Shown here in pieces: positions 1 through 64,000 of a DNA stretch of 64,000 nt. The stretch spans positions 140,907-204,906 of the IMG/VR virus record IMGVR_UViG_3300017763_000002; one strand, 5' to 3'. This DNA is from a virus. The notes beneath the pieces are model-generated. The model was not told where the DNA came from and did no database searches. It worked only from the letters and a program-made list of their open reading frames with translations. The position numbers and the translations under genes were made by a program. Position 1 is the first letter of the stretch. Each line of letters opens with the position of its first letter.

Positions 1-2
1 CT

Positions 3-80
3 CGAGGAGTTATGATAGGAGGATCTAGAGGTCCTATATTAAATACTTTCCTTGATCGTTTCGATCCAGCGACTAAGTGA
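3..80 (+). CDS. C-terminal fragment of an unidentified protein
   Basis: An open frame enters from the left edge and ends at the TGA at 78-80. The last 25 residues (RGVMIGG...RFDPATK) are visible. A strong terminator hairpin follows 26 nt later, so this is the end of a transcription unit. Too little remains to name it. Its place beside virion genes suggests a structural protein, which is inference. Confidence 0.5.
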   Translation, partial: RGVMIGGSRGPILNTFLDRFDPATK

Positions 81-105
81 TTTAGTTTTGCACAACTATT
101 TAAAG

Positions 106-131
106 AAGCTCGCTTTAAGCGAGCTTTTTTA
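106..131 (+). terminator. Intrinsic terminator between convergent genes
   Basis: The inverted repeat AAGCTCGC / GCGAGCTT has a 5-nt loop and is followed directly by a run of T. It ends the rightward gene at the left edge and abuts the stop of the leftward gene at 129. Confidence 0.85.
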
Positions 132-1385
132 TGTGTGCTTAATTATTTGCATGCCAGTTTTCAATCCCACTTCGAATAAAAACTGAGCAGAAATCTGAGC
201 GAATCCGCCCACCGACATTGAATGTGACTCTGAAGATAATTTTGCGTCAGGGATTTTGATTGTAGCGTATTTTTTTCTATCATCCAGACCCGTCCTGCTG
301 TATAATTTTATTTCTATATCCATAGAAACGTCGTCTTTAAATATATTAGCAATTTGCAGTTCGTCTTTTTCACTAAAATTTCTTAAAATAATTTCAGAAG
401 ACATAGATCCTGACATTGGGAACTGTATCTTCCTATCTTTGATGTAGTTAGATCCGAAAGCATTAATTTCTTGCCTTCCAATTTCAAGAGATATATCCAA
501 AGATTGTATAGACATTGATTCTGGGTCAATATCAACCATGCTAAAACCTCCGCTAGAATTATTTTTATTGTTCGTCCAAGTGATTTCCATATCTCCAGGC
601 CTTAATGCTAATGAAGAATCTGAAGTGTCGGTCTCAAGGGCTGCGTCTTCCAACTGCTGCCTGGTAATAATGACATCAGATTGAGATCTAGTTCCAGTGT
701 TGTCCACAGCTGGAGCTTTTACTGTATTTATTAAGCCAGCAGCGTCAAAGTTAATTGTATCTAAACATATATTACTACAGTCATAAGCCACACTACAACT
801 TACAAACGATCCAACCTTAGCAGATATAGAGTAATTAGATAAATAACAATTACCAAGACCAACTAAATCTAAATTATTTTTAAATTCCTCTCCAGACTTA
901 TCACCTCTACCAAATAAATCAGCTCTAGCACTCGTTTGTTCGGCCAATAAATATAAATTTATATCACCTTTTTTAGCTTCTGCAGTAGACCCTTGATTAC
1001 TCCAGTCAGGTTTGTTGTACAATTTAGAATAAGAAGAATTATCATACTCAAAAAGATACCCTCCTCCAACATTCATTCCTAAGTTCTCTTCATTTTTTGC
1101 GTCAAAAAATAAATATGAAAATTCTAAAGTAACAGTTGGTTGAACTACAATTGGTATTCTTGACTTCATTGGATCAGAATTTAATGCTGGAGTACGATCT
1201 TTTATAAATTCCGAAGACCCTATTTCTTTTAACTGCATAGCTCCGTAATCAAAAGAATAAGAAACGTCTTGAATTCTGGAGATAGTCCGCACCGCTACAG
1301 ATGGTTGGGTTTTAAATGCGGGGGCGGAATCCGCGAGTAAAACCATACGTTCATAACTTAAATGTAACCTTTTCCCAACTGGCAT
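129..1385 (-). CDS. Putative virion (tail) protein
   Basis: A 418-aa leftward gene. The start MPVGKRLHL is preferred over an ATG 30 nt upstream because a GTGTAAGTA motif sits exactly 5 nt before it, matching other genes here. There is no signal peptide, membrane segment or catalytic motif. It looks beta-rich and Ser/Asn-rich. The C-terminal third (INAFGSNYIKDRKIQFP, then a repeat of acidic beta-strand-like segments ending FAQISAQFLFEVG) resembles tail-tube-like structural proteins of marine phages. It lies beside the fibre genes, with its terminator shared by a convergent neighbour. The structural role is inferred from context and general sequence character. Confidence 0.45.
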   Translation of the reverse strand: MPVGKRLHLSYERMVLLADSAPAFKTQPSVAVRTISRIQDVSYSFDYGAMQLKEIGSSEFIKDRTPALNSDPMKSRIPIVVQPTVTLEFSYLFFDAKNEENLGMNVGGGYLFEYDNSSYSKLYNKPDWSNQGSTAEAKKGDINLYLLAEQTSARADLFGRGDKSGEEFKNNLDLVGLGNCYLSNYSISAKVGSFVSCSVAYDCSNICLDTINFDAAGLINTVKAPAVDNTGTRSQSDVIITRQQLEDAALETDTSDSSLALRPGDMEITWTNNKNNSSGGFSMVDIDPESMSIQSLDISLEIGRQEINAFGSNYIKDRKIQFPMSGSMSSEIILRNFSEKDELQIANIFKDDVSMDIEIKLYSRTGLDDRKKYATIKIPDAKLSSESHSMSVGGFAQISAQFLFEVGLKTGMQIIKHT

Positions 1386-1390
1386 ATTGT

Positions 1391-1399
1391 TACTTACAC
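1391..1399 (-). promoter_or_regulatory. GTG-hexamer (class II) promoter-like motif
   Basis: On the minus strand GTG-TAAGTA is followed by 5 nt and the ATG at 1385. It is the same arrangement as upstream of 18300, 32594, 35316 and 38827. Confidence 0.4.
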
Positions 1400-1463
1400 A
1401 ATAAAAATATACCAATAGTATTTTTAGCGTGTATAATAATAATGTTCCAACAACTTTTGAATT

Positions 1464-4400
1464 ATGCCAAATAGTAGAATTTCAGACTTATTCCAAGTAC
1501 AGCGTTTAGACCAAGACGTCGACGCTGAAGCGTTGCTTTTGATAGCTAGAGCTAAGTCCCATAACGAGACGATGAGTTATCAAGATTTTAAAAAATCGAT
1601 TACAGACTATTGTGTTTTTATTACTGGCGATCAGCTAATTACTGGATTTAAAACTTTTGAAGATAATGCTTTATTCAAAAAAGATGTTTCTATACAAGGA
1701 GATCTTTCTGTTAGGGGTGACATTTTTAACCTGAGGTTTGAAACTGGTGTTGACCCTGCTTTTCTTGATTCGTGGAAGTCAGTTATATACGCCGCAGATT
1801 CAGAAGTGTCATATGACTCAAAAGCCTGGCGGACACTCTCGAGAACATTGCCTTCAGATGTTCCTGGAGTGCCTGGAACAAAGTCTCAGGGTAAAGTTAC
1901 AGTTATTGATCATGATCATATTTTAAATGGAGATATGGTCAATCTTGTGGCCTCTGACGGACAGCTCATAGGCTTTGTAGAAGGTACAAATTTCACAGTT
2001 GGAGCCAATAAAGAAGCCACAGCAACAAATATCGCTAATGCTATTGACGCACACCCATTATTTACAGCGACCAGCGATATAAATTCTAATGAAATTATTA
2101 TCACTCAAGAAATTGTAGGCATCGCAGGCAACACCACAATTTTTATTGACACCGCCAACCCTCTTCAAATCAATAGAGAAAATTTTTCTGGAGGCTTAGG
2201 CAGCCCTGAAAACCCTTGGATAGATGTTACAAAAAAAGATGCGGATGACTATTTAACTCAACTTGATTCAAATTTAAACACACAAGGAGACTTAACAGTA
2301 GAATCAAATTCAAAACTCGAAGGAATACTAGAAGTTGATGGAGATTCAGATCTTTACTCTAAGCTCACCGTACATAAAGACACATTATTAAAAGATAACC
2401 TAACAGTCAATGAAGATACTTTTTTGAGCGGGCAGCTTAGTGTTAATACCACAGGACAAAGAGAACAAGTTACAATTCATGGGACTGTTGGGCTAACAGA
2501 TGGATACGCAATTAGAGGTACTGGTGTTGATTTAATTTATGCAAGCGGAACCAGCGCTTTTATTGGAAATTCTGGAGCTTTTGAAATTGACAATGACAAG
2601 AGCGCATATATTCTACATGACTCTAATGTTGGAAGAGATTTACTTGTATCAGGGCAAGCTGCATTTTTACAAAATTTAACTGTATTTAAAAATCTTGAAG
2701 TTAAAGAAGACACCCTATTAGGAGATGAACTCGAAGTTGTTGGTACTTCTGTCTTTAAAGATGATGTTGTTATGGAAAAAGATCTTATTGTTAATAATGA
2801 TTTAACGGTTCAAAATAATTTAACAGTAAGAGGGGATGTATTTAATATCAAATTCGAAGAAGGTGTTGATCCTTACAGCCTTTCGGAGCAATGGAGTCAA
2901 ACTGGAGGAGTTAATCTTGACGGTTCTTATTCTCAGGGGGATCAAGTTGAATACAACGGCCAGGCGTGGGAAGCAGATGGATTAACAGCTTCTACAGACG
3001 AGCCAGGCATTTCACCATTATGGAGAGATGTAACAAAAATAACCAAAGACGGATACAAAACAGAACTTGACTCTGACTTACTAGTTGAAGGAAAGCTTGG
3101 AGTTGGAACTGACACTCCTTCAGCTAAATTTCATATCAAAACTGACGCAGCTGATGCCAATTTAATTGTAGATAATAATGGCGCAGAGAATATAGAAGTT
3201 CAAAGTATTAATGATGCAAATGATTCACTCAGTAATTTAAATTTAAATAGTATTGTTTATATTAAAAAATCAAATTTTGTTGGAATCGGAACTAGTTCGC
3301 CAGGTTCATGGGTGGATCCTTTTAATTCTGAAGTGGTAGAACCTATTCTGCACATTAAGGGTGATGTTGCAGGAAAAAAAGGTGTTTACATTGAAGATGG
3401 AGATTTAAAAATTGAAAATAAATATGGATCTAAAACCGAACTTACTTTAAAAACTAACTCCAGCCCATATTTTTCTGACAGCGTAGCTACATTATTGCTA
3501 GAGTCTGGAACTTCTAATGACACTTTTAAAATCAACCAATTCCAAAAAGAGCATGCTACTTTTGGAGGAACCACTATTTTTGATAAAAATATTGATGGCG
3601 GTTACGTTAGTGAATTTTGGCAGTTAAAATCTGGAGCAGATGCCGATCCGAATGCGTCACCAAAAATTTCACAAACAGATTATGACTTGCTCCCAGTAGA
3701 TGATGGAGGGGTTGCAGGCACAACAGACAAGACGGATTACGAAAAGAAAAACATTTTAACTTCAGTGTGGAGAACTCTTCCCGATCAAGACCCAGGAAAT
3801 GGAGATGATTGGCAAAGCGAGTTTCTACCAAGCACATCTTACAGCTCAATTAGTCAAATATTCGGCCAGTTTGGCCAAGTTGCTTTTCTTGGAAATAAAG
3901 GAGACAACCTACCAGAACTTAGTAAGCTTAATTCGGCATCAGACTCCTTCTTCACAATACATAGCTCAGAAGATTCTTTTGATAAAATATTTAAAGTTCA
4001 AGATTCGATACATCCAGACGCAACGCCATTTGTTATTACAAGTGGAGGAAAAGTTGGGGTTGGTACTGAAGATCCGATGTATAAATTAACAATTTCTGAT
4101 AATGATGGCGGACATTTAAGATTAGAAAACAAAAGCGAAATTGCACTCGTTCGCTTGGTCGATGGAGGCAATTTGGACATTTGGTCTCATGGAAATTCTG
4201 ATACAATATTCAGAAGTGGTACGGGCGCCGGAAGTGAACTCGTAAGAATAAAACACGATGGAAGCGTTGGCATTGGCACTGATACTCCTGATTATCCTTT
4301 AGATGTACAAGGCATTTTAAGAATAACTAAAACCACTGTAGACGGAGGAGATACAGCTTTATTCTTTAACCCTGGAGGGGGAGCTGACGAACCAGAACTG

Positions 4401-6191
4401 AACTTGTACGACAAGGATGGCAACCATGGAGTCAGAATATCTTCAGTTACAGACTCTTTCGTAAATGCGCTGGGCGGTAAACTTTCGGTTGGAACCATTA
4501 CTAATCCAGACTCAACACTTAAAGTTCATGCGGACGATGATTCTGCTGGAGCCAACGTTTTTTACGTTGTAAACAAAGCTCACGACACTTCAATTATTAC
4601 GGCTAAAGAATCTGGCGATGTCCAGATCGCTGGAGTGCACTTAAACTCACATACTCACGCAACAGAACCTTACAAAGTAGGAATCAATACCAACACCCCA
4701 GGCTATCTTTTAGAAATCAAAGGCGTAACCACTGGGGACATGTTTAGCCTAACCCATCCAAATCACACCAGAAAACTAAAACAAGGCATAAACGATACAG
4801 AGTCATTTTTAGACTTTTCTACTGGAGATAATTTTGAGATTAAGCAAGCAGGAGTTATGGCTCTCAAAATACATAACGGAGGAGATATAGAATTTGCAAA
4901 TGACCTACAAGTTAATAACAATTTGACAGTACAAAACGACTTAACTGTAAGAGGTGATATTTTTAATATTAAGTTTGAGAATTCTAATTTTGTAACTGGC
5001 TTACCAGCATATGATCCTAATGAAACCTACATAGACCAAACCCAAGTACAGTACGACAATAAAGCTTGGATAAAACTAGGCAACCAAGGACACCCTCAAC
5101 ACCAAGCGCCTGGAATAAATCCATCGCAATGGCAAGAAGTTGCTGTGCCTCAATTTGATGATTATAAAACACATCTTGATTCAGACTTGATTGTAAAAGG
5201 CAAGTCTGGCTTAGGGGAAGAAAATCCTCTAGCAAAACTTCACATAACAAACGATGACCCAACACTTCCAACATTTATAATTGAATCGGGTTCAAAACAT
5301 TTCGAAATTGACTTCGACGGAGATGTCAATATATACAACAAACTAAAAGTTGGCCCAAGAACTAATATAGGGTCATCAGATTCTTTTCAAATTTATCAAG
5401 ACGACCCCTCAGCTGTTGCAGGCGATGAAGAATACTTTTCAATCAAACACACAACTCAAACCAGCAGCGGACCAACAGGAGGCATGTTCCTTCGAGAAGA
5501 TGGTAGAGCATCAATTGGCACTTGGACCGCCCAGAACATGCTTAATATTGACCAACAAGCAGGCGTCACAGGAATAGGGGTTTATTCTCAAGCTGGCGAA
5601 AGAGCCATGATCAATTTAAAAGAATCAGGATCATCTTCATATTTGCAAATTGGTTCAACAGCAACACTACCATCTTCACTACATAATTTATACGGAGCAG
5701 ACGTATCTTATGTAAGATCCGTTGAACAAGACCTGGCCTTATTCTCTTCCATGAACGGAACTTCGGTCCACGTTGGTGCTGGAGACAAAAAGCTGTTGAC
5801 ATTTACAGGCACTACAGACTCTCATCCAGTGACAGGAGCCGAAGCAGGAAATGATATTTTATTTTCTGAACACGCAAACGTTGGAATTAATGTTCCAGTA
5901 GTAGAACTTTCTCCAACAAACAACGACAAGTATAAACTTCATGTATTAGGAGATGTTAAAATCGACGGAAGATTATTCGCTACAGACGTTTTCGAAACTT
6001 ATCCTGTTATTCCTAAGGTTGGAGACACCCATCAGGGCAGCGCTGTAGTAAGACCGCAGCATTCTTATTCAGAAGGAGACAAAGGAACAATTTATTTTGA
6101 TGATGACTACATTTTTATCTGCACGCAAGATAGTGACGGCACAGACCCGTCTAGGATAGCGTGGAAAAGATTCGCAATTAGTGAGTGGTAA
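1464..6191 (+). CDS. Giant tail fibre protein with carbohydrate-binding-like modules
   Basis: A 1575-aa protein, probably a trimeric tail fibre. Short 'VGIGTxTPxxxLxV' shaft repeats recur through it, as in fibres that use S74-type folding. A longer module (LTVRGDxFNxxFE...) starts near residues 80, 452 and 1158. In copies 2 and 3 it carries a segment of the form YxxGDQVxYNGxxW...PxxxxxWxxV, which matches the CBM5/12 chitin/cellulose-binding pattern. The C-terminus ends in a small Trp-containing tip domain (IYFDDDYIFICT...WKRFAISEW). No S74 domain is present here. It is 28 nt upstream of the next fibre gene, probably one late operon. The fibre assignment is firm; the ligand is unknown. Confidence 0.8.
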   Translation: MPNSRISDLFQVQRLDQDVDAEALLLIARAKSHNETMSYQDFKKSITDYCVFITGDQLITGFKTFEDNALFKKDVSIQGDLSVRGDIFNLRFETGVDPAFLDSWKSVIYAADSEVSYDSKAWRTLSRTLPSDVPGVPGTKSQGKVTVIDHDHILNGDMVNLVASDGQLIGFVEGTNFTVGANKEATATNIANAIDAHPLFTATSDINSNEIIITQEIVGIAGNTTIFIDTANPLQINRENFSGGLGSPENPWIDVTKKDADDYLTQLDSNLNTQGDLTVESNSKLEGILEVDGDSDLYSKLTVHKDTLLKDNLTVNEDTFLSGQLSVNTTGQREQVTIHGTVGLTDGYAIRGTGVDLIYASGTSAFIGNSGAFEIDNDKSAYILHDSNVGRDLLVSGQAAFLQNLTVFKNLEVKEDTLLGDELEVVGTSVFKDDVVMEKDLIVNNDLTVQNNLTVRGDVFNIKFEEGVDPYSLSEQWSQTGGVNLDGSYSQGDQVEYNGQAWEADGLTASTDEPGISPLWRDVTKITKDGYKTELDSDLLVEGKLGVGTDTPSAKFHIKTDAADANLIVDNNGAENIEVQSINDANDSLSNLNLNSIVYIKKSNFVGIGTSSPGSWVDPFNSEVVEPILHIKGDVAGKKGVYIEDGDLKIENKYGSKTELTLKTNSSPYFSDSVATLLLESGTSNDTFKINQFQKEHATFGGTTIFDKNIDGGYVSEFWQLKSGADADPNASPKISQTDYDLLPVDDGGVAGTTDKTDYEKKNILTSVWRTLPDQDPGNGDDWQSEFLPSTSYSSISQIFGQFGQVAFLGNKGDNLPELSKLNSASDSFFTIHSSEDSFDKIFKVQDSIHPDATPFVITSGGKVGVGTEDPMYKLTISDNDGGHLRLENKSEIALVRLVDGGNLDIWSHGNSDTIFRSGTGAGSELVRIKHDGSVGIGTDTPDYPLDVQGILRITKTTVDGGDTALFFNPGGGADEPELNLYDKDGNHGVRISSVTDSFVNALGGKLSVGTITNPDSTLKVHADDDSAGANVFYVVNKAHDTSIITAKESGDVQIAGVHLNSHTHATEPYKVGINTNTPGYLLEIKGVTTGDMFSLTHPNHTRKLKQGINDTESFLDFSTGDNFEIKQAGVMALKIHNGGDIEFANDLQVNNNLTVQNDLTVRGDIFNIKFENSNFVTGLPAYDPNETYIDQTQVQYDNKAWIKLGNQGHPQHQAPGINPSQWQEVAVPQFDDYKTHLDSDLIVKGKSGLGEENPLAKLHITNDDPTLPTFIIESGSKHFEIDFDGDVNIYNKLKVGPRTNIGSSDSFQIYQDDPSAVAGDEEYFSIKHTTQTSSGPTGGMFLREDGRASIGTWTAQNMLNIDQQAGVTGIGVYSQAGERAMINLKESGSSSYLQIGSTATLPSSLHNLYGADVSYVRSVEQDLALFSSMNGTSVHVGAGDKKLLTFTGTTDSHPVTGAEAGNDILFSEHANVGINVPVVELSPTNNDKYKLHVLGDVKIDGRLFATDVFETYPVIPKVGDTHQGSAVVRPQHSYSEGDKGTIYFDDDYIFICTQDSDGTDPSRIAWKRFAISEW

Positions 6192-6204
6192 TTTTTCAAA
6201 ACAG

Positions 6205-6213
6205 GTGTAATAA
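6205..6213 (+). promoter_or_regulatory. GTG-hexamer (class II) promoter-like motif
   Basis: GTG-TAATAA followed by 6 nt and the ATG at 6220. No TTGACA lies 17 nt upstream. Confidence 0.35.
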
Positions 6214-6219
6214 AATAAG

Positions 6220-9200
6220 ATGGCACAAAACGATATATATTTAGTAAGACAAAAAGCAGATGCAACCTTTGAAGAAATTGCGCATTCGCCATTTCAATAT
6301 GACGCTGCGAACATAACCGACCTGCCAGATAAAACAAAAAACACCTTCCACATCAACACTAAGCTTAGGGTTGATGAGCTAGAAGTCAACGGCAAGACTA
6401 CAGTTATACATACAGATACAAATACTAGCGAACAACTTCTGGTAACAAACGATGGCACTGGACCCGCAGCAGTAATTAATCAGCTTGGGCAGTTTCCATT
6501 GATCGACATTCAAGACGACGGAACTAGCGCTTTATTTATTCGCGGAGATTCGCCTTATGGTGGTTTTGTTGGGCTAGGAACCACTACGCCCGACGAACAG
6601 CTGCATCTTACAGGCTCAATTTTACTAGAAAATGAACAACTTTTAATGGCTAAAAATATATCTGACACGAAAGTCAACATTCTCGGAATGACTAATGCAG
6701 ATATAACAAACCTAAACAATGTAGGAGATGGTATCACAATGTCTGTTGGAACCGCAACAGCAGACCCAAAACTCTTTATGCACCCAAGCGGAAGGGTTGG
6801 CCTGGGAATCGAGACAAACGATCCTGGGGCCGTCTTAGAGGTCAAAAGAGACGGTGACACGAACGTTTTATTTAGCCACAGAACTGCCTCTATATTAGCT
6901 GAGATAAATGTTGACAAACCAGAAGATAAAGTTGTATTTAAAACATTAACAGATCACGCTCTATCTATCGGAACAAATGCCTTAGACTTCTTAACGCTAA
7001 CAAAAGAAGGAAATTTAAATTTAGAAAAGAAATTATCAGGAAGTACTTTAACTGGTGGAGATCTTACAATTGACGGAAACTTTACTTCTCATGGCGACAT
7101 GGTTAGTTTCGGAACGGAAGAATTGCTTTTTAGTAAATCACTTACATCTTCAGGAGCCAATGTTTCAAAAACTTATAGAGTTCTAGAAGTTGGTTACAAT
7201 ACTCACCATTGGGATCACGGAACATCTTTTATTATAGAAGTTTATTCAAATCATTATAGCTCTCAAGGTTATCAAAAATATATATTAAATCATACACAGC
7301 TAGATACTAGCGTAACCGGAAGTCAAGATGGTCTTGTAGACAAAACAGGGTCCAGAGATTACGTGTTAAAAATTTTAGAACACGAAGGAGACGCTGGGTC
7401 TTATGAATTTAGGGCGAGACTAGGAGTTCCAGAAGATACTGGAGTTAATGTATCAAATTATGATGTAGCGCTTGTGCCCTTATATATAGACGTAACTAAT
7501 TATGCTAATGTTCGGGTAAAAGTTACTTCTTTTAATTCTGATAGTTGTAAAAGAATTAGTATTGATGAAAATTGGGGCGCGAGCAGTGCTGATGATGAAT
7601 ACAAATTTAATCCACTTCCTACAGCAGAAGATATAACTTGGTCAGATCATGCAGATCTTCCAGGCACTTTAGATTATACTTTTGCAGGAAGACAAGCACT
7701 TTATGCAGATGTATTATTTGGCGACGGAAGAATCAATAGAATTGGCGAGAGAACAACTCATCAAAATAATATCCAATGGGCTTTAAAATTAGCTGACACA
7801 GATACATCATTAACTGTTGCGGGTAAAGTAGGTATTGGTACTGCGACTCCTTCACAAATGTTAGATGTTCGTGGTAATGTTCGTATTGGTCATAACGCAG
7901 ACATTACTCCCGATGACACTCCAGAAGTCCCTAGTATTTTACAGATAGACGGAAATGGCTATCAAGGCTTTGTGTCGCTTGACCAAGATGCAATGCACAT
8001 TGGTCACAACTCTCGTGTCCGTGATTTATATCTTTCAACAAATGAAACTCCAAGACTAACAATCAAGGAGACTTCCGGCAATGTAGGTATTGGGACTACG
8101 AGTCCTATTGCACCACTCGAAGTTGTAGGAGTAGTACATGCAACTGTGCCTACTGACACTAATGCTTATTCAAGACTTACATATGGAGGTGGAGACACCA
8201 AGGTTAATGGTACTGGTAATAACAGAACCACTCAACCTGCTCTCGTCATGCATCGCGTTGGGGAAGATGGTAGTTCAGAAAGAACGGTTGAACTTCATTC
8301 CGACAAAAGATCTTTCTTTATGGGCGGCAATGTAGGTATTGGTACTACGGATCCTGGTGGTAAACTGACAACATTAATTGAAGATGATTCGACTTATGGC
8401 AATAGTACGCCTAACTCAGCAAATTCCGTTCTTACTTTAATAAACACTCCTACAAGTGAAGCAGCTAACAATCATGCGACTTTGCAATTCAATCTAAACG
8501 CAGGCGACCATAATCATGTGGGTAGTATAAGTTTGATTTCTGAGAGTGCAGCTTTAAGAAGAGGAGCACTTGCTTTCTGTACTGATAATGGAACTTCTAG
8601 ACCTGAGGCGATGCGCATCGACTCCGACGGCAACGTAGGTATTGGTACTACAAGTCCAGCAGAAAAATTAACTATAGGTGACGGTGACTTACAATTCTTC
8701 CACTCAAATGCAGGTAACGCACATAGAACAACATTTATAGAATTTGGTAATAGTTCAAATAGGATTACGTCCGAAATGAACTATGGTTCAGATAACAGTA
8801 GTAACTATACTGCTGGGCTAAAATTCACAACAAAGAATTTTAATGGTTCATCATTTCAAACTATTAATGCGTTAAATATTCAAGCCAATGGATTGGTAGG
8901 TATTGGAACACCCGCGCCTTCTGAAAAATTACATGTTTCAGCTGGTAAACTTTTGGTTGCGGCATATGATATTCCTATAGCTCCTGGAGATGGTCCGGTG
9001 GCAGGAGCCACATTCTTTAGTAGAAGAGAGCCTACGAATGGAGTCCGTTACGGATCAGGCATTGATATTGTTCCGATTTCAGAGGATGGTAATTGCTCTC
9101 CATTTATTCGTTTTTATGATTCTGCCGCAAATGCTGATTATGATGACACCATTGTTGGAGATAACAACTGGGCTATAGGCGCGGATGACAGTGGGGTTGC

Positions 9201-11718
9201 GAGCTTTAATATTAACTGGGGAGGTGGGGCCAATAGCGCTAAGCCTACTAGCATCTATGGGGGCAGTCCGAATTCAGGAACCAATCGCTTATCAATTGAT
9301 GGGCCAACAGGCGTCGCTACATTTTCCGGCCCGCTTTCGATAGCTGAAGTTATTAGACACACTGGGGATACGAATACATATTTTGGATTTCCTAATAATG
9401 ATCAGTTTTCTGTAGTCACAAATTCATCTACAAGACTACTGATTACAGACGCCTCAACAACTGTAAATAATGTTCTTCAGGCTCATGGAGGCATGACGAT
9501 CGCAACAAATGAAGATAATGATACTCCGGAATTAACTTTAAAAAGAACAGCATCTACTAGCGCAAGTGGCAGTGACGACATTGTTGATATTCGCGTTGCA
9601 GATAGCGCTCTGAATTTTATCATTAATAATAATTCTGACGGAGGTGGAGGAACATACAATTTCAGAAAAGTGCTATCAGGCCTGGAGGTGCCGGCGCCAA
9701 TCGATTGCGACACTATCACAACTAACGGCATAATTCGAAAAAACGGAGATACAAACACATACCTTGAGTTTCATTCTGCAGATCGACTTCGCTTGGTAAC
9801 TGGCGGAGTACAACAGCTCGAAGTTACAAATTCAGGGTTATTTATTCAGGACAACATCAAACATACTGGAGATGATAATACATATTTTGGATTCCATAAT
9901 AATGATCAGTGGAGGGTTGTTACTGGTGGCTCAGAAAGACTTGAAGTTACAAATACAGCAATTAGCCTCAGTAGGAACACTAATATCTCAGGAACTGCTA
10001 GGGTTGATTATACAGGTACGCATAGTGATGGTGCAGCGCTTACGGTTTCATCTCCTGGTTCAGGAATTAAGCTACATGATTCGACGAACACTAATTCTAT
10101 TAGCAGTACTGCATACATGGACATAGCCTGGCAAGCCGCGTCTAGCGCTACTACTACTAATGGTTTAAGATTCACAAGAACTACTCTAGAGAATGCAGAT
10201 TTTATTATAGACTTGAACGGTTCAGCAACCTTTTCGCACGACTTAACAGTTAATGGAGATCTTACAGTAAACGGTGACGTTGTAACTCTTAATACAACCA
10301 ATTTAGATATTGAAGACAAAGTAATTAAAGTCGCCAAAGGAGCCACAACTGACGCTGCCGCAGATGCTTCCGGAATTTCTTTCGGAGGTAGAGCTGAGCT
10401 GGTTTACAAATCAACTGGCGATAAACTGATGGCGCATAGCTGTTCATCATTTGAAATGGCTTCTACTGGACCAAAATTCATACTTAGGGACAGTAATGCA
10501 GGAACCGCAGTAACCCAAAGTGGGAATATTTCTTACCAATTATCCAACGGAACAGTTTCAGCAGAAATTGGACACATGTCTAATAGTAATTCAGATTTTC
10601 GAATCCAAACAGTTGACGGAAATATTGATATCCGCCCTGGAGGTACAGGAAAGCAGCTTGAGTACAATGGTGAAGAGGTTGCAACAAGAAATTATGTAAC
10701 CACTAACTCTTACAGCCACCCACTATTTAGCACTGGCTCTGTAGACATTGACACTACACCAATGAGTGGAGCTACAGTTATTTCTGATTTAGATTTTAAA
10801 ATCCAAGTAAACGGTGAAGGTCACGTCTCAAATGCTAGCACCGGAATGGGAACAGTCTCTACTAGAGAATTAACTCTTGCGGATCTAGGCTATACTGGAG
10901 CGACTAACGCTAACAATTATTCTCACCCAACAGGAGCAGGCAATAAACACATACCTTCAGGTGGTCAAGTGGGTCAATTCTTAAAATATTCATCAAGTGG
11001 TACGGCAGTATGGGCGTCAGATAATAATACCCAATATTCTGTAGGCGATGGCGGGTTAACACAGAAGAATTTTACTACTACGCTTAAAAATAAATTAGAC
11101 GGCATCGCTGCTGGAGCTACTGCGGTTACTGATAATAGTCAAATCGCTAACGGCAAAGGGTTTATAACTGCTGTGCCAAACAATACTGTTACAGACGCCA
11201 GCGTTTCGGGGGATACTTTGACTTTAACAAGGCAAGGAACTACTGCTATAACTTTTACCGCAACCAACAGCCCAGGCGCAGTCGGCGGATCCACTAACGC
11301 TGTAGAAAAAACTGGAGAACAAAGCATGGTCGGCCCGCTTATTATTACTGGAACAAACACAAGCAATCAAAGTTTACTTGCCGCAGGAGATGTTGTAGCA
11401 ATGACCTCTTCTTCTGATGAACGTCTTAAGAAAAATATTTTAAAAGTTGACTCTGCACTCGATAAGATTTGCAGTCTAGAAGGCTTCACATTCGATTGGA
11501 ACGATAAAGCAAAATCTTTTGGAATTAAATCTGACGCAAGAGAGCTTGGATTATCAGCTCAAAAAACAGAAAAAGTTATACCAGAAGCAGTAAAGACTTT
11601 CGATGAATCAGACTACAAATACATTAACTATGAAAAATTAGTACCAGTATTAGTAGAAGCAATTAAAGAACTTAAATCTGAAATACAAGAATTGAAAAAG
11701 AATCAGTGCGATTGTTGA
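6220..11718 (+). CDS. Giant tail fibre with C-terminal Peptidase_S74 chaperone
   Basis: 1832 aa, the largest protein in the window. Many 'GNVGIGTTSPxxKL' shaft repeats run through residues 100-900. Three related 'KHTGDxNTYxxFxxxDxxRxVTxxxxRLxVT' repeats follow near 1040-1240. The C-terminus is a Peptidase_S74 intramolecular chaperone: SSDERLKKNI at about residue 1730 supplies the Ser/Lys dyad used for self-cleavage just before the serine, followed by the conserved FxWND...LGLSAQxxxxVxPEAV and a terminal coiled coil. In this family the chaperone trimerises the fibre and is then released. The role as a host-recognition fibre is well supported. Confidence 0.9.
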   Translation: MAQNDIYLVRQKADATFEEIAHSPFQYDAANITDLPDKTKNTFHINTKLRVDELEVNGKTTVIHTDTNTSEQLLVTNDGTGPAAVINQLGQFPLIDIQDDGTSALFIRGDSPYGGFVGLGTTTPDEQLHLTGSILLENEQLLMAKNISDTKVNILGMTNADITNLNNVGDGITMSVGTATADPKLFMHPSGRVGLGIETNDPGAVLEVKRDGDTNVLFSHRTASILAEINVDKPEDKVVFKTLTDHALSIGTNALDFLTLTKEGNLNLEKKLSGSTLTGGDLTIDGNFTSHGDMVSFGTEELLFSKSLTSSGANVSKTYRVLEVGYNTHHWDHGTSFIIEVYSNHYSSQGYQKYILNHTQLDTSVTGSQDGLVDKTGSRDYVLKILEHEGDAGSYEFRARLGVPEDTGVNVSNYDVALVPLYIDVTNYANVRVKVTSFNSDSCKRISIDENWGASSADDEYKFNPLPTAEDITWSDHADLPGTLDYTFAGRQALYADVLFGDGRINRIGERTTHQNNIQWALKLADTDTSLTVAGKVGIGTATPSQMLDVRGNVRIGHNADITPDDTPEVPSILQIDGNGYQGFVSLDQDAMHIGHNSRVRDLYLSTNETPRLTIKETSGNVGIGTTSPIAPLEVVGVVHATVPTDTNAYSRLTYGGGDTKVNGTGNNRTTQPALVMHRVGEDGSSERTVELHSDKRSFFMGGNVGIGTTDPGGKLTTLIEDDSTYGNSTPNSANSVLTLINTPTSEAANNHATLQFNLNAGDHNHVGSISLISESAALRRGALAFCTDNGTSRPEAMRIDSDGNVGIGTTSPAEKLTIGDGDLQFFHSNAGNAHRTTFIEFGNSSNRITSEMNYGSDNSSNYTAGLKFTTKNFNGSSFQTINALNIQANGLVGIGTPAPSEKLHVSAGKLLVAAYDIPIAPGDGPVAGATFFSRREPTNGVRYGSGIDIVPISEDGNCSPFIRFYDSAANADYDDTIVGDNNWAIGADDSGVASFNINWGGGANSAKPTSIYGGSPNSGTNRLSIDGPTGVATFSGPLSIAEVIRHTGDTNTYFGFPNNDQFSVVTNSSTRLLITDASTTVNNVLQAHGGMTIATNEDNDTPELTLKRTASTSASGSDDIVDIRVADSALNFIINNNSDGGGGTYNFRKVLSGLEVPAPIDCDTITTNGIIRKNGDTNTYLEFHSADRLRLVTGGVQQLEVTNSGLFIQDNIKHTGDDNTYFGFHNNDQWRVVTGGSERLEVTNTAISLSRNTNISGTARVDYTGTHSDGAALTVSSPGSGIKLHDSTNTNSISSTAYMDIAWQAASSATTTNGLRFTRTTLENADFIIDLNGSATFSHDLTVNGDLTVNGDVVTLNTTNLDIEDKVIKVAKGATTDAAADASGISFGGRAELVYKSTGDKLMAHSCSSFEMASTGPKFILRDSNAGTAVTQSGNISYQLSNGTVSAEIGHMSNSNSDFRIQTVDGNIDIRPGGTGKQLEYNGEEVATRNYVTTNSYSHPLFSTGSVDIDTTPMSGATVISDLDFKIQVNGEGHVSNASTGMGTVSTRELTLADLGYTGATNANNYSHPTGAGNKHIPSGGQVGQFLKYSSSGTAVWASDNNTQYSVGDGGLTQKNFTTTLKNKLDGIAAGATAVTDNSQIANGKGFITAVPNNTVTDASVSGDTLTLTRQGTTAITFTATNSPGAVGGSTNAVEKTGEQSMVGPLIITGTNTSNQSLLAAGDVVAMTSSSDERLKKNILKVDSALDKICSLEGFTFDWNDKAKSFGIKSDARELGLSAQKTEKVIPEAVKTFDESDYKYINYEKLVPVLVEAIKELKSEIQELKKNQCDC

Positions 11719-11754
11719 TTAGATAAAATTATTAATTAAACATATTATATATAT

Positions 11755-11973
11755 GTGAATGATTTTGAATTAATTAATACTGAAGAAGAATATCTTGAAT
11801 ACGAATCTAGAGTGCGCAGGCGTGGCGGAGTACATAGTATAGAAGTATGCAACAAGCCAAAAGAGTTTCCGAGTATAGTATGCAACACTTTAGTAAGTGA
11901 CCTAAATGGAATTAGAGCAATATTAAAACATTTAAATAAACAACAAATCGAAGACTTTTTAAATAAATTATAA
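11755..11973 (+). CDS. Small hypothetical protein after fibre gene
   Basis: 72 aa, GTG start (the nearby ATG at 11752 is immediately followed by TGA). The sequence is charged and soluble, with RxRRRGGVHSIEVCNKP and a helical C-terminus (IRAILKHLNKQQIEDFLNKL). It overlaps the end of the convergent fibre gene by 6 bp. It could be a fibre-assembly accessory protein, from position only. Confidence 0.55.
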   Translation: MNDFELINTEEEYLEYESRVRRRGGVHSIEVCNKPKEFPSIVCNTLVSDLNGIRAILKHLNKQQIEDFLNKL

Positions 11974-13851
11974 TGCGCAGATTATAAAAGAATGAAGCTC
12001 TTCGTATCTTAACGAGTAAGCGTCGAAGGGTTCATAAGTAACTTCATCAGCAATACCAACAACCTTAGGCTTGGGAGGGGCTTGAAAAGTTTGGTTTGTG
12101 TTGGTTGTTTCTCCTATTTCTTGAGGATTAACTTCTTCAACTTCTTCGTATATTTTTTCAAGTTGATCGTATAATACTTCATCGTGTATTGCGCCTTTGG
12201 TTTTTTGGGTTACTCCTGTGTCTACTCCATTAACTATAATTTTATAATGAGTGTCCCTACAGAACAATCCATATCGTGAAGCGTCCAAACCTTCACTTGA
12301 AAATGCTTCTTCTACTTCTTGAGCAATCCATCCAATATGAATACGAGCTTCTTCTCCTTTTTTCTCTACAGAGCTTTTGAGTCTGTATTTTTTAACTAAA
12401 TCTTTTAATTTAAATGCAACTTTCTTTTCTGTTTCATCAATAGGAGCAATATCTTGCTTGACTTTTTCATCAGAAACTACTGTAACAGGGTTCTGCGAAA
12501 ATATATCTCTCCATTGAGAATCTGAATTCCCGAGGTCCATCTTATCTCCTTGAGGAACTAAAGCTCTTTTATTGTGGTTGCCGTCTGTGGTTGTTCCTAA
12601 TCCTTCTCCGTAAATGTATATTCCTGCAATGTTACCAACATTACTACCGAGTATCATGGTAGCTGTTGGGCCTCCTGGGGAAGCAGTAAACTTGGTAGGA
12701 TCTGTATGAGCCACATAATTTAAAGACAAACGTCCAACAGAAGCTTGTACTTGCATACTAGCTTGATGATCTGTTACGTGGCTACCTGGATAATCTGTGG
12801 TTGTTCCGTAGTTTGTTCCTTGGCCTGAGCCACCACTGGATTGTACTCCTACGTTTCTTTTAATTTCAGCTTCAGGATTAAATCCGTCGCAGTTTTGTTC
12901 GATCTGTACAGTAGTTCCTCCCGCACCGTTAACACCTATCGTGCCAGCAGAGCCTTCGTTTTTAACAAAAAATCTATGATAATTTGCATCCTCACGCATT
13001 CTAAAATTCCAACTTAATCCTTTATCTAAATACATGGCTCCGTTGCCATTTTCTAAAATTAATGAGTCGGTTACATCGCTTGTATCTAAGGGTCCAAAAA
13101 CAAATGCGCCACCCCAATTAAATTGCCCCCATCTTTCAGCGGTCCCAAAACCAAGACCTCCTCCATTATCATCAATACCATTAACTGGCTTATGAGGATA
13201 CAGAGCAAACAAAGAAGCGTAATCTGCATTATTCCAACCGACACTATCGATACCAAATTTTCCGTTACTAGTAACTATATTAAATGTTCTAAAATCTTTT
13301 TCAACTTCACGCAATGCTTGATTTGACGTTCCAGCTGCAGCTTGTGAGCTGCTAACAATAGATGCAGCGTCAAAAGATCCTGGGGTATTGGCGTCGAAAT
13401 CCCACTGCTGGAGGATACAAACACCTCCTTTTTGAGCAATTCCAGACAGACTGTTATCAGACTCAACGACTAACCCAGCCTGTGCGGAATTCTCACCCAA
13501 AATATGTATACCAACATCACTATCATCGCTTTTAGGATCAACTAAGATCATATAATTTGGCTTGCGATAGTTTGAGTCGGACGCCAAGAAAAAATCGCGC
13601 TGTGCATTAAGGCCTCCTGTTTTAAAATCTGCGAATCTAAACCCTGGTCCATTAGATATTGTGTCGTCTATAGGTCTTGACATTAAAATGTTTTTTGTGC
13701 TAGTTAAAACTCCATCATTATCTTGCATTAAACTTGTATACAAAAGATCTGATCTTTTTACTTTAAAATTAGCATTATCTTGTTCGATAGGAATCTCTGC
13801 GTTATTGCTTGGAGATGTTTTTGATGTAAGTTCTGATATTTTTTTGCCCAT
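11968..13851 (-). CDS. Tail fibre with Peptidase_S74 chaperone, opposite strand
   Basis: A 627-aa leftward fibre. The N-terminus (MGKKISELTSKT...PIEQDNANFKVKRSDL) is the short virion-attachment type shared in form with the gene at 18300. The middle is glycine/serine-rich beta structure. At about residue 460, VSDEKVKQDI starts an S74 chaperone domain (Ser-Lys dyad conserved, IGWIAQEVEEAF present), followed by an unusually long tail containing a coiled coil and a Pro-rich segment. It is convergent with the 6220 fibre operon, so it may be expressed separately. The S74 assignment is firm. Confidence 0.85.
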   Translation of the reverse strand: MGKKISELTSKTSPSNNAEIPIEQDNANFKVKRSDLLYTSLMQDNDGVLTSTKNILMSRPIDDTISNGPGFRFADFKTGGLNAQRDFFLASDSNYRKPNYMILVDPKSDDSDVGIHILGENSAQAGLVVESDNSLSGIAQKGGVCILQQWDFDANTPGSFDAASIVSSSQAAAGTSNQALREVEKDFRTFNIVTSNGKFGIDSVGWNNADYASLFALYPHKPVNGIDDNGGGLGFGTAERWGQFNWGGAFVFGPLDTSDVTDSLILENGNGAMYLDKGLSWNFRMREDANYHRFFVKNEGSAGTIGVNGAGGTTVQIEQNCDGFNPEAEIKRNVGVQSSGGSGQGTNYGTTTDYPGSHVTDHQASMQVQASVGRLSLNYVAHTDPTKFTASPGGPTATMILGSNVGNIAGIYIYGEGLGTTTDGNHNKRALVPQGDKMDLGNSDSQWRDIFSQNPVTVVSDEKVKQDIAPIDETEKKVAFKLKDLVKKYRLKSSVEKKGEEARIHIGWIAQEVEEAFSSEGLDASRYGLFCRDTHYKIIVNGVDTGVTQKTKGAIHDEVLYDQLEKIYEEVEEVNPQEIGETTNTNQTFQAPPKPKVVGIADEVTYEPFDAYSLRYEELHSFIICAL

Positions 13852-13896
13852 GTTATTTTTCCCTAATTAAATATACACTATAATCACACAATAATC

Positions 13897-16800
13897 TTAA
13901 AAAATTAATATTGAAGTGTTTTCTGGCTCTAATTGTATCTGGTAACAATTATTTTGATACCTTTGGTCGTTCTGAGTGATGTGAGAACTTAATATTCCTG
14001 CTTTTAAATCTCCCCAAGTTTTACCTACCCAATATCCTCCGTCACCGTCAGAGCTACTTCCAGTAAATCCATGAGGAGTTAGATACAAATTGTAAGCCTG
14101 CAAAACATCATTAGAACTTAGCACTCTACTGAGATCCCAAGCAGATGGAGGAATAACATATCTTCCGTCGGCTTCCATTGCATTTTTTAAATGTCCCCAA
14201 GCCTGACCTATCCAATATCCTCCGTCACCGTCAGAGCTACTTCCAGTAAATCCATGGGGCGACATATGCAAGTCGTAAGCCCTCATAACATCATCAGCAT
14301 TAAGTACCCTATTAAGATCCCATGAAGCTGTTGAATTTTCAAGTAAAATATCTGCGCAAATTATTTCTCCGCCAGAAACCTCTATTTGATCAGGAACTTC
14401 TATGCTACCATCAGCATCAGTTATTGTTCTAAAAGAAAGCACTGTTGTTACTTGGTCTGCAATTAATAAATCAGCTGTAGTTTCTGTTATTTCTGTATCA
14501 TTTGGCTGCGGTCCTACTGGTTCTGTTGGTTCGGTAGTTGCTGGTGCGCTAGGCCCTCCAACTGTTGTATTTGGGAAACTTCCAGGTCCAGATTTAAAAT
14601 AGTCTTCTCCACCTTCACTAGCAAATGTTCCAAAAGAATTCCAAAACCACATCGATTTTGATTGAGAGAAAACCCATCCGTCCCCAGAGTTTGAAGAAGT
14701 TAATCTACCAAACCAAAACCAATCTGAATAATTCTGTATGTAAAACCATTCTTGACCAACGCTTCCCCAAACCCATCCGTACCTTAAAGTATAAAACCAT
14801 CCGTAAGTTAAAGGGTCTTGATCTTGCATTACAATACACACTCCAAATACTGGATGCGTAAATATATGTGGGAAAACCATGCCCGTGTCTGTGCCTCCTT
14901 TAGATCCAGGAGTTCCATTTTGTTCTGTAGAAGATGTAGCAGGATCTGCGGTTGGGTCAGGTATAGTAAATGTATCTGATTCTATAGAAGTTCCTCCCCA
15001 AGCTAATTTCACAACTTGGCCAACAGCAGCAGAAGCTCCGGTATTTGCAGATGAAGTAATTAATCCAGACTGATATGCTCCAAAATTTTCCCACGCATCA
15101 AAACCTCCGCCAGCCCTTTGTCTGTATAATATTAAACCCCTTGAATCGGTTCCGTTGTGATTACCACTAAAAGATACGGTTGCTGTATTGTCTGAGTTCA
15201 TTTGAACGTTCAAAACTTGTAAAAATTCTTCTGTCGCTACTTGAATATCAATTGTAGATCCATCTGTTAAATCTATAGTTTCTCCTGTAGTAGTTACTAG
15301 ATCATTAGTAGCAATAACTTCTGAAGGTTCAAAAGTATCGTTTTTCTTGTTTATAGTTACAGGCATTTGCCCTGTCAAAGGAGGTTCGGTTAATGCAGGA
15401 GAGACTACGCACCCTGGGCCTCCATTATTGCCTGTTAAAATTTCAGTTACAGTGGTTTCTTGTTCGTTTGGTGGGTCACCAACAATAATTACGTCTCCAA
15501 CTTTTAGCCCATGGCCATCGTTCAATCCTGTAATTGTGGTTCCATCTCCATTAGGCGGAAGATTTACAGTGCAAACTCCGGGCTCAACTGGTTGTGTGTG
15601 GCCTCCGCCACCGCCACCGCCACCGCTTGTAATTCGATAAATATTTGGAGACATCAGCCAATACCAAGCGCTAGTTGTTCCAAAATATATCCACCCTATA
15701 CCTCCATGCCCATCTTCTCCAAGTTCCCCTACATACCACCAGCCGTTCCATCGAGTAGAATAAAACCAAGGGTAAGCGTCAAAATAAGTACCAAAATGAG
15801 TAGAGCTATACCATCCTTCAGGCAACGGCGGCTCCAAAACTTTTTCTGGAGGGCATATAATAATTAGCTCTTCGTCTTTTTCGACTGGCTCTGGTTCATC
15901 AGGCTTTTTGTTTTCAATTCCAGGGGGTTGTGCTGGAACTATTGATCCATCTGGCTTTGTAAGTAGAGTTGGATTGCCAGTAAATGTACATCCAATTGTG
16001 TCGTTGTCCCCTTCAGGAAACATGTTAACAACGACAGGAAAAGTTATATTCCAAGGGTCAAATGGAGACGGAAAAATAAACCACTTGCTATATCTAAAAA
16101 TATAAATAATTCTAGAAACACCGTTCCATAAAAACCATCCCCACAACCTACTGTATAGCAAAAACAATCTTCCACCGCCTCCGGTTTCTTCATTTTCTGG
16201 AACCGTCTTGCTTCCTTTGAATCCTCCTGGACAGCCCCATGGATTGTGAGGTGTTGTTTCATTTTCTGGATTATCATTTATTTCTTTTCCTCCTCCACCG
16301 TCGCCAGGAACCTTTTTGGATATAGTAACAGGCATTTCTCCTGTCAAAGGAGGCGAGGTTAGCGGAGGAGAAACTACGCATCCTGGCCCAGGAGCGCCAG
16401 TTAAAATTTCAGTGATGGTTCTTTCTTGTTGGTTCGGCGGGTCACCAACAAGCACCACGTCTCCCACTTTTAGTCCTGTGATATTAATGCCAGTAATAAG
16501 AGTTCCGTCTCCATTAGGCGGAAGATTTACAGTACAAACGCCAGGGTTAATAATTGATTCTTCGGAGACAAGTTTTTTGTTTATAGTGGCAGGCATAATT
16601 CCTGTCAAAGGAGGAACGGTAAAAGGTGGAGAAACTACACATCCTGGACCACCATTATTGCCTGTTAAAATTTGAGTAATAACTCTTTCTTGTTGGTTTG
16701 GCGGGTCGCCGACTATAATAATATCTCCAACTTCTAATCCATGGTCATCGTTCAATCCCGTAACAATACTTCCATCTCCGTTAGGCGGAAGATTAATTGT

Positions 16801-18228
16801 GCATACGCCAGGTTCAACCAGTTCTTTCTTACACACAATTGAAGTAGAAACAAATTCGTCTAGTTCCCCTGTTTTATCATCATCATCTGTACCCTGTTTG
16901 TTTATGTTGTCTTCTTCTTTTTCTGTTCCATCAGGTTTAAATGCTTTTCCGCCACCGATTGTGCACCATATACCATTAGGCAAAGGCCTAGAAAACCAAC
17001 ACGGCCCGTATGGACTCCCGTTTAAAGTTTCCAATAATCCAATAAAGACCCAGCAATTATATTTATTACTCCACAACCAGTTTGGGTGTCGAGTGGTTAC
17101 CCAAAACCAACCCCATAAACTACTGTAATACCATGAGCTGCCACTAGAAGTTGAAGTTACTTTTTTTACTGTTGTACCTCCACCTCCAGTCCCAGAAGTA
17201 AAAGGTTTTGATACTCTTACGCATGATCCTCCTAAAATTTCAGATATAACTCTGGTTTGAATTTCTGGGCTGAAATCATCTCCTACAATAATTGTATCTC
17301 CAACGCTTAAAGCAGAGGTGTCTAATCCACAAATTTTTGTTGCGTCGTCGTCTAAATCTATAGTTCCTTTTGGATTACCTACTGTAGTAGTGCCTTTCTT
17401 CTTGACTTTGATCCCAGTTCCGCCTCCATCTAGCGGAGGGCTTGTAAGCGGTGGGTCTACCTTTACTCCATCAGGCGGCAGAAGTTGTGTGATTTTTACT
17501 TCTAGTTCATTTGGCGGCTCACCGACAATTATAGTATCTCCGACTTCTAATTCTGAAGTATCAAGCCCAGTAATAACAGTACCGTCTCCACTGGGAGGAA
17601 GATTTATATTCCCGCCTCCTGTTTTCTTTTTGATTGTATACGGCGGATTAGTAGACAATGGTGGAATCGTTAAAGGAACACTTATTCTGCACCCTGGCCC
17701 TCCATTACTTGGGGCTAAAATTTCAGTTACAGTTCTTTCTTGTTGGTTTGGCGGGTCGCCAACAATAATTACATCTCCCACTTTTAAGTCATTTGTAATA
17801 ATTCCGGTGATAGTTTTTCCGTCTCCTTCTGGAGGAAAATTGCATTGACAAGTTCCAGGTTCTAAAGTTTTTGTGCCAGGAATTTCTACATCTAAAGGAG
17901 GATCTCCTGGAATTCCTCCTCCTGCCCCTCCACCAGTATCTATTATAAGACTAGAATCATTTCCTTGTCCATTCCCCGACTCTTCTCCTCCGCCGTCACC
18001 TACTCCAGAGTTGGGTTCAACGTGAAGATTAACAACATCATTTAAAGATCTTGGGTATACATCTTGTAAAGAGGACAGCATGGCAGCTCTATTCAGCGAA
18101 AACGATCCGCCCTCAAGATCTCCAGTCACCAATTGACCAATTGAATTTAATGCTGCATCATTATCTGGATCAACAAAATCTCGGAATGCTTGAATTTTAT
18201 TAAACAAGGCTATAAAGTTTTTGGACAT
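13897..18228 (-). CDS. Modular Gly/Trp-rich adhesin or fibre-like protein
   Basis: 1443 aa from MSKNFIALF; an ATG 24 nt upstream gives a longer alternative. There is no signal peptide, so it is probably virion-borne. Six copies of an ~80-residue module occur (PGVCTxNLPPNGDG...LKVGDxIxVGDPPN...), some ending in TINKK. Between them lie four W/Y-rich segments such as WYYSSLWGWFW and GWFYTLRYGWVW. Near residues 1020-1120 is a fibronectin-type or Ig-like stretch. The C-terminus has two copies of WDLxRVLxxxDVxxAY...GFTGSSSDGDGGYW. The DNA of these last copies is nearly identical over about 45 bp. This architecture suggests a glycan-binding adhesin; no enzymatic motif is visible. Confidence 0.65.
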   Translation of the reverse strand: MSKNFIALFNKIQAFRDFVDPDNDAALNSIGQLVTGDLEGGSFSLNRAAMLSSLQDVYPRSLNDVVNLHVEPNSGVGDGGGEESGNGQGNDSSLIIDTGGGAGGGIPGDPPLDVEIPGTKTLEPGTCQCNFPPEGDGKTITGIITNDLKVGDVIIVGDPPNQQERTVTEILAPSNGGPGCRISVPLTIPPLSTNPPYTIKKKTGGGNINLPPSGDGTVITGLDTSELEVGDTIIVGEPPNELEVKITQLLPPDGVKVDPPLTSPPLDGGGTGIKVKKKGTTTVGNPKGTIDLDDDATKICGLDTSALSVGDTIIVGDDFSPEIQTRVISEILGGSCVRVSKPFTSGTGGGGTTVKKVTSTSSGSSWYYSSLWGWFWVTTRHPNWLWSNKYNCWVFIGLLETLNGSPYGPCWFSRPLPNGIWCTIGGGKAFKPDGTEKEEDNINKQGTDDDDKTGELDEFVSTSIVCKKELVEPGVCTINLPPNGDGSIVTGLNDDHGLEVGDIIIVGDPPNQQERVITQILTGNNGGPGCVVSPPFTVPPLTGIMPATINKKLVSEESIINPGVCTVNLPPNGDGTLITGINITGLKVGDVVLVGDPPNQQERTITEILTGAPGPGCVVSPPLTSPPLTGEMPVTISKKVPGDGGGGKEINDNPENETTPHNPWGCPGGFKGSKTVPENEETGGGGRLFLLYSRLWGWFLWNGVSRIIYIFRYSKWFIFPSPFDPWNITFPVVVNMFPEGDNDTIGCTFTGNPTLLTKPDGSIVPAQPPGIENKKPDEPEPVEKDEELIIICPPEKVLEPPLPEGWYSSTHFGTYFDAYPWFYSTRWNGWWYVGELGEDGHGGIGWIYFGTTSAWYWLMSPNIYRITSGGGGGGGGHTQPVEPGVCTVNLPPNGDGTTITGLNDGHGLKVGDVIIVGDPPNEQETTVTEILTGNNGGPGCVVSPALTEPPLTGQMPVTINKKNDTFEPSEVIATNDLVTTTGETIDLTDGSTIDIQVATEEFLQVLNVQMNSDNTATVSFSGNHNGTDSRGLILYRQRAGGGFDAWENFGAYQSGLITSSANTGASAAVGQVVKLAWGGTSIESDTFTIPDPTADPATSSTEQNGTPGSKGGTDTGMVFPHIFTHPVFGVCIVMQDQDPLTYGWFYTLRYGWVWGSVGQEWFYIQNYSDWFWFGRLTSSNSGDGWVFSQSKSMWFWNSFGTFASEGGEDYFKSGPGSFPNTTVGGPSAPATTEPTEPVGPQPNDTEITETTADLLIADQVTTVLSFRTITDADGSIEVPDQIEVSGGEIICADILLENSTASWDLNRVLNADDVMRAYDLHMSPHGFTGSSSDGDGGYWIGQAWGHLKNAMEADGRYVIPPSAWDLSRVLSSNDVLQAYNLYLTPHGFTGSSSDGDGGYWVGKTWGDLKAGILSSHITQNDQRYQNNCYQIQLEPENTSILIF

Positions 18229-18285
18229 GGTATTATATACACAAATAAACAAATTTAAATTTTTTTTTATTTTAAAATGTTTTCA

Positions 18286-18294
18286 GTGTATTAT
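18286..18294 (+). promoter_or_regulatory. GTG-hexamer (class II) promoter-like motif
   Basis: GTG-TATTAT followed by 5 nt and the ATG at 18300. No TTGACA-like -35 is present. Confidence 0.4.
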
Positions 18295-18299
18295 GTATT

Positions 18300-21200
18300 A
18301 TGCCAAACAAAACAATTCGTAATCTTAATACCGCTGATCAGTTAAATGGTGGTGACTTTTTGGTTATCGCGCAAACCGATGGTTCAACAAAAAAAATTCC
18401 TGTTTCTCGTTTTTCATCCGAGATGGGAGTTGTTACTGACAGTAACGGCAGAGCAGTAACTACCAATAGATTTAAAATTCCTGTTGGAATTGATAGCCAC
18501 GTAAAAGGACTTGATGGAGTTGAGCGTAGCGCAAGTAATAGTCATAGCGACAAAGCTTTTATGCTTGTTACTCCTCAGTCAGGAACAGATGAAGAATCCG
18601 TTAGACAAACTGATTTTTGTTATTTTTGTGCAGAAAGTCAGCCAGTAACTTGTTTAATTCTTAATAGACCTTTTGTGAACCTTGATGAAGCAATGGTTTG
18701 GGCTCGATATAATATTCCTGCTGGAGCAGATGTGCAATTTGAAATGTGGGGCAACACATGCGCTTTGCATTTAGCAGACAGTCTTGGACAGTTTAGTACT
18801 GGTATTACTTCAGCGATGAAATACAATTCTCTTATACTTGTTCCTAAAATGAGGTGGATTGGAGTTTATAATTCGAGCACTGGATTCTGGGATGTTAATC
18901 CATACATAGGTCGCAGATGGATTGCTGATTTTAATCGAGGTCCGATAACTGCTGGCTTTGGACTAACGAACCGTTCTGGCTATCATGGAATGGGAAGCAC
19001 GTCCGACCACGTAAACTATAGAACTCGTGGCGGAGACGGAGCAGGCATGCTTTTAAATAGCCTTGGAACTTCTAGAGGATTTAAAAACCATTTGACGGGC
19101 ATGACCAGAAATTCAAATTTTTGGGACTACGGAGGTATGGGCCACGTACCTATAGATGACCATGGAAACGCAGATGGAGATCTGGGGCAACCATTAAATG
19201 CTCAATTGATGCATATACCTGATGATATTAACATTCATGTTGGAGGCAGTGGCGCCGCATTAAGATTTTGGTTTAGATATATTCCTCAAGTATATATTAT
19301 TGGAATGAATTTTTGCGATTATGCTTTTGGAAATCGGATGGTTAATCAAAGATTTTTTAGAATATCTAATGGTATTTGTCACGTTTTGGGAGAGCCGAAC
19401 CCGAATTATGATGGAGGTCAATACATAATGGCCAACGAAAGAGGCCCTGGATTTTATACTAAACATGATTCGTCACATATTTTTGAAACAACAGAAAGCG
19501 GCATGGTTTATATCATGACAAATATTAGACAGTATACTGTTGGCTCAACAAGATCTGGATACAATCAGTTAGTTGCCAAAAGAGCAGAAATGGACGCCTT
19601 AGGATTAACTTTACAAGACGAAACTTACGGTGATGGTAGATGGGGCGGTCACGTTTTAGGGTCAACTGTTTACGATTATTGGCTGCCTGCAGTTCGCCAA
19701 GCAATTAGTATTGGTAAATGCGGAATCGGAGGTTCTGGAGCAAATACGCAGAGCTATGTTATTTTTGATCCTCTTGCTAGTGGATGGAGAAGGTTCATGG
19801 GCCAACTTTGTCTTGATAATGGAGATTTAAGCTATAGCAACGGAGAAAAAATGATAGGTTGGGCAAGAAGCAACGTTTTTGAAACTACAAATGGATATGG
19901 TGGAAACGGTCAGGTTCGTCCGGTAACGGATTTTCCAAATTCTGTAGACGGAATTAGGAACCATATGTTTAGAGGCGACGAACAATTAATTGCTTATGAT
20001 CCGCCCGACAATGATACTCTAGGATTTTTTGATCTTCCTGCGATTGATTGGGGAGAAACCCACGCAACAGATGGTAGGTTTTTGCCAGACGGAGGGCCTT
20101 TTGGATGGTTAATGGGAGACAATACGGCTACTGCGATGTCGCTGGAAGGAACTCCGGGAACTGGCCTGAGTGTTCCCCTTTATCGTAGCTGGGGTAATAC
20201 GACTACTCCATTCAATGCAGGTATATACAATTACCACCACGGGAAAGTTAAGCCAGACAATAATAGTTTCATTTGGAATATGGGCGGAGGAAGTCATCAT
20301 GCCCCGTGTTGCACTTGGCAGATCGCAAAAATTAATGACAATGGACATTTTGTTCAAACTACACCTGGAGTTAATACCGGCCCCGGACAAGGTTGGGCGT
20401 TAACAAACGACAATACTGCTTATTATAACAACAGTGGAGATAGAGTGTATAGTAACAGAGGATACAGACACTTTTATATTGGCCGTCAGAGTCAGTACAA
20501 TGATGATTATCCCAACAATCACACTCCAACAGATCCTGACAATTGGAAATATTTAAACGCAGGAGGAGGAACAGATTTCTTACAGGGGTATACAACAGGA
20601 GCTGCTTGCAGGCTTGGAGCTTCAATTTGGTTCAGTCCAGAAAGTGCTTTTAATTTTTCAACAGATAATGGATCAATTTACATGAATAAATTTTATAATG
20701 TAAATAATTACAATGGATATAACGCAGTTTATTCAAGTCCCTCACTTGGCAACATGCATGGCGCGCCGCTGCTCTCCGGATTCGGCGGGGACGCAGGAAT
20801 CATGAGTACTTCAATGAACTCTAACAAATCTTCTGTACTTTCTTGGTTTCACCCTAGTAAGTATGGTAGAGTTTTAACGCTTCCAACAAAAGCTGGGGGA
20901 ACGCATTCAGGAACTCTTGCGGATCATCCAGATGGATTTTTTGGTGCGCCAGGCGGACAAATCAGAAGCGGAGTTAATTTTCTTCCGATGATAGAGGCTT
21001 CTTTTGATAATATAACCGATGCCACCGCTGGAGCTGTTGATGATAATGCTTTTCCTGCGAAAAGTTGGGGCGGCTTTTGGTTTAATCCGCACGACATGTT
21101 TAAATATCATCCGGGTCAAGGATCTCATATCACTGAACAACATTTTATAGAAACTCCTAATGGAAGCTCTATTACAATTGGCGGCGGCCAAAAAGTAAGC

Positions 21201-21644
21201 AACTCTTCTTATCCTGGGTTATTAAAAGAAAGGGTAAATCTTGCGAAAGCTTTGGGCAACAATAGATTAATTTTTCATCCGCTTTCTAACGCTATGTATA
21301 TAAATTCAAACGGCAGCCCCTCAGAGGGCAGCTGGTGGTCTTCAAATACTACCGCCGGCAATTCGTATGGGCTTCCTGCAGACAGAGATGGGGTCGCCCC
21401 AGAAGTGCCTGGCGTAAACAGGATCGGAAGTCAGGCGGTCGGGACTAAACCATATAATATAGTTTTCAACCTTGAAGCGTACAGAGAAATTCAACATTGT
21501 CCTCCAAATTTTTCTGTCAGAAGCGACGGACATAGAAATAATCCTTATCACGGAACAGTTTATGTTAGAGATGTTTATGGTATTAACGGATCGCACCCAG
21601 CAGCAGGCGCACAACTTAATCAGTTTCCAGGAACAGCGCAGTAA
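18300..21644 (+). CDS. Large fibre/structural protein
   Basis: 1114 aa. The N-terminus (NKTIRNLNTADQLNGGDFLVIAQ...KKIPVSRF) has the virion-anchoring form of phage fibre proteins. The remainder is Gly, Asn, His, Trp and Tyr-rich with many short aromatic stretches and no shaft repeats, S74 domain or clear enzymatic site. It is divergent from the adhesin gene at 18228, sharing a 71-bp intergenic region. It is probably a receptor-binding or baseplate-associated protein; the exact role is unknown. Confidence 0.65.
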   Translation: MPNKTIRNLNTADQLNGGDFLVIAQTDGSTKKIPVSRFSSEMGVVTDSNGRAVTTNRFKIPVGIDSHVKGLDGVERSASNSHSDKAFMLVTPQSGTDEESVRQTDFCYFCAESQPVTCLILNRPFVNLDEAMVWARYNIPAGADVQFEMWGNTCALHLADSLGQFSTGITSAMKYNSLILVPKMRWIGVYNSSTGFWDVNPYIGRRWIADFNRGPITAGFGLTNRSGYHGMGSTSDHVNYRTRGGDGAGMLLNSLGTSRGFKNHLTGMTRNSNFWDYGGMGHVPIDDHGNADGDLGQPLNAQLMHIPDDINIHVGGSGAALRFWFRYIPQVYIIGMNFCDYAFGNRMVNQRFFRISNGICHVLGEPNPNYDGGQYIMANERGPGFYTKHDSSHIFETTESGMVYIMTNIRQYTVGSTRSGYNQLVAKRAEMDALGLTLQDETYGDGRWGGHVLGSTVYDYWLPAVRQAISIGKCGIGGSGANTQSYVIFDPLASGWRRFMGQLCLDNGDLSYSNGEKMIGWARSNVFETTNGYGGNGQVRPVTDFPNSVDGIRNHMFRGDEQLIAYDPPDNDTLGFFDLPAIDWGETHATDGRFLPDGGPFGWLMGDNTATAMSLEGTPGTGLSVPLYRSWGNTTTPFNAGIYNYHHGKVKPDNNSFIWNMGGGSHHAPCCTWQIAKINDNGHFVQTTPGVNTGPGQGWALTNDNTAYYNNSGDRVYSNRGYRHFYIGRQSQYNDDYPNNHTPTDPDNWKYLNAGGGTDFLQGYTTGAACRLGASIWFSPESAFNFSTDNGSIYMNKFYNVNNYNGYNAVYSSPSLGNMHGAPLLSGFGGDAGIMSTSMNSNKSSVLSWFHPSKYGRVLTLPTKAGGTHSGTLADHPDGFFGAPGGQIRSGVNFLPMIEASFDNITDATAGAVDDNAFPAKSWGGFWFNPHDMFKYHPGQGSHITEQHFIETPNGSSITIGGGQKVSNSSYPGLLKERVNLAKALGNNRLIFHPLSNAMYINSNGSPSEGSWWSSNTTAGNSYGLPADRDGVAPEVPGVNRIGSQAVGTKPYNIVFNLEAYREIQHCPPNFSVRSDGHRNNPYHGTVYVRDVYGINGSHPAAGAQLNQFPGTAQ

Positions 21645-21659
21645 ATTATTTTAAATATT

Positions 21660-22565
21660 ATGAGTGATGAACAATATAAATTAAGTGACGAAGAAGCCAC
21701 AAGGCTTTTAAAAATTGCGGGCAGCAATTCAGACTCTGCAGAAGGCTATATTAATAAGGCAGATATTAGACTTCATGAACGACTTACTGAATTAGATCGA
21801 TTAATTTATGCAGAAGATGAAGAAGATTTTTCTGACCAGCCAGAACGTGGAGATCCAGAGTGGGAAGAATGGAACGCTAGAAGATTAGAATCAATCAATA
21901 AAGCCGATCGTGAACTCAGAGAACGCAAATTAAGATCTCAAAGAAATGAACTTCTTAAGCATACAGATTGGTTTATACAACCAGATGTAGATCTTACAGA
22001 AGAAGATAAAACTTTAGTTAAAAACTGGCGCCAGGCACTAAGAGACGCGCCAGATTCATCTGCTTGGCCTAAAGAATTGCCTTTAGCTCCAGATGTAAAA
22101 GGAATTTATAATATTATATTAGAAGTATTTAATTTACAACCAGCAGAATCAGTTATCAAAGAACTAGAAATACCCGACGATGAAATTGTTAAAAAATTTA
22201 CCAAAGGAGGAGAACAATATGATCCTGATACGTTTGAAAAATGGAAAAAATCAAGCGAAGAAAAAACCGCTGCATTTTTAGAAGAAAATAAGCCAGAAGA
22301 AGTAAAATCAAAAACTTTTAAACCTTTATTTAATACAGAAATTGTAGAAGAAAAAGAAATAGACGGGGTTAAATGTTGTTTAAATAAAGATGGCGTTTGG
22401 GTCACTGCCGGGGAAATAGAGTCTTCAAAAAAATACGAAGAAAAATATAAAGCAGAACCTAAACCCAAACGGGCTAGAGATGAAGACGGAAAATTTATTC
22501 CTGACGATCCAGAGACTCCAGACCACAACGAAGCCTGGGAAGGCGGCAAAGCTCCCGAAAAATAA
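21660..22565 (+). CDS. Acidic phage protein with terminal NEAW motif
   Basis: 301 aa, strongly acidic with charged helices (DEEDFSDQPERGDPEWEEW). It ends with RDEDGKFIPDDPETP...NEAW, a C-terminal signature I recognise from uncharacterised proteins of marine phages. It follows the fibre gene by 15 bp and may share its transcript. Possible roles are chaperone or internal virion protein, both inferred. Confidence 0.6.
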   Translation: MSDEQYKLSDEEATRLLKIAGSNSDSAEGYINKADIRLHERLTELDRLIYAEDEEDFSDQPERGDPEWEEWNARRLESINKADRELRERKLRSQRNELLKHTDWFIQPDVDLTEEDKTLVKNWRQALRDAPDSSAWPKELPLAPDVKGIYNIILEVFNLQPAESVIKELEIPDDEIVKKFTKGGEQYDPDTFEKWKKSSEEKTAAFLEENKPEEVKSKTFKPLFNTEIVEEKEIDGVKCCLNKDGVWVTAGEIESSKKYEEKYKAEPKPKRARDEDGKFIPDDPETPDHNEAWEGGKAPEK

Positions 22566-22568
22566 TGC

Positions 22569-22597
22569 TTGACAAATCTTTACTTATATAGTAAAGT
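22569..22597 (+). promoter_or_regulatory. Promoter (class I, leaderless)
   Basis: TTGACA, 17-bp spacer, TAAAGT, then 6 nt to the ATG at 22604. Confidence 0.75.
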
Positions 22598-22603
22598 TAA
22601 AAT

Positions 22604-23143
22604 ATGTCAGACTTATTATACAAAACAAAAACATATCTTGTTGGGCATATGCAATATCTCTCTGGTAGAAACTGGAGAGAAGAAGTAACTGAAAAATTAC
22701 AACCGTTGAATATAACCTGCTTTGATCCATACAAAAAGCCTTTCATGAAAGATGTCGAAGAAGATGAAGCATCTAGACAAGAAATGGAAACATGGATGCG
22801 TACAAAACAATACGATCGAGTTACAGACAGAATGAAAACAGTACGTTCTTACGATTTAAATCTTGTTGATAGAAGTGATTTTATTATTGCTCATCTAGTT
22901 CCAGATGTAGCTTCTTGGGGCAGCGCAGAAGAGATTGTTACGGCGGTACGCATGAAGAAGCCTGTCTTTATTAGCATGGAAGGGGGTAAAGCAAAGACCC
23001 CTCTTTGGATGCTAGGAATGCTTCCTCACAAATTTATATATAATAGTCTTGACGAAATTATAGAAATGTTGTATGCTATTAATAATGGAAACAAAGAAAT
23101 CGATTCAGATAGATGGAGACTTTTACGAAAGGAATTTAGATGA
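22604..23143 (+). CDS. Nucleoside 2-deoxyribosyltransferase-like protein
   Basis: 179 aa. YLVGHMQY near the N-terminus, FDPYKKP, and then VDRSDFIIAHL...SWGSAEEIVTAVRMKKPVFI follow the nucleoside 2-deoxyribosyltransferase-like fold, in which an N-terminal glycosyl-binding loop is followed by a Glu in a GSAxE motif. Such phage proteins act in nucleotide salvage or remodelling. The gene has its own leaderless promoter and overlaps the next small gene by ATGA. The exact substrate cannot be told; the fold call is fairly secure. Confidence 0.7.
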   Translation: MSDLLYKTKTYLVGHMQYLSGRNWREEVTEKLQPLNITCFDPYKKPFMKDVEEDEASRQEMETWMRTKQYDRVTDRMKTVRSYDLNLVDRSDFIIAHLVPDVASWGSAEEIVTAVRMKKPVFISMEGGKAKTPLWMLGMLPHKFIYNSLDEIIEMLYAINNGNKEIDSDRWRLLRKEFR

Positions 23144-23304
23144 TTGAAATACTAGCAACATTGCCAGACAAAGAGTACATCTCTTTTTTCACAGGAGACT
23201 GGCTTGTATTTTCTATTGTAGGTGGCATCGTATGGGCTTATAAAGATAAATTTAAATTCAACCTCAGTGGTAGAGAAGAAGAGGACGAATGGCGTCATTT
23301 TTAA
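23140..23304 (+). CDS. Small single-span membrane protein
   Basis: 54 aa. Residues 20-34 (WLVFSIVGGIVWAYK) form one transmembrane helix, followed by a charged tail rich in Glu (REEEDEW). The start overlaps the upstream stop (ATGA) and the end overlaps the next start by 16 bp, so it belongs to this operon. Function unknown. Confidence 0.6.
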   Translation: MIEILATLPDKEYISFFTGDWLVFSIVGGIVWAYKDKFKFNLSGREEEDEWRHF

Positions 23305-24260
23305 CTGACATTGTAAGACTACCTTATCTTGAGAAGCCAACTCAAGAAGAGTTTTTAAATATCAGATCTAATCCAGCAGTATTTAAAAACGCCATAGAGA
23401 ATAAGAATGCATTAAATCTTACATTTGATAAAATCAAAAATGAAATATCAGATGTAGATATTAAACTCAGGCGATCTTTATGCAACAAGTCTGAGCGCAT
23501 AATGACTACGCTGCATACATATGTAGATTATATTTTAAATCATCAGCCGCTAACAAATTGTTATGCAGAAAACCCAATGACAGGAGAGGCATCCTTTCAT
23601 GACTATACAATTGAAGACAAACTTTATTGTTTAGAAATGGACGCAAATTATGATCCCGAGCTGGCCAAGTTCTTTTCTTGTCCTAGTTTTATGGGGGACT
23701 GGTATGACAAATATTTACCACTAATGAAAAGATCCGTGCTAGAAGGCAAGCGGCACACATGGTTTTTTATTGGCCCAGAAGATACTTTAAGTGAGTTGCA
23801 CACAGACCACGATTCAATCCACACAACTATACAACAATGCGACGGCAAGAAAAGGTTTTTTATTATTAAGCCCGAAGAGCAAATTTGGTTAGAAGGCAGG
23901 CATTCTGAAGAAGTTATAGAGTCAGTAAGATTTGAAATCCTGAACGACAAACTTTCGGTGTCTTCAATTCTAAACAATAAAGAATCTGAAGCGATCCTTA
24001 AAGACCTTCAAACAATACAAATCCATGTTAACGATTTAGTGCGTGGAGATGTAATATATATACCATCCATGACGGGGCACTGCGCTGTTAGTTTAACAAA
24101 CTCAATCGGAGTTAGTAGAGATTTTATAGATGATACAAACATAGACAAGTATTTATTTTCGTGCCTTTTTTCCAGTCAAGTGTTTGAAGTAGCTCACAAT
24201 ATTATTCCTTACCCTCTATTACAAAATTTACAAAATGAATATGAAAGCATTAAAGTATAA
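23289..24260 (+). CDS. JmjC/cupin_8-like Fe(II)/2-oxoglutarate oxygenase
   Basis: 323 aa. The C-terminal half has a cupin core: SELHTDHD (about residues 170-177) gives the iron-binding H-x-D, QQCDGKKRFFIIKP is the typical following strand, and GDVIYIPSMTGHCAVSL (about 254-270) supplies the distal His. In this family the enzymes hydroxylate protein side chains or other substrates. It is first of a run of overlapping enzyme genes; its substrate is unknown. The N-terminal 130 residues are helical and unassigned. Confidence 0.7.
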   Translation: MASFLTDIVRLPYLEKPTQEEFLNIRSNPAVFKNAIENKNALNLTFDKIKNEISDVDIKLRRSLCNKSERIMTTLHTYVDYILNHQPLTNCYAENPMTGEASFHDYTIEDKLYCLEMDANYDPELAKFFSCPSFMGDWYDKYLPLMKRSVLEGKRHTWFFIGPEDTLSELHTDHDSIHTTIQQCDGKKRFFIIKPEEQIWLEGRHSEEVIESVRFEILNDKLSVSSILNNKESEAILKDLQTIQIHVNDLVRGDVIYIPSMTGHCAVSLTNSIGVSRDFIDDTNIDKYLFSCLFSSQVFEVAHNIIPYPLLQNLQNEYESIKV

Positions 24261-25206
24261 CGACATTTGTTTAATAGCTAATTATAGCGAATTGTTTAGT
24301 CGCTCAGACGCAGACACAGAGATCGAATTGTTTGGCGAGAAGTATAAATTGCCAGTGATGCCTGCGAATATGAAATCAGTTATAGATATGCATATTGCAA
24401 AATGGATGAGTGAAAATAATTATTTTTATATTATGCATAGATTTGATAATGATCTTAAAGATGTCGTCTCACAAATGAATGACGAAAATTGGGAAACTAT
24501 ATCGGTGAGCATGGGAATTAAAATAAATGACAAAAAAGACGTAGTTGCTCTTGCAAAATACAAACAAAGAGTTGATTATATAACTATTGATATTGCTCAC
24601 GGACATTGCAGCAGAATGAAGTCAGCTATCGATTGCATTAAAAAATTTATGCCTAAGACTAGAATTATTGCCGGCAATGTGTCAACTCCTACTGCTGTAA
24701 GAGATTTAGCTTCTTGGGGTGCAGATATAGTTAAAGTTGGCATTGGTCAAGGCTCGCCTTGCACAACAAAAGACAAGACAGGGTTTACAATGCCTATGTT
24801 TAGTTGCGTTCAATGGTGCGCCAATGAATTTGTTGATGATGATGGAGATTCTATACCCATCATAGCAGATGGTGGTGTTAAATGTAATGGAGACATTGCT
24901 AAAGCTCTAGTCGCTGGAGCAAAAATGGTTATGTCTGGAGGTATGTTTGCAGCTTGTACAGACAGTCCAGCAGCGACAAGCGTAGTAAATAATGTTCCCT
25001 ATAAAGCCTATTTTGGTTCGGCCAGCGCAGAGAATAAAGGGCATAATAATCATATTGAAGGCAAGCTCACTAATGTTGTAACTAACAGCATGTCTTATGA
25101 AGAAAAGTTAAATGAAATTCAGCAAGACCTGCAGAGTGCCATTTCATACGCAGGAGGTAGTAATTTAAATGCCTTAAACTATGTAGATTATGAGCGTGTC
25201 GATTAA
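24235..25206 (+). CDS. guaC: GMP reductase
   Basis: 323 aa. An IMPDH/GMPR TIM barrel: YNDICLI at the N-terminus, IAGNVSTPTAVRDLASWGADIVKVGIGQGSPCTTKDKTG carries the catalytic Cys near residue 177, followed by IIADGGVKCNGDIAKAL and the glycine-rich phosphate loop MSGGMF. The enzyme reduces GMP to IMP with NADPH. GQGS-C-TT and the absence of CBS domains separate it from IMP dehydrogenase. The start overlaps the upstream gene by 26 bp; an alternative ATG is at 24241. A phage may use it to rebalance purines during DNA synthesis or to feed base modification. Confidence 0.88.
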   Translation: MNMKALKYNDICLIANYSELFSRSDADTEIELFGEKYKLPVMPANMKSVIDMHIAKWMSENNYFYIMHRFDNDLKDVVSQMNDENWETISVSMGIKINDKKDVVALAKYKQRVDYITIDIAHGHCSRMKSAIDCIKKFMPKTRIIAGNVSTPTAVRDLASWGADIVKVGIGQGSPCTTKDKTGFTMPMFSCVQWCANEFVDDDGDSIPIIADGGVKCNGDIAKALVAGAKMVMSGGMFAACTDSPAATSVVNNVPYKAYFGSASAENKGHNNHIEGKLTNVVTNSMSYEEKLNEIQQDLQSAISYAGGSNLNALNYVDYERVD

Positions 25207-25675
25207 TGTTGTAAAAGTTGAAGACGAATCAGAATCTAAAAGGCTGATTAGGTTGGCGCTACTATCGGACGCTTTGCCTTTTTCGTTTATTGACACAGCC
25301 CAGAACATAGAAAGGTTTTATAGCTTTGATGTTAGGCCCGCAATCCTCAACCAAGACCCTGTCTTATTTTGCAGTGTTAATGGAAAAAATGTTGGAATGA
25401 GTTGCGTATCAACTTGTATGAGCAAAATTTATGAACTGCAAGAGCCTTTAGCAATAGGAATTTTTACTTTCGTTCAAGAATCTTTCAGAAAGCGTGGCCT
25501 CGCTTACCAAATGCATGTAAAAGCTCTTGACATGCTTAAAAAAGACGGTTACAATAAAGTAATAGGAGAAATTATGAATAAAAATCAAGACTCACTAAAT
25601 AGCTGCAATTACCTATCCAAAGAAACAGGTATAGATTTTAACATTTACAGCACAAGATATGAATGTAAAATATAA
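25190..25675 (+). CDS. GNAT-family N-acetyltransferase
   Basis: 161 aa. The acetyl-CoA binding segment is IGIFTFVQESFRKRGLAYQMHVKAL, with the Q/R-x-x-G/A pattern as RKRGLA at about residue 103, followed by IGEIMNKNQDSLNSCNYL as in GNAT motif B. The gene overlaps both neighbours. The acyl acceptor is unknown; with the adjacent oxygenases and citrate-synthase-like protein it may act on a small metabolite. Confidence 0.7.
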   Translation: MSVSINVVKVEDESESKRLIRLALLSDALPFSFIDTAQNIERFYSFDVRPAILNQDPVLFCSVNGKNVGMSCVSTCMSKIYELQEPLAIGIFTFVQESFRKRGLAYQMHVKALDMLKKDGYNKVIGEIMNKNQDSLNSCNYLSKETGIDFNIYSTRYECKI

Positions 25676-26300
25676 TTTTCTAGATACGGTTTGGCGTTAC
25701 GCCCAAGATGATGATGCTAAAATATTACCTAAAAACCCTAGGGTCTTAGAGCTGCTGAATTGTGTCTGTGAGATATTTATCGAGTTCCCTAACGACGAAA
25801 TTGAACCTCCTAGCTCTTGCGTTATGGCTTTAGCTGCTAACTCTGGCGCAAGTTTCTCTGGAGCGGCCTCGGCCTCCCTAAACTGCATCACAGATCAGCA
25901 TTTACTACTAGAAAGAATAGCAGATTTCATTGAAGATAATTTTAATAACACTTACTCAAAAGTTATTGATGAAAATAAAATCATTCCAGGATTTGGACAC
26001 CCATCAATCAAGGGAGAGGATGATAGAGTAAACTTTTTACTGAAAGAGTTTGATGATTTATGTGGCCCTAGAGTTAACTTTTGTAGATATATTGAAGTAA
26101 GACTTCCCGTCAAAATGAATATCGGTTCAGCTATAGCGTCTCTTCTGCTGGATAACGACATCAAGAAAGAATATATATTATATTTTCCTCTAATAGGAAG
26201 GTTATTTGGTTGGAATAAAATTTATAATTCAGTAAAAAATAATTTCCCAAAAGTTGTTCCCTCCAACGAGCTAACAAGCTCTTATGCTTCTTCTGAATGA
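25659..26300 (+). CDS. Small citrate-synthase-superfamily protein
   Basis: 213 aa, half the usual length. Residues ~50-75 (SCVMALAANSGASFSGAASASLN) resemble the helix before the citrate synthase active-site His region. IIPGFGHPSIKGEDDRVNFLL (~107-128) closely matches the family signature PGFGHxxYxxxDPR. LPVKMNIGSAIASLLLDNDI...FPLIGRLFGWNK matches the C-terminal YPNVDxxxAxxLxxLG...FxxxRxxGW. It therefore looks like the small domain plus core of a citrate synthase or citryl-CoA lyase, condensing or cleaving acyl-CoA. The large-domain N-terminus is missing. It is most likely repurposed within this operon. Confidence 0.62.
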   Translation: MNVKYNFLDTVWRYAQDDDAKILPKNPRVLELLNCVCEIFIEFPNDEIEPPSSCVMALAANSGASFSGAASASLNCITDQHLLLERIADFIEDNFNNTYSKVIDENKIIPGFGHPSIKGEDDRVNFLLKEFDDLCGPRVNFCRYIEVRLPVKMNIGSAIASLLLDNDIKKEYILYFPLIGRLFGWNKIYNSVKNNFPKVVPSNELTSSYASSE

Positions 26301-26754
26301 CATTTTAGAATTAGAATCTATGGTTCCGCAAGATTTTGCGGCGTATAATGTATATGATTCTATGTTACAGAAGAATTCTTTTATAGATGGATTGGCAAAA
26401 AAAATATGTCACGAGTTTTCTATAAATCAAAGTAATTTGGGGGTGATTGTAAATAGTTTTCTTACTCACGGTTTACCTCTAGGGCCGCATGATTATAAAA
26501 CTCACTATGATCGCTCAATTAACCAACATTGGATTTATTTTTGCACCCGATCCCAAATAGTTAAAGGAGGAGAGATGATAATGCTAGAAGATGATCCTTC
26601 GTTTGATTTATTTGATAAACCTACAGATTATAAACAATATTCTATAGAACATAACAAACTAATACAAATTGGGCCAGCAGTAAAAAGATTATTTAATTCA
26701 ATTTCTGCTTGTAGTTATCCTGTTTTTCATATAAACTTATATACTTATGACTAA
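26284..26754 (+). CDS. Putative 2OG-Fe(II) oxygenase (prolyl-hydroxylase-like)
   Basis: 156 aa. KTHYDRS (about 72-78) supplies an H-x-D pair, followed by a strand WIYFCTR and VKGGEMIML typical of double-stranded beta-helix oxygenases. A distal FHINLYTY near residue 147 gives the third His. The conserved Arg for 2-oxoglutarate is not obvious. It overlaps the upstream gene by 17 bp and the downstream gene by 8 bp. The fold is plausible; activity is inference. Confidence 0.5.
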   Translation: MLLLNDILELESMVPQDFAAYNVYDSMLQKNSFIDGLAKKICHEFSINQSNLGVIVNSFLTHGLPLGPHDYKTHYDRSINQHWIYFCTRSQIVKGGEMIMLEDDPSFDLFDKPTDYKQYSIEHNKLIQIGPAVKRLFNSISACSYPVFHINLYTYD

Positions 26755-27421
26755 AAATTTACTTTCTATTGATATTGATTATTGCCTACATGCAAATGAT
26801 ATTGTAGATTTATTTGACATACTAACATCTAAATGTGTTAATGTTGACGAAGATAAAATATTATTTAGTCAGTATCATATTGATGTATTAGATTTAATAA
26901 AAAAAATTCATCACCCATTATCAATTTATAATGTTGATTTGCATCATGACATTTTTTATGAAAACCAAACCTCAATTGCAGAAGTAAAATCAGGAGTAGT
27001 AAGTTCTGCGGATTGGGTATTGTGGTGTCTACTAAACAAAAGAGTAGAGAGTTATACTTGGATCAAACAACACAACTCTGAAGAATTTTCTGAGGACATG
27101 CTAGAACTATTTAACAAAGCGTCAAACCATGAAGATAACTATGGCATTGTAGACTCTAGAAACGTTGTATTTTCTAGCAAGAAAGCTTTTGCTCATAAGC
27201 GTGACGAAAATTTTATCAAACAGAAGCCAAAAATTTTTACAGAGACCAGAGCTCTACAAAGTTTACAAAATTTAGATTTTGATTATATATTTGTATGCTT
27301 GTCGCCAGACTACACACCCAAAGAAAATTTTTTCTTGTATGATTTATGCAAGCTAGGAGTCGAGAGAATTATTGAAAATCGAAATATCGTAAAAAAAATC
27401 CGAGAAGGGGTTGAGCTGTAG
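26747..27421 (+). CDS. UPF0489-like (arginase/deacetylase fold) protein
   Basis: 224 aa. SIDIDYCLHAND at the N-terminus and SIYNVDLHHDIFYE (about 60-73) match the metal-binding D-x-D-Y and NVDxHxD patterns of UPF0489 proteins, which are related to the arginase/agmatinase fold. The rest (SSADWVLWCLL, IFVCLSPDYTPKENF) also fits. It is probably a metal-dependent hydrolase; substrate unknown. It ends exactly where the next gene starts (TAG/GTG overlap). Confidence 0.55.
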   Translation: MTKNLLSIDIDYCLHANDIVDLFDILTSKCVNVDEDKILFSQYHIDVLDLIKKIHHPLSIYNVDLHHDIFYENQTSIAEVKSGVVSSADWVLWCLLNKRVESYTWIKQHNSEEFSEDMLELFNKASNHEDNYGIVDSRNVVFSSKKAFAHKRDENFIKQKPKIFTETRALQSLQNLDFDYIFVCLSPDYTPKENFFLYDLCKLGVERIIENRNIVKKIREGVEL

Positions 27422-28209
27422 TGGACTATATACAAAGTGAAATAGAAAATTGCTTTAAAGAAGATATATTTAAAGTTTTCGCGAAAAATTCTCAGCAAAT
27501 GAAAATTATGCACAGATCGCTAGACGGAATTGGTGTGAATTACAATAAAAAACAAATAACTAAAGTAAAAGCATATTGTAAAATATTAGATTATTTTCCA
27601 AAGTTTTCAGATGAGTTTTTAAATTCTTTTTTATTTAATATCGAAGAAAGGCGAGTGTTTTTTAATTTTTGTGACAGCCACTCAGAGTGTTTACTAGATC
27701 GCTCTACTGGGCTTTCGGGATTTAATTTATCCGTAAAAAAAGATATGACAACTGGAAAGATAACAAGATCAATATATTTAAAAAAAGATAAAATGCGCAC
27801 GGTCTTACTTAACTTTGAAGATAATATATCTTATTCTAAATACTTTTATGTATTTTCTCCCAGTTGGGTGAGTTTTTTATCTCGCATGTTTGGTGCGCCA
27901 CAGCACGAGCACGGGCTAGAGCTCTCTATAAAAGACTTCAACGCATTTGCCACCATATACCCTCAGTTTTCATTTAAGTCCGTTTTAAAGCCCTCAAGCA
28001 TGAGGTTTTCATTTAACGATTTTTTCTACAATTTAAGCAAGCACAAACCATGGAACATAGAAGACGAGATATTATTATATTTCTATAACAACAACACATA
28101 TTTAAGACCTATAACTAAAGGTTACGGATTACTAGGAGACAATAGAAAAATATATATTGGAGCTTTTTCTTATAAACATTCTGCTTTCAAAAATTTTATA
28201 ACAAATTAA
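27421..28209 (+). CDS. Hypothetical protein ending the enzyme operon
   Basis: 262 aa with a GTG start at the overlap with the preceding gene. It is rich in Phe, Tyr, Lys and Asn, with no signal peptide or membrane segment. I do not recognise a family. GAPQHEHGLELS contains a His-x-His that could bind metal. Its position as the last gene of the overlapping operon suggests it works with the upstream enzymes. Confidence 0.55.
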   Translation: MDYIQSEIENCFKEDIFKVFAKNSQQMKIMHRSLDGIGVNYNKKQITKVKAYCKILDYFPKFSDEFLNSFLFNIEERRVFFNFCDSHSECLLDRSTGLSGFNLSVKKDMTTGKITRSIYLKKDKMRTVLLNFEDNISYSKYFYVFSPSWVSFLSRMFGAPQHEHGLELSIKDFNAFATIYPQFSFKSVLKPSSMRFSFNDFFYNLSKHKPWNIEDEILLYFYNNNTYLRPITKGYGLLGDNRKIYIGAFSYKHSAFKNFITN

Positions 28210-28543
28210 TTATTTTTTCAAAATTATGATATCCAATTTTTCTAACTTTTACGTTACCCTTGAGCAGTTTATTAAACTTATACCTTATAACAAATCCATC
28301 TTCTTTGCCATAGGATACAATTTCTTTGACGAAATCATAAGCTCCCCTAGACTTTAACCATTTATAATAAAAATCCTTCATGTCTTTTTCGCATTCAAGT
28401 ATCACTTCTCTATCTTTAAATACGCTTGCATACAAGGTTATGTCTCTGAATAATGTTGTTTCAGAGGGCGGTTCGCAAAGTATTCCATCTATAATAAGAA
28501 GCATTATTATTAAATACACAAAAAAAATGCTTGACTTTTGCAT
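28196..28543 (-). CDS. Secreted small hypothetical protein
   Basis: 115 aa on the opposite strand. The N-terminus (MQKSSIFFVYLIIMLLIIDGILC) is a clear signal peptide or anchor with a possible lipobox-like Cys. The mature part is charged (LECEKDMKDFYYKWL). Its 3' end overlaps the rightward operon by 14 bp, and its start lies under the promoter of the gene at 28568, so the two genes are divergent and may compete. Function unknown. Confidence 0.5.
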   Translation of the reverse strand: MQKSSIFFVYLIIMLLIIDGILCEPPSETTLFRDITLYASVFKDREVILECEKDMKDFYYKWLKSRGAYDFVKEIVSYGKEDGFVIRYKFNKLLKGNVKVRKIGYHNFEKIINLL

Positions 28544-28559
28544 GAAAATTTCGTATACT
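28531..28559 (+). promoter_or_regulatory. Promoter (class I, leaderless)
   Basis: TTGACT, 17-bp spacer, TATACT, then 8 nt to the ATG at 28568. Confidence 0.75.
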
Positions 28560-28567
28560 TTATAACA

Positions 28568-28861
28568 ATGGATAATACATCAAATAATAACTCAGAGTGG
28601 CGTGACAGAGAGCTAGGAGCTCTTTGGGTGCGTCAAGGCAAGGGACAAAAGTATCTTACTGGTCACTTGGAAATCGAAACTATGCCTGGCGTTAACGAAA
28701 AAGTTAAAGTCGTGGTATTTTCTAACAAAGGAAAGCAAAAGAACGAAAACGCCCCAGATTACGTGGTCTATCGCTCTCAGCCCGCTCAAGACTCAGCAGC
28801 AGAAGCTACAACTTCTACAGCAGAGGCAACTTCTAACGAACTTCCAGAAGCTTTAGTGTAA
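28568..28861 (+). CDS. DUF736-like small phage protein
   Basis: 97 aa, start set by the leaderless promoter. The core (EWRDRELGALWVRQGKGQK followed by YLTGHLEIE and KVVVFSNKGKQKNENAPDY) resembles small DUF736-type proteins common in phages. The C-terminal 25 residues are low-complexity Ala/Thr/Glu. It lies 8 bp before the tmRNA and may be co-transcribed. A DNA-binding or regulatory role is a guess from the family. Confidence 0.6.
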   Translation: MDNTSNNNSEWRDRELGALWVRQGKGQKYLTGHLEIETMPGVNEKVKVVVFSNKGKQKNENAPDYVVYRSQPAQDSAAEATTSTAEATSNELPEALV

Positions 28862-28869
28862 TGTTTCTT

Positions 28870-29232
28870 GGGGGTGTTTTGGATTCGATTGTTATTTGAA
28901 AGTTTTAGTGCAGTACGAAGAGATGCCTGGCTTCGTTAAAAGGCATAAAGAAATAAATGCTAAAAACATTGTTTCGTTCGAGGACTTCGTTCATAGCGAA
29001 GAACTCGCTCTTGCAGCTTAGAGCTGCACCTCTTGTTAATGGACGCAGATAAATTATCAAGGGGTCATCAATCTGCAAAAACAGACCAAAGGTTTGCTTG
29101 TTCATAAACTGAAAATAATTGTAACAAGACGTTAGATGTTTATATCCCAACGTTAAAAAAAATAAACTATTACTGTAGACCTAATTCCGAATAATCAACA
29201 AGACGCGGGTTCAAATCCCGCCACCTCCACCA
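28870..29232 (+). ncRNA. ssrA: tmRNA
   Basis: The 5' end GGGGGTG pairs with CACCTCC just before the encoded ACCA, giving a 7-bp acceptor with the G3:U70 wobble recognised by alanyl-tRNA synthetase. The 3' T-arm (GCGGG-TTCAAAT-CCCGC) is canonical. The tag reading frame probably resumes at GCT within AAATAAATGCTAAAAAC and ends ...ELALAA-stop at about 29020, the usual proteolysis tag ending. tmRNA with SmpB rescues stalled ribosomes. Carriage by a phage is uncommon. Confidence 0.9.
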
Positions 29233-29237
29233 ACATC

Positions 29238-29585
29238 GTGATAAAAAAGTTAATCAATCTTTTCTCAAAAAAACCAAAGTCTAATCTTCCAGATTTATCT
29301 AAAGATTCAGTCAAAAAAAGTATTTTTGGATTCAAGAAAAAACAACCGCCAATACTAGAGCTAATTCAACAGCTAGTAATTAATAAAGTTGACTTTGATT
29401 CCCTTAAAGACTCTATGTCTGAAACAGACTGGAAACAGCTATCAATATTAAAAAAAGATTTTAATAAAGCAGTAAAAACAGCAGGAATGCATAAAGGTAA
29501 TAAAGCTGCGAAAAACAAATCTAAAATTATTAATTTTATAGCATTTTTAGTAGAGAAAAATTATTTAATAAAAATTAAAAAATAA
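29238..29585 (+). CDS. Lys-rich hypothetical protein after tmRNA
   Basis: 115 aa, GTG start 5 bp after the tmRNA end, so it probably shares its transcript. Basic and helical (DSVKKSIFGFKKKQPP; KAGMHKGNKAAKNKSKI). No known domain. It could bind RNA given its charge and position, but that is speculation. Confidence 0.55.
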   Translation: MIKKLINLFSKKPKSNLPDLSKDSVKKSIFGFKKKQPPILELIQQLVINKVDFDSLKDSMSETDWKQLSILKKDFNKAVKTAGMHKGNKAAKNKSKIINFIAFLVEKNYLIKIKK

Positions 29586-29630
29586 CTTTATAAACACTAA
29601 GTTTGCATACATTATATAGTATATTTAATT

Positions 29631-29912
29631 ATGAATGACGAAGACAAAAACAAAGTAACCTTAGCTTTAGCTAATTCCTTCCTACAGACTGCAACGCTTC
29701 AGCAGACTTTACAAATTGTACAAGAAAAAGCGCTTGAAAGAGCAAAAGAAGAAGTCGAAAGCATGAACGAAGAACAGATGGAAGAAATTTTAACAAGCAT
29801 TAAAGCTCAGGAAATCGCTCAAGATTTAAAGAAACAAAAATCTGGAGAAACTGAAACGCCCGACAACGAAGTTGCAAAAACTTCAAAGTCAAATAAAACT
29901 ACTAAAAAGTAA
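29631..29912 (+). CDS. Charged helical hypothetical protein
   Basis: 93 aa, predicted almost all helix, with a Gln/Glu-rich centre (LQIVQEKALERAKEEVESMNEEQMEEIL) and a Lys/Thr-rich tail (KSNKTTKK). Likely a small coiled-coil protein. It is just upstream of a gene with a GTG start in a different frame. Confidence 0.55.
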   Translation: MNDEDKNKVTLALANSFLQTATLQQTLQIVQEKALERAKEEVESMNEEQMEEILTSIKAQEIAQDLKKQKSGETETPDNEVAKTSKSNKTTKK

Positions 29913-29913
29913 A

Positions 29914-30117
29914 GTGCCTTCTAAAGAAATCTCCGTCTTCGCTGTGACAAAAAACGGCAGAAGATACGAAGATGTAAATTATATCTCTAGAGAATCTGCG
30001 TTGAAAAAAATTGAACAAATTAAATCTTCTATGCAAAAATCTAAAGGCCATTTTATGAAACAAAGTTTTGTAAGATTTGATATTGTCGAAACCCAGAAAC
30101 CAAACAAAGTTTGGTAG
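29914..30117 (+). CDS. Small basic hypothetical protein
   Basis: 67 aa. The GTG at 29914, 1 bp after the upstream stop, is preferred over an upstream TTG because it leaves a coherent start (VPSKEISVFAVTKNGRRYEDVNY). It is basic with a predicted beta-strand then helix. Overlap with the next gene is avoided by using the ATG at 30123. Confidence 0.5.
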   Translation: MPSKEISVFAVTKNGRRYEDVNYISRESALKKIEQIKSSMQKSKGHFMKQSFVRFDIVETQKPNKVW

Positions 30118-30122
30118 GGTTA

Positions 30123-30629
30123 ATGGAAAAACAAAACCTATCTCAGTTTTCTTTTTTTGAACTAGCTAATCGAAGAAAATATAGAATCGAAAAATCTAGT
30201 AACGAACATATAAAGCTCGGTGTTGACTTCTACGTTCATGGAAAATACCAAAAAACCCAAAGAGAAGTTAAAATGTTATTTGCGGTTAAACGCAGAAAAA
30301 ACAAGCAGAGCTCTACTTATCATGACCGTTGGATTTGGATAGAATATAAAAAGCACAAAAACCAAGAAGGCTGGATTTACGGGCCTTCGCATTTTGTCGC
30401 TTTTGAAAGATCTAAAGATTTTTTAATTATTAATCGCAAAGTGTTGCTTGATTACTTAAATAGTAATAAATGCAAAGTGCGATGGGATAAACCTTTTGTT
30501 CCAGAGCCCAAGGATGCAAAGTACAGGATATATCAAAATCCTAAAAACGGATCGCAAATTTGTCAAATATTAGCAAAAGATATTCTCAAGCTTAAAGGAG
30601 TTGCAATATGGCTAAAAAACGGGGAATAA
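30123..30629 (+). CDS. Hypothetical protein with basic aromatic core
   Basis: 168 aa from MEKQNLSQFSFFELANRRKYRIEK. It has an aromatic and basic core (YHDRWIWIEYKKHKNQEGWIYG; FVAFERSKDFLIINRKVLLDYL). No family recognised. It ends 1 bp before the dUTPase gene, so it may be translationally coupled to it. Confidence 0.6.
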   Translation: MEKQNLSQFSFFELANRRKYRIEKSSNEHIKLGVDFYVHGKYQKTQREVKMLFAVKRRKNKQSSTYHDRWIWIEYKKHKNQEGWIYGPSHFVAFERSKDFLIINRKVLLDYLNSNKCKVRWDKPFVPEPKDAKYRIYQNPKNGSQICQILAKDILKLKGVAIWLKNGE

Positions 30630-31049
30630 ATGAAGATAAAATTTAAAAAATTAGATCAACTTGCAGATATACCAAACTACGCCCAAGCAGGAGATGCTGG
30701 AATGGATTTAAAAGCCGTTTCACTGACTGCGCTCGCTGGTTTCTGGGAGTATGGAACAGGTTTAGCCTTAGAGATTCCATTAGGATACGTAGGGCTTGTT
30801 TTCCCTCGTTCAAGCATATCCAAGACAGATCATTCACTAAGGAACTCTGTAGGGGTCATAGACGCAGGCTATCGAGGTGAAATCAAACTGAGAATGAGCT
30901 CGCCTGTTTTAGGCTCAGATTGTTACGGAATTGGAGATAGAATTGGGCAGTTATTAATTTTAAAATTGCCTTGGGTAGAAATAGAAGAAGTGAAAGAATT
31001 ATCGCCCACCTCCAGAGGTGAAGGCGGTTTTGGCAGCACTGGAAAATAA
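30630..31049 (+). CDS. dut: dUTP diphosphatase
   Basis: 139 aa. All five trimeric dUTPase motifs are present in order: AGDAGMDL, PRSSIS, GVIDAGYRGEI, GDRIGQLLI and RGEGGFGSTGK. The enzyme converts dUTP to dUMP and pyrophosphate, keeping uracil out of DNA and providing dTMP precursor. Full-length for a phage dUTPase. It is last in a short run of overlapping genes. Confidence 0.95.
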   Translation: MKIKFKKLDQLADIPNYAQAGDAGMDLKAVSLTALAGFWEYGTGLALEIPLGYVGLVFPRSSISKTDHSLRNSVGVIDAGYRGEIKLRMSSPVLGSDCYGIGDRIGQLLILKLPWVEIEEVKELSPTSRGEGGFGSTGK

Positions 31050-31054
31050 TTTGA

Positions 31055-31083
31055 TTGACTTTAAGTCAAATATAAACTAATAT
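31055..31083 (+). promoter_or_regulatory. Promoter (class I)
   Basis: TTGACT, 17-bp spacer, TAATAT, 11 nt to the ATG at 31095. A second hexamer TATAAT at 31084-31089 lies 5 nt before the ATG and may be the one used. Confidence 0.6.
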
Positions 31084-31094
31084 TATAATTAACA

Positions 31095-31271
31095 ATGAAA
31101 AAACCAATGACCACAGAAGTAATTAAAAGAGTTATTAGCCAATACAAGCGCTATAAACTTTCTTTAGGAGAAGAAGCTTTAGTAGAACTTCTTTCAACAG
31201 AAATAGCAGATGAACTAAGAAGGAATTTTGTTATAGAGCCCTTGTATTCTAGAAAGCAAAAAACAAGATGA
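31095..31271 (+). CDS. Small basic hypothetical protein
   Basis: 58 aa (MKKPMTTEVIKRVISQYKRYKLS...). Promoter-proximal and helical, with a basic C-terminus (RKQKTR). It overlaps the next gene by ATGA. Confidence 0.55.
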   Translation: MKKPMTTEVIKRVISQYKRYKLSLGEEALVELLSTEIADELRRNFVIEPLYSRKQKTR

Positions 31272-31459
31272 TTGTGAGTTTCTGTTTAAATAAATTCATG
31301 CCTACAGTATTGATTGCAATATTGTGCTTTTATAGCTTCGGCTTCTACAAAATTGAACCATATTTTATTATGGCTCTGCTATTATTTTCGCAAAGATTTC
31401 ATTATAAAGCTGGTTACGCTATGGCTTATTGCGAATCAAATAATGTAAATTTAGATTAA
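31268..31459 (+). CDS. Small membrane protein
   Basis: 63 aa. Two adjacent hydrophobic stretches (MPTVLIAILCFYSFGFYKI and PYFIMALLLFSQ) suggest a membrane hairpin. It overlaps upstream and is 1 bp from the next gene. Function unknown; a lysis or membrane-remodelling role is possible. Confidence 0.5.
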   Translation: MIVSFCLNKFMPTVLIAILCFYSFGFYKIEPYFIMALLLFSQRFHYKAGYAMAYCESNNVNLD

Positions 31460-31460
31460 C

Positions 31461-31832
31461 ATGGATCTAGATTTCGTTTGTATAGGATTTGCGTGTTTAG
31501 GTGTTTTATTTTATTTAATTAATAAAAAACAAAAAACCTTAATACTCAACCTTCAAAAAGAAAAATCTAAATTAATTTCAGCAAAAAAAAGTACGGAAGT
31601 CAGAACTGGACATATTGTAGAAAAGTTTGCTCCTTTCTTGAAGACCTTCCCGCATGACCCTGAAAAAGCGGTTTTCTTGGGGCAGCCTATAGATTATATA
31701 GTTTTCGAGGATACAGGAGTAACTTTTTCTGAAATAAAAAGCGGTAACTCGCAGTTGAGCCAAAAACAAAAAGCTATAAAACAAAACATTCTTAACGGAA
31801 ACGTATTTTGGGAAGAAGTCAGGGTAAAATAA
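31461..31832 (+). CDS. Holliday-junction-resolvase-related endonuclease
   Basis: 123 aa. The N-terminus is a membrane anchor (VCIGFACLGVLFYLI), then a Lys-rich helix, then FAPFLKTFPHDPEKAVFLGQPIDYIVFED...FSEIKSGNSQLSQKQ. This is the pattern of the COG4741 / Endonuc_Holl family: a PD-(D/E)XK-type fold with D in PIDYIVF and E-x-K in SEIKSG. Such enzymes are predicted to cut branched DNA; membrane anchoring here is odd. Confidence 0.7.
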   Translation: MDLDFVCIGFACLGVLFYLINKKQKTLILNLQKEKSKLISAKKSTEVRTGHIVEKFAPFLKTFPHDPEKAVFLGQPIDYIVFEDTGVTFSEIKSGNSQLSQKQKAIKQNILNGNVFWEEVRVK

Positions 31833-31837
31833 AATTT

Positions 31838-31975
31838 ATGAATCAATTAAAATACATTAAACTAAAATCAGAAGTTTCTGCTCTAAGAAGAGAGGTTGTT
31901 TCTCTTAAGAAAATTGTATGTAAATTAAAAAAGCAAAATTGGAAACAAAAAGACACATTTTCTCGGGTGAAATAA
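31838..31975 (+). CDS. Short coiled-coil protein
   Basis: 45 aa (MNQLKYIKLKSEVSALRREVVSLKKIV...). Heptad-like leucines and a high Lys content suggest a coiled coil. It overlaps the next frame. Function unknown. Confidence 0.45.
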   Translation: MNQLKYIKLKSEVSALRREVVSLKKIVCKLKKQNWKQKDTFSRVK

Positions 31976-32355
31976 ATAACTATTTTGCGGACAAACTTCA
32001 TGGTTTTCACGATCAATTTGTGGAAACCATGTTGCTTTGTGGAGTAGACGAGCCGGGCACAGCATTAGATGAAATCAAAATGACAAAAAATCCTAGCTTT
32101 ACAATGACTTATTATAAAAAAATTGTAGGTGGTTTATTAAAATTTCAGCCAGAAATATATATTTGCTGTATTGATGAAAATTATGAACTATTAGCGGAGT
32201 GCTATCTCACTCACCTAGATAACAAAAAAGACATAGATGATATCTATTTATTACAAAATGTTTTCAATTGGGACCGAACTGGATTGTTTTGCGCCCAAGT
32301 TTGGAAGCTAAAAGAAAATAATATGTGTAATATAAATAGATATTGGAATGAATAG
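31939..32355 (+). CDS. Hypothetical protein
   Basis: 138 aa with a TTG start, so the first residues are uncertain. The sequence has cysteines (MLLCGVDEPG; EIYICCIDENYELLAECYL) and no known domain. It overlaps the small coiled-coil gene upstream and the next gene by 8 bp. Confidence 0.5.
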   Translation: METKRHIFSGEINNYFADKLHGFHDQFVETMLLCGVDEPGTALDEIKMTKNPSFTMTYYKKIVGGLLKFQPEIYICCIDENYELLAECYLTHLDNKKDIDDIYLLQNVFNWDRTGLFCAQVWKLKENNMCNINRYWNE

Positions 32356-32548
32356 AAAAGACAGAAGATCCCCTTGGTTGCTATCTTGGAATGAAAGATT
32401 TTTAAGAAACGGTAAAACCAAAAAAACAGAAGCTCAAATTTTAGAAGCTAAAAGACAGGGTAATTGGGCTGAAGTTATTAAGCTAAAACACTTGCTTAGA
32501 AAAGTTTGGTGGGGATACAAAAAAATCATAAATAATAGAAATGATTAA
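32348..32548 (+). CDS. Small basic hypothetical protein
   Basis: 66 aa, basic and Trp-rich (MNRKDRRSPWLLSWNERFLRNGKTKK). Short helices with Lys/Arg suggest nucleic-acid contact. Overlaps upstream by 8 bp. Confidence 0.5.
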   Translation: MNRKDRRSPWLLSWNERFLRNGKTKKTEAQILEAKRQGNWAEVIKLKHLLRKVWWGYKKIINNRND

Positions 32549-32579
32549 TATTTTTCATGGAATATTTTTGTGTTCATAT

Positions 32580-32588
32580 GTGTAATAC
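32580..32588 (+). promoter_or_regulatory. GTG-hexamer (class II) promoter-like motif
   Basis: GTG-TAATAC followed by 5 nt and the ATG at 32594. No TTGACA is found 17 nt upstream. Confidence 0.45.
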
Positions 32589-32593
32589 TGAAT

Positions 32594-33964
32594 ATGACCT
32601 CAAATGAAAAACAACTTAACTGTTCCTGCGAAAAAATGATTCCAATTTTGTTATCTAAAGTTACTGATTTAGAACGAGAAATTATGAATTTAAAAAAAGA
32701 CGAAATTAAAGTTATTCCAGAAGTTGTACAAAAAAGTAAAGTTGCTGTTATTGCTTGGCAGTTTCCCAACAGATCAAACACATTCATTGTTAGTGAAATG
32801 ATGGAGTTACATCGCGCGGGTATAGACATTACAATATACAGTTTAAGCAAGCCGACAGCAGAGTGCGAAGAAATATATAAAGAAGAGCTCAAAGTGCTTA
32901 GGGAGAAAATTATTAATATTCCTGAATTAAGATTGCTTGATTATAAGGCTGCCAAAGACAACCAAATACCTTTTTTTAGAAATTATTATAGACAAACTCT
33001 TGAGCTTTGCAAAACAATTGATCCTTCTTCTGAAAATAATTATAACCAACAAGAACAAGAGGCGGTGCAAAATTCAAAAGGTTTTTTAAAAGATTTAATT
33101 AAACACATTCAAGACTCAGGAGTCAATAAAATATACGCTCCCTTTGCTGGCGGAGATGCAGAGAAAGCCATGATGATATCTTATCACACTGGAATACCTT
33201 ATTATTTTACAGCGCATGCATTTGATTTATTTTCAAGCTACTATTACCAAAGAATGAAAGCTAAAACAGTAGAGCATGTTTTTGTTATTTCTGAATACAA
33301 CAAAAAGTACATGATAGAAAACTTAGGAATGCCAGAAGAAAAAATTACAGTTCGTAGAGTTAATTTTCTGGCTCCAGACGAAAAAAATATTAAAAGCAAA
33401 GATTTAGGTGTGAAATATATTTTTAGTGCAGGCAGGCTTGACGAAATGAAAGGTTATGAATATTCTATTAAAGCTTTTGCTGAGTTTCATAAAATCTTCC
33501 CAGATGTTTATTATTTAATTGTTGGCAGTGGAGATCTGGAGCTTAGTTTGAAACAATTAGTAAAAGATTTAAAGCTTGAAGGCTTCGTTCATTTTTTGGG
33601 ACACGTATCAAATCACACTGTTTTAGAGTTCGCGAAAGACGCAGAATTCTCTATTTTAAGCTCTATAGAAACAAATGATAAAGACAAAGAGGGTTTGCCC
33701 ACTTGTTTTGTTGAAAGTATGTCCCTGGGCACGCCCTGCATAGGAACAGACTATTCTGGCGTCCCAGAGTTAATTGATCATGGAGTCAACGGCATGCTTG
33801 CAAAACAAAAAGATATTCAAGATATTACTTCTAAAATGACACAGCTTTACAAAATGATTGAAAATGATCGGAGCGGCGAAATATCAAAGTCTTGTAAGAT
33901 AAAAATTACAACAATGTTTGACAATCAAAAGAATATTAATTTACTAGTAAATCATTTAAAATGA
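32594..33964 (+). CDS. GT4-family glycosyltransferase
   Basis: 456 aa, GT-B fold. The N-terminal half has WQFPNRSNTFIVSEMMEL and IYAPFAGGDAEKAMM. The C-terminal half holds the donor-binding hallmarks: SAGRLDEMKGYEYSIKA, YLIVGSGDLE, LGHVSNHTVLEFAKDAEFSILSS, and EGLPTCFVESMSLGTPCIGTDYSGVPELI with the conserved E-x7-E. It transfers a nucleotide-sugar-derived hexose. A short coiled-coil precedes the catalytic domain. It overlaps a sulfotransferase by 4 bp, so the two probably build one sulfated glycan. Confidence 0.88.
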   Translation: MTSNEKQLNCSCEKMIPILLSKVTDLEREIMNLKKDEIKVIPEVVQKSKVAVIAWQFPNRSNTFIVSEMMELHRAGIDITIYSLSKPTAECEEIYKEELKVLREKIINIPELRLLDYKAAKDNQIPFFRNYYRQTLELCKTIDPSSENNYNQQEQEAVQNSKGFLKDLIKHIQDSGVNKIYAPFAGGDAEKAMMISYHTGIPYYFTAHAFDLFSSYYYQRMKAKTVEHVFVISEYNKKYMIENLGMPEEKITVRRVNFLAPDEKNIKSKDLGVKYIFSAGRLDEMKGYEYSIKAFAEFHKIFPDVYYLIVGSGDLELSLKQLVKDLKLEGFVHFLGHVSNHTVLEFAKDAEFSILSSIETNDKDKEGLPTCFVESMSLGTPCIGTDYSGVPELIDHGVNGMLAKQKDIQDITSKMTQLYKMIENDRSGEISKSCKIKITTMFDNQKNINLLVNHLK

Positions 33965-34848
33965 AAGACAAGAAACCCTGGCATAGTGCAATCAAATGTA
34001 CATATTTTGATAAAAACGATGTAGACTCAACAATATTATTGTCTACTGCAAGAAGTGGCACAACTTTTCTTGGTAGAAAAATAAACGGCATGTGTGGAAT
34101 GACCGAAAGCTGGACTCTTAACAACGAAATTGTTTTTGAGAAGTTTTTTGTTCAAAACGCAATAGAGTGCCTGTTACACTACAGTAATACTAGCTTGACA
34201 TGGGAACAAATGGAAAGACAAAATAAAGTAGCTATTTCTGACTTAATACTTAACGTTTATGACATCTTCCAAAAAGACTACAAGACAAGCGGGAGAGGAA
34301 AAAATCCATTTTTCTATCTAGATACAAATACATTTGAGACGTTAATTAAAAGAATTAAGCCTGCGGTATTTAACATGCATTTAGTTCATATTTTATATAA
34401 AATTGATTTTATAAAAACAATAAAGACTCCTATAATTTATTTTATTAGAAAAAACAATTGGAGCAGAGCAATTAGCGAGCAAGTTATGCAGAAAGGCTTT
34501 CTACCAAGTCATCAAAGAGCAGAAGAAAACAATTTTGCAGTGGACATGATTCTCGACAAACAAAGTTTAATTCAAGAATGCGAAAATCAAATATCAATGA
34601 TAAAAACTTTTCAACGAGAACTTAAAGGTCAAGACAATGTTAAAATTTTATATTATGAAGATATTGAAAATCCAGAATATTGGACAGATCAATTCATTGA
34701 TGAGCTCGAAAATTTTATGGGTAGAAAATTCGTTGATAGAAAATACAACCCCCCTTTAACAAAATCAAGAAACCGAAGAAACATAATTAACAAAGATGAA
34801 ATTATGGATGAAGAACTTATCAAGAAATATTATATTAATGAAATTTGA
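33961..34848 (+). CDS. Sulfotransferase (Stf0-like)
   Basis: 295 aa. ILLSTARSGTTFLGRKI is the 5'-phosphosulfate-binding loop of PAPS-dependent sulfotransferases, and IIYFIRKNNWSRAISEQVMQ is the 3'-phosphate-binding R/S pair. The length fits Stf0-type glycan sulfotransferases. It overlaps the glycosyltransferase start-stop, indicating coupled expression. Acceptor unknown: host envelope glycan, virion glycan or small molecule. Confidence 0.75.
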   Translation: MKDKKPWHSAIKCTYFDKNDVDSTILLSTARSGTTFLGRKINGMCGMTESWTLNNEIVFEKFFVQNAIECLLHYSNTSLTWEQMERQNKVAISDLILNVYDIFQKDYKTSGRGKNPFFYLDTNTFETLIKRIKPAVFNMHLVHILYKIDFIKTIKTPIIYFIRKNNWSRAISEQVMQKGFLPSHQRAEENNFAVDMILDKQSLIQECENQISMIKTFQRELKGQDNVKILYYEDIENPEYWTDQFIDELENFMGRKFVDRKYNPPLTKSRNRRNIINKDEIMDEELIKKYYINEI

Positions 34849-34878
34849 TTAATTGTTATAATCCACACATTATATATT

Positions 34879-35118
34879 GTGGACGATGATATAAACTTTA
34901 TTAGCCCCAGAGATTATGACGAGCAAACTGATGCTTTTCGTTTTGAATTAGATGCTTTAATCGATCGCTTTTTAGAAGAATTCGATGTAAATACCATTAC
35001 TTTGGTTGGTGCGCTCACAGAGAAAACTAAAGAGCTGCTGGATAATGGTACTATAGAATTTGAAGTTGACGATGATTTCTTTGATGACGACGAAGAAGAC
35101 GAGGATGATTATTTATGA
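34879..35118 (+). CDS. Highly acidic hypothetical protein
   Basis: 79 aa with a GTG start and a run of acidic residues at the C-terminus (DDDFFDDDEEDEDDYL). Predicted helical in the middle. It could mimic DNA, but there is no direct evidence. It overlaps the next gene by ATGA. Confidence 0.5.
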   Translation: MDDDINFISPRDYDEQTDAFRFELDALIDRFLEEFDVNTITLVGALTEKTKELLDNGTIEFEVDDDFFDDDEEDEDDYL

Positions 35119-35294
35119 GGTCTTGGAGACTATGTAATAGCCGTGGCAAACTTTTAATTTGTTGTTGTATTTTAAACTGCATTTTAGCCGCTGATTTAGC
35201 ATTAGGGGGGCATTGGCTTTCAATTTTATGCATTTCATCTGCTGCGTTCTGTGCATTAGGCACTTATTCGACAAAGTGTTGTGCAAATAATTAA
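35115..35294 (+). CDS. Cys-rich small membrane protein
   Basis: 59 aa with two hydrophobic stretches and nine Cys (LLICCCILNCILAADLAL; LSILCISSAAFCALG; TKCCANN). Start overlaps the upstream stop. It may be a membrane or lysis-related peptide; unrecognised. Confidence 0.5.
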   Translation: MRSWRLCNSRGKLLICCCILNCILAADLALGGHWLSILCISSAAFCALGTYSTKCCANN

Positions 35295-35301
35295 TTTACT
35301 A

Positions 35302-35310
35302 GTGTACATC
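35302..35310 (+). promoter_or_regulatory. GTG-hexamer (class II) promoter-like motif
   Basis: GTG-TACATC followed by 5 nt and the ATG at 35316. Confidence 0.35.
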
Positions 35311-35315
35311 TATTT

Positions 35316-35561
35316 ATGCGCTTAGATTTTTCCAACTTTGTTTTATTCGCTATTGTTGCTTATGTTGGATATTTTATTTACTCACAAAACGAATTAATTA
35401 AAGAGCAAGAGTCAATCATGCAAGATCAATTTGATTTAATTGAAACTCAACGAGCATTTATTTCAGAAATAAACAAAATGCTTGGCATTCAGCCTGGGAT
35501 ATATTGGTACAAACCGAATTCGCAACCTCAAGATAACCCTCTTCATACGGAACAAATTTAA
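35316..35561 (+). CDS. Membrane-anchored coiled-coil protein
   Basis: 81 aa. An N-terminal transmembrane segment (FVLFAIVAYVGYFIYS) is followed by an acidic coiled coil (NELIKEQESIMQDQFDLIETQ) and a Pro-rich tail. This resembles an inner-membrane spanin-like or scaffold protein in shape only. It is adjacent to the next gene without a gap. Confidence 0.5.
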   Translation: MRLDFSNFVLFAIVAYVGYFIYSQNELIKEQESIMQDQFDLIETQRAFISEINKMLGIQPGIYWYKPNSQPQDNPLHTEQI

Positions 35562-36077
35562 ATGACCATTCACTCCTTAATTAGAAAATGTTATTATAAA
35601 CCTGTTTTTAATAATATATATAAATTTTATTTAAATGATGAAAACCAATATTCTTTAGACAGGGTGGCTAGAATGGATATTAATTTTCTGTCAGCTTGGA
35701 ACAATCTTTTAAATACCAAAGCCACAAAATCTAAAGACGAAGATGTTGAAAACTCTTGTATTTTTATTAGTGATTTAGTAGAAAATGGGAGTAAATTATT
35801 TGATGTTTGCTTGTTAAATAAAACTAATAATGAAACTTATGGTATAGACTTTTTGGACTGGAGCGAATTAATTAATAAAAAAATAAAAACTGATTTCTCT
35901 GACTCTGAACTAACGGGGTCAGAGATTTTAGCCCACATATTATGGGAGATAACTTTTTGGGGATTTTCCTCAGATCAAGTTCAACTCGCAGGCAGTAAAA
36001 TAATAGATGAAACCAATGAAGTTGTGGAAGAAATTGATTTCGAAAAATTTATAAACTTGACAAAAAAGCTTTCTTGA
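35562..36077 (+). CDS. Hypothetical protein with DUF6557-like features
   Basis: 171 aa (HSLIRKCYYKPVFNNIYKFYL...; GIDFLDWSELINKKIK; EILAHILWEITFWGFSSDQV). It is soluble, helical and rich in Trp and Glu. I do not recognise it with confidence; the IxxHxLWExTFxGxxxxxI segment recalls small bacterial DUF proteins. It ends just inside the promoter of the next gene. Confidence 0.5.
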   Translation: MTIHSLIRKCYYKPVFNNIYKFYLNDENQYSLDRVARMDINFLSAWNNLLNTKATKSKDEDVENSCIFISDLVENGSKLFDVCLLNKTNNETYGIDFLDWSELINKKIKTDFSDSELTGSEILAHILWEITFWGFSSDQVQLAGSKIIDETNEVVEEIDFEKFINLTKKLS

Positions 36078-36085
36078 TGCATACT
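36057..36085 (+). promoter_or_regulatory. Promoter (class I, leaderless)
   Basis: TTGACA, 17-bp spacer, CATACT, then 6 nt to the ATG at 36092. It lies over the end of the upstream gene. Confidence 0.65.
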
Positions 36086-36091
36086 TAATGC

Positions 36092-36262
36092 ATGAACGAA
36101 AGACAAGACCGTTATGTTAAAACTGAAAAAGGCAAGGTTGCCCAAAAAAAAGCGCAAAAAAAGTACGACGAGACTAATCTCGAAAAACGAAGACAGCAAA
36201 AAAAAGAGTACATGAGGCGCAAAAGGGCTGAAGACCCAAGCTATTGCAAATGGAAGCGATGA
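36092..36262 (+). CDS. Very basic small protein
   Basis: 56 aa, more than a third Lys/Arg (VAQKKAQKKYDETNLEKRRQQKKEYMRRKR). Repeated helix with Lys/Arg suggests DNA or RNA binding. Leaderless start, and its stop overlaps the start of the secreted W-rich gene. Confidence 0.55.
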   Translation: MNERQDRYVKTEKGKVAQKKAQKKYDETNLEKRRQQKKEYMRRKRAEDPSYCKWKR

Positions 36263-36732
36263 AATATATATATTTATTTTTACTTTTTTCTCTGGTTGGT
36301 TTTGCTTTTGAAGATACCGCACCAGATTATGACATGTACCCCCAAGATGTCAGGGACGCATATAGCAATTATTTAAGAGAACAGGAAAACCTTGTTTACC
36401 AAGCTCTTCTAGATAGTTTTAATCAAATTGGAGTAGTTTATACAGCTTTTCAAGATAGCGTTAAAACAGAAAACGAAGGGTGGCTTTATAATGACTGGCT
36501 AGGCTATTACTATCAGAGCGATAAAATATGGATTTACCATCAATCTTTAAAATGGATTTACCCCCATTCTATTCATGACGGATATTGGTTTTGGTCAGAA
36601 AATTTTGGATGGCTTTGGACAAATAAAGAGTTATTTCCTTTTATGTGCAATCAAGCTGGTGGCAGTTTTTATTTATATCAAGACCAAGGAGTAATTTATT
36701 CGTATTCAGAAGATTTGTATTATGAGTTATGA
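36259..36732 (+). CDS. Secreted W/Y-rich protein upstream of array 1
   Basis: 157 aa from MKYIYLFLLFSLVGFAF, a signal peptide; the ATG overlaps the upstream stop. The mature half carries repeated aromatic elements (GWLYNDWLGYYYQ; WIYHQSLKWIYP; WFWSENFGWLWTN), the same type seen in the adhesin at 13897-18228 and in the gene at 38827. I associate this module with C-termini of Verrucomicrobiota proteins. It is probably exported and may act at the envelope. The first repeat array begins right after its stop codon. Confidence 0.6.
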   Translation: MKYIYLFLLFSLVGFAFEDTAPDYDMYPQDVRDAYSNYLREQENLVYQALLDSFNQIGVVYTAFQDSVKTENEGWLYNDWLGYYYQSDKIWIYHQSLKWIYPHSIHDGYWFWSENFGWLWTNKELFPFMCNQAGGSFYLYQDQGVIYSYSEDLYYEL

Positions 36733-36738
36733 AATGCT

Positions 36739-36956
36739 GCCCCGTTTCTCGTCTTGCGGGTCAAGAGTTAGTGTGGCTACTGACAATGAAGATGAGTGAT
36801 ATATAAGCCCCCGTTTCTCGTCTTGCGGGTCAAGAGTTAGTGTGGCTACTGACAACAAAAATGAGACCTTCATAAGCTCCCGCTTCTTGTTTTGCGGGCT
36901 ATAAGACAGATTGGTTCACTGAGCTTTAAGGCAAGGGTACGAAAGAGCCCCTAAAA
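36739..36956 (+). repeat. Array 1: 69-nt tandem repeats with closing element (orphan array)
   Basis: Two full units and a closing half-unit at exactly 69-nt spacing. Each unit has a hairpin CCCGT...GCGGG, then TCAAGA and a hairpin GTTAGTG-TGGC-TACTGAC, then a linker ending ATGAG, six variable nt, and ATAAG. The hexamers are TGATAT (36797-36802) and ACCTTC (36866-36871). The closing element (TCCCGC...GCGGGCTATAAG...GGTTCACTGAGC...AAGGCAAG) matches that of array 2. The following 16 nt (36936-36951, GGTACGAAAGAGCCCC) differ from array 2. No TnpB-like gene is attached. Structured RNA is likely; role unknown. Confidence 0.8.
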
Positions 36957-36977
36957 CCCACTTCAAGTGGGTTTTTT
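36957..36977 (+). terminator. Terminator of array 1
   Basis: CCCACTTCAAGTGGG followed by TTTTTT. Identical in stem to the terminator of array 2 (41302). Confidence 0.9.
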
Positions 36978-36978
36978 G

Positions 36979-37007
36979 TTGACTTCCAATTCAATATATA
37001 ATATAAT
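36979..37007 (+). promoter_or_regulatory. Promoter (class I, leaderless)
   Basis: TTGACT, 17-bp spacer, TATAAT, then 7 nt to the ATG at 37015. It starts directly after the array 1 terminator. Confidence 0.8.
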
Positions 37008-37014
37008 AACAAAC

Positions 37015-37197
37015 ATGCTAACAGGACAAATAAATTACAAAGATGTTGAATATAAATATGAGCTAGATTTAACTAAAGAAGATATTTACACATACTATGT
37101 CAACAGCCTTTTTAAAGAAATTTGCGAACACAATTATCCAGAATTATTAAAACAAGTTAAAACACAAGTATCTCAAATGTTAGAAAATGAAAATTGA
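37015..37197 (+). CDS. Small acidic hypothetical protein
   Basis: 60 aa from MLTGQINYKDVEYKYELDL. The upstream in-frame codons are excluded by the promoter position. Helical with a short beta-strand start. Overlaps the next gene by 11 bp. Confidence 0.55.
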   Translation: MLTGQINYKDVEYKYELDLTKEDIYTYYVNSLFKEICEHNYPELLKQVKTQVSQMLENEN

Positions 37198-37468
37198 AAA
37201 AAATTTAAAATATGCTACTTTTATTTATGATGAAGAATCTAAAGATTTTACCATCATGACCAAGCCTTTTGGGGAATCAGAGGGAGGATATGCGGTGGGC
37301 GGGAACACAATCAAACTGAACAAGATTTATTCTTTTGCGTTTATGCGATTTGTAATGAGAATTGCTCAAAGAAATTGGCTAAAAAATAAAAAAAGAGTTG
37401 ACAATCATGTAGAAAATGAGTTAGAATACAGTGAAGATCAAGACCAAACCTTTTTTGAATATTTATGA
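37187..37468 (+). CDS. Small hypothetical protein
   Basis: 93 aa. SKDFTIMTKPFGESEGGYAVGGNTIKL then a basic helix (AQRNWLKNKKR). Looks like a small globular domain; unrecognised. Overlaps both neighbours. Confidence 0.5.
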   Translation: MKIEKNLKYATFIYDEESKDFTIMTKPFGESEGGYAVGGNTIKLNKIYSFAFMRFVMRIAQRNWLKNKKRVDNHVENELEYSEDQDQTFFEYL

Positions 37469-37713
37469 ACGAAAAATTAAGAAATATTATTTACAATACG
37501 AGCGCTGGCAAAAGCCACGGGAATGCAGTAATGCTAAACGAACTTTCCAGTGAATCTTTGGTCTATGCGTCTGATGAAGAAGAATTTTTTTATGAAGGCG
37601 AAGATATAGCGGTAAGCGAAGGAGACCCAATTGGGTTTGATATTGAAATTAATGATGAAGTAAAATTGATTTTATTTAAAAATATATATTGGAAAGTTGA
37701 TAATTATGAGTGA
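37465..37713 (+). CDS. Small acidic hypothetical protein
   Basis: 82 aa. The central part is acidic (YASDEEEFFYEGEDIAVSEGD) and beta-strand-like. Overlaps the preceding gene by ATGA and the next by 8 bp. Unrecognised. Confidence 0.5.
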   Translation: MNEKLRNIIYNTSAGKSHGNAVMLNELSSESLVYASDEEEFFYEGEDIAVSEGDPIGFDIEINDEVKLILFKNIYWKVDNYE

Positions 37714-38467
37714 TGTAGATTTACAAAAAGTTGTAGACAAAGAGTTCGACACTCCAGAAGCTCCAAAGTGGGACATGAAGAATGAAGATTGTATTCGTCA
37801 TCACTTCAGGCACTTCCCCGATAAAATTACCGAGCTGGCTATAGATTATTTAATAAATGAAAACGATGATGTTTTAGATGATGTAATTAAGGGTGTTTTA
37901 GAAAAATTTTCCCCGCTATCAGACTCCGTGGAAAATAGACCTGATTTTGCTTCCTTAGGACCACAAAATGAAATTATTAATGACTTTGGCATGGATTCCT
38001 TATCATTAATGGAAATCGCTTTCTTTTGTGAAGAAGTTTTTGATTTAAGAATAGAAAATGAAAAAATAATGCACATCGTTACATTAAAAGATGTAACCGA
38101 CATGATCCGTAAAACAAAAGCGGAACAAGCGGGTGTTGAGTGGCCAGAGCTTCATTTCGGTGGGGCTAGTGACCAAAACCCTGGGCCAGATGACCCGCCT
38201 TTAGCTCATAAAAAATATAAAGTAGGATGGGTTCCAAACCCTAAAAACCCCACTGCTTTTATGGAGTGCAATGTCCCTGTCGTTGATATGAACGATCCCG
38301 AAACAGTCAAGAAATTAGCAAAAGCTGCCGAAAATGGCGAGCTAGAGGGAGATAAATATCAAGAATTCTTAAATAGGGAGTTGACCCCGAAAAAGAAAAA
38401 ACGCAAATATACAAAGCGTTCAGATTATTGGAAAAAGAAAGAAAGCAAAAATGACAAAAAAATATGA
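37706..38467 (+). CDS. Acyl-carrier-domain protein with basic tail
   Basis: 253 aa from MSDVDLQKVV; a TTG 9 nt upstream is not needed. Residues ~55-135 form an acyl carrier domain: INDFGMDSLSLMEIAFFCEEVFDLRI has the DSL serine (about S98) that receives phosphopantetheine. The C-terminal half is Pro-rich and ends in a very basic stretch (PKKKKRKYTKRSDYWKKK). ACPs carry acyl groups for fatty acid, polyketide or nonribosomal chemistry; phage copies are rare. It overlaps the next gene. The tail may bind nucleic acid. Acyl-CoA enzymes at 25.2-26.3 kb might supply it, but that is speculation. Confidence 0.72.
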   Translation: MSDVDLQKVVDKEFDTPEAPKWDMKNEDCIRHHFRHFPDKITELAIDYLINENDDVLDDVIKGVLEKFSPLSDSVENRPDFASLGPQNEIINDFGMDSLSLMEIAFFCEEVFDLRIENEKIMHIVTLKDVTDMIRKTKAEQAGVEWPELHFGGASDQNPGPDDPPLAHKKYKVGWVPNPKNPTAFMECNVPVVDMNDPETVKKLAKAAENGELEGDKYQEFLNRELTPKKKKRKYTKRSDYWKKKESKNDKKI

Positions 38468-38681
38468 AGAAGCTAAGCTTTATACTTTTCGAATAAAATA
38501 TAACGCTGGAGTGGGTCACGCAGCTCACGACTCGTACCATTATTTTCAAGCTACTAATGCGGATCAAGCTTTAAGTTTTCATTTTTCTATGATGGAAAGA
38601 AAGAGTCTAACAAGCCAAACTATCAGCGTAGAGAGAAAAGACCCTTATGCCAATCGTTGGGTTGAAGAAAAAGTGTATTAA
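38451..38681 (+). CDS. Small hypothetical protein
   Basis: 76 aa (AKLYTFRIKYNAGVGHAAHDSYHYFQATNADQALSFHF), a beta-alpha pattern with His residues. Likely a small single-domain protein expressed with the ACP gene. Unrecognised. Confidence 0.5.
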   Translation: MTKKYEEAKLYTFRIKYNAGVGHAAHDSYHYFQATNADQALSFHFSMMERKSLTSQTISVERKDPYANRWVEEKVY

Positions 38682-38726
38682 ACATAATGAGTACTAAAAA
38701 ATACGGCGTGATTTTTGCCCCGACAA

Positions 38727-38802
38727 GCCACCTTAGCTCAGATGGTAGAGCACCTCACTTGTAATGAGGATGTCGTCAGTTCGATCCTGACAGGTGGCTC
38801 CA
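38727..38802 (+). tRNA. tRNA-Thr (UGU)
   Basis: GCCACCT pairs with AGGTGGC; D-arm GCTC...GAGC, anticodon stem CCTCA / TGAGG with loop CTTGTAA giving anticodon UGU, T-arm GTCAG-TTCGATC-CTGAC, and an encoded CCA. It reads ACA and probably supplements codon use in this AT-rich genome. Confidence 0.95.
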
Positions 38803-38812
38803 TTTTTAATTA

Positions 38813-38821
38813 GTGTAATAT
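38813..38821 (+). promoter_or_regulatory. GTG-hexamer (class II) promoter-like motif
   Basis: GTG-TAATAT followed by 5 nt and the ATG at 38827, placed 10 nt after the tRNA. Confidence 0.45.
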
Positions 38822-38826
38822 TTTAT

Positions 38827-39369
38827 ATGCGATTTCTATTGCTTTTTATCCTCCTGACTAACTTGTGTTTCGGAGCCAAACTTTTACAAATAAAAGATTT
38901 TCTGTGTGACTGCGACTATTGCTCTAATTACAAAACTGGAGAACCTTTTATGATTGGAGAATTTTTCATGTCGTGCGACAAATGGAGGAAAAGCACAATT
39001 AAAACCATGGAATTAATGCGAAAAAGCGAAAAGCCAAAATTAATCGAAAGAAAAGAGATTCTACCAAACAGTTTTGAAGAAATTGAAATACCTATAGCTA
39101 AAATTGTGAATGACAATCAGCCAAATATAGAAAAATATTATTGGCAAAAAGAAAACAACTCGTGGATATATATTAATCAAAAGCAGGAAGACTCGTGGAT
39201 GTATAAAGAAAAATTGGGTTGGCTGTGGAGATTTGATGAAGACAGATTCTTATACTCAGATTATTATGGTTGGCTTTATAATTATTTATTTAATAATAAA
39301 ACATTTTATTATTGGTACGATAAAAAACAATGGTTTAAACCTAGCGAAATGCCAGAGAGCAAGCTATAA
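38827..39369 (+). CDS. Secreted W/Y-rich protein upstream of tnpB-like gene
   Basis: 180 aa from MRFLLLFILLTNLCFGAKLL, a signal peptide; the longer frame is shorter in support because it reads into the tRNA end. The mature part has a Cys cluster (CDCDYCSNY) and a C-terminal aromatic module (YYWQKENNSWIYINQK; GWLWRFDEDRF; YGWLYNYLF) like that of the 36259 gene. It precedes the TnpB-like gene, as its relative precedes array 1. Confidence 0.6.
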   Translation: MRFLLLFILLTNLCFGAKLLQIKDFLCDCDYCSNYKTGEPFMIGEFFMSCDKWRKSTIKTMELMRKSEKPKLIERKEILPNSFEEIEIPIAKIVNDNQPNIEKYYWQKENNSWIYINQKQEDSWMYKEKLGWLWRFDEDRFLYSDYYGWLYNYLFNNKTFYYWYDKKQWFKPSEMPESKL

Positions 39370-39555
39370 ACCTTTGCGTTTCTTTGCTAAAATTAATAAT
39401 TTATTCTTGTCTTCATCATTCATTTTCATAAACTTTTTCTTAGATTCCATCCATGCAACTCGCAGTCTTATATGCGGGTTACAGATGAATTTCGTATCTT
39501 CAATTAACTTGATAGTTAGATAGTCAATTATAATTTCTTCATTACTTCGCTCCAT
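39364..39555 (-). CDS. Small hypothetical protein, opposite strand
   Basis: 63 aa leftward (RSNEEIIIDYLTIKL...CNPHIRLRVAWMESKKKF). It sits between the W-rich gene and the TnpB-like gene and shares the palindromic TTGTCAAG/CTTGACAA promoter region with the latter. Helical and basic; unrecognised. It is possible that only the rightward genes are real, since no other evidence supports it. Confidence 0.45.
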   Translation of the reverse strand: MERSNEEIIIDYLTIKLIEDTKFICNPHIRLRVAWMESKKKFMKMNDEDKNKLLILAKKRKGL

Positions 39556-39577
39556 AAATTATTTTACACAAATAATC

Positions 39578-39606
39578 TTGACAAAGAATTTGTTTTATGT
39601 TATGAT
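39578..39606 (+). promoter_or_regulatory. Promoter (class I, leaderless) of the TnpB-like gene
   Basis: TTGACA, 17-bp spacer, TATGAT, then 7 nt to the ATG at 39614. This places the start at MSDKVKK rather than at the longer frame beginning inside the promoter. Confidence 0.8.
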
Positions 39607-39613
39607 TCAGTTT

Positions 39614-40906
39614 ATGTCAGATAAAGTAAAAAAAACAGCTTGTGTTAAACTAAAGATTAAAGATAATCCAGAATTTGTAAAATATATAGCTTCTGTTTTT
39701 GATTTAATGCAAAAAATTAGTTCAGCCGTTCATTCCGAAATTTTAAATATATCAAACATTGGCGGTTTTAAATTAACATGGAAAAACAAAGAATATAAAG
39801 ATGCAGAAGAATTCAGAGAATTACCTTTTATTAAACCCGTGCTTGATGATTTTTTTAAAGACCATGATAATATTGGTTTTAGTGCATTAAGAGCAATATA
39901 TTGGTCTGTGGTAAGAATGTATCGTTCTTATGTTGGAAGAAATAAAAAAAATATGCCATTACCTATTAGAGTTAATACCAATGCGGTGGCATTTAAAGAC
40001 GCAACCTTTAAAATCAAAGAGGATGGAAGCCAAATAATTATGTCTACAATGTTTGATAAAAAGATCAAAATAAAACTTGAAGTTGACGATAAAAAATCTT
40101 TTATTAAAAATTTAAAATATATTGATTTTAATGATAAAGGATTTAAACAGAATGCGGGTGGAATTATTAACATGAGGACAAATCATTTAGTGCTCACAAC
40201 AGACGACGCTTATTTTGAATGTCAAGATGTAGACTCTTTCATAGGAGTAGATATTAATATGAATTTAGAAAACTTTTTAACTTGGAGTGACGGGGATATT
40301 ATCTCAAGACCCAAAGAAATTCAAGATCTTCTTGATAAATTAAAGATTTATAATAAACTTTTGGGCAAAGAAAATCGTGCTCTAATAACAGGAAATTCGA
40401 GAACAAAAATTAATAAAGCCAAAAACCGAATGCATAAAAGATATTTGCCTAAAGCAATGCGAAAATGGCTGTATCCCATTCTCGATAAAAAGCTTAAAAA
40501 AGGAATCGCTTTAGCATTAGATACAGTTACTACTGGAGCTACAAATGGTTCTTTTGGTCAGGAGCATTTTATTGCTTGTTGCAAAAGATATTGCGAAGAA
40601 AATGGTATATTTGTTTATGAAATTCCAACGCCTTATACATCTCAAATGTGCAATGAATGCAATTTTATTGCTAAAGCAAACCGAAATGGAGATAAATTTA
40701 AATGTATTGAATGTGGTCACGAAGATCATTCAGATGTAAATGCTGCTAAAAATATTAAAGCTTATGCTGATTACTTATATAGTATAAACTTTGAATCTCA
40801 TATCGGCGGAAACAGCAAATATCATAAGAGCAAATCGGCTAAAATAAAAGCTCATTTTAGAGATCCATTAAATATCCCGCCCCTCCTCTTGCGGGTCAAG
40901 AGTTAG
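39614..40906 (+). CDS. TnpB/Cas12-superfamily RNA-guided nuclease-like protein
   Basis: 430 aa, the usual TnpB size. An N-terminal beta/helical part (ACVKLKIKDNPEFVKYIA) precedes a split RuvC domain: RuvC-I FIGVDIN with Asp at about 213; RuvC-II region ALALDTVTT, where the usual Glu appears to be Asp (about 303); zinc finger C-N-E-C near 346-349 and CIECG at 364-367; RuvC-III DHSDVNAAKN with Asp near 374. No TnpA transposase is nearby. The gene ends inside the first array unit: the stop TAG is part of the repeat (GTCAAGAGTTAG), and the last residues LLRVKS are repeat-encoded. It could be an active RNA-guided nuclease, a nuclease-impaired TldR-like regulator, or something new. Confidence 0.85.
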   Translation: MSDKVKKTACVKLKIKDNPEFVKYIASVFDLMQKISSAVHSEILNISNIGGFKLTWKNKEYKDAEEFRELPFIKPVLDDFFKDHDNIGFSALRAIYWSVVRMYRSYVGRNKKNMPLPIRVNTNAVAFKDATFKIKEDGSQIIMSTMFDKKIKIKLEVDDKKSFIKNLKYIDFNDKGFKQNAGGIINMRTNHLVLTTDDAYFECQDVDSFIGVDINMNLENFLTWSDGDIISRPKEIQDLLDKLKIYNKLLGKENRALITGNSRTKINKAKNRMHKRYLPKAMRKWLYPILDKKLKKGIALALDTVTTGATNGSFGQEHFIACCKRYCEENGIFVYEIPTPYTSQMCNECNFIAKANRNGDKFKCIECGHEDHSDVNAAKNIKAYADYLYSINFESHIGGNSKYHKSKSAKIKAHFRDPLNIPPLLLRVKS

Positions 40907-41301
40907 TATGGCTACTGACAATGAAGATGAGCAAGAGATAAGCCCCCGTTTCTCGTCTTGCGGGTCAAGAGTTAGTGTGGCTACTGACAACAAAGATGAG
41001 CTTGTCATAAGCCCCCGTTTCTCGTCTTGCGGGTCAAGAGTTAGTATGGCTACTGACAACAAAGATGAGCTGATTATAAGCCCCCGTTTCTCGTTTTGCG
41101 GGTCAAGAGTTAGTATGGCTACTGACAACAAAGATGAGCCTCTTATAAGCCCCCGTTTCTCGTTTTGCGGGTCAAGAGTTAGTGTGGGCTACTGACAACA
41201 AAAATGAGATACACATAAGCTCCCGCTTCTTGTTTTGCGGGCTATAAGACAGATTGGTTCACTGAGCTTTAAGGCAAGAACTACATAGAACCACTTAAAA
41301 A
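40876..41301 (+). repeat. Array 2: 69-nt repeats with six-nt variable cores, tnpB-linked
   Basis: Five units and a closing element, spaced 69, 69, 69, 69 and 70 nt. Six-nt variable sites: CAAGAG (40932-40937), CTTGTC (41001-41006), CTGATT (41070-41075), CCTCTT (41139-41144), ATACAC (41209-41214); flanks ATGAG and ATAAG are constant. Unit hairpin 1 is CCCG(T/C)...GCGGG. Hairpin 2 is GTTAGT(G/A)-TGGC-TACTGAC; the bracketed base pairs as G-U or A-U. The first unit has a distinct linker (AATGAAGATGAG) and the last another (AACAAAAATGAG, CTCCCGC), both as in array 1. Transcription with tnpB and processing are inferred. Confidence 0.82.
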
Positions 41302-41323
41302 CCCACTTCAAGTGGGTTTTTTT
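41302..41323 (+). terminator. Terminator of array 2
   Basis: CCCACTTCAAGTGGG followed by seven T. It follows the 17-nt variable segment at 41279-41295 and an A-rich spacer. Confidence 0.9.
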
Positions 41324-41324
41324 G

Positions 41325-41353
41325 TTGACTTTTAATTAAGAATACTACAGACT
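41325..41353 (+). promoter_or_regulatory. Promoter (class I)
   Basis: TTGACT, 17-bp spacer, CAGACT (weak), then 9 nt to the ATG at 41363. It begins right after the array terminator, as in array 1. Confidence 0.5.
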
Positions 41354-41362
41354 TAAATAATC

Positions 41363-41539
41363 ATGAAAAATACAGAATTCATTAAATTGACAGAGATGTG
41401 GCAAGACGGAGATTATTTCGGTGTCGCAGAGATTATAAGAACAGAAGATTGGGAGCATTCAACCTTAGCAGAGTTTTGCTCTTATTTCGTAAAATATTTA
41501 GGAACAAGAGAGTTTCACCTTTTATATAAGTTTTTATGA
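41363..41539 (+). CDS. Small hypothetical protein
   Basis: 58 aa (MKNTEFIKLTEMWQDGDYFG...). Mixed helix; ends overlapping the next start (ATGA). Unrecognised. Confidence 0.5.
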   Translation: MKNTEFIKLTEMWQDGDYFGVAEIIRTEDWEHSTLAEFCSYFVKYLGTREFHLLYKFL

Positions 41540-41901
41540 GTAGCGAGTTAGATTTATTATGGGACACATACGATTTCGTTCTCGATAAAGTTGTCGTTCT
41601 TGAAGATGAATTTGCGGACTTATTTAAACAGATAAATGAACAAATTGAAAAAAATTCTAAAATTAATCGTGCGACTAAAGGTTCTTTTTTAAAAAACGCA
41701 AATGAACTCAAAGGTTTATATAACAAACAGATAAGAACCATAAATGAATTGCGAGTTTTTTACAAGCGAAATAAGACTGACATTCCTCGTGAGAGAAAAG
41801 TATCTATTGACTCTTTTGAAGAGTTAGCTCAAGTTACCGAAGAATTGCTAAGTGTCTTAAATCAATCTCTTGAAGATGTAGAAAATATGCTTGACTATTA
41901 A
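41536..41901 (+). CDS. Coiled-coil hypothetical protein
   Basis: 121 aa, all-helical and acidic (DFVLDKVVVLEDEFADLFKQINEQIEKNSK). Likely a helical bundle. Its stop lies within the -35 element of the following gene's promoter. Confidence 0.55.
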   Translation: MSSELDLLWDTYDFVLDKVVVLEDEFADLFKQINEQIEKNSKINRATKGSFLKNANELKGLYNKQIRTINELRVFYKRNKTDIPRERKVSIDSFEELAQVTEELLSVLNQSLEDVENMLDY

Positions 41902-41919
41902 GATTATTTGCTTTAGATT
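41891..41919 (+). promoter_or_regulatory. Promoter (class I, leaderless)
   Basis: TTGACT, 17-bp spacer, TAGATT, then 6 nt to the ATG at 41926. The -35 covers the end of the upstream reading frame. Confidence 0.65.
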
Positions 41920-41925
41920 TAAATT

Positions 41926-42189
41926 ATGAAACGAGGAAGACCAAAAGGCTACTCTCCATATGTGGAGATTTCTTACGAAGATTTGTCAGATTATGTTGGC
42001 AAAAAAACATTAATAAAAGTTTGCAAAAATTGGGCAACTACTATTGGGTTGCACCCGACCCAACAAGATAATACTAAAGATTTATTAAATAATTTAAATA
42101 CAGAACAAGTATCAATTACAAAAGTGGCGAATGAGGAGCTTGAACAAAGCCCAAAAATAGAATTTAATATTACAAATTTTGATGAATAA
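41926..42189 (+). CDS. AT-hook-like small DNA-binding protein
   Basis: 87 aa starting MKRGRPKGYSP, an AT-hook core (RGRPKG) suited to minor-groove binding in AT-rich DNA. The rest is helical with a Glu/Asn-rich tail. It overlaps the RuvB-like gene, suggesting joint action on DNA, which is inference. Confidence 0.55.
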   Translation: MKRGRPKGYSPYVEISYEDLSDYVGKKTLIKVCKNWATTIGLHPTQQDNTKDLLNNLNTEQVSITKVANEELEQSPKIEFNITNFDE

Positions 42190-43117
42190 TTACTTTCCAG
42201 ATTTAATTGGTCAGAAAGCAGTCAAGAAGAAGCTCTCATTTTATATTGAAGCTTTCAATCAGACAGGCGTCTGTCCCTTTCTTCTCTTAACAGGAGCTAA
42301 GGGTTTGGGCAAAACTCAATTTTCAAAAGCTTTTGGCAAAAATTTAAATAATAAAGATGGAAGTAAAAGGACTTTTATAGAGATTAATTGCTCTACTATA
42401 CGAAATAACGAGCAGTTTTTTGAGCAAATATTTCTTCCTGTTATATGTGACAATGAAGTAACAATATTGTTTGACGAATGTCACGCTCTTCCAAAAGATT
42501 TAACAATGGCTTTTCTGACAATATTTAATACAGAAACATCTACTAAGAAAAAATTTGAATGGGATGAGATGTCTTTTGAATTTGATTTTAAAAAACAGAC
42601 TTTTATTTTTGCCACAACAGAAAGTGATCAAATCTTTCCCCCGCTCAAAGATAGATTAACCAATGTAGATTTTGAACCTTACTCCCAACTTGAGCTTGGT
42701 CAAATATTAAGATTGTGTGCCCCAAAGACTGTGATTCAAGATGATTGCCTTAAAGAAGTCTCTAAGTCCGTTCGGAATAATGCAAGAAATGCAGTAATGA
42801 GGGCAAAAGAAATATCACTATATTGCGGAGCCAAGAAAAAGTTTTTGTTTTCCTTAAAAGATTACGAAGACTTATGCGATCAGGTGAGTATATTGCCATT
42901 AGGATTAACATATACTGAAAAGCAAATACTCGAAGTGCTTAACAAGCAAGGTTCTGCGACATTAACAGGTCTTGCTGCAAAATTAGGTTTAAGTAAGACA
43001 TCTATTCAAAAAGATCACGAATTATATCTTTTAAATAAAAATTTAATAGAGATTGATGGTAAACGCAAAATCACATCAAAAGGCATAGATGTTTGTAAAA
43101 TCTTAGAATCAGTATGA
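42182..43117 (+). CDS. RuvB-like AAA+ ATPase
   Basis: 311 aa. Walker A LTGAKGLGKT (about 36-45), Walker B TILFDECH (about 97-104), sensor-1 FATTESD, and a C-terminal winged helix (LTYTEKQILEVL...LAAKLGLSKTSI) in the order of bacterial RuvB. RuvB pumps DNA at Holliday junctions. There is no RuvA nearby. The start overlaps the AT-hook gene. The family is clear; whether it does branch migration or another motor task in phage recombination is unknown. Confidence 0.75.
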   Translation: MNNYFPDLIGQKAVKKKLSFYIEAFNQTGVCPFLLLTGAKGLGKTQFSKAFGKNLNNKDGSKRTFIEINCSTIRNNEQFFEQIFLPVICDNEVTILFDECHALPKDLTMAFLTIFNTETSTKKKFEWDEMSFEFDFKKQTFIFATTESDQIFPPLKDRLTNVDFEPYSQLELGQILRLCAPKTVIQDDCLKEVSKSVRNNARNAVMRAKEISLYCGAKKKFLFSLKDYEDLCDQVSILPLGLTYTEKQILEVLNKQGSATLTGLAAKLGLSKTSIQKDHELYLLNKNLIEIDGKRKITSKGIDVCKILESV

Positions 43118-43359
43118 TTTTAAATAAAAAACAAAAAAAGATTTTTCTTAAATGTGCAGAGGAGCTTAACGAGCTTTCAACAAAATTATTACAAGAAGTT
43201 AATAAAAAAGACAAATGCAGGTACAATGATATTGTGCTTGAGTCTCAAGATGTTGACGCTAGGTTATTAGAGCTTAAACACATATTAAGAGTAGATGATA
43301 ATTTCCCAAATTATAACGAGCATAAATTAATTCTAGGTAATGCAGAAGATTTATCTTGA
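43114..43359 (+). CDS. Small helical hypothetical protein
   Basis: 81 aa, basic N-terminus (LNKKQKKIFLKCAEELNELSTKLL) and acidic C-terminus. Overlaps the RuvB-like gene by ATGA. Confidence 0.5.
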   Translation: MILNKKQKKIFLKCAEELNELSTKLLQEVNKKDKCRYNDIVLESQDVDARLLELKHILRVDDNFPNYNEHKLILGNAEDLS

Positions 43360-43384
43360 CTTTTAACCTTAAATAAATTATATT
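43356..43384 (+). promoter_or_regulatory. Promoter (class I, leaderless)
   Basis: TTGACT, 17-bp spacer, TATATT, then 6 nt to the ATG at 43391. Confidence 0.75.
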
Positions 43385-43390
43385 AATACA

Positions 43391-43582
43391 ATGAATATCG
43401 AACAAAAAAATACTCCTATATATAAATATAGGCTTTATGACTTCGCTCAGTCCGAAGGTAAAGAATTAACTTCTGGGGTGCATTTATTAACTGCAAGAGA
43501 AGCTAGTATTAAAAATCGAGCTTTTGCTATGAATGGATTGCAAAAAAAATATATTAAAAAAAATAAACATGATAATAGATGA
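43391..43582 (+). CDS. Small basic hypothetical protein
   Basis: 63 aa, leaderless start (MNIEQKNTPIYKYRLYDF...). Beta-rich front and a basic tail (KKYIKKNKHDNR). Overlaps the macro-domain gene by 14 bp. Confidence 0.55.
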   Translation: MNIEQKNTPIYKYRLYDFAQSEGKELTSGVHLLTAREASIKNRAFAMNGLQKKYIKKNKHDNR

Positions 43583-44084
43583 ATCACAAAAAGCTAATGT
43601 AAAAGGGTTTCTAGGCGACTTGTTGGATTTCCCAAATGGAATTAACCGCATAGCTCATTGTTGTAATACTCATAATGTTATGGGGGCGGGAATAGCTAGA
43701 AGTATTAAAGCTCATTTTCCTTACGCTTGGCAAGCGGATTGCATCGCTCACCAAAATAAAAAAAATACTTTAGGTTCGTATTCTTTTGGTTGGGCGGATA
43801 TAGACTCAGGAGAGTGCCAAAAAGGGGTTTTTAATCTTTACACACAGGATACTATTGGTAGCGGAAGAGAAGTTAATTATGAAGCATTTTACCAATCTTT
43901 ATCAAAAGTAAGAGACGCTTTAGAAAAAGATCAAATGCATAATGGAGAAGATATGATTTTAGGTCTTCCTTACGGAATTTCTTGCGGTCTCGCAGGTGGA
44001 AGTTGGAGAGTAATATATTCTATGATTTTAGATGTTCTCTTACATTCTCCGATTAAAACATATATTGTAAAACTTGATGACTGA
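43569..44084 (+). CDS. Macro-domain ADP-ribose-binding protein
   Basis: 171 aa from MIIDES, chosen because the upstream M lies inside the previous frame. Macro core: VKGFLGDLLDF, IAHCCNTHNVMGAGIARSIKAHFPYAW, LGSYSFGWA, and ILGLPYGISCGLAGGSW. This pattern resembles OARD1/TARG1 and Appr-1''-phosphatase proteins, which bind or hydrolyse ADP-ribose. A phage may use it to remove ADP-ribosyl marks or NAD-derived signals from host defence; not shown. Fold call is firm. Confidence 0.8.
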   Translation: MIIDESQKANVKGFLGDLLDFPNGINRIAHCCNTHNVMGAGIARSIKAHFPYAWQADCIAHQNKKNTLGSYSFGWADIDSGECQKGVFNLYTQDTIGSGREVNYEAFYQSLSKVRDALEKDQMHNGEDMILGLPYGISCGLAGGSWRVIYSMILDVLLHSPIKTYIVKLDD

Positions 44085-44259
44085 TTCTCAAATGTTAAAA
44101 TCTTTAATAACTAAAGAAATTGATCGGCTATCAATAAACCATGATCCAAAAAATATATTATTAATAAATAATGTTTTAAAAAGAATGTTGCTTTTTATTG
44201 ACGATCACGATAGAATGGTCGCGGAAATTTTAAGAATCGGAGGTAAACATACATTATAA
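44077..44259 (+). CDS. Small helical hypothetical protein
   Basis: 60 aa (MTDSQMLKSLITKEIDRLS...), acidic helices. ATG chosen over an adjacent TTG. Overlaps the macro-domain gene by 8 bp. Confidence 0.5.
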   Translation: MTDSQMLKSLITKEIDRLSINHDPKNILLINNVLKRMLLFIDDHDRMVAEILRIGGKHTL

Positions 44260-44489
44260 TGTTTGACAATGGAATAAATAACGAATTTGAGGAAGCCCAT
44301 CAAAAAGGTTTAAGACGAGGCTTTGATCTTGGGTGGTCTTATAAAGGTCGATATTACCGACAAATGATTAAAGATATGCTAAACGACAAAGACTATTTAA
44401 ATTCGGGATCAAAAACCCTCAAAAGACTTTTAAATAAAATGGAGAATGATGAAGATAACAGAGAGAACATAACAATTAATACTTTCTAA
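44259..44489 (+). CDS. Small hypothetical protein
   Basis: 76 aa (MFDNGINNEFEEAHQKGLRRGFDLGWSYKGRYYRQ). A KGLRRGFDLGW motif resembles short repeat phage proteins. Starts on the TAA of the upstream gene. Confidence 0.5.
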   Translation: MFDNGINNEFEEAHQKGLRRGFDLGWSYKGRYYRQMIKDMLNDKDYLNSGSKTLKRLLNKMENDEDNRENITINTF

Positions 44490-44490
44490 A

Positions 44491-44787
44491 ATGAGCAAAA
44501 AATTAGACCCTTTTTATGACGAGGACTTAAACGAAACTTGTCCGATTACAAATAAAGATGTATTAGATGACTGCCATGTTGTGATTGAGTTCGGATATGG
44601 TAGTGATTGGGATATGACAACTTATACTTTCTCTACCATACATGATGAGGTGGGCAAGAAAATTGTAGCTTACATTCAATCCCTAATGCCAAAGGGTCAT
44701 TCAGTAGAAGAGTTTTCCACCAATGTCATGGAAGACCTTTTTAATAAAGAATGGACTGATGAAGATAAAAATAATCATGGATTATGA
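44491..44787 (+). CDS. Small acidic hypothetical protein
   Basis: 98 aa. CHVVIEFGYGSDWDMTTYTFSTIHDEVG suggests a small beta domain. Overlaps the following membrane peptide gene by ATGA. Unrecognised. Confidence 0.5.
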   Translation: MSKKLDPFYDEDLNETCPITNKDVLDDCHVVIEFGYGSDWDMTTYTFSTIHDEVGKKIVAYIQSLMPKGHSVEEFSTNVMEDLFNKEWTDEDKNNHGL

Positions 44788-44945
44788 GAACACTATTAAG
44801 TATAATATTATATCATGTGGGAGATTTGGTTTGTTGGTTTTTGCGTTTTAGTTGCTTTAGTTGGCTGTATCCATTTTATTCAAAAATTATGATTTTAAGT
44901 TCTGAGCTTGACAAAGAAGGCGAAGTATGGGAGAATAAAAAATGA
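44784..44945 (+). CDS. Small membrane-associated phage protein
   Basis: 53 aa (MRTLLSIILYHVGDLVCWFL...LYPFYSKIMILSSELDKEGEVWENKK). The hydrophobic start followed by GDLV...YPxYxKxMxxSSxL resembles a small phage protein type that is common in tailed phages. Function unknown. Confidence 0.5.
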   Translation: MRTLLSIILYHVGDLVCWFLRFSCFSWLYPFYSKIMILSSELDKEGEVWENKK

Positions 44946-45160
44946 TGCACGAAGCAATGACAGAAGAAATTAATTATAACAAAGGCTACGATAAAGGATA
45001 TACAGACGCACAAGAATATCTCGCAAAAAAATTTGAAAAAGTTTTGAGTAAAAATGCAAACCAATCATACGACAAAGGATACGACAAAGGCTTTAGAGAA
45101 GGAGCAAATGAAAAAGATAACAAGCCATGCGTTTGTGGATTTTGGGGAGCAAAAAAATGA
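44942..45160 (+). CDS. KGYDKGY-repeat small protein
   Basis: 72 aa. NKGYDKGYTDAQEYLAKKF and SYDKGYDKGFREGANEK repeat the same motif; CVCGFWG at the end has a Cys pair. Overlaps both neighbours by ATGA. Confidence 0.5.
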   Translation: MMHEAMTEEINYNKGYDKGYTDAQEYLAKKFEKVLSKNANQSYDKGYDKGFREGANEKDNKPCVCGFWGAKK

Positions 45161-45432
45161 AAATATCGGTTACTAATTATAATAAAACTTATAGTGTTGA
45201 ATCTGATGAAGATTTAGATGCGGAAGATTTAGCGGATGTATTTAAAGGCTTGATGGTAAATATGGGGTTCCATCCTAAAAATGTAGATGAATTATTTAAT
45301 ACAGAATATGAGTGGTTTCCCGAAGACGAATTAAGAACTGAAATTGACGAAGAAGTAGTAAAAAAAGGATTAGAAGATTTTTCAAATAGTCTTGTAAATA
45401 AATGGCATAAGGATTGCCAAGAAGGAAAATGA
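45157..45432 (+). CDS. Small hypothetical protein
   Basis: 91 aa from MKISVTNYNKTYSVESDEDL; the start on the upstream stop is preferred to one 30 nt earlier. Acidic. Unrecognised. Confidence 0.5.
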   Translation: MKISVTNYNKTYSVESDEDLDAEDLADVFKGLMVNMGFHPKNVDELFNTEYEWFPEDELRTEIDEEVVKKGLEDFSNSLVNKWHKDCQEGK

Positions 45433-45746
45433 TTAATTGGATTAAAATTGAAGACGAAATGCCCGAAGAGGGAAAGAGATTGCTTTACTTTTTTGAAGGC
45501 ACAGGTGTTTGGGTGGGCTTTTATTATGGCAGAGACGAAGAGTATCCCGATTCAAATAATCATGTATTTGGTTGCGAAGCAGGATTTTTAACAGGAGATG
45601 TCACCCATTATTGCTACATTGATTATCCCGAAGGTGGAGAATGGAGAGCAGAATCAGATAAAGAATTTTCTAAAGAAGCCAAAAAAGAAATGTTGGAAAT
45701 ACAAAAAGAACAGAATCAAATATTCAATAATTTATTTAAACAATGA
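45429..45746 (+). CDS. DUF551-like protein
   Basis: 105 aa starting MINWIKIEDEMPEEGKRLLYF...VWVGFYYGRDEE, the pattern (W-I-x-x-x-D-x-P...G...V/W-x-G-x-Y) of DUF551 proteins frequent in phages. Role unknown. Confidence 0.55.
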   Translation: MINWIKIEDEMPEEGKRLLYFFEGTGVWVGFYYGRDEEYPDSNNHVFGCEAGFLTGDVTHYCYIDYPEGGEWRAESDKEFSKEAKKEMLEIQKEQNQIFNNLFKQ

Positions 45747-46024
45747 AAACATTACATAATACTAAAAATTGCAAATACAGAAGATACTTGTATAAAAAAT
45801 TAAAGCATGGCAAAATAAGTGGCAAGTTTTATAAGTTTCTTTGCAGAAATTTCCCTTATCGAATTAATGCAAGAGAAGTGACAATTTGCGTTAGCATGGT
45901 GCTTGATGGGAGAATGACCGAAAATAAAGCCATTACTACCTTACAAGGAGCAACTACTGAACTTAGACGACAACAAGAGTTGTACAAATCAAATGTGGAG
46001 TGCAGAAAGAAAATAGGTTGGTAG
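45743..46024 (+). CDS. Small basic hypothetical protein
   Basis: 93 aa, basic N-terminus (CKYRRYLYKKLKHGKISGKFYKFL). Overlaps the upstream gene by ATGA and the next by 25 bp. Unrecognised. Confidence 0.5.
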   Translation: MKTLHNTKNCKYRRYLYKKLKHGKISGKFYKFLCRNFPYRINAREVTICVSMVLDGRMTENKAITTLQGATTELRRQQELYKSNVECRKKIGW

Positions 46025-46791
46025 TAAAATTAAATGCTGAAAGATATATTTCTGAAATAGATTTTTCTGAAATAGAATGTTGTAGAATTGATGCTAATGT
46101 TAATAACAATTACCCTCCGATACATTCTTTTGTAACATCTATGGAAGATCACAAAATGTCTGCTATGTCTAAAAAACTAAAAGACAATTTTACCATTTTA
46201 GAGGGAGAGCCTTTCGACCCCTCTTTCACCCATAAAGAAAAAATGTTTGGAGTCTACGAGAATCATTTAAAATGTATTCAATTAGCATATGATAATAATT
46301 TAGACCATGTGTTTATTTTTGAAGACGATGTATATTTTATCAAAAATTGGAGAAATATTGTTAATGAATTTATATATAATAATGAAGTTGACATTCTCAA
46401 GTTTGATTTATTACCTTATAATGTAGAAAGTAATTGTTCAGATAATAAAATTGTTTTTTACAAAAGAGATATGGGGTGTTGTTTAGGCGGTTATTATTTA
46501 AGTAAAAACGCAATCAATATCATGTTATCAAGACACTCAAGGCTTTTAAAATTACTAGAAAGCCATGAAGGAGATTCAGGAACAGAAACTTTATGGGGAT
46601 TTCTTGCAGAACCTTTTGAGGATGAAATATATACTTCATTGCCTAGAATTTGCATACAAGATTGGTTCTCTCAAAATAAAAGCAATTTACAAACAAATGA
46701 TCATTTAAAAAATTTAGTAGAGATGCAAGAAAAATATTATCTACCTAAATATAAACACTTTTACCCCGAATTACAAGATGAAAATATTTAA
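46000..46791 (+). CDS. GT25-like glycosyltransferase
   Basis: 263 aa with a GTG start. CCRIDANVNNNYPPIHSFVTSMEDHKMSAMSKKL has the acceptor/donor region form of LOS-type GT25 enzymes; GVYENHLKCIQLAYDNNLDHVFIFEDDVYF carries the nucleotide-sugar metal-binding acidic cluster. A second pattern CCLGGYYLSKNAIN follows. It likely transfers a hexose to a surface glycan or protein and may complement the GT4 and sulfotransferase genes upstream. Confidence 0.65.
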   Translation: MQKENRLVVKLNAERYISEIDFSEIECCRIDANVNNNYPPIHSFVTSMEDHKMSAMSKKLKDNFTILEGEPFDPSFTHKEKMFGVYENHLKCIQLAYDNNLDHVFIFEDDVYFIKNWRNIVNEFIYNNEVDILKFDLLPYNVESNCSDNKIVFYKRDMGCCLGGYYLSKNAINIMLSRHSRLLKLLESHEGDSGTETLWGFLAEPFEDEIYTSLPRICIQDWFSQNKSNLQTNDHLKNLVEMQEKYYLPKYKHFYPELQDENI

Positions 46792-46879
46792 ATGGATATA
46801 CGAAACTTTTTCAGCAATTTTTGTACTTTGTTATTGCGTTTTTGCTAGTTTCATGTTATTATTTAAGGATGAAGACTGA
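46778..46879 (+). CDS. Short single-span membrane peptide
   Basis: 33 aa (MKIFKWIYETFSAIFVLCYCVFASFMLLF). One transmembrane helix with two Cys. Very short, so only moderately supported. Its end overlaps the following start. Confidence 0.4.
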   Translation: MKIFKWIYETFSAIFVLCYCVFASFMLLFKDED

Positions 46880-47114
46880 ATTATATAATATGTTAAAAAG
46901 TTCTGCACAAGCAGAGTTGGACAAGTCAAAGCTTACGCTTGACTTGTTATCTAATCATGCAGTTGGCATTGGAGATCACTCTACCGATGACTACTACAAG
47001 AATGCAGAGCAAGCTCTCTGTATGTACATTGACGCTATTGATCGTTTAGAAGGTTTAGAAAAATATTTTAAAAATGAAGGGTGCAAAGACAAAGCCCAAG
47101 AAGGAGTCCACTAA
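46869..47114 (+). CDS. Small helical hypothetical protein
   Basis: 81 aa from MKTELYNMLKSSAQAELDKSK. The earlier Met belongs to the upstream membrane ORF region. Acidic helical bundle type. Unrecognised. Confidence 0.5.
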   Translation: MKTELYNMLKSSAQAELDKSKLTLDLLSNHAVGIGDHSTDDYYKNAEQALCMYIDAIDRLEGLEKYFKNEGCKDKAQEGVH

Positions 47115-47208
47115 AGCCAAACCATCTAACGGCAAAGGTGATTCTCCTAGAAATATTTCTGAAAAATTCAAAAAGAATTACGACCAAATAAACTGGAAAA
47201 AGAAATAA
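47074..47208 (+). CDS. Small Lys-rich protein
   Basis: 44 aa, Lys-rich (MKGAKTKPKKESTKAKPSNGKGDSP...), ending FKKNYDQINWKKK. Aromatic-basic ends like this occur in small phage proteins. It overlaps the previous gene by 41 bp. Confidence 0.45.
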   Translation: MKGAKTKPKKESTKAKPSNGKGDSPRNISEKFKKNYDQINWKKK

Positions 47209-47219
47209 ATCTTGTGTCT

Positions 47220-47288
47220 ATGGAAACTATAATGACCGCAACTATTATTTTTATTTTTATTATTGATTTTATTTTTAGCAGAAGATGA
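47220..47288 (+). CDS. Tiny membrane peptide
   Basis: 22 aa (METIMTATIIFIFIIDFIFSRR), one hydrophobic helix with a basic end. It overlaps the next ATG. Size makes it uncertain. Confidence 0.3.
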   Translation: METIMTATIIFIFIIDFIFSRR

Positions 47289-47536
47289 TTAGTTTAAATA
47301 GCGACAACGAACTCCCTCCTTCTTCTCAAGAAGAACTTAAAAATTTAATTGACGAAACAATAGAAAAGTTTGGAGCTTATTCTGAAGGCTCAACTCATGG
47401 TGGTCTTAGCCCAACTAGCGTACAAGATATCATTGCATTTTTAATGTATACTGAAGACAATCAATCTATTGATTTAAATATATCAAAATCTGAAGATGAA
47501 TACCATCTTAATTTAACTATAAAAAATAAAAAATAA
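47285..47536 (+). CDS. Small hypothetical protein
   Basis: 83 aa (MISLNSDNELPPSSQEELKNLI...). Mixed charge. Ends on the start of the next gene. Confidence 0.5.
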   Translation: MISLNSDNELPPSSQEELKNLIDETIEKFGAYSEGSTHGGLSPTSVQDIIAFLMYTEDNQSIDLNISKSEDEYHLNLTIKNKK

Positions 47537-47718
47537 TGATACAGATAGAAGACTCAAATAATGAAAAATTTTACATCAATCCTAGACAAGTAATATATGT
47601 TAAGGAAAGAATAAATCGGGATGGTATATTATGGAAAATATTACTTTCCAATGGAGAGTCGATTATAACTAGAAATGAACAGGGAGCAAATTCAATTATT
47701 AATGCGATAACTCCATAA
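47536..47718 (+). CDS. Small hypothetical protein
   Basis: 60 aa (MIQIEDSNNEKFYINPRQVIYVKE...), beta-rich, Tyr/Asn-rich. Overlaps the upstream gene by one base (ATG on TAA). Unrecognised. Confidence 0.5.
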   Translation: MIQIEDSNNEKFYINPRQVIYVKERINRDGILWKILLSNGESIITRNEQGANSIINAITP

Positions 47719-47726
47719 AAATAATC

Positions 47727-47755
47727 TTGACAATGGTTAATTTTTTATTTATTAT
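47727..47755 (+). promoter_or_regulatory. Promoter (class I, leaderless)
   Basis: TTGACA, 17-bp spacer, TATTAT, then 6 nt to the ATG at 47762. Confidence 0.8.
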
Positions 47756-47761
47756 TACAAC

Positions 47762-48868
47762 ATGACTAAATTAGGACTCACTTGTATAAGCGAACAACTA
47801 AAGCTAAAAGATAAACAAAAGTATTCTTTTCGCACCATGACTCGCAAGCGTTTCAATGACTTGACTGAAAGAGATGGAAGAGCGGAAGCTATCAAAGAGC
47901 TTTCCGAAAGAATTTTGCATAATGTTATGGCAACCCAACATATTATCACACATTGTCGTGATATTGGCATTGCCCATTACAGACTCAGTAGCAATATATT
48001 GCCTCTGATTAGTGATCCAACTCTTGATCTCTCGATTTCAGATATACATGATATTGATATAGTCAAGGGAAATCTTTTGCTTGTGGGTTTTATGTCAGAA
48101 GACTACGGCATATCAGTAGGTATGCACCCCGATCAGTTTAATGTTCTTGCTTCTACTAATGAGACATCAGTAAATAAAACTATTGTAGAGCTTAATATGC
48201 AAGCATGGATTATGGACACAATGGGGTTACCTCAAACACATGAAGCACCTATGAATATTCACATTAATGGAACTCCTCCCGAAATAAAATCTAATGTTGA
48301 TCCCGAATCCATCAACAATATGCGTATTAAAGAAATGGCAGAAAGATTTTACAATAATTTAATGCGTTGCGATGAAGGTGTTTATAATCGACTAACTATC
48401 GAGAACGAAGACAAAGGTTTTTGGAATGTAGACAATATTATTACATTTAGTGAATACATATTTCATAAATATAACTTCAACCTCCCTGTTTGCTATGACA
48501 ATCTTCACGACTTTTGCAATCCATCAGAAGAACGCAATATTATATTTCAAGCAGAGCGTTGTGCGTATACATGGGTAGACCAAGATGATGGAGAATTTAT
48601 TGCTCCTGTCTTTCATTGGTCAGAAGGTAAACCCGACAAGCCAAGGGCACACGCAGACTATTTTGCATTAGGTAATTATCCACCCACTATTGCTATCGAG
48701 CCAAATAACGAAGCCAAATGGGAATGCGAAGTAAAGCTCAAAGATATTGCTATTCAAAAACTTACAAAAGGTATGGAATTAAATTCGCCAACCTCTAATT
48801 ATCATTATACCAAAGGTTATGCGGAAGGTTGGGAAAATGCACTTGACAATGAAAAACAATTAGTCTAA
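47762..48868 (+). CDS. uvdE: UV damage endonuclease (UvdE/UvsE family)
   Basis: 368 aa, TIM-barrel UVDE. YRLSSNILPLI, GISVGMHPDQFNVLAS, NIHINGTPPEI, TIENEDKGFWN (Glu), VCYDNLHDF, FHWSEGKP (His) and IAIEPNNEAKWE align with the metal-binding residues of the family. The enzyme nicks DNA 5' to cyclobutane dimers and other lesions, starting repair. Full length. The start is set by the leaderless promoter. It fits with DNA ligase and glycosylase genes nearby. Confidence 0.9.
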   Translation: MTKLGLTCISEQLKLKDKQKYSFRTMTRKRFNDLTERDGRAEAIKELSERILHNVMATQHIITHCRDIGIAHYRLSSNILPLISDPTLDLSISDIHDIDIVKGNLLLVGFMSEDYGISVGMHPDQFNVLASTNETSVNKTIVELNMQAWIMDTMGLPQTHEAPMNIHINGTPPEIKSNVDPESINNMRIKEMAERFYNNLMRCDEGVYNRLTIENEDKGFWNVDNIITFSEYIFHKYNFNLPVCYDNLHDFCNPSEERNIIFQAERCAYTWVDQDDGEFIAPVFHWSEGKPDKPRAHADYFALGNYPPTIAIEPNNEAKWECEVKLKDIAIQKLTKGMELNSPTSNYHYTKGYAEGWENALDNEKQLV

Positions 48869-48871
48869 TAT
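48843..48871 (+). promoter_or_regulatory. Promoter (class I, leaderless) inside uvdE end
   Basis: TTGACA, 17-bp spacer, TAATAT, then 7 nt to the ATG at 48879. The -35 lies in the last codons of uvdE. Confidence 0.75.
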
Positions 48872-48878
48872 TAATAAC

Positions 48879-49028
48879 ATGAACGAAGAAACAGAAAAGT
48901 TTTGGTACGACTCTTATACAGGCACTTATTGGCTTCACGATGAAGAATGGTCAGAGCCTAGAGAGTTCACAGAAGATGAATTAGTTAATGAAGGGATATA
49001 TTTAAATGAGTTCTGCATCGACAATTAA
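48879..49028 (+). CDS. Small acidic Trp-rich protein
   Basis: 49 aa (MNEETEKFWYDSYTGTYWLHDEEWSEPREF...). Leaderless start. It overlaps the next gene by 23 bp. Unrecognised. Confidence 0.55.
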   Translation: MNEETEKFWYDSYTGTYWLHDEEWSEPREFTEDELVNEGIYLNEFCIDN

Positions 49029-49257
49029 AGTATCTAAAAAATACGATAGATTTGACCTAGAAGAATGTATTACATCTCTATATCAAATAAATGATGACTT
49101 GCAAGTAATGGTCGAAAAAGAATTTGATACAGAAGAAGGATTGACTGAAGACGAAAAATTAAATATAATTAATGGGATGATGGATTTACATAAAATTAAA
49201 TGCGACAAAGCGTTCAAAGTTATGACTGAATTAATTAGCCAAAAAAATTTAAAATAA
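49006..49257 (+). CDS. Small helical hypothetical protein
   Basis: 83 aa (SSASTIKVSKKYDRFDLEECITSLYQ...), helical. Ends on the start of the next gene. Confidence 0.5.
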   Translation: MSSASTIKVSKKYDRFDLEECITSLYQINDDLQVMVEKEFDTEEGLTEDEKLNIINGMMDLHKIKCDKAFKVMTELISQKNLK

Positions 49258-49469
49258 TGGATATAGAAAAAGCGTTACAAATTATAATTGAAGAGGCTGA
49301 AAAAAGCATCACAAGTTCAACAGAAGTCTCTATGGCTAAAAACGAAGCGTTAGTTTTGTCTAAGCAACTGATGAGTTTTATCAGCAACTTAGACGAGCAA
49401 CTAATGTCTCAAGCACCTAAGTTTATCCCAACAGGGATGCCACAAGAAACTTCTCAAGATGAATCTTGA
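49257..49469 (+). CDS. Small helical protein, paralogue of the next
   Basis: 70 aa (MDIEKALQIIIEEAEKSITSS...). Its start is similar to the gene at 49459 (MNLEQAFNIVLNEAEISA), suggesting a local duplication of a small family. Confidence 0.5.
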   Translation: MDIEKALQIIIEEAEKSITSSTEVSMAKNEALVLSKQLMSFISNLDEQLMSQAPKFIPTGMPQETSQDES

Positions 49470-49638
49470 ACAGGCTTTTAATATTGTTCTTAATGAAGCG
49501 GAAATATCTGCTTTGGGAGAGCGTACAGACTATCATTTGGAAGTGATTAAAGCCACCGAAGTTCTGCGTTCTTTTTATGAAAGATACGGCAATCATTTTA
49601 AGCACTACGCAGAGGAACTAGAAGTTGATACCGACTAA
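49459..49638 (+). CDS. Small helical protein, paralogue of the preceding
   Basis: 59 aa (MNLEQAFNIVLNEAEISALGER...). The first 14 residues match the previous gene in form. It overlaps both neighbours. Confidence 0.5.
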   Translation: MNLEQAFNIVLNEAEISALGERTDYHLEVIKATEVLRSFYERYGNHFKHYAEELEVDTD

Positions 49639-49927
49639 ATCATATATGCACGATTGTTGGGAAAATGGTTTTCCATTAAAAGCGAAAGACCTAAAAACCT
49701 TTCATTCGTATAAAAAAATTAGAAAAAGATTTTCGTATGCTTTTTGGAAGGCAATCGTAGATGATGTAAATATACTACCTTTTAATAAAAGAATCGAAGT
49801 TGTTAGTAATATTTTTACAAGATTAGACGATAGACATAAATTTTTTAGCGAAAAGCAAGCAAGCTTTGAATTAGAATCAATGTCTTTTTGCTTATTAGAA
49901 TCAGAAGGATTAATAAAAAGTGACTAA
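49625..49927 (+). CDS. Small hypothetical protein
   Basis: 100 aa with a TTG start; an internal ATG at 49646 (MHDCWENGF) is an alternative. Aromatic and basic (FHSYKKIRKRFSYAFWKAI). Unrecognised. Confidence 0.45.
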   Translation: MIPTKSYMHDCWENGFPLKAKDLKTFHSYKKIRKRFSYAFWKAIVDDVNILPFNKRIEVVSNIFTRLDDRHKFFSEKQASFELESMSFCLLESEGLIKSD

Positions 49928-50141
49928 TTATTCTATAATAGAAGGTTGCATTAGACAATCTACAAATAACCCAATAAATAAAACTATGGACTTAAATAAA
50001 TTAATATTAGATGTAATCGACAAGTATGCAGAATCTCAGCCAAATATGGCGAGTGAGGTTTTTCGCAAAAAACTTGCTAGTGAAATTGAAACAGAGGTTG
50101 ACAAGTATTGTTTGACCCTTCTAACTTCTTTAAATAATTAA
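49920..50141 (+). CDS. Small acidic hypothetical protein
   Basis: 73 aa, GTG start; an ATG at 49986 (MDLNKLILDVIDKY) is an alternative. Helical. Unrecognised. Confidence 0.45.
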   Translation: MTNYSIIEGCIRQSTNNPINKTMDLNKLILDVIDKYAESQPNMASEVFRKKLASEIETEVDKYCLTLLTSLNN

Positions 50142-50179
50142 ATATTGAACTTTTTGTTTGTTTCGCTCGTTATATTTGT

Positions 50180-50236
50180 ATGAATACATTTTATATAGAC
50201 GAAGATATAGATCACTTACCCGATTTTACTGATTAA
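50180..50236 (+). CDS. Possible 18-aa acidic peptide
   Basis: MNTFYIDEDIDHLPDFTD is acidic and follows a TATATTT-like -10. Too short for certainty. The surrounding 50142-50254 holds no other gene. Confidence 0.2.
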   Translation: MNTFYIDEDIDHLPDFTD

Positions 50237-50254
50237 ATATTATACTTTACAATC

Positions 50255-50410
50255 ATGATTAAATATATTTTAAATTTGTTTAAGACTAAAAAAACAAAAG
50301 CTGAAGAGCCAAATAACTCTAATGTATATATAAATGAATACATGGGCGATTTCGCAGACTATGATGGAATGGGTAATTGGGGCAGATTTCCACCAATCAA
50401 GAACAAGTAG
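50255..50410 (+). CDS. Small hypothetical protein
   Basis: 51 aa (MIKYILNLFKTKKTKAEEPN...GRFPPIKNK). The ATG follows TATACT by 8 nt, suggesting a leaderless start without a clear -35. Amphipathic N-terminal helix. Unrecognised. The following 137 bp hold no gene except the promoter below. Confidence 0.45.
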   Translation: MIKYILNLFKTKKTKAEEPNNSNVYINEYMGDFADYDGMGNWGRFPPIKNK

Positions 50411-50511
50411 GATTTTGCTTGATATAAAAAGCAATTTTTTAGATTTGGCAATAAATGGGCGAAGTTTGATCAGGGTTCTAGGTTAATGCACGATATACCA
50501 TGCAAAAAGTC

Positions 50512-50540
50512 TTGACACATTTTTGAATCTAATCTATTAT
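50512..50540 (+). promoter_or_regulatory. Promoter (class I, leaderless)
   Basis: TTGACA, 17-bp spacer, TATTAT, then 7 nt to the ATG at 50548. Confidence 0.8.
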
Positions 50541-50547
50541 TATAACC

Positions 50548-50685
50548 ATGAAACAAATCAATATTAACAAATATATTATTGGAAAGAAAAAGCTAGGCAA
50601 AGGTATGCGAGGAGCAAAGGGCGAAGTCGCAGTACCAACAGGGGCTTTTGGCAATGGAAGCAAATACAACAAGAGAAAGAAATGA
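50548..50685 (+). CDS. Small Gly/Lys-rich protein
   Basis: 45 aa (MKQININKYIIGKKKLGKGMRGAKG...NKRKK). Very basic; possible nucleic-acid binder. Overlaps the next gene by ATGA. Confidence 0.5.
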   Translation: MKQININKYIIGKKKLGKGMRGAKGEVAVPTGAFGNGSKYNKRKK

Positions 50686-50855
50686 GCAAAAGAGATGTAG
50701 ATGATATGCGATATGATCTTGCAGAGCGAGAAGCACAGAATATGAATGTCGCAGATATTATAAATTTACTTGTTGATGGATACGAAGGATTAGATAATAT
50801 TTCTGATCTTGAAATTGAAGAAGAATGGAATGACTTATTTGGAGAAAATAAGTAA
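50682..50855 (+). CDS. Small acidic hypothetical protein
   Basis: 57 aa (MSKRDVDDMRYDLAEREAQNMNVADI...). Helical with acidic tail. Ends on the next start (TAATG). Confidence 0.5.
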   Translation: MSKRDVDDMRYDLAEREAQNMNVADIINLLVDGYEGLDNISDLEIEEEWNDLFGENK

Positions 50856-51037
50856 TGAGAGAATATTTAGTATCACAATTAAAAGAATTAATTAAACAAG
50901 ACCAAATACCTCGCCATCACGCACAAGATGTACTTGAGCTTTATGATGATGAATGCGATGACACAAGCGAAAATTCTGCTTGGAATAAAGCACAACAAGA
51001 TATAGATAATATTATTCAAGGAGAATGGGATTTATGA
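50855..51037 (+). CDS. Small hypothetical protein
   Basis: 60 aa (REYLVSQLKELIKQDQIPRHHAQDVLELY...). Helical. Its end overlaps the next ATG. Confidence 0.5.
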   Translation: MREYLVSQLKELIKQDQIPRHHAQDVLELYDDECDDTSENSAWNKAQQDIDNIIQGEWDL

Positions 51038-51261
51038 AAATAACAAATAAATGGGACGAAACTTTTGAAGTGAATGTTGGAGATTGGGTTGGTTTCAAAT
51101 CTGATATTGAACAAAGCGGAAAAGTAAAACAGATTCAATCAAGAGGAGCATTGATAGTTGAAAATGAACATGGATTTGATGGAGATTATATCGGTGGAGA
51201 TACCGAAGTATTAATCGGATTCGATCATGTTTGGCAAGAAGCTGATTTTTTGGGTTCTTAA
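51034..51261 (+). CDS. Small beta-rich protein
   Basis: 75 aa from MKITNKWDETFEVNVGDWVGFKSDIEQSG. The GDWVGFKSDIE...GKVKQIQSRGALIVE segment resembles an SH3/OB-type small barrel. Start overlaps the upstream stop. Unrecognised. Confidence 0.45.
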   Translation: MKITNKWDETFEVNVGDWVGFKSDIEQSGKVKQIQSRGALIVENEHGFDGDYIGGDTEVLIGFDHVWQEADFLGS

Positions 51262-51453
51262 ATGAAATTATCTGAAGAAGAAATAAAAGATCATTGGAAA
51301 CATATTAAAGACCTTGAGGCAGAATTAGAATTTCTTTATACTAGAGAGCCTAATGAGCTAGACTATATCGAACACATAAAAAATGTCCTTGACAATCTTT
51401 ATGATAAGCTAAATAATAATAAACATGAAACTTACCAAATATCAAAAAGCTAG
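51262..51453 (+). CDS. Small acidic helical protein
   Basis: 63 aa (MKLSEEEIKDHWKHIKDLEAELEFL...), coiled-coil-like. Overlaps the next gene by 29 bp. Confidence 0.5.
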   Translation: MKLSEEEIKDHWKHIKDLEAELEFLYTREPNELDYIEHIKNVLDNLYDKLNNNKHETYQISKS

Positions 51454-51634
51454 ATTGCTTGAACATGAGTGGGATATTGTCCAAACTAAAAAGGGGCAGA
51501 ATTGTGCGTGGATTAGTGTTGCCCCCGAAGATGGAGAAATTTTTCAAGCCTGTCTTGATGTTTTTAAACTAACAGGAGATGGGGAAGATGTTAAATTGCT
51601 TGTAGTCGGAACGCAAGAAGGAAACGATGATTAA
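51425..51634 (+). CDS. Small hypothetical protein
   Basis: 69 aa (MKLTKYQKARLLEHEWDIVQTKKG...). Contains AWISVAPEDGEIFQAC. Unrecognised. Confidence 0.5.
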   Translation: MKLTKYQKARLLEHEWDIVQTKKGQNCAWISVAPEDGEIFQACLDVFKLTGDGEDVKLLVVGTQEGNDD

Positions 51635-51800
51635 TAATATAATAAATAAAGTTATTACATTTTTTAATCCTAAATACAAAATAAATTTAGCAATCAAGGA
51701 AAGTATAGAAAAAAACGAAAAAATACTTGAAAAACTTGGCGATAAAACTGATTATAATAGTAAGGGCAAATATGGCAAATCTTCAACATCTAACGAATGA
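51627..51800 (+). CDS. Small Lys/Asn-rich protein
   Basis: 57 aa (MINNIINKVITFFNPKYK...). Helical, basic. Overlaps both neighbours. Confidence 0.45.
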   Translation: MINNIINKVITFFNPKYKINLAIKESIEKNEKILEKLGDKTDYNSKGKYGKSSTSNE

Positions 51801-52114
51801 AAACAATAATTAATATATTTGCATTATTGTTCATTTTTGGATGCAATAATAACCTTAAAACAGAAGCAGACCAATCATTCTCTGAATCAGAACAAATGAA
51901 AGAAGAGGCGGATAAGTTACTAGCTCAAGACAAAAAAAATAAAATGCTAGAATTAGAGTATTTAGAACAAATAAGAGTGGCTCAAGAAAATAATGATACA
52001 GAAGCGTTTGAATTTTTTCTTCAAGAGTATTTTAATGTAGAAAGATTAGAAATTTCTGAAGAATTAAAAAAAGATTCTAATTACTTTCAAGGTGGAGATA
52101 AAGTGAAATATTAA
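51797..52114 (+). CDS. Small lipoprotein
   Basis: 105 aa. MKTIINIFALLFIFGC is a signal peptide ending in a lipobox-like FIFGC, followed by an acidic, charged helical mature part (DQSFSESEQMKEEADKL...). Probably membrane-attached. A role in lysis or superinfection exclusion is only a guess. It overlaps the next small lipoprotein by one base. Confidence 0.55.
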   Translation: MKTIINIFALLFIFGCNNNLKTEADQSFSESEQMKEEADKLLAQDKKNKMLELEYLEQIRVAQENNDTEAFEFFLQEYFNVERLEISEELKKDSNYFQGGDKVKY

Positions 52115-52233
52115 TGAAATATTTTTTGATTACAATAGTTTTAAGCGGTTGCTCTTATAAACATAATGAAACATTTGCTAATAATAATTGTTATTGCGTA
52201 GAGACATCAATTCATTGCGATATTTGCAAGTAA
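52114..52233 (+). CDS. Very small lipoprotein
   Basis: 39 aa. MKYFLITIVLSGC ends in a lipobox-like VLSGC, then a short Cys-containing tail (NNNCYCVETSIHCDICK). The pairing with the preceding lipoprotein recalls spanin-like pairs, but neither shows the usual partner features. Confidence 0.45.
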   Translation: MKYFLITIVLSGCSYKHNETFANNNCYCVETSIHCDICK

Positions 52234-52245
52234 ACGAGTCAAACA

Positions 52246-52437
52246 ATGAAAAAACTTTGGCTAATATGGGCGAGAACATTAGATCATCGTGTGGGTAAAA
52301 ATGACGAAGATCAACCTGACATTCCAATACTCACATTAAAACAAGCTCGGATTAGTTTATTAATTAGAACAATTATTGTATTGACAAATATGGTAACTTG
52401 TGGTTTTATTATAGCTAATGTAATTAAAAATTGGTAA
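52246..52437 (+). CDS. Small single-span membrane protein
   Basis: 63 aa. Cytoplasmic start with Trp/Arg (KLWLIWARTLDHR) and a C-terminal transmembrane helix (SLLIRTIIVLTNMVTCGFII). Follows the lipoprotein pair by 12 bp. Confidence 0.5.
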   Translation: MKKLWLIWARTLDHRVGKNDEDQPDIPILTLKQARISLLIRTIIVLTNMVTCGFIIANVIKNW

Positions 52438-52694
52438 TGAAAATAAATTTAGGAATTAGAGGTAACGAGGATGCAGTCAATCATATACTAATCAAAGTAA
52501 ATGATGATTTTATTTTACAAACTAAAGATAATTTATTTTTTGCGGGAGAAGAGGGTAGAAATAAAACAGGAAAAAACTTAGTTGAATTATTAAATACTTT
52601 AGCAAAAGATCACGAAATATCTGTTCGTAAAAATGTTGCGAAAGAAATTGAGCGAGAATTAAATTTAAATGGAGAAATAAGTAAATATGGGTGA
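52437..52694 (+). CDS. Small hypothetical protein
   Basis: 85 aa from MKINLGIRGNEDAVNHILIKV; the ATG overlaps the upstream TAA. Beta then helical (RKNVAKEIERELNL). Unrecognised. Confidence 0.5.
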   Translation: MKINLGIRGNEDAVNHILIKVNDDFILQTKDNLFFAGEEGRNKTGKNLVELLNTLAKDHEISVRKNVAKEIERELNLNGEISKYG

Positions 52695-52803
52695 AATAAA
52701 AGAATTATGGGATTTATCTTGGACTGATGGTTTATTGTTGACATTTATGTTGATGGCACTTTATACATATAAGGTATGGATTGATAATAAATTTAAAAAA
52801 TAA
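52687..52803 (+). CDS. Tiny membrane protein
   Basis: 38 aa (MGEIKELWDLSWTDGLLLTFMLMALYTYKVW...). One transmembrane helix. Overlaps upstream by 8 bp. Confidence 0.4.
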   Translation: MGEIKELWDLSWTDGLLLTFMLMALYTYKVWIDNKFKK

Positions 52804-52809
52804 TTGAAC

Positions 52810-52974
52810 ATGAAAAGAGTTGAAGAAGTAAATAGAGAAAAGGTTTTATCTCAAATAATCAAGCGTTGCAAGGAGCTACTGAAAGACGAAAAGTTCTTAT
52901 CCAAAAACGATTGGCAGACAGACACTCTATTGCTCCATTCAGAGAAGTTTCTCAAACAAGAACAAAAAGCTTGA
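52810..52974 (+). CDS. Small basic helical protein
   Basis: 54 aa (MKRVEEVNREKVLSQIIKRCKELL...). Its stop TGA lies inside the TTGACA of the next gene's promoter. Confidence 0.5.
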   Translation: MKRVEEVNREKVLSQIIKRCKELLKDEKFLSKNDWQTDTLLLHSEKFLKQEQKA

Positions 52975-52999
52975 CACTATCGCTCGCCTAGTCTAGTAT
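52971..52999 (+). promoter_or_regulatory. Promoter (class I, leaderless)
   Basis: TTGACA, 17-bp spacer, TAGTAT, then 7 nt to the ATG at 53007. The -35 contains the stop codon of the preceding gene. Confidence 0.75.
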
Positions 53000-53006
53000 T
53001 ATTACT

Positions 53007-53252
53007 ATGAACACGGCACAAGCATTTTTAGATAGTATCAATGAGTCAATCGCACATGGAGCAAAGATGGCAAACTCAATCCCTCGGAAGGGTCTTAATG
53101 TCTATCTTGACAAGTCAACAATGGTGATGCAACAATTTGTTGACCCTAGTTCTTTTGACAAAGCAAAACAAGCTACGGCTCGCAAGGGTCAGTCTAGTAT
53201 TCTTAGAATGCAGATGGATGGCAACGGAACAACTCAAACAAAAAGTTGTTGA
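53007..53252 (+). CDS. Small hypothetical protein before DNA ligase
   Basis: 81 aa (MNTAQAFLDSINESIAHGAKMANSIP...KARKGQSSILRMQMDGNGTTQTKSC-like end). Basic, partly Ser/Thr-rich. Its TGA stop is inside the TTGACA of the DNA ligase promoter. Unrecognised. Confidence 0.5.
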   Translation: MNTAQAFLDSINESIAHGAKMANSIPRKGLNVYLDKSTMVMQQFVDPSSFDKAKQATARKGQSSILRMQMDGNGTTQTKSC

Positions 53253-53277
53253 CAGATCAAATCATATATGTCATATT
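53249..53277 (+). promoter_or_regulatory. Promoter (class I, leaderless) of DNA ligase
   Basis: TTGACA, 17-bp spacer, CATATT, then 6 nt to the ATG at 53284. The -35 includes the upstream stop codon. Confidence 0.75.
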
Positions 53278-53283
53278 AAAACA

Positions 53284-54471
53284 ATGGAAACACTAGAAAA
53301 ATTATACAAAATAGACTCGCAAGGCAGACTTAGAGAATGGACTATGCACATTGACGATGATGCTTTTTATGCGATTAAAGGCTTGGTTGGAATGAAATTA
53401 ACTCAAGACAAACCAACAACTTCTACTGCTAAAAATATAGGCAGAAGTAATGAGACTACCAATTCAGAGCAAGCGGTTTTAGAAGCAATGGCAAAGTGGG
53501 AAAAGAAGCTTAAAGAAGGCTATGCTAAGACCCCCGAAGATGCAGAGTCAAAGTCTTACTTTGATCCTATGCTTGCACAATCATACGATGATCGTAAATC
53601 TGAAGTTACAGAGCAATACGGCAAAAGTGTTGTTTATTGTCAGCCAAAGCTTGATGGTATTCGTTGCATTGTACGCAAAGAAGCAGATGAAGTTGTCGCT
53701 AGAACTCGCAATGGTAGAGTTATTGATGCAGTACCACACATTACAGAAGAACTTTCTCAATATTTTGACGATGACCCCAAGATGGTTCTTGATGGTGAAT
53801 TATATAATCACGACTTGAAACACGATTTCAATAAAATAGTTTCATTAGTAAGAAAACAAAAACCTGTTCGTAGTAAATCAGATACAGATAAATCTTTTCA
53901 GAAGAAAATAGATAAATTCAGTAATGCTTTGATTGAATCGAAATCTCTTGTTCAGTATTGGATATACGATATTCCGCAAACAAGTATAAATAAATCAACA
54001 GATTTATTCTCAGAGCGTTTCTTTGGTATGGATATATTTAATAGTGAAAATATAAAAATGGTTAATACCCAAGTTGTTTTTGACCAAGATGATCTTGATG
54101 ATATATATAAACGATATGTAGGTAGTGGTTACGAAGGTCAAATGATTCGCATTAATCATGGATACGAACAAGGCAAGCGTAGTGCAAAACTACTCAAGCG
54201 TAAAGACTTTATAGATGCAGAGTATCTTGTAACAGATATTGAAGAGGGGAATGGAAACAGGACAGGTACGGCAAAGCACCTTGTATGCTATTGCCCCAAG
54301 CAAGATAAATATTTTAATTCAAATATTAAGGGTAACTTTGATTATCTAGCAGAAATTCTAAATAATCGTGAAGAATATATTGGCAAATATGCTACAATTA
54401 AATTCTTTGAATTAACTCCCGATGGTATTCCTCGATTTCCTTATGCTTTATCATTCAGAGATTACGAGTAA
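53284..54471 (+). CDS. ATP-dependent DNA ligase
   Basis: 395 aa from METLEKLYK, decided by the promoter. Motif I is YCQPKLDGIR with the adenylated Lys near 122; motif III MVLDGELY; motif IV GYEGQMIRI; motif V SAKLLKRKDF. A C-terminal OB-type region follows (EYLVTDIEEGNGNRTGTA...ATIKFFELTPDGIPRFP). The short N-terminal part has no extra domain. The ligase seals nicks in phage replication and repair and fits with UvdE and glycosylase nearby. Confidence 0.93.
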   Translation: METLEKLYKIDSQGRLREWTMHIDDDAFYAIKGLVGMKLTQDKPTTSTAKNIGRSNETTNSEQAVLEAMAKWEKKLKEGYAKTPEDAESKSYFDPMLAQSYDDRKSEVTEQYGKSVVYCQPKLDGIRCIVRKEADEVVARTRNGRVIDAVPHITEELSQYFDDDPKMVLDGELYNHDLKHDFNKIVSLVRKQKPVRSKSDTDKSFQKKIDKFSNALIESKSLVQYWIYDIPQTSINKSTDLFSERFFGMDIFNSENIKMVNTQVVFDQDDLDDIYKRYVGSGYEGQMIRINHGYEQGKRSAKLLKRKDFIDAEYLVTDIEEGNGNRTGTAKHLVCYCPKQDKYFNSNIKGNFDYLAEILNNREEYIGKYATIKFFELTPDGIPRFPYALSFRDYE

Positions 54472-54526
54472 ATTTTAATCTAACTCACTTATAATGAAAG
54501 AGTTATAAGTCTTTTCAAAAAAATGC

Positions 54527-54555
54527 TTGACAATCAAGCACTTTTCCTCAATACT
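54527..54555 (+). promoter_or_regulatory. Promoter (class I)
   Basis: TTGACA, 17-bp spacer, AATACT, then 9 nt to the ATG at 54565. Confidence 0.6.
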
Positions 54556-54564
54556 TATTAAATC

Positions 54565-55335
54565 ATGCAAATCACACTTACAGAAAAATTATTAAATTTT
54601 GATTTAACGAATAGCTTCGATCAGATGTTATTTCCCTTTAAACAAAATGTCGAGCAAGCTCAAGCATTGCAAAAAACAGATCAACTAAAAAGCGTTGATC
54701 GTTTCTTTGACAATCTTACGCTCAAGCTAGTCAAGACAGAAACCGATTATTGGGATAACCTCAAGGTTGACACTCATGCAGAGTGCTTCAAGCGTTGGGT
54801 GTTTGCGATCATGTCTGTTCATACCACATGGGAATCTAATGTGCGTGGATACGAATACGCAACTAAAGATATGTCATGGACTCTTGACAAAGATGTTCTA
54901 GCAAACATGGTTACAGACGCTAGAGTCGGCATCAACAAGCGTAGAAACATTGGCTTATGGCAACTCGTAGAAAAGTTTCGTGAGAATCCAAATCAGTTTT
55001 ACAAGCAAGATGATGAAACATGGCAAGAGTTTCGCAATCGTATGATTGGTTCAATTTATGGTCTTGGCAACGCAAAGACTACTTATGCTATTGCATTGTC
55101 AAATCCAACTGATTCGCAACTATGTTGCCTAGATGTTCATTTGCTTCGCTTCATGGGTCACGATCTTTCTAATGGTCACCCATCAAACCTTGCAGTTTAC
55201 GAGCAGATGGAGAACGAGTGGCTTGATCGTTGCACCAAGTATGGTGTTGCCCCGAATGTCGCTAGAGAAATTTATTGGAACAAAGTTCAAGGCAGAAGAA
55301 ATTCTCGCTATTGGAGTTATTGCTTAGAAAAATAA
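54565..55335 (+). CDS. HhH-type DNA glycosylase-like protein
   Basis: 256 aa. FRNRMIGSIYGLGNAKTTYAIALSNP holds the helix-hairpin-helix G-L-G-x-x-K-T-x-Y, and CCLDVHLLRFMGHDL carries the L-D-V-H motif with the Asp used by HhH-GPD glycosylases. No 4Fe-4S Cys cluster is seen. An N-terminal helical domain (~1-110) is unassigned. It probably removes a damaged or modified base. The catalytic Lys or Asp choice cannot be settled here. Confidence 0.65.
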   Translation: MQITLTEKLLNFDLTNSFDQMLFPFKQNVEQAQALQKTDQLKSVDRFFDNLTLKLVKTETDYWDNLKVDTHAECFKRWVFAIMSVHTTWESNVRGYEYATKDMSWTLDKDVLANMVTDARVGINKRRNIGLWQLVEKFRENPNQFYKQDDETWQEFRNRMIGSIYGLGNAKTTYAIALSNPTDSQLCCLDVHLLRFMGHDLSNGHPSNLAVYEQMENEWLDRCTKYGVAPNVAREIYWNKVQGRRNSRYWSYCLEK

Positions 55336-55336
55336 T

Positions 55337-55543
55337 ATGACTAAAGAATATAAAATTAATCTTGGTTTGACTGATTCAGATATATCAGAAATTAAAGATG
55401 GTGGAATAAAATTGCATTTTCTTCCGACTGATGATGTTGAATATGAACAAAAAATTACTATCTCACTTAATCACGCTCAAGATGATGCACCTTTATCAGA
55501 CTGCATGAATTTAGATGTTGACACATGGAGAGACTTAGATTAG
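55337..55543 (+). CDS. Small acidic hypothetical protein
   Basis: 68 aa (MTKEYKINLGLTDSDISEIKDGGIKLHF...). Begins 1 bp after the glycosylase stop. Acidic. Unrecognised. Confidence 0.5.
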   Translation: MTKEYKINLGLTDSDISEIKDGGIKLHFLPTDDVEYEQKITISLNHAQDDAPLSDCMNLDVDTWRDLD

Positions 55544-55546
55544 GAT
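55518..55546 (+). promoter_or_regulatory. Promoter (class I, leaderless)
   Basis: TTGACA, 17-bp spacer, TAGGAT, then 7 nt to the ATG at 55554. Confidence 0.7.
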
Positions 55547-55553
55547 TATTAAC

Positions 55554-56129
55554 ATGAATTATTGGAATACCAAACAAATACATTGGCATGATTTCAGCCC
55601 CGAAAGTATCTTTATTAAGAGAAATAAAATTAGCAGTCAATTTGACGATGAAATTCAAACTGCATCATATACTACCAAAGGTAGTTTCGTAAATGTGCTT
55701 ACAGACAATCCACATGGAAAATATGGTGGAGTTGTCAAGAAGGCAGTTGGAGTATGCGTTCGATTGCATAGCTTGAAAGATGATTATCCTTGTGCAGAAA
55801 TTGACTTCGTAAAATATAATATTAAGAAACAATATTCTAATGGAGCAGACAAGTGGACTTCGCCTAATGCTATTGCATATATAACAAGCAATCATAGACA
55901 TGGAGAATACAAGCGTGATGCCCAAGGAGATTGGGTTATGGACTATGATCCGATTGTTGCTAGAGATGACGAAGGTTACCAAGTTCACTTTTCTGCAAAT
56001 CAATCTCAATATGGTGGAGATCGCAGAGAATGCCAAGAAATGCTTGATATATCTTGGGCGGTAGTAGATTTTCTAATAGAAAGAGTATTACCTTTGAACA
56101 GAGAAAATAAAATGTTGACAAGCGTTTAA
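55554..56129 (+). CDS. Hypothetical protein
   Basis: 191 aa (YWNTKQIHWHDFSPESIF...; VVKKAVGVCVRLHSLKDDYP; AYITSNHRHGEYKRDAQGDW). Beta-rich with His/Trp. I do not recognise a family. It has a clear leaderless promoter. Confidence 0.55.
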   Translation: MNYWNTKQIHWHDFSPESIFIKRNKISSQFDDEIQTASYTTKGSFVNVLTDNPHGKYGGVVKKAVGVCVRLHSLKDDYPCAEIDFVKYNIKKQYSNGADKWTSPNAIAYITSNHRHGEYKRDAQGDWVMDYDPIVARDDEGYQVHFSANQSQYGGDRRECQEMLDISWAVVDFLIERVLPLNRENKMLTSV

Positions 56130-56143
56130 CATTCTGATTGAAT
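56115..56143 (+). promoter_or_regulatory. Promoter (class I, weak -10)
   Basis: TTGACA, 17-bp spacer, TTGAAT, then 6 nt to the ATG at 56150. Confidence 0.5.
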
Positions 56144-56149
56144 ACTATT

Positions 56150-56461
56150 ATGACAAACGAAAAAACAGAAACCGCTGAAGATATTTTAGAGACAATCAGA
56201 AAAGTTCGTGCGGAACGCATCGAACAACTTCTTGAAACGATTGCAGACTTGAATCCCGAAGCACCTGTTCTTGAGGGTCTTGATGATTCTATCGAAGGAT
56301 ACGATAAAGATGGTCGCATTATTTATAGCGTACATAACATTATAGAGACTTTAATAGAACGAGATGAAATGAGCGAAGAAGAAGCATGGGAGCATTATTC
56401 TTTCAACATCGAAGGTTCTTATTTGGGAGAATACACTCCAATCTTTTTATATCACGAATAG
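56150..56461 (+). CDS. Small acidic hypothetical protein
   Basis: 103 aa (MTNEKTETAEDILETIRKVRAERIEQLL...). Helical front, aromatic tail. The start is set by promoter spacing. Unrecognised. Confidence 0.55.
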   Translation: MTNEKTETAEDILETIRKVRAERIEQLLETIADLNPEAPVLEGLDDSIEGYDKDGRIIYSVHNIIETLIERDEMSEEEAWEHYSFNIEGSYLGEYTPIFLYHE

Positions 56462-56478
56462 TGTAATTATATTTAACA

Positions 56479-56634
56479 ATGGAAAAGCTAAAACAACTAA
56501 TTAATTTAAAAATAGAAGAGATCGAAAACTACAATATCGACACTCAAGAGAATGAAGAAAGATATATACATGAGATAAATTGTCTTATGCAAACCAAGTA
56601 TCTTCTCTTTGGTGACGAACAAATTTTGGTCTAA
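56479..56634 (+). CDS. Small coiled-coil hypothetical protein
   Basis: 51 aa (MEKLKQLINLKIEEIENYNID...). Acidic helix. An AGTGTAATTATA element 9 nt upstream may be its promoter (class II with longer spacing). Confidence 0.45.
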   Translation: MEKLKQLINLKIEEIENYNIDTQENEERYIHEINCLMQTKYLLFGDEQILV

Positions 56635-56698
56635 ACAAAAAAAAATGTTGACATATTTCACAAACCTGTCAGACTTATTATATAACACTTAGAAAATT

Positions 56699-58993
56699 AT
56701 GATTATCACACAAGAAAAAACTAAACGAGTCGTATCGTCTCACGATTTCGATTCTGTAAATTGTACTATTGATGCCGAAGATATGCGTTATGTCGCTTCT
56801 CTTCTTCGCAACAACTATTCCAATCCACCTCTCGCAGTTGTGCGTGAGATTAGTGCAAACGCATTGGATGCAAACCAAGAAGCAAATGCTACTCGCAAGG
56901 TCGAGATTACTTTGCCATCTAAGTTTAATCCAAACTTTTGTGTTCGTGACTTTGGTAATGGTTTAAGCAAAGAAGATATATTTGGTTTATATTCAAAGTA
57001 CGGCAAAAGTACCAAGCGTAATTCCAATTCATATATTGGTGCTTTTGGTATCGGTAAATTTGCTCCATTATCTTATGGAAACAATTTTACTTGCGTATCT
57101 TTTCACGATGGAACAAAAACTTCTTACAATGTTTTCGTCAATGAAGATGACGATACTAAGATTGTGGTTTTACAAGAACCTCAACCATCCAACGAACCAA
57201 GTGGTTTGTCGATAGAAGTTGCCATCGCAGACGAAGATGTAGACAAGTTCAGAGAAATTGTCAAAGCGTTCTTTCGATTCTTTGATGCAAAAGAAATGCC
57301 TAAATTCATTGGCATTGGCGATGACGAACAATTTTTTGACAAGTACGAGGAAGTGCTTGTTGCCAAGGACAATTCTTGGTTTATCATTGATGACAAGCAA
57401 GACTATTGGAGACGAAGTCATTCTCAATCTCATGCTTTCATGGGTAGAGTGCATTATCCTATTAACACTAATTCTATTGATTTCAAAAATTATGTAGAAG
57501 AAGATTACGATTATGCTCCACTAAAGAATATATGTGATGAAGACAATGTCTATCTTAGATTCGATATTGGTGAACTAAAATTGCATCATAGTCGTGAGTC
57601 TTTAGAGTATAACAAAGCTACGCAAAAAGCTATTGTAGAACATCTTAGGAAAATGTACGATGATATTCAAGAGATTGCCAAGGAGAAACTTGGTGGAGCA
57701 ACTTGCTTATGGGATGCGAAAGCAAAGTATGCCCAAGTTATAAATGCTTTACCATACGAACTACGAAGCATCTTTCAAAATAGTTTTAAATGGAAAGGTA
57801 TTCCAATTTTGGGTGCAACCTTTCATAGAAACTATCAGTACAATGAAGATATTACTATTACTGAATATACTAAAGTCGATGACAAAGATGTTACTGATGG
57901 ATATAAAGTAAGAAGTCAAAAAGTAAGTAGAGTTGATGTTCATGTAAACAACAGACTCATCTTGCAAGACATTGCATCTTCGCATGGTAATGCTCTACGA
58001 GCAAGAACTATGTTCAATACTGATGATTCTATTGTGGGTGTATATGTCGTATCTTATACTGATAGTGGTAGTCAATATATGTTTGGTGATGAAGATGGTT
58101 GGCAACTCAATCTTGTATCCAAGAATAATTTACATTATACTAGCAATGTTGAGAAAGCAAAACTCAAGCAAGGTACGAGATCAAGTGGCGAAAGTCGTGC
58201 ATCTGTTCCAACTTTCCTATATGATCCTTGTGGTTACAGAAATTCAGATCAATGGAGAAATGCTTCGGAAGTTGAAGAACTTGAGAAAGACTTAGACGAT
58301 GATTCCTATCTTGTATATATTTCTATTAGTAACTATAAACCATGCGGTAAAATTGGATATGAATTAGATTCATTGAAGCGTGACTACAAAGGTCTAAAAG
58401 CATTATTCAAGAATCTTGGAGATACAAACAAAGGTAACTTTGAAGTTTATGGCATCCGTAAATCAGATGTAAAGAATCTCGATAAATCCAAATGGGTCGA
58501 ATGGCAAGATCATCGCATCAAGGTAGCAAAAGGTGCATTGCTTCGCAGAAAAACCGATCTACTGCGTGGAGAGCGTAAAATCGCTTATCAAGAGCATAGA
58601 CATGAAATGTCAAATGTTAAGAAGCTAGAAAATGCTTTAAGTAATACAACTTTTAGAAATCTTGTGAAAAAGACTCTTGGTACAGATCACGATATTTTTC
58701 AAGCAATGACAATTTTATGTGATTCTCAAAACGATGACATAGTTTTGACTACATTGTACCAACTCAAAAAGTTAGTAGAAGATCAAGACAAAGATTGGTT
58801 CGACAAGCATTTCACTTCTCAATATAAATGGAAGAGTTTCGATTATCTCTGTAAAGATATTGATGACAAATACCCATTACTTGCGAATATATGTTCAAGA
58901 GTTTACGGATGGATAGATTACAAAGAGAATGACTTTGGTAAGAATCTTATTGATTATATTTCTATGTGTGATAACAAAGGGGAAGAGGCATGA
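56699..58993 (+). CDS. rIIA: rIIA-like protein
   Basis: 764 aa. The N-terminus is a GHKL-type ATPase domain: VVREISANALDANQE (N-box, about 47-61), CVRDFGNGLSKED (G1) and GAFGIGKFAPLSYG (G2). The length, the order and a following rIIB-like gene match the T4 rII pair, whose members affect lysis timing and exclusion by prophages. A TTGACA at 56648-56653 precedes it, but with a leader of about 25-30 nt. The stop codon lies inside a strong terminator hairpin. Confidence 0.82.
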   Translation: MIITQEKTKRVVSSHDFDSVNCTIDAEDMRYVASLLRNNYSNPPLAVVREISANALDANQEANATRKVEITLPSKFNPNFCVRDFGNGLSKEDIFGLYSKYGKSTKRNSNSYIGAFGIGKFAPLSYGNNFTCVSFHDGTKTSYNVFVNEDDDTKIVVLQEPQPSNEPSGLSIEVAIADEDVDKFREIVKAFFRFFDAKEMPKFIGIGDDEQFFDKYEEVLVAKDNSWFIIDDKQDYWRRSHSQSHAFMGRVHYPINTNSIDFKNYVEEDYDYAPLKNICDEDNVYLRFDIGELKLHHSRESLEYNKATQKAIVEHLRKMYDDIQEIAKEKLGGATCLWDAKAKYAQVINALPYELRSIFQNSFKWKGIPILGATFHRNYQYNEDITITEYTKVDDKDVTDGYKVRSQKVSRVDVHVNNRLILQDIASSHGNALRARTMFNTDDSIVGVYVVSYTDSGSQYMFGDEDGWQLNLVSKNNLHYTSNVEKAKLKQGTRSSGESRASVPTFLYDPCGYRNSDQWRNASEVEELEKDLDDDSYLVYISISNYKPCGKIGYELDSLKRDYKGLKALFKNLGDTNKGNFEVYGIRKSDVKNLDKSKWVEWQDHRIKVAKGALLRRKTDLLRGERKIAYQEHRHEMSNVKKLENALSNTTFRNLVKKTLGTDHDIFQAMTILCDSQNDDIVLTTLYQLKKLVEDQDKDWFDKHFTSQYKWKSFDYLCKDIDDKYPLLANICSRVYGWIDYKENDFGKNLIDYISMCDNKGEEA

Positions 58994-59019
58994 AAATGCC
59001 TCTCCCCGAATCTTTTTTC
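58979..59019 (+). terminator. Terminator overlapping the rIIA stop codon
   Basis: GGGG-A-AGAGGCAT pairs with ATGCCTCT-CCCC around a GAAA loop (one bulged A), then GAATCTTTTTT. The TGA at 58991-58993 is in the stem-loop, so translation of rIIA may affect termination and rIIB read-through. Confidence 0.85.
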
Positions 59020-59048
59020 TTGACTTTAACAACAATTCAAACTACTAT
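59020..59048 (+). promoter_or_regulatory. Promoter of rIIB-like gene (with leader)
   Basis: TTGACT, 17-bp spacer, TACTAT, then a 24-nt leader with AAAGGA 8 nt before the ATG at 59073. This is one of the few genes with a Shine-Dalgarno-like element. Confidence 0.7.
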
Positions 59049-59072
59049 TATATATAACAAAGGATAAAAATT

Positions 59073-60179
59073 ATGAGCGAAAAATTAGCGTATAACTTGA
59101 GCGAGGATTCCATTACTATTTTTTATGATGGAAAACCTTACACGATCCGAAAGGACAATGCCAACTTCTCAGCTTTGCGATCCGCAATATTTGAAGGTCG
59201 TTACGAAGATGTTCCCGAACTGCTTGATGTAAAGAAAGCAATTACGGACTTCGTAGAGGGCGATGTAGAGGTTAGAGACGAAGTGCTATATTACAAGGGT
59301 AAGCATCGACTACATGGGGTAGTTGTTGACAAACTCTTGGATATGTTGCGTAGTGGAATGAAAGATTCTACTCCGATTACTAACTACATTGGAAGGTTGA
59401 TGAACAATCCATCTTCTAATTCCGTTGATGAACTTTATACTTTTCTTGGGTATCGGTCGCTTCCGATTACTCCCGATGGAAAGGTATTGGGCTACAAAGG
59501 AGTTCAAGGTAACTTTTGGAGTAACACAGGTAATGCCGACACTATCGTTGTGCAAGGTCAAACCAATGATCGTCACCAAATCTACAATGGAGTCGGTGAA
59601 ACCATCGAGATTCAGCGTAGAAGTTGCGATGACAACAAGGATCATCATTGTTCACATGGCTTGCATATTGGTTCGTACGATTATGCAAATAATTGGGCGA
59701 GTAGCGATGGCAAATTGCTTCTTGTGGAGTTTGATCCTCAAGATGCAGTTAGCGTTCCAACCGATTGTGATTTTCAGAAATTAAGGGTTTCTAAGTACAA
59801 GGTAGTCGCAGACATTAGTGATTCTCGTCAAGAGCTTGATAAGGTAGTCTACGAGGCTAATAAGCCTATCTACGGAAGCGACAATGATTCAGATGACTAT
59901 GAGCATGATGAATCTGAAGTGGAAGCAGATTGGGATGCCAACGATGAACCTTTTGATGATTCAGAAGATGCAATCTCTAGACTCTCTGTTAGAAACTACA
60001 TTGAAAACAAAATGGAGAATGGCGAAGAAGTAACTCTCAAGCATATCGCTGATTTGAAAGTCAGTCGTGAAGAAGGTTGGAGAGTGCGTGATATTGCAAT
60101 TCTTCTTGGAGACATGGGTTTTGATATAGAAGAAGATGAAGATAAAATCATGTCAAATTGGAGAGTTGTGGAATTGTGA
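59073..60179 (+). CDS. rIIB: rIIB-like protein
   Basis: 368 aa. YNLSEDSITIFYDGKPYTIRKDNANFSALRSAIFEGRYEDVPELLDVKKAI and the later LYTFLGYRSLPITPDGKVLGYKGV...HGLHIGSYDYAN follow the rIIB pattern of T4-type and many large phages. The C-terminal acidic linker and helical region are variable. It works with rIIA in T4. The end overlaps the next gene. Confidence 0.85.
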   Translation: MSEKLAYNLSEDSITIFYDGKPYTIRKDNANFSALRSAIFEGRYEDVPELLDVKKAITDFVEGDVEVRDEVLYYKGKHRLHGVVVDKLLDMLRSGMKDSTPITNYIGRLMNNPSSNSVDELYTFLGYRSLPITPDGKVLGYKGVQGNFWSNTGNADTIVVQGQTNDRHQIYNGVGETIEIQRRSCDDNKDHHCSHGLHIGSYDYANNWASSDGKLLLVEFDPQDAVSVPTDCDFQKLRVSKYKVVADISDSRQELDKVVYEANKPIYGSDNDSDDYEHDESEVEADWDANDEPFDDSEDAISRLSVRNYIENKMENGEEVTLKHIADLKVSREEGWRVRDIAILLGDMGFDIEEDEDKIMSNWRVVEL

Positions 60180-60427
60180 TGGAAACATTAGTTAAAAATA
60201 AATTAATAGATTCGATTGGACAGGCAGATTCAGCAAAAGTGGATGCTTCTTGGGCAATTCTTAAATATAAAGAAATTGGGATTTATAGAAAAGTTGCTTG
60301 TCTATGTGAATTATATAATATATCTTTAGAAGATGTAGTTCAAGCATTACCTCAAGATGATGAAGGAAGATTGCTAGATTTTAAAACTAGAAAAATCATT
60401 CACGATTCATTGCTCGCAAGATCGTGA
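60179..60427 (+). CDS. Small helical hypothetical protein
   Basis: 82 aa from METLVKNKLIDSIGQADSAKVDAS; the ATG overlaps the rIIB stop (TGATG). The last residues overlap the next GTG start. Unrecognised. Confidence 0.5.
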   Translation: METLVKNKLIDSIGQADSAKVDASWAILKYKEIGIYRKVACLCELYNISLEDVVQALPQDDEGRLLDFKTRKIIHDSLLARS

Positions 60428-60666
60428 ACGAAGAACAAGAGCTTCAAATTCATATCTTACAACAAGAGCTAACGCAAATATTGGAACGAATAAGCGAGGT
60501 GCATGATGATCTCACAAGTCAAGAGCAAGTCAGAGACTATCTTGCTGACTTAATCAGCACATTAGGGTTCTTTCATAGAAGAAAAAATTATTTCAGAATG
60601 AAATATGACCTCACTCATGCTATCGCTTTTCTTCCAAGAGCGTTCCCGATCATGGAAGATTTCTAA
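60424..60666 (+). CDS. Small helical hypothetical protein
   Basis: 80 aa with a GTG start (VNEEQELQIHILQQELTQILERISEVH...). Helical, heptad-like. Overlaps upstream by 4 bp. Confidence 0.5.
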   Translation: MNEEQELQIHILQQELTQILERISEVHDDLTSQEQVRDYLADLISTLGFFHRRKNYFRMKYDLTHAIAFLPRAFPIMEDF

Positions 60667-60673
60667 AATAAGC

Positions 60674-60702
60674 TTGACCTTTTAATTAAATTAAATTAAT
60701 AT
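60674..60702 (+). promoter_or_regulatory. Promoter (class I)
   Basis: TTGACC, 17-bp spacer, TAATAT, then 10 nt to the ATG at 60713. An overlapping TATTAT at 60700-60705 gives 7 nt to the ATG. Confidence 0.6.
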
Positions 60703-60712
60703 TATATACATC

Positions 60713-61126
60713 ATGGGATTAGATCAATACGCATATTCAAAAGATTCAAATGGCGAGGAACAGGAAATCGCATATTGGAGAAAGCACAACCGACTGCAAG
60801 GTTGGATGGAACAACTATGGGAAGATAAGGGTAGACCAAATTTTCTTGATGGTGCTGAAGAGACAGGCATGGGAGACTTTAATTGCGTTCCACTTGCAAT
60901 CAACGAGGAAGATTTAGATAGTCTTGAAGATAATGTTTGCGGTAAGACCTTGCCCGATACTCATGGATTCTTTTTCGGTGATGATTCATTTGAATGGCAA
61001 GATGAGAACGGAAACTCTTTTGAGGAGAATGATTATTATTACAAAGAAGATGATATTGACTTTATAGAAAAAGCAAGACAAGCTTTGAAAGAGAAAAAAG
61101 AAGTTTATTATAATTGTTGGTGGTAA
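60713..61126 (+). CDS. MGLDQYAY-type phage protein
   Basis: 137 aa. Begins MGLDQYAYSKDSNGEEQEIAYWRKHNRLQGWME, the pattern of a small conserved protein seen in many phages, with unknown function. Acidic C-terminus with many Tyr and Trp. Confidence 0.65.
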   Translation: MGLDQYAYSKDSNGEEQEIAYWRKHNRLQGWMEQLWEDKGRPNFLDGAEETGMGDFNCVPLAINEEDLDSLEDNVCGKTLPDTHGFFFGDDSFEWQDENGNSFEENDYYYKEDDIDFIEKARQALKEKKEVYYNCWW

Positions 61127-61133
61127 ATATATA

Positions 61134-61688
61134 ATGATAAAAGAAAGATCAACAAAGTTCACCCCAAACGGAATACAAGATAATCGTTCTTTATATGGAA
61201 CTAAAGACATGGACGAGATGATTGATTTTATTAAAAATACTTATTCCACTATCAATGATACTGCATTTAATTTTTATAAAAATAATAAAGATGCAACTAT
61301 CTTTGGATTCTCGAAAGACGAACATGACAATAGAATGAAATATTATGTAGAATATTCAGACGAACATTCGGGGCAAATATTATCATTAATTGAACAAGAC
61401 AATCAATATACAAATAGAAAATATATATTAAGTAAAAGCATGAATCATTATCGTTGCTTTAATACTGATAATAAATTCAACACTAATGGTCGGGCAACAT
61501 CTTTTTATTTTAGATTAAACAATCCATTAAAATATTGGGATGAAATTCAACGCATGGCAAAGAAAAGAAATTTTGATTTATCAGATTGGTTAGAGCAAGT
61601 CGGTAAGGTTATTTTAACCACAACCAAACTTACTCCAACAGAACTTACAATATATTATAGAACATTAGAGGATGGATTAAATGATTGA
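61134..61688 (+). CDS. Hypothetical protein
   Basis: 184 aa (MIKERSTKFTPNGIQDNRSLYGTKDMDEMIDFIKNTY...). Mixed beta/helix, charged. Unrecognised. Overlaps the next membrane peptide by 8 bp. Confidence 0.5.
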   Translation: MIKERSTKFTPNGIQDNRSLYGTKDMDEMIDFIKNTYSTINDTAFNFYKNNKDATIFGFSKDEHDNRMKYYVEYSDEHSGQILSLIEQDNQYTNRKYILSKSMNHYRCFNTDNKFNTNGRATSFYFRLNNPLKYWDEIQRMAKKRNFDLSDWLEQVGKVILTTTKLTPTELTIYYRTLEDGLND

Positions 61689-61782
61689 TATAATTGAAAC
61701 TATAAATAGTATTTTCATTTTATTAGGTTTGACGGCTCTCTTATTATTTGTTTTATTTATTGCTTTTACTTTCGATGATTAA
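61681..61782 (+). CDS. Small single-span membrane peptide
   Basis: 33 aa (MIDIIETINSIFILLGLTALLLFVLFIAFTFDD), one long hydrophobic helix. Start overlaps the upstream gene. Confidence 0.4.
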   Translation: MIDIIETINSIFILLGLTALLLFVLFIAFTFDD

Positions 61783-62028
61783 TATGTTGGTAATAGATAA
61801 TATACAATAACATTCTTTATATCATATATATATCATACTAAGATAAGAACAAATAACACACAAACATTATTACTTGATTTATATTAAGTTATTGATTATA
61901 ATTGTTTTATATATAAATACTTGTTACTAAAGGGATTCCAAGTGTTTCATTGTGGGTCAAAATGGTTCAGAGTGGAGTACGCGACTTCAATATATATAAA
62001 TATAAGTGAAAATATAATCAATAAACAA
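61783..62028 (+). other. AT-rich gene-poor stretch
   Basis: About 246 bp of very AT-rich sequence with runs such as TATATCATATATATATCATAC. An island of ordinary composition (61930-61985) sits in it without a convincing reading frame. No promoter with a proper -35 is seen. It could be a recombination or origin-like region, which cannot be proven here. Confidence 0.3.
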
Positions 62029-62202
62029 ATGAAAATAACAAAAATAATAAATCAAATAAAAGAAAAATTGTTTCCTCGCTCTAATTATCTTAATTTAACT
62101 AATAATAATAAATTAAATAGTGGCGAAATGAAAATTGTAAATGAAAATAATTCAAATACAAATAAAGCGAAGCGAAATAAATACGGATTTCCAAACATTT
62201 AA
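62029..62202 (+). CDS. Small Asn/Lys-rich protein
   Basis: 57 aa from MKITKIINQIKEKLFPRSNYL, Asn/Lys-rich with no promoter or structural motif. Weakly supported; the region is AT-rich enough to give chance ORFs. Confidence 0.3.
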   Translation: MKITKIINQIKEKLFPRSNYLNLTNNNKLNSGEMKIVNENNSNTNKAKRNKYGFPNI

Positions 62203-62274
62203 ACGCATTACTGCTCTTTTTAATATATTTTAACTGATTAATATATATTAATTGGCTCGCTCGCAAGTTTTCGG

Positions 62275-62303
62275 TTGACAAACAAACAATATTGCACCAT
62301 ACT
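62275..62303 (+). promoter_or_regulatory. Promoter (class I, leaderless)
   Basis: TTGACA, 17-bp spacer, CATACT, then 8 nt to the ATG at 62312. Confidence 0.7.
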
Positions 62304-62311
62304 TATATTAT

Positions 62312-62545
62312 ATGAGCGACTTAACACGAAATATAAATGCTTTGCTAGATGAGATGAATGATATTAAATCAAATACATCTATAACAGACGACACTATTGA
62401 AAATATAATAACTGATCTTAATAATTTAACTAATAATGGTTCAAATGTTAATGATATATTTACTAATAATTATTATGTTAATGATATGGGTGAGGATCGC
62501 AGATGTGCGAGTGGTAAAATCTTTGGATTCAAGCATTCAAATTAA
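62312..62545 (+). CDS. Small Asn-rich hypothetical protein
   Basis: 77 aa (MSDLTRNINALLDEMNDIKSN...). Asn/Thr/Asp-rich helices, then RRCASGKIFGF. Leaderless start. Unrecognised. Confidence 0.55.
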   Translation: MSDLTRNINALLDEMNDIKSNTSITDDTIENIITDLNNLTNNGSNVNDIFTNNYYVNDMGEDRRCASGKIFGFKHSN

Positions 62546-62560
62546 ATTGCAAACGATATA

Positions 62561-62752
62561 ATGACAAATAAACACAATGCCCCGAAATCATCTGAATATA
62601 AACTCGAAATAATTGATAAAACAATTAATGAAATTATATTAACTTATACAAATAAAAATATAAATGATTTGATTGAAATTATGAATGACTTTCCCCTTAA
62701 TAAATATAGTAGGAAGTTAGTCGGTGAAGAGATATATCTTTGGGAAGCGTAA
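62561..62752 (+). CDS. Small hypothetical protein
   Basis: 63 aa (MTNKHNAPKSSEYKLEIIDKTINEI...). Asn-rich. Ends 1 bp before the next gene. Unrecognised. Confidence 0.5.
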   Translation: MTNKHNAPKSSEYKLEIIDKTINEIILTYTNKNINDLIEIMNDFPLNKYSRKLVGEEIYLWEA

Positions 62753-62753
62753 C

Positions 62754-62954
62754 ATGGACACTTTTAATGAAAATATAATTAATATTGAAAATATATTAAG
62801 AGATGGTGACCAAATAATGATATGGAAGGGCGGATACCAAACAACCTTCAAGGGTATGGGTAGCACCAATCACGCTATATGTCGAGAAAATGAAGAAAAA
62901 TCGACATATCCAAAAAAAAGTGTTGACACAATCGACACATCGTGCGATACTTAA
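62754..62954 (+). CDS. Small hypothetical protein
   Basis: 66 aa from MDTFNENIINIENILRDGDQIMIWKGGYQ. The start follows the upstream stop by 1 bp. Its end overlaps the promoter of the next gene. Unrecognised. Confidence 0.5.
   Translation: MDTFNENIINIENILRDGDQIMIWKGGYQTTFKGMGSTNHAICRENEEKSTYPKKSVDTIDTSCDT
62923..62951 (+). promoter_or_regulatory. Promoter (class I, leaderless)
   Basis: TTGACA, 17-bp spacer, GATACT, then 6 nt to the ATG at 62958. The region is inside the end of the upstream gene. Confidence 0.7.
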
Positions 62955-62957
62955 ACC

Positions 62958-63239
62958 ATGAATTACGCAGAACAACAACTCGAATATCTTAATAGACCTA
63001 AACAGGTAAGCACACACGAAACGCTACGCAAGCAACCCGATCTTGCAGAAGAGGTAAGTCACCTCACTATGCACTTGAACGGCAACGCATCTGAGCTTGT
63101 ACAACACATTGGTTTTCTTGGAGACAAGATAGAAGATCAATCAAGTGCGACTAGAGATTATCTCGATGATATAAGATCATCAATAGATAAGAATACAGAA
63201 GCATTAAACTTAATTGCACAGATATTAAGAAACAAGTAA
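62958..63239 (+). CDS. Small helical hypothetical protein
   Basis: 93 aa (MNYAEQQLEYLNRPKQVSTHETLRKQPDLAEE...). Acidic helical bundle, leaderless start. Unrecognised. Confidence 0.55.
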   Translation: MNYAEQQLEYLNRPKQVSTHETLRKQPDLAEEVSHLTMHLNGNASELVQHIGFLGDKIEDQSSATRDYLDDIRSSIDKNTEALNLIAQILRNK

Positions 63240-63270
63240 TAAATTTATTAATACTAATTAAAATATAATT

Positions 63271-63480
63271 ATGAGTATAGCAAAAAACGCACGAGCATCA
63301 CAGATAATGCGGAATGTCAAGAGTGGGCATTATATAAACAACGGCAAGTTTGCGGGATTCGGGTCTATTCCCGAAGATAGCATCTACTACCATACTTGGT
63401 TGGCAGAGCAAGCTGATCGCAAAAGCAAAGAGCGTATGGCTCAACAAGCTATTCGGAAAGGAGTTCGTTCTCATGCCTAA
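63271..63480 (+). CDS. Small basic hypothetical protein
   Basis: 69 aa (MSIAKNARASQIMRNVKSGHYINNGKFAGFG...). Basic, Ala/Gln-rich tail. Overlaps the next gene by 8 bp. Confidence 0.5.
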   Translation: MSIAKNARASQIMRNVKSGHYINNGKFAGFGSIPEDSIYYHTWLAEQADRKSKERMAQQAIRKGVRSHA

Positions 63481-63655
63481 GTATTCAGTATTTGTAAAGA
63501 TGCGACACATGGCAGAGTTTCTAATAGAAGCCGAAGACGAAGATCATGCAAGAGCAATCGTGGATTGTGGCGAACATACCGATGAAGAGTGTGTTGAGTT
63601 ACGAGCACTTGATAGTGAGATAGACAGGATAGAATCAAATGATAACTCTGACTGA
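63473..63655 (+). CDS. Small acidic hypothetical protein
   Basis: 60 aa from MPKYSVFVKMRHMAEFLIEAEDEDHARAIV, the pattern of a small alpha/beta phage protein. The longer upstream frame is a shadow of the preceding gene. Overlaps the next by 17 bp. Confidence 0.5.
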   Translation: MPKYSVFVKMRHMAEFLIEAEDEDHARAIVDCGEHTDEECVELRALDSEIDRIESNDNSD

Positions 63656-63851
63656 ATCACCACCCCTTAAAGTTTGTGATCGGGCTTTTGATAAACAATC
63701 AGTTGATATATGTATAAAGATTAGAGAGATGCTTGAAGCAGAATTTGATCTTAATATAAGAGATCATGGATTATGGAGAATACAATGCTTAATATATGAT
63801 GAAATAAAAGAGAAAGAAGAAATTCAAAAAAAAAGATTGACAAATAGTTAA
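63639..63851 (+). CDS. Small helical hypothetical protein
   Basis: 70 aa (MITLTESPPLKVCDRAFDKQSVDICIKIREMLEAEF...). Helical, charged C-terminus. The end overlaps the -35 and spacer of the promoter below. Confidence 0.5.
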   Translation: MITLTESPPLKVCDRAFDKQSVDICIKIREMLEAEFDLNIRDHGLWRIQCLIYDEIKEKEEIQKKRLTNS

Positions 63852-63865
63852 ATATATAGTATAAT
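63837..63865 (+). promoter_or_regulatory. Consensus promoter without a following start codon
   Basis: TTGACA, 17-bp spacer, TATAAT: a perfect consensus. Transcription should start near 63872, but no reading frame starts there. It leads into the hairpin at 63939-63984. Confidence 0.8.
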
Positions 63866-63938
63866 TATTACATAATCAAAATTGAGAACCAAACTCAAAT
63901 AAATAAAATAAATTGATCTTTAACATTTTATAACACTT

Positions 63939-63984
63939 TGGAACAATGAGTCGATAGCTGAGTATCGGACATTGACTCGTTCCA
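63939..63984 (+). ncRNA. Structured RNA element at window end
   Basis: TGGAA...TTCCA, GAGTC...GACTC and GATA...TATC nest into one long hairpin (pairs at 63939-63943/63980-63984, 63948-63952/63974-63978, 63953-63956/63963-63966). It lies 67 nt after the predicted start of a consensus promoter. It may be the start of a non-coding RNA or a long leader cut by the window edge. Confidence 0.45.
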
Positions 63985-64000
63985 TTCTATTTGGAAGGGC

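Follow-up and report, generated by a model that had tools for sequence, protein, structure and literature searches.

The locus at the contig end

The stretch of DNA analysed here (the window, 64,000 nucleotides) constitutes the last 64 kb (bases 140,907–204,906) of a 204,906-bp IMG/VR record of a marine phage, IMGVR_UViG_3300017763_000002, classed as linear. The final base of the record is also the final base of the window, so that the contig breaks at the window edge; a stretch common to co-occurring strains may account for a break at this point. The RNA gene that is cut off by the contig edge is most likely non-coding, and the following parts of it can be recognized in the window:

63837–63865, plus strand: consensus sigma-70 promoter (TTGACA at 63837–63842, a 17-nt spacer, TATAAT at 63860–63865)
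63882–63898, plus strand: leader hairpin TTGAG...CTCAA, the loop of which also pairs downstream (pseudoknot) in some relatives
63914–63925, plus strand: boxA-like motif TGATCTTTAACA, 11/12 identical to TGCTCTTTAACA of E. coli rrnB
63939–63984, plus strand: arm hairpin, an optional and exchangeable arm
63993–64000, plus strand: predicted first 8 bases of a manA RNA core (5′ side of its first hairpin), with the rest beyond the contig

An earlier reading, made from the sequence alone (the sequence-only reading), had pointed to a full consensus TTGACA-N17-TATAAT with no coding start behind it, and both observations stand. The match at 63837–63865 is the sole exact one in the window, where shuffles expect 0.03, and a second exact consensus promoter with 16–18 nt spacing occurs once in the joined record (record position 101128). 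In the relative L013, 26 of the 29 promoter bases are identical, and a promoter of the TTGAC type stands ahead of the boxA-like motif in all 36 relatives having upstream sequence. The upstream open reading frame terminates within the promoter spacer, at 63851. Between the promoter and the window end, no open reading frame of at least 60 aa is found, and the ATG and TTG starts past the promoter, followed by eye, run into a stop within six codons with the exception of a single TTG frame, which is open at the window edge and stops after 16 codons in L013. Transcription would start near 63872, and expression, judged from the consensus promoter, may be high.

Collection of relatives

A 29-base hairpin pattern retrieved a single further viral contig (L010, record G001, the same record as L013), to which a second pattern added L012 (record G002). 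With a gapped pattern built on manA landmarks, 51 stretches were obtained from viral contigs; a second such pattern gave 37, 23 of them already among the 51. Genome contigs contributed three landmark matches, two of which carry manA according to the covariance model. Once duplicates of kept records (L010, L011, L017, and L071) had been dropped, the counts given below drew on two groups, one of 28 cyanophage-type loci with L082 added and one of 38 loci in the window's class. L078, which belongs to the latter class, has a truncated core and is excluded from the 38, though a terminator is found there too. L082, from a Clostridium MAG, matches the landmark pattern and fails to match the manA model; it is still among the 29 cyanophage-type rows of the terminator count.

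The manA core

An Rfam scan, which the sequence-only reading had proposed as a check, returned no match on the last 200 bases of the window, even at E 10, because only 8 model bases are present there; the family, manA (RF01745), was found in relatives that continue past the break. In L012 (77.9 bits) and L013 (73.6 bits), both of which run past the break point of the window, position 1 of the manA model aligns at GGAAGGGC, the last 8 bases of the window, which are 8/8 identical in L012, L013, and L087. The L083/L087 contig, from a MAG, is 94.7% identical to the window over 63666–63930 and runs on into manA (75.2 bits) and then into a terminator. The scored relatives of the window's class reach 71.4–92.9 bits, against a cut-off of 55.2, over model positions 1–192; the gathering score is attained by L012, L013, L083/L087, L084, six further loci, and nine records, these sets partly overlapping. 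Each of 11 whole records (nine of the window's class and two of the cyanophage type) holds one manA copy above the cut-off. The window itself and the first 140,000 bases of its record, which end 906 bases short of the window, gave no manA match. Since the core is missing from this contig, the manA membership of the window rests on its relatives: it is firm for those that were scored and probable, by their sequence likeness, for the window.

Of the 47 predicted pairs of the core, 17 vary on both sides with pairing preserved among 28 non-redundant relatives, and the closing helix consists of six pairs that never vary. A T-tract (at least 5/8) lies no more than 14 nt past the closing helix in 28/28 cyanophage-type loci (16 distinct ones, L082 being left out), where shuffles expect 8.8, and in 36/38 loci of the window's class, where they expect 12.9. 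Although both groups fit the same covariance model, the scores of the window's class are below the 182.6 bits of two cyanophage-type records, and the class adds a boxA-like leader, optional arms, and, in most loci, a terminator.

A boxA-like leader

Between promoter and core, a small hairpin (63882–63898) and a boxA-like motif (63914–63925) had escaped the sequence-only reading, as had the fact that the last 8 bases correspond to the beginning of a known RNA. The hairpin stands ahead of the motif in most loci and is missing from L012, L020, L023, and L068, which retain the motif. In the window, the hairpin loop can form at most 3 pairs with downstream bases. A leader pseudoknot of at least 4 pairs is possible in 10/23 leaders, compared with a mean of 2.9 and at most 9 in 2000 shuffles, which keep no relatedness among the leaders, the figure of 10/23 being uncorrected for kinship.

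The TCTTT at the heart of the motif is invariant in 25/25 aligned leaders, the window included, which is partly by construction as the 36 loci with a boxA-like motif were found by a pattern containing TCTTT. The window motif, GATCTTTAACA, departs by one mismatch from GYTCTTTAANA, and 10/36 relatives match this consensus strictly, although it is the gamma-proteobacterial one (PMC5725501) and may not be that of the host. By its own account, the boxA survey in the same paper left non-coding RNAs unconsidered. PMC4807359 credits boxA with recruiting NusB/NusE and with keeping Rho from terminating the transcription of rRNA. The order of promoter, hairpin, and boxA is the same here as in the E. coli rrnB leader; the likeness covers these three elements, short of boxB or boxC equivalents, and the phage leader differs in that it heads a non-coding RNA.

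An optional and exchangeable arm

The nested hairpin of three paired segments that had been reported about 67 nt further on was recovered by computation at 63939–63984, and the distance agrees when counted from a transcription start expected near 63872. Its segments comprise 6, 8, and 4 pairs, and its predicted stability of −19.4 kcal/mol (z −4.3) is reached by 1/200 shuffles; for the whole stretch 63870–64000, z is −2.5 and 4/200 shuffles are as stable. The weight that the sequence-only reading had placed on this hairpin was misplaced: the hairpin amounts to one optional arm, and the conserved part of the RNA, its core, is situated past the contig edge.

The distance from the boxA-like motif to the core takes two ranges in 36 loci, namely 24–26 nt in 20 and at least 75 nt in 16, with none between, and this division is not a product of the motif pattern used for the search. 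The 20 loci with the short distance are arm-free, while the other 16 hold from ~50 to 207 extra nt (54 in the window). The arm of the window (63939–63992) is present in 2/36 relatives, agreeing at 54/54 positions with L013 and at 53/54 with L012, and short TTTGGAA repeats flank it in all three. L013 agrees with the window at every one of the window's final 67 bases (67/67), with flanking pieces at 70–77% identity, and a blastn comparison of the last 10 kb of the window with 9 kb around the RNA of L012 gives 89 bases of the RNA as its sole match. The cores of L012 and L013, both of which carry the arm of the window, are 91.4% identical; those of L083, which has an arm, and L037, which has none, are 98.5% identical. 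A second arm of L013 recurs in L047 and L054 with 98.8% identity over 83 nt. Arms are thus shared across distant phages and differ between near-identical cores, and it follows that they come, go, and move between phages. Most of them fold on themselves better than shuffles do; the exceptions are the arm shared by L047 and L054 (matched in stability by 26 and 37 of 100 shuffles) and the L041 arm (14/100). A second variable region extends from core to terminator, with related 3′ stretches in L013, L069, and L083, and in L080 and L081.

Terminator and downstream genes

An intrinsic terminator follows the core in 35/38 loci of the window's class, compared with 1/29 cyanophage-type loci examined by the same script, the remaining 28/29 having none within 330 nt. 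L046 and L053 were scored as terminator-less, even though visual inspection reveals longer hairpins followed by a T-run. Of the 35 terminators, two are weak (L012, −9.1 kcal/mol; L084, −8.5 kcal/mol) and one, that of L074, is distant, at 244 nt past the core; in nine of the 35 loci the gap between core and terminator amounts to 86–178 nt. In 31/35 loci, the 90 nt that begin with the terminator contain a promoter-like site (at least 9/12), against a fifth to a quarter expected by chance as estimated from the density of such sites; L068, L074, L080, and L081 lack one. The predicted transcripts of 33 relatives for which both ends were found measure 280–697 nt. The sequence-only reading had left two options, a non-coding RNA or a long structured leader, and had named a coding gene behind an ordinary leader as the finding that would speak against it. 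The relatives favor the non-coding RNA, given their terminator and the promoter-like site after it, and such a coding gene is absent from 37 of the 38. The exception is L023, which has no terminator, carries a start codon ~30 nt on, and is laid out like a 5′ leader.

By a loose start-motif test, the next gene downstream belongs to one family of ~84 aa in 24/38 loci; in the remaining loci the next genes differ. Three named cyanophages have the start of their next annotated gene ~17–99 nt past the matched stretch. tRNA islands were considered as a consistent neighbor and discarded, ARAGORN placing tRNAs on 8/33 loci of the window's class, ~0.7–3.3 kb from the RNA, and detecting none in L012 or L013.

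Relation to known RNAs

The manA RNA was described in 2010 as a 5′ UTR riboswitch candidate from marine metagenomes and cyanophages (Weinberg 2010; PMC2864571, in its accessible text), and what could be consulted of PMC9964418 repeats this description for a cyanophage. A section of PMC10832533 on RNAs found in a transcriptome locates a manA motif ~1.4 kb from a tmRNA and near a tRNA array on a Bifidobacterium megaplasmid, and manA serves as an example in the accessible parts of PMC7779021 and PMC7657543. No report of a manA ligand was found in the accessible texts on manA, and no description of a free-standing manA class was found in those on manA, GOLLD/ROOL, and phage boxA. Like the present RNA, GOLLD and ROOL are large, structured RNAs of phages that have no assigned function. 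From the portions available, GOLLD combines a conserved 3′ part with a less conserved 5′ part (PMC12286853), and a non-coding RNA of GOLLD/ROOL size is the most abundant transcript of phage ICP1 (PMC7567579). In contrast, the RNA of the window's class is shorter, as judged from the predicted transcripts, and the GOLLD and ROOL Rfam models matched none of the stretches scanned (window, record, and relatives).

Interpretation and alternatives

It seems likely that the end of the window represents the 5′ part of a free-standing phage RNA gene of the manA type, equipped with a leader resembling that of an rRNA operon and with exchangeable arms. A strong host-type promoter would start a transcript that comprises the leader hairpin, the boxA-like signal, a swappable arm, and the manA core. 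Its 3′ end is most probably set, a few hundred bases on, by an intrinsic terminator, as seen in the relatives. Since the leader is like the start of a ribosomal RNA operon, host Nus factors may be expected to load on it; they would shield the long untranslated RNA from Rho and perhaps aid its folding. The finished RNA would act in trans during infection, with the arms as putative exchangeable modules for partner binding or shielding. A wider and distinctly more tentative proposal is that a group of uncultured marine phages might employ a single-copy, trans-acting RNA built as a miniature rRNA operon, with a Nus-recruiting boxA leader and partner-changing arms, in which case the manA family as a whole would serve phages as an RNA machine and not as a riboswitch. 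The T-tract past the closing helix in all 28 cyanophage-type loci would fit this proposal.

The filing of manA as a riboswitch candidate corresponds to a rival explanation in which the core, on sensing a ligand, would govern the terminator behind it and, through that terminator, the next gene in cis. This appears unlikely, and the arrangement expected of it, a 5′ UTR without an intervening terminator and promoter, is encountered in the relatives at L023 alone. In most loci a promoter-like site after the terminator (31/35, with a fifth to a quarter expected by chance) separates the RNA from the next gene, core and terminator can lie 86–178 nt or, in L074, 244 nt apart, and the next gene is a different one in the other loci. 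The explanation keeps some weight because the same ~84-aa gene family comes next in 24/38 loci by the loose test, which could mean cis-regulation, and because L023 resembles a 5′ leader. If the DNA rather than the RNA mattered, as an origin, packaging, or recombination site with incidental hairpins, the termination of the contig at this place and the TTTGGAA repeats around the arm would find an explanation; we regard this as highly improbable, since the core displays RNA-type covariation (17/47 pairs), is flanked by promoter and terminator in one orientation, and is separated from both contig ends by over 16 kb in 10/11 other records, the exception being G010 (~1 kb).

A reading that concerns the leader, and to which we assign somewhat less than an even chance, explains the boxA-like motif by a role in RNA folding or processing alone, with no Nus complex involved. 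Strict agreement with the consensus in only 10/36 relatives is in line with it, with the reservation that this gamma-proteobacterial consensus may not be that of the host. Nus recruitment, by contrast, is favored by the resemblance to E. coli rrnB in both the motif (11/12) and the order of elements, by the invariant TCTTT of the aligned leaders, and by the four loci in which the motif is kept and the leader hairpin is absent. The free-standing RNA gene outlined above would also be a candidate example of a non-coding phage RNA with a boxA. Its own terminator, its rRNA-like leader, and the swapping of arms argue that at least this manA branch would be a free-standing RNA, contrary to the classification in place since 2010, and such a reading changes which experiments make sense for manA.

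Other features of the phage

BLASTN searches against annotated phages gave no match for window positions 56100–64000 or for the RNA region of L012. A 21-base match, the only one obtained for L054 in that collection, and a single 27-base match in a plasmid search were taken as chance. The large terminase subunit, identified by PHROGs, retrieved 75 phage records, all below 60% identity and none covering 80% of the query, and the phage is therefore considered remote from the phages in that collection. It encodes a tmRNA (tag AKNIVSFEDFVHSEELALAA) and a tRNA-Thr (window 28870–29232 and 38727–38802, respectively) as well as a 764-aa protein with an HSP90-like ATPase domain (56699–58993), which we take to be rIIA-like. 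Near-consensus promoters (11/12) followed by an ATG 6–7 nt past the −10 box occur at positions 2935, 4136, 177885, 180484, 188633, 191418, and 192295 of record G000, which suggests leaderless or nearly leaderless phage mRNAs. On the minus strand of L004 (18624–19889), a 422-aa DUF1501 protein (E 8e-111) is encoded, to our knowledge an unusual protein for a phage; DUF1501 is associated with Planctomycetes and Verrucomicrobia, and its presence is a possible hint at the host.
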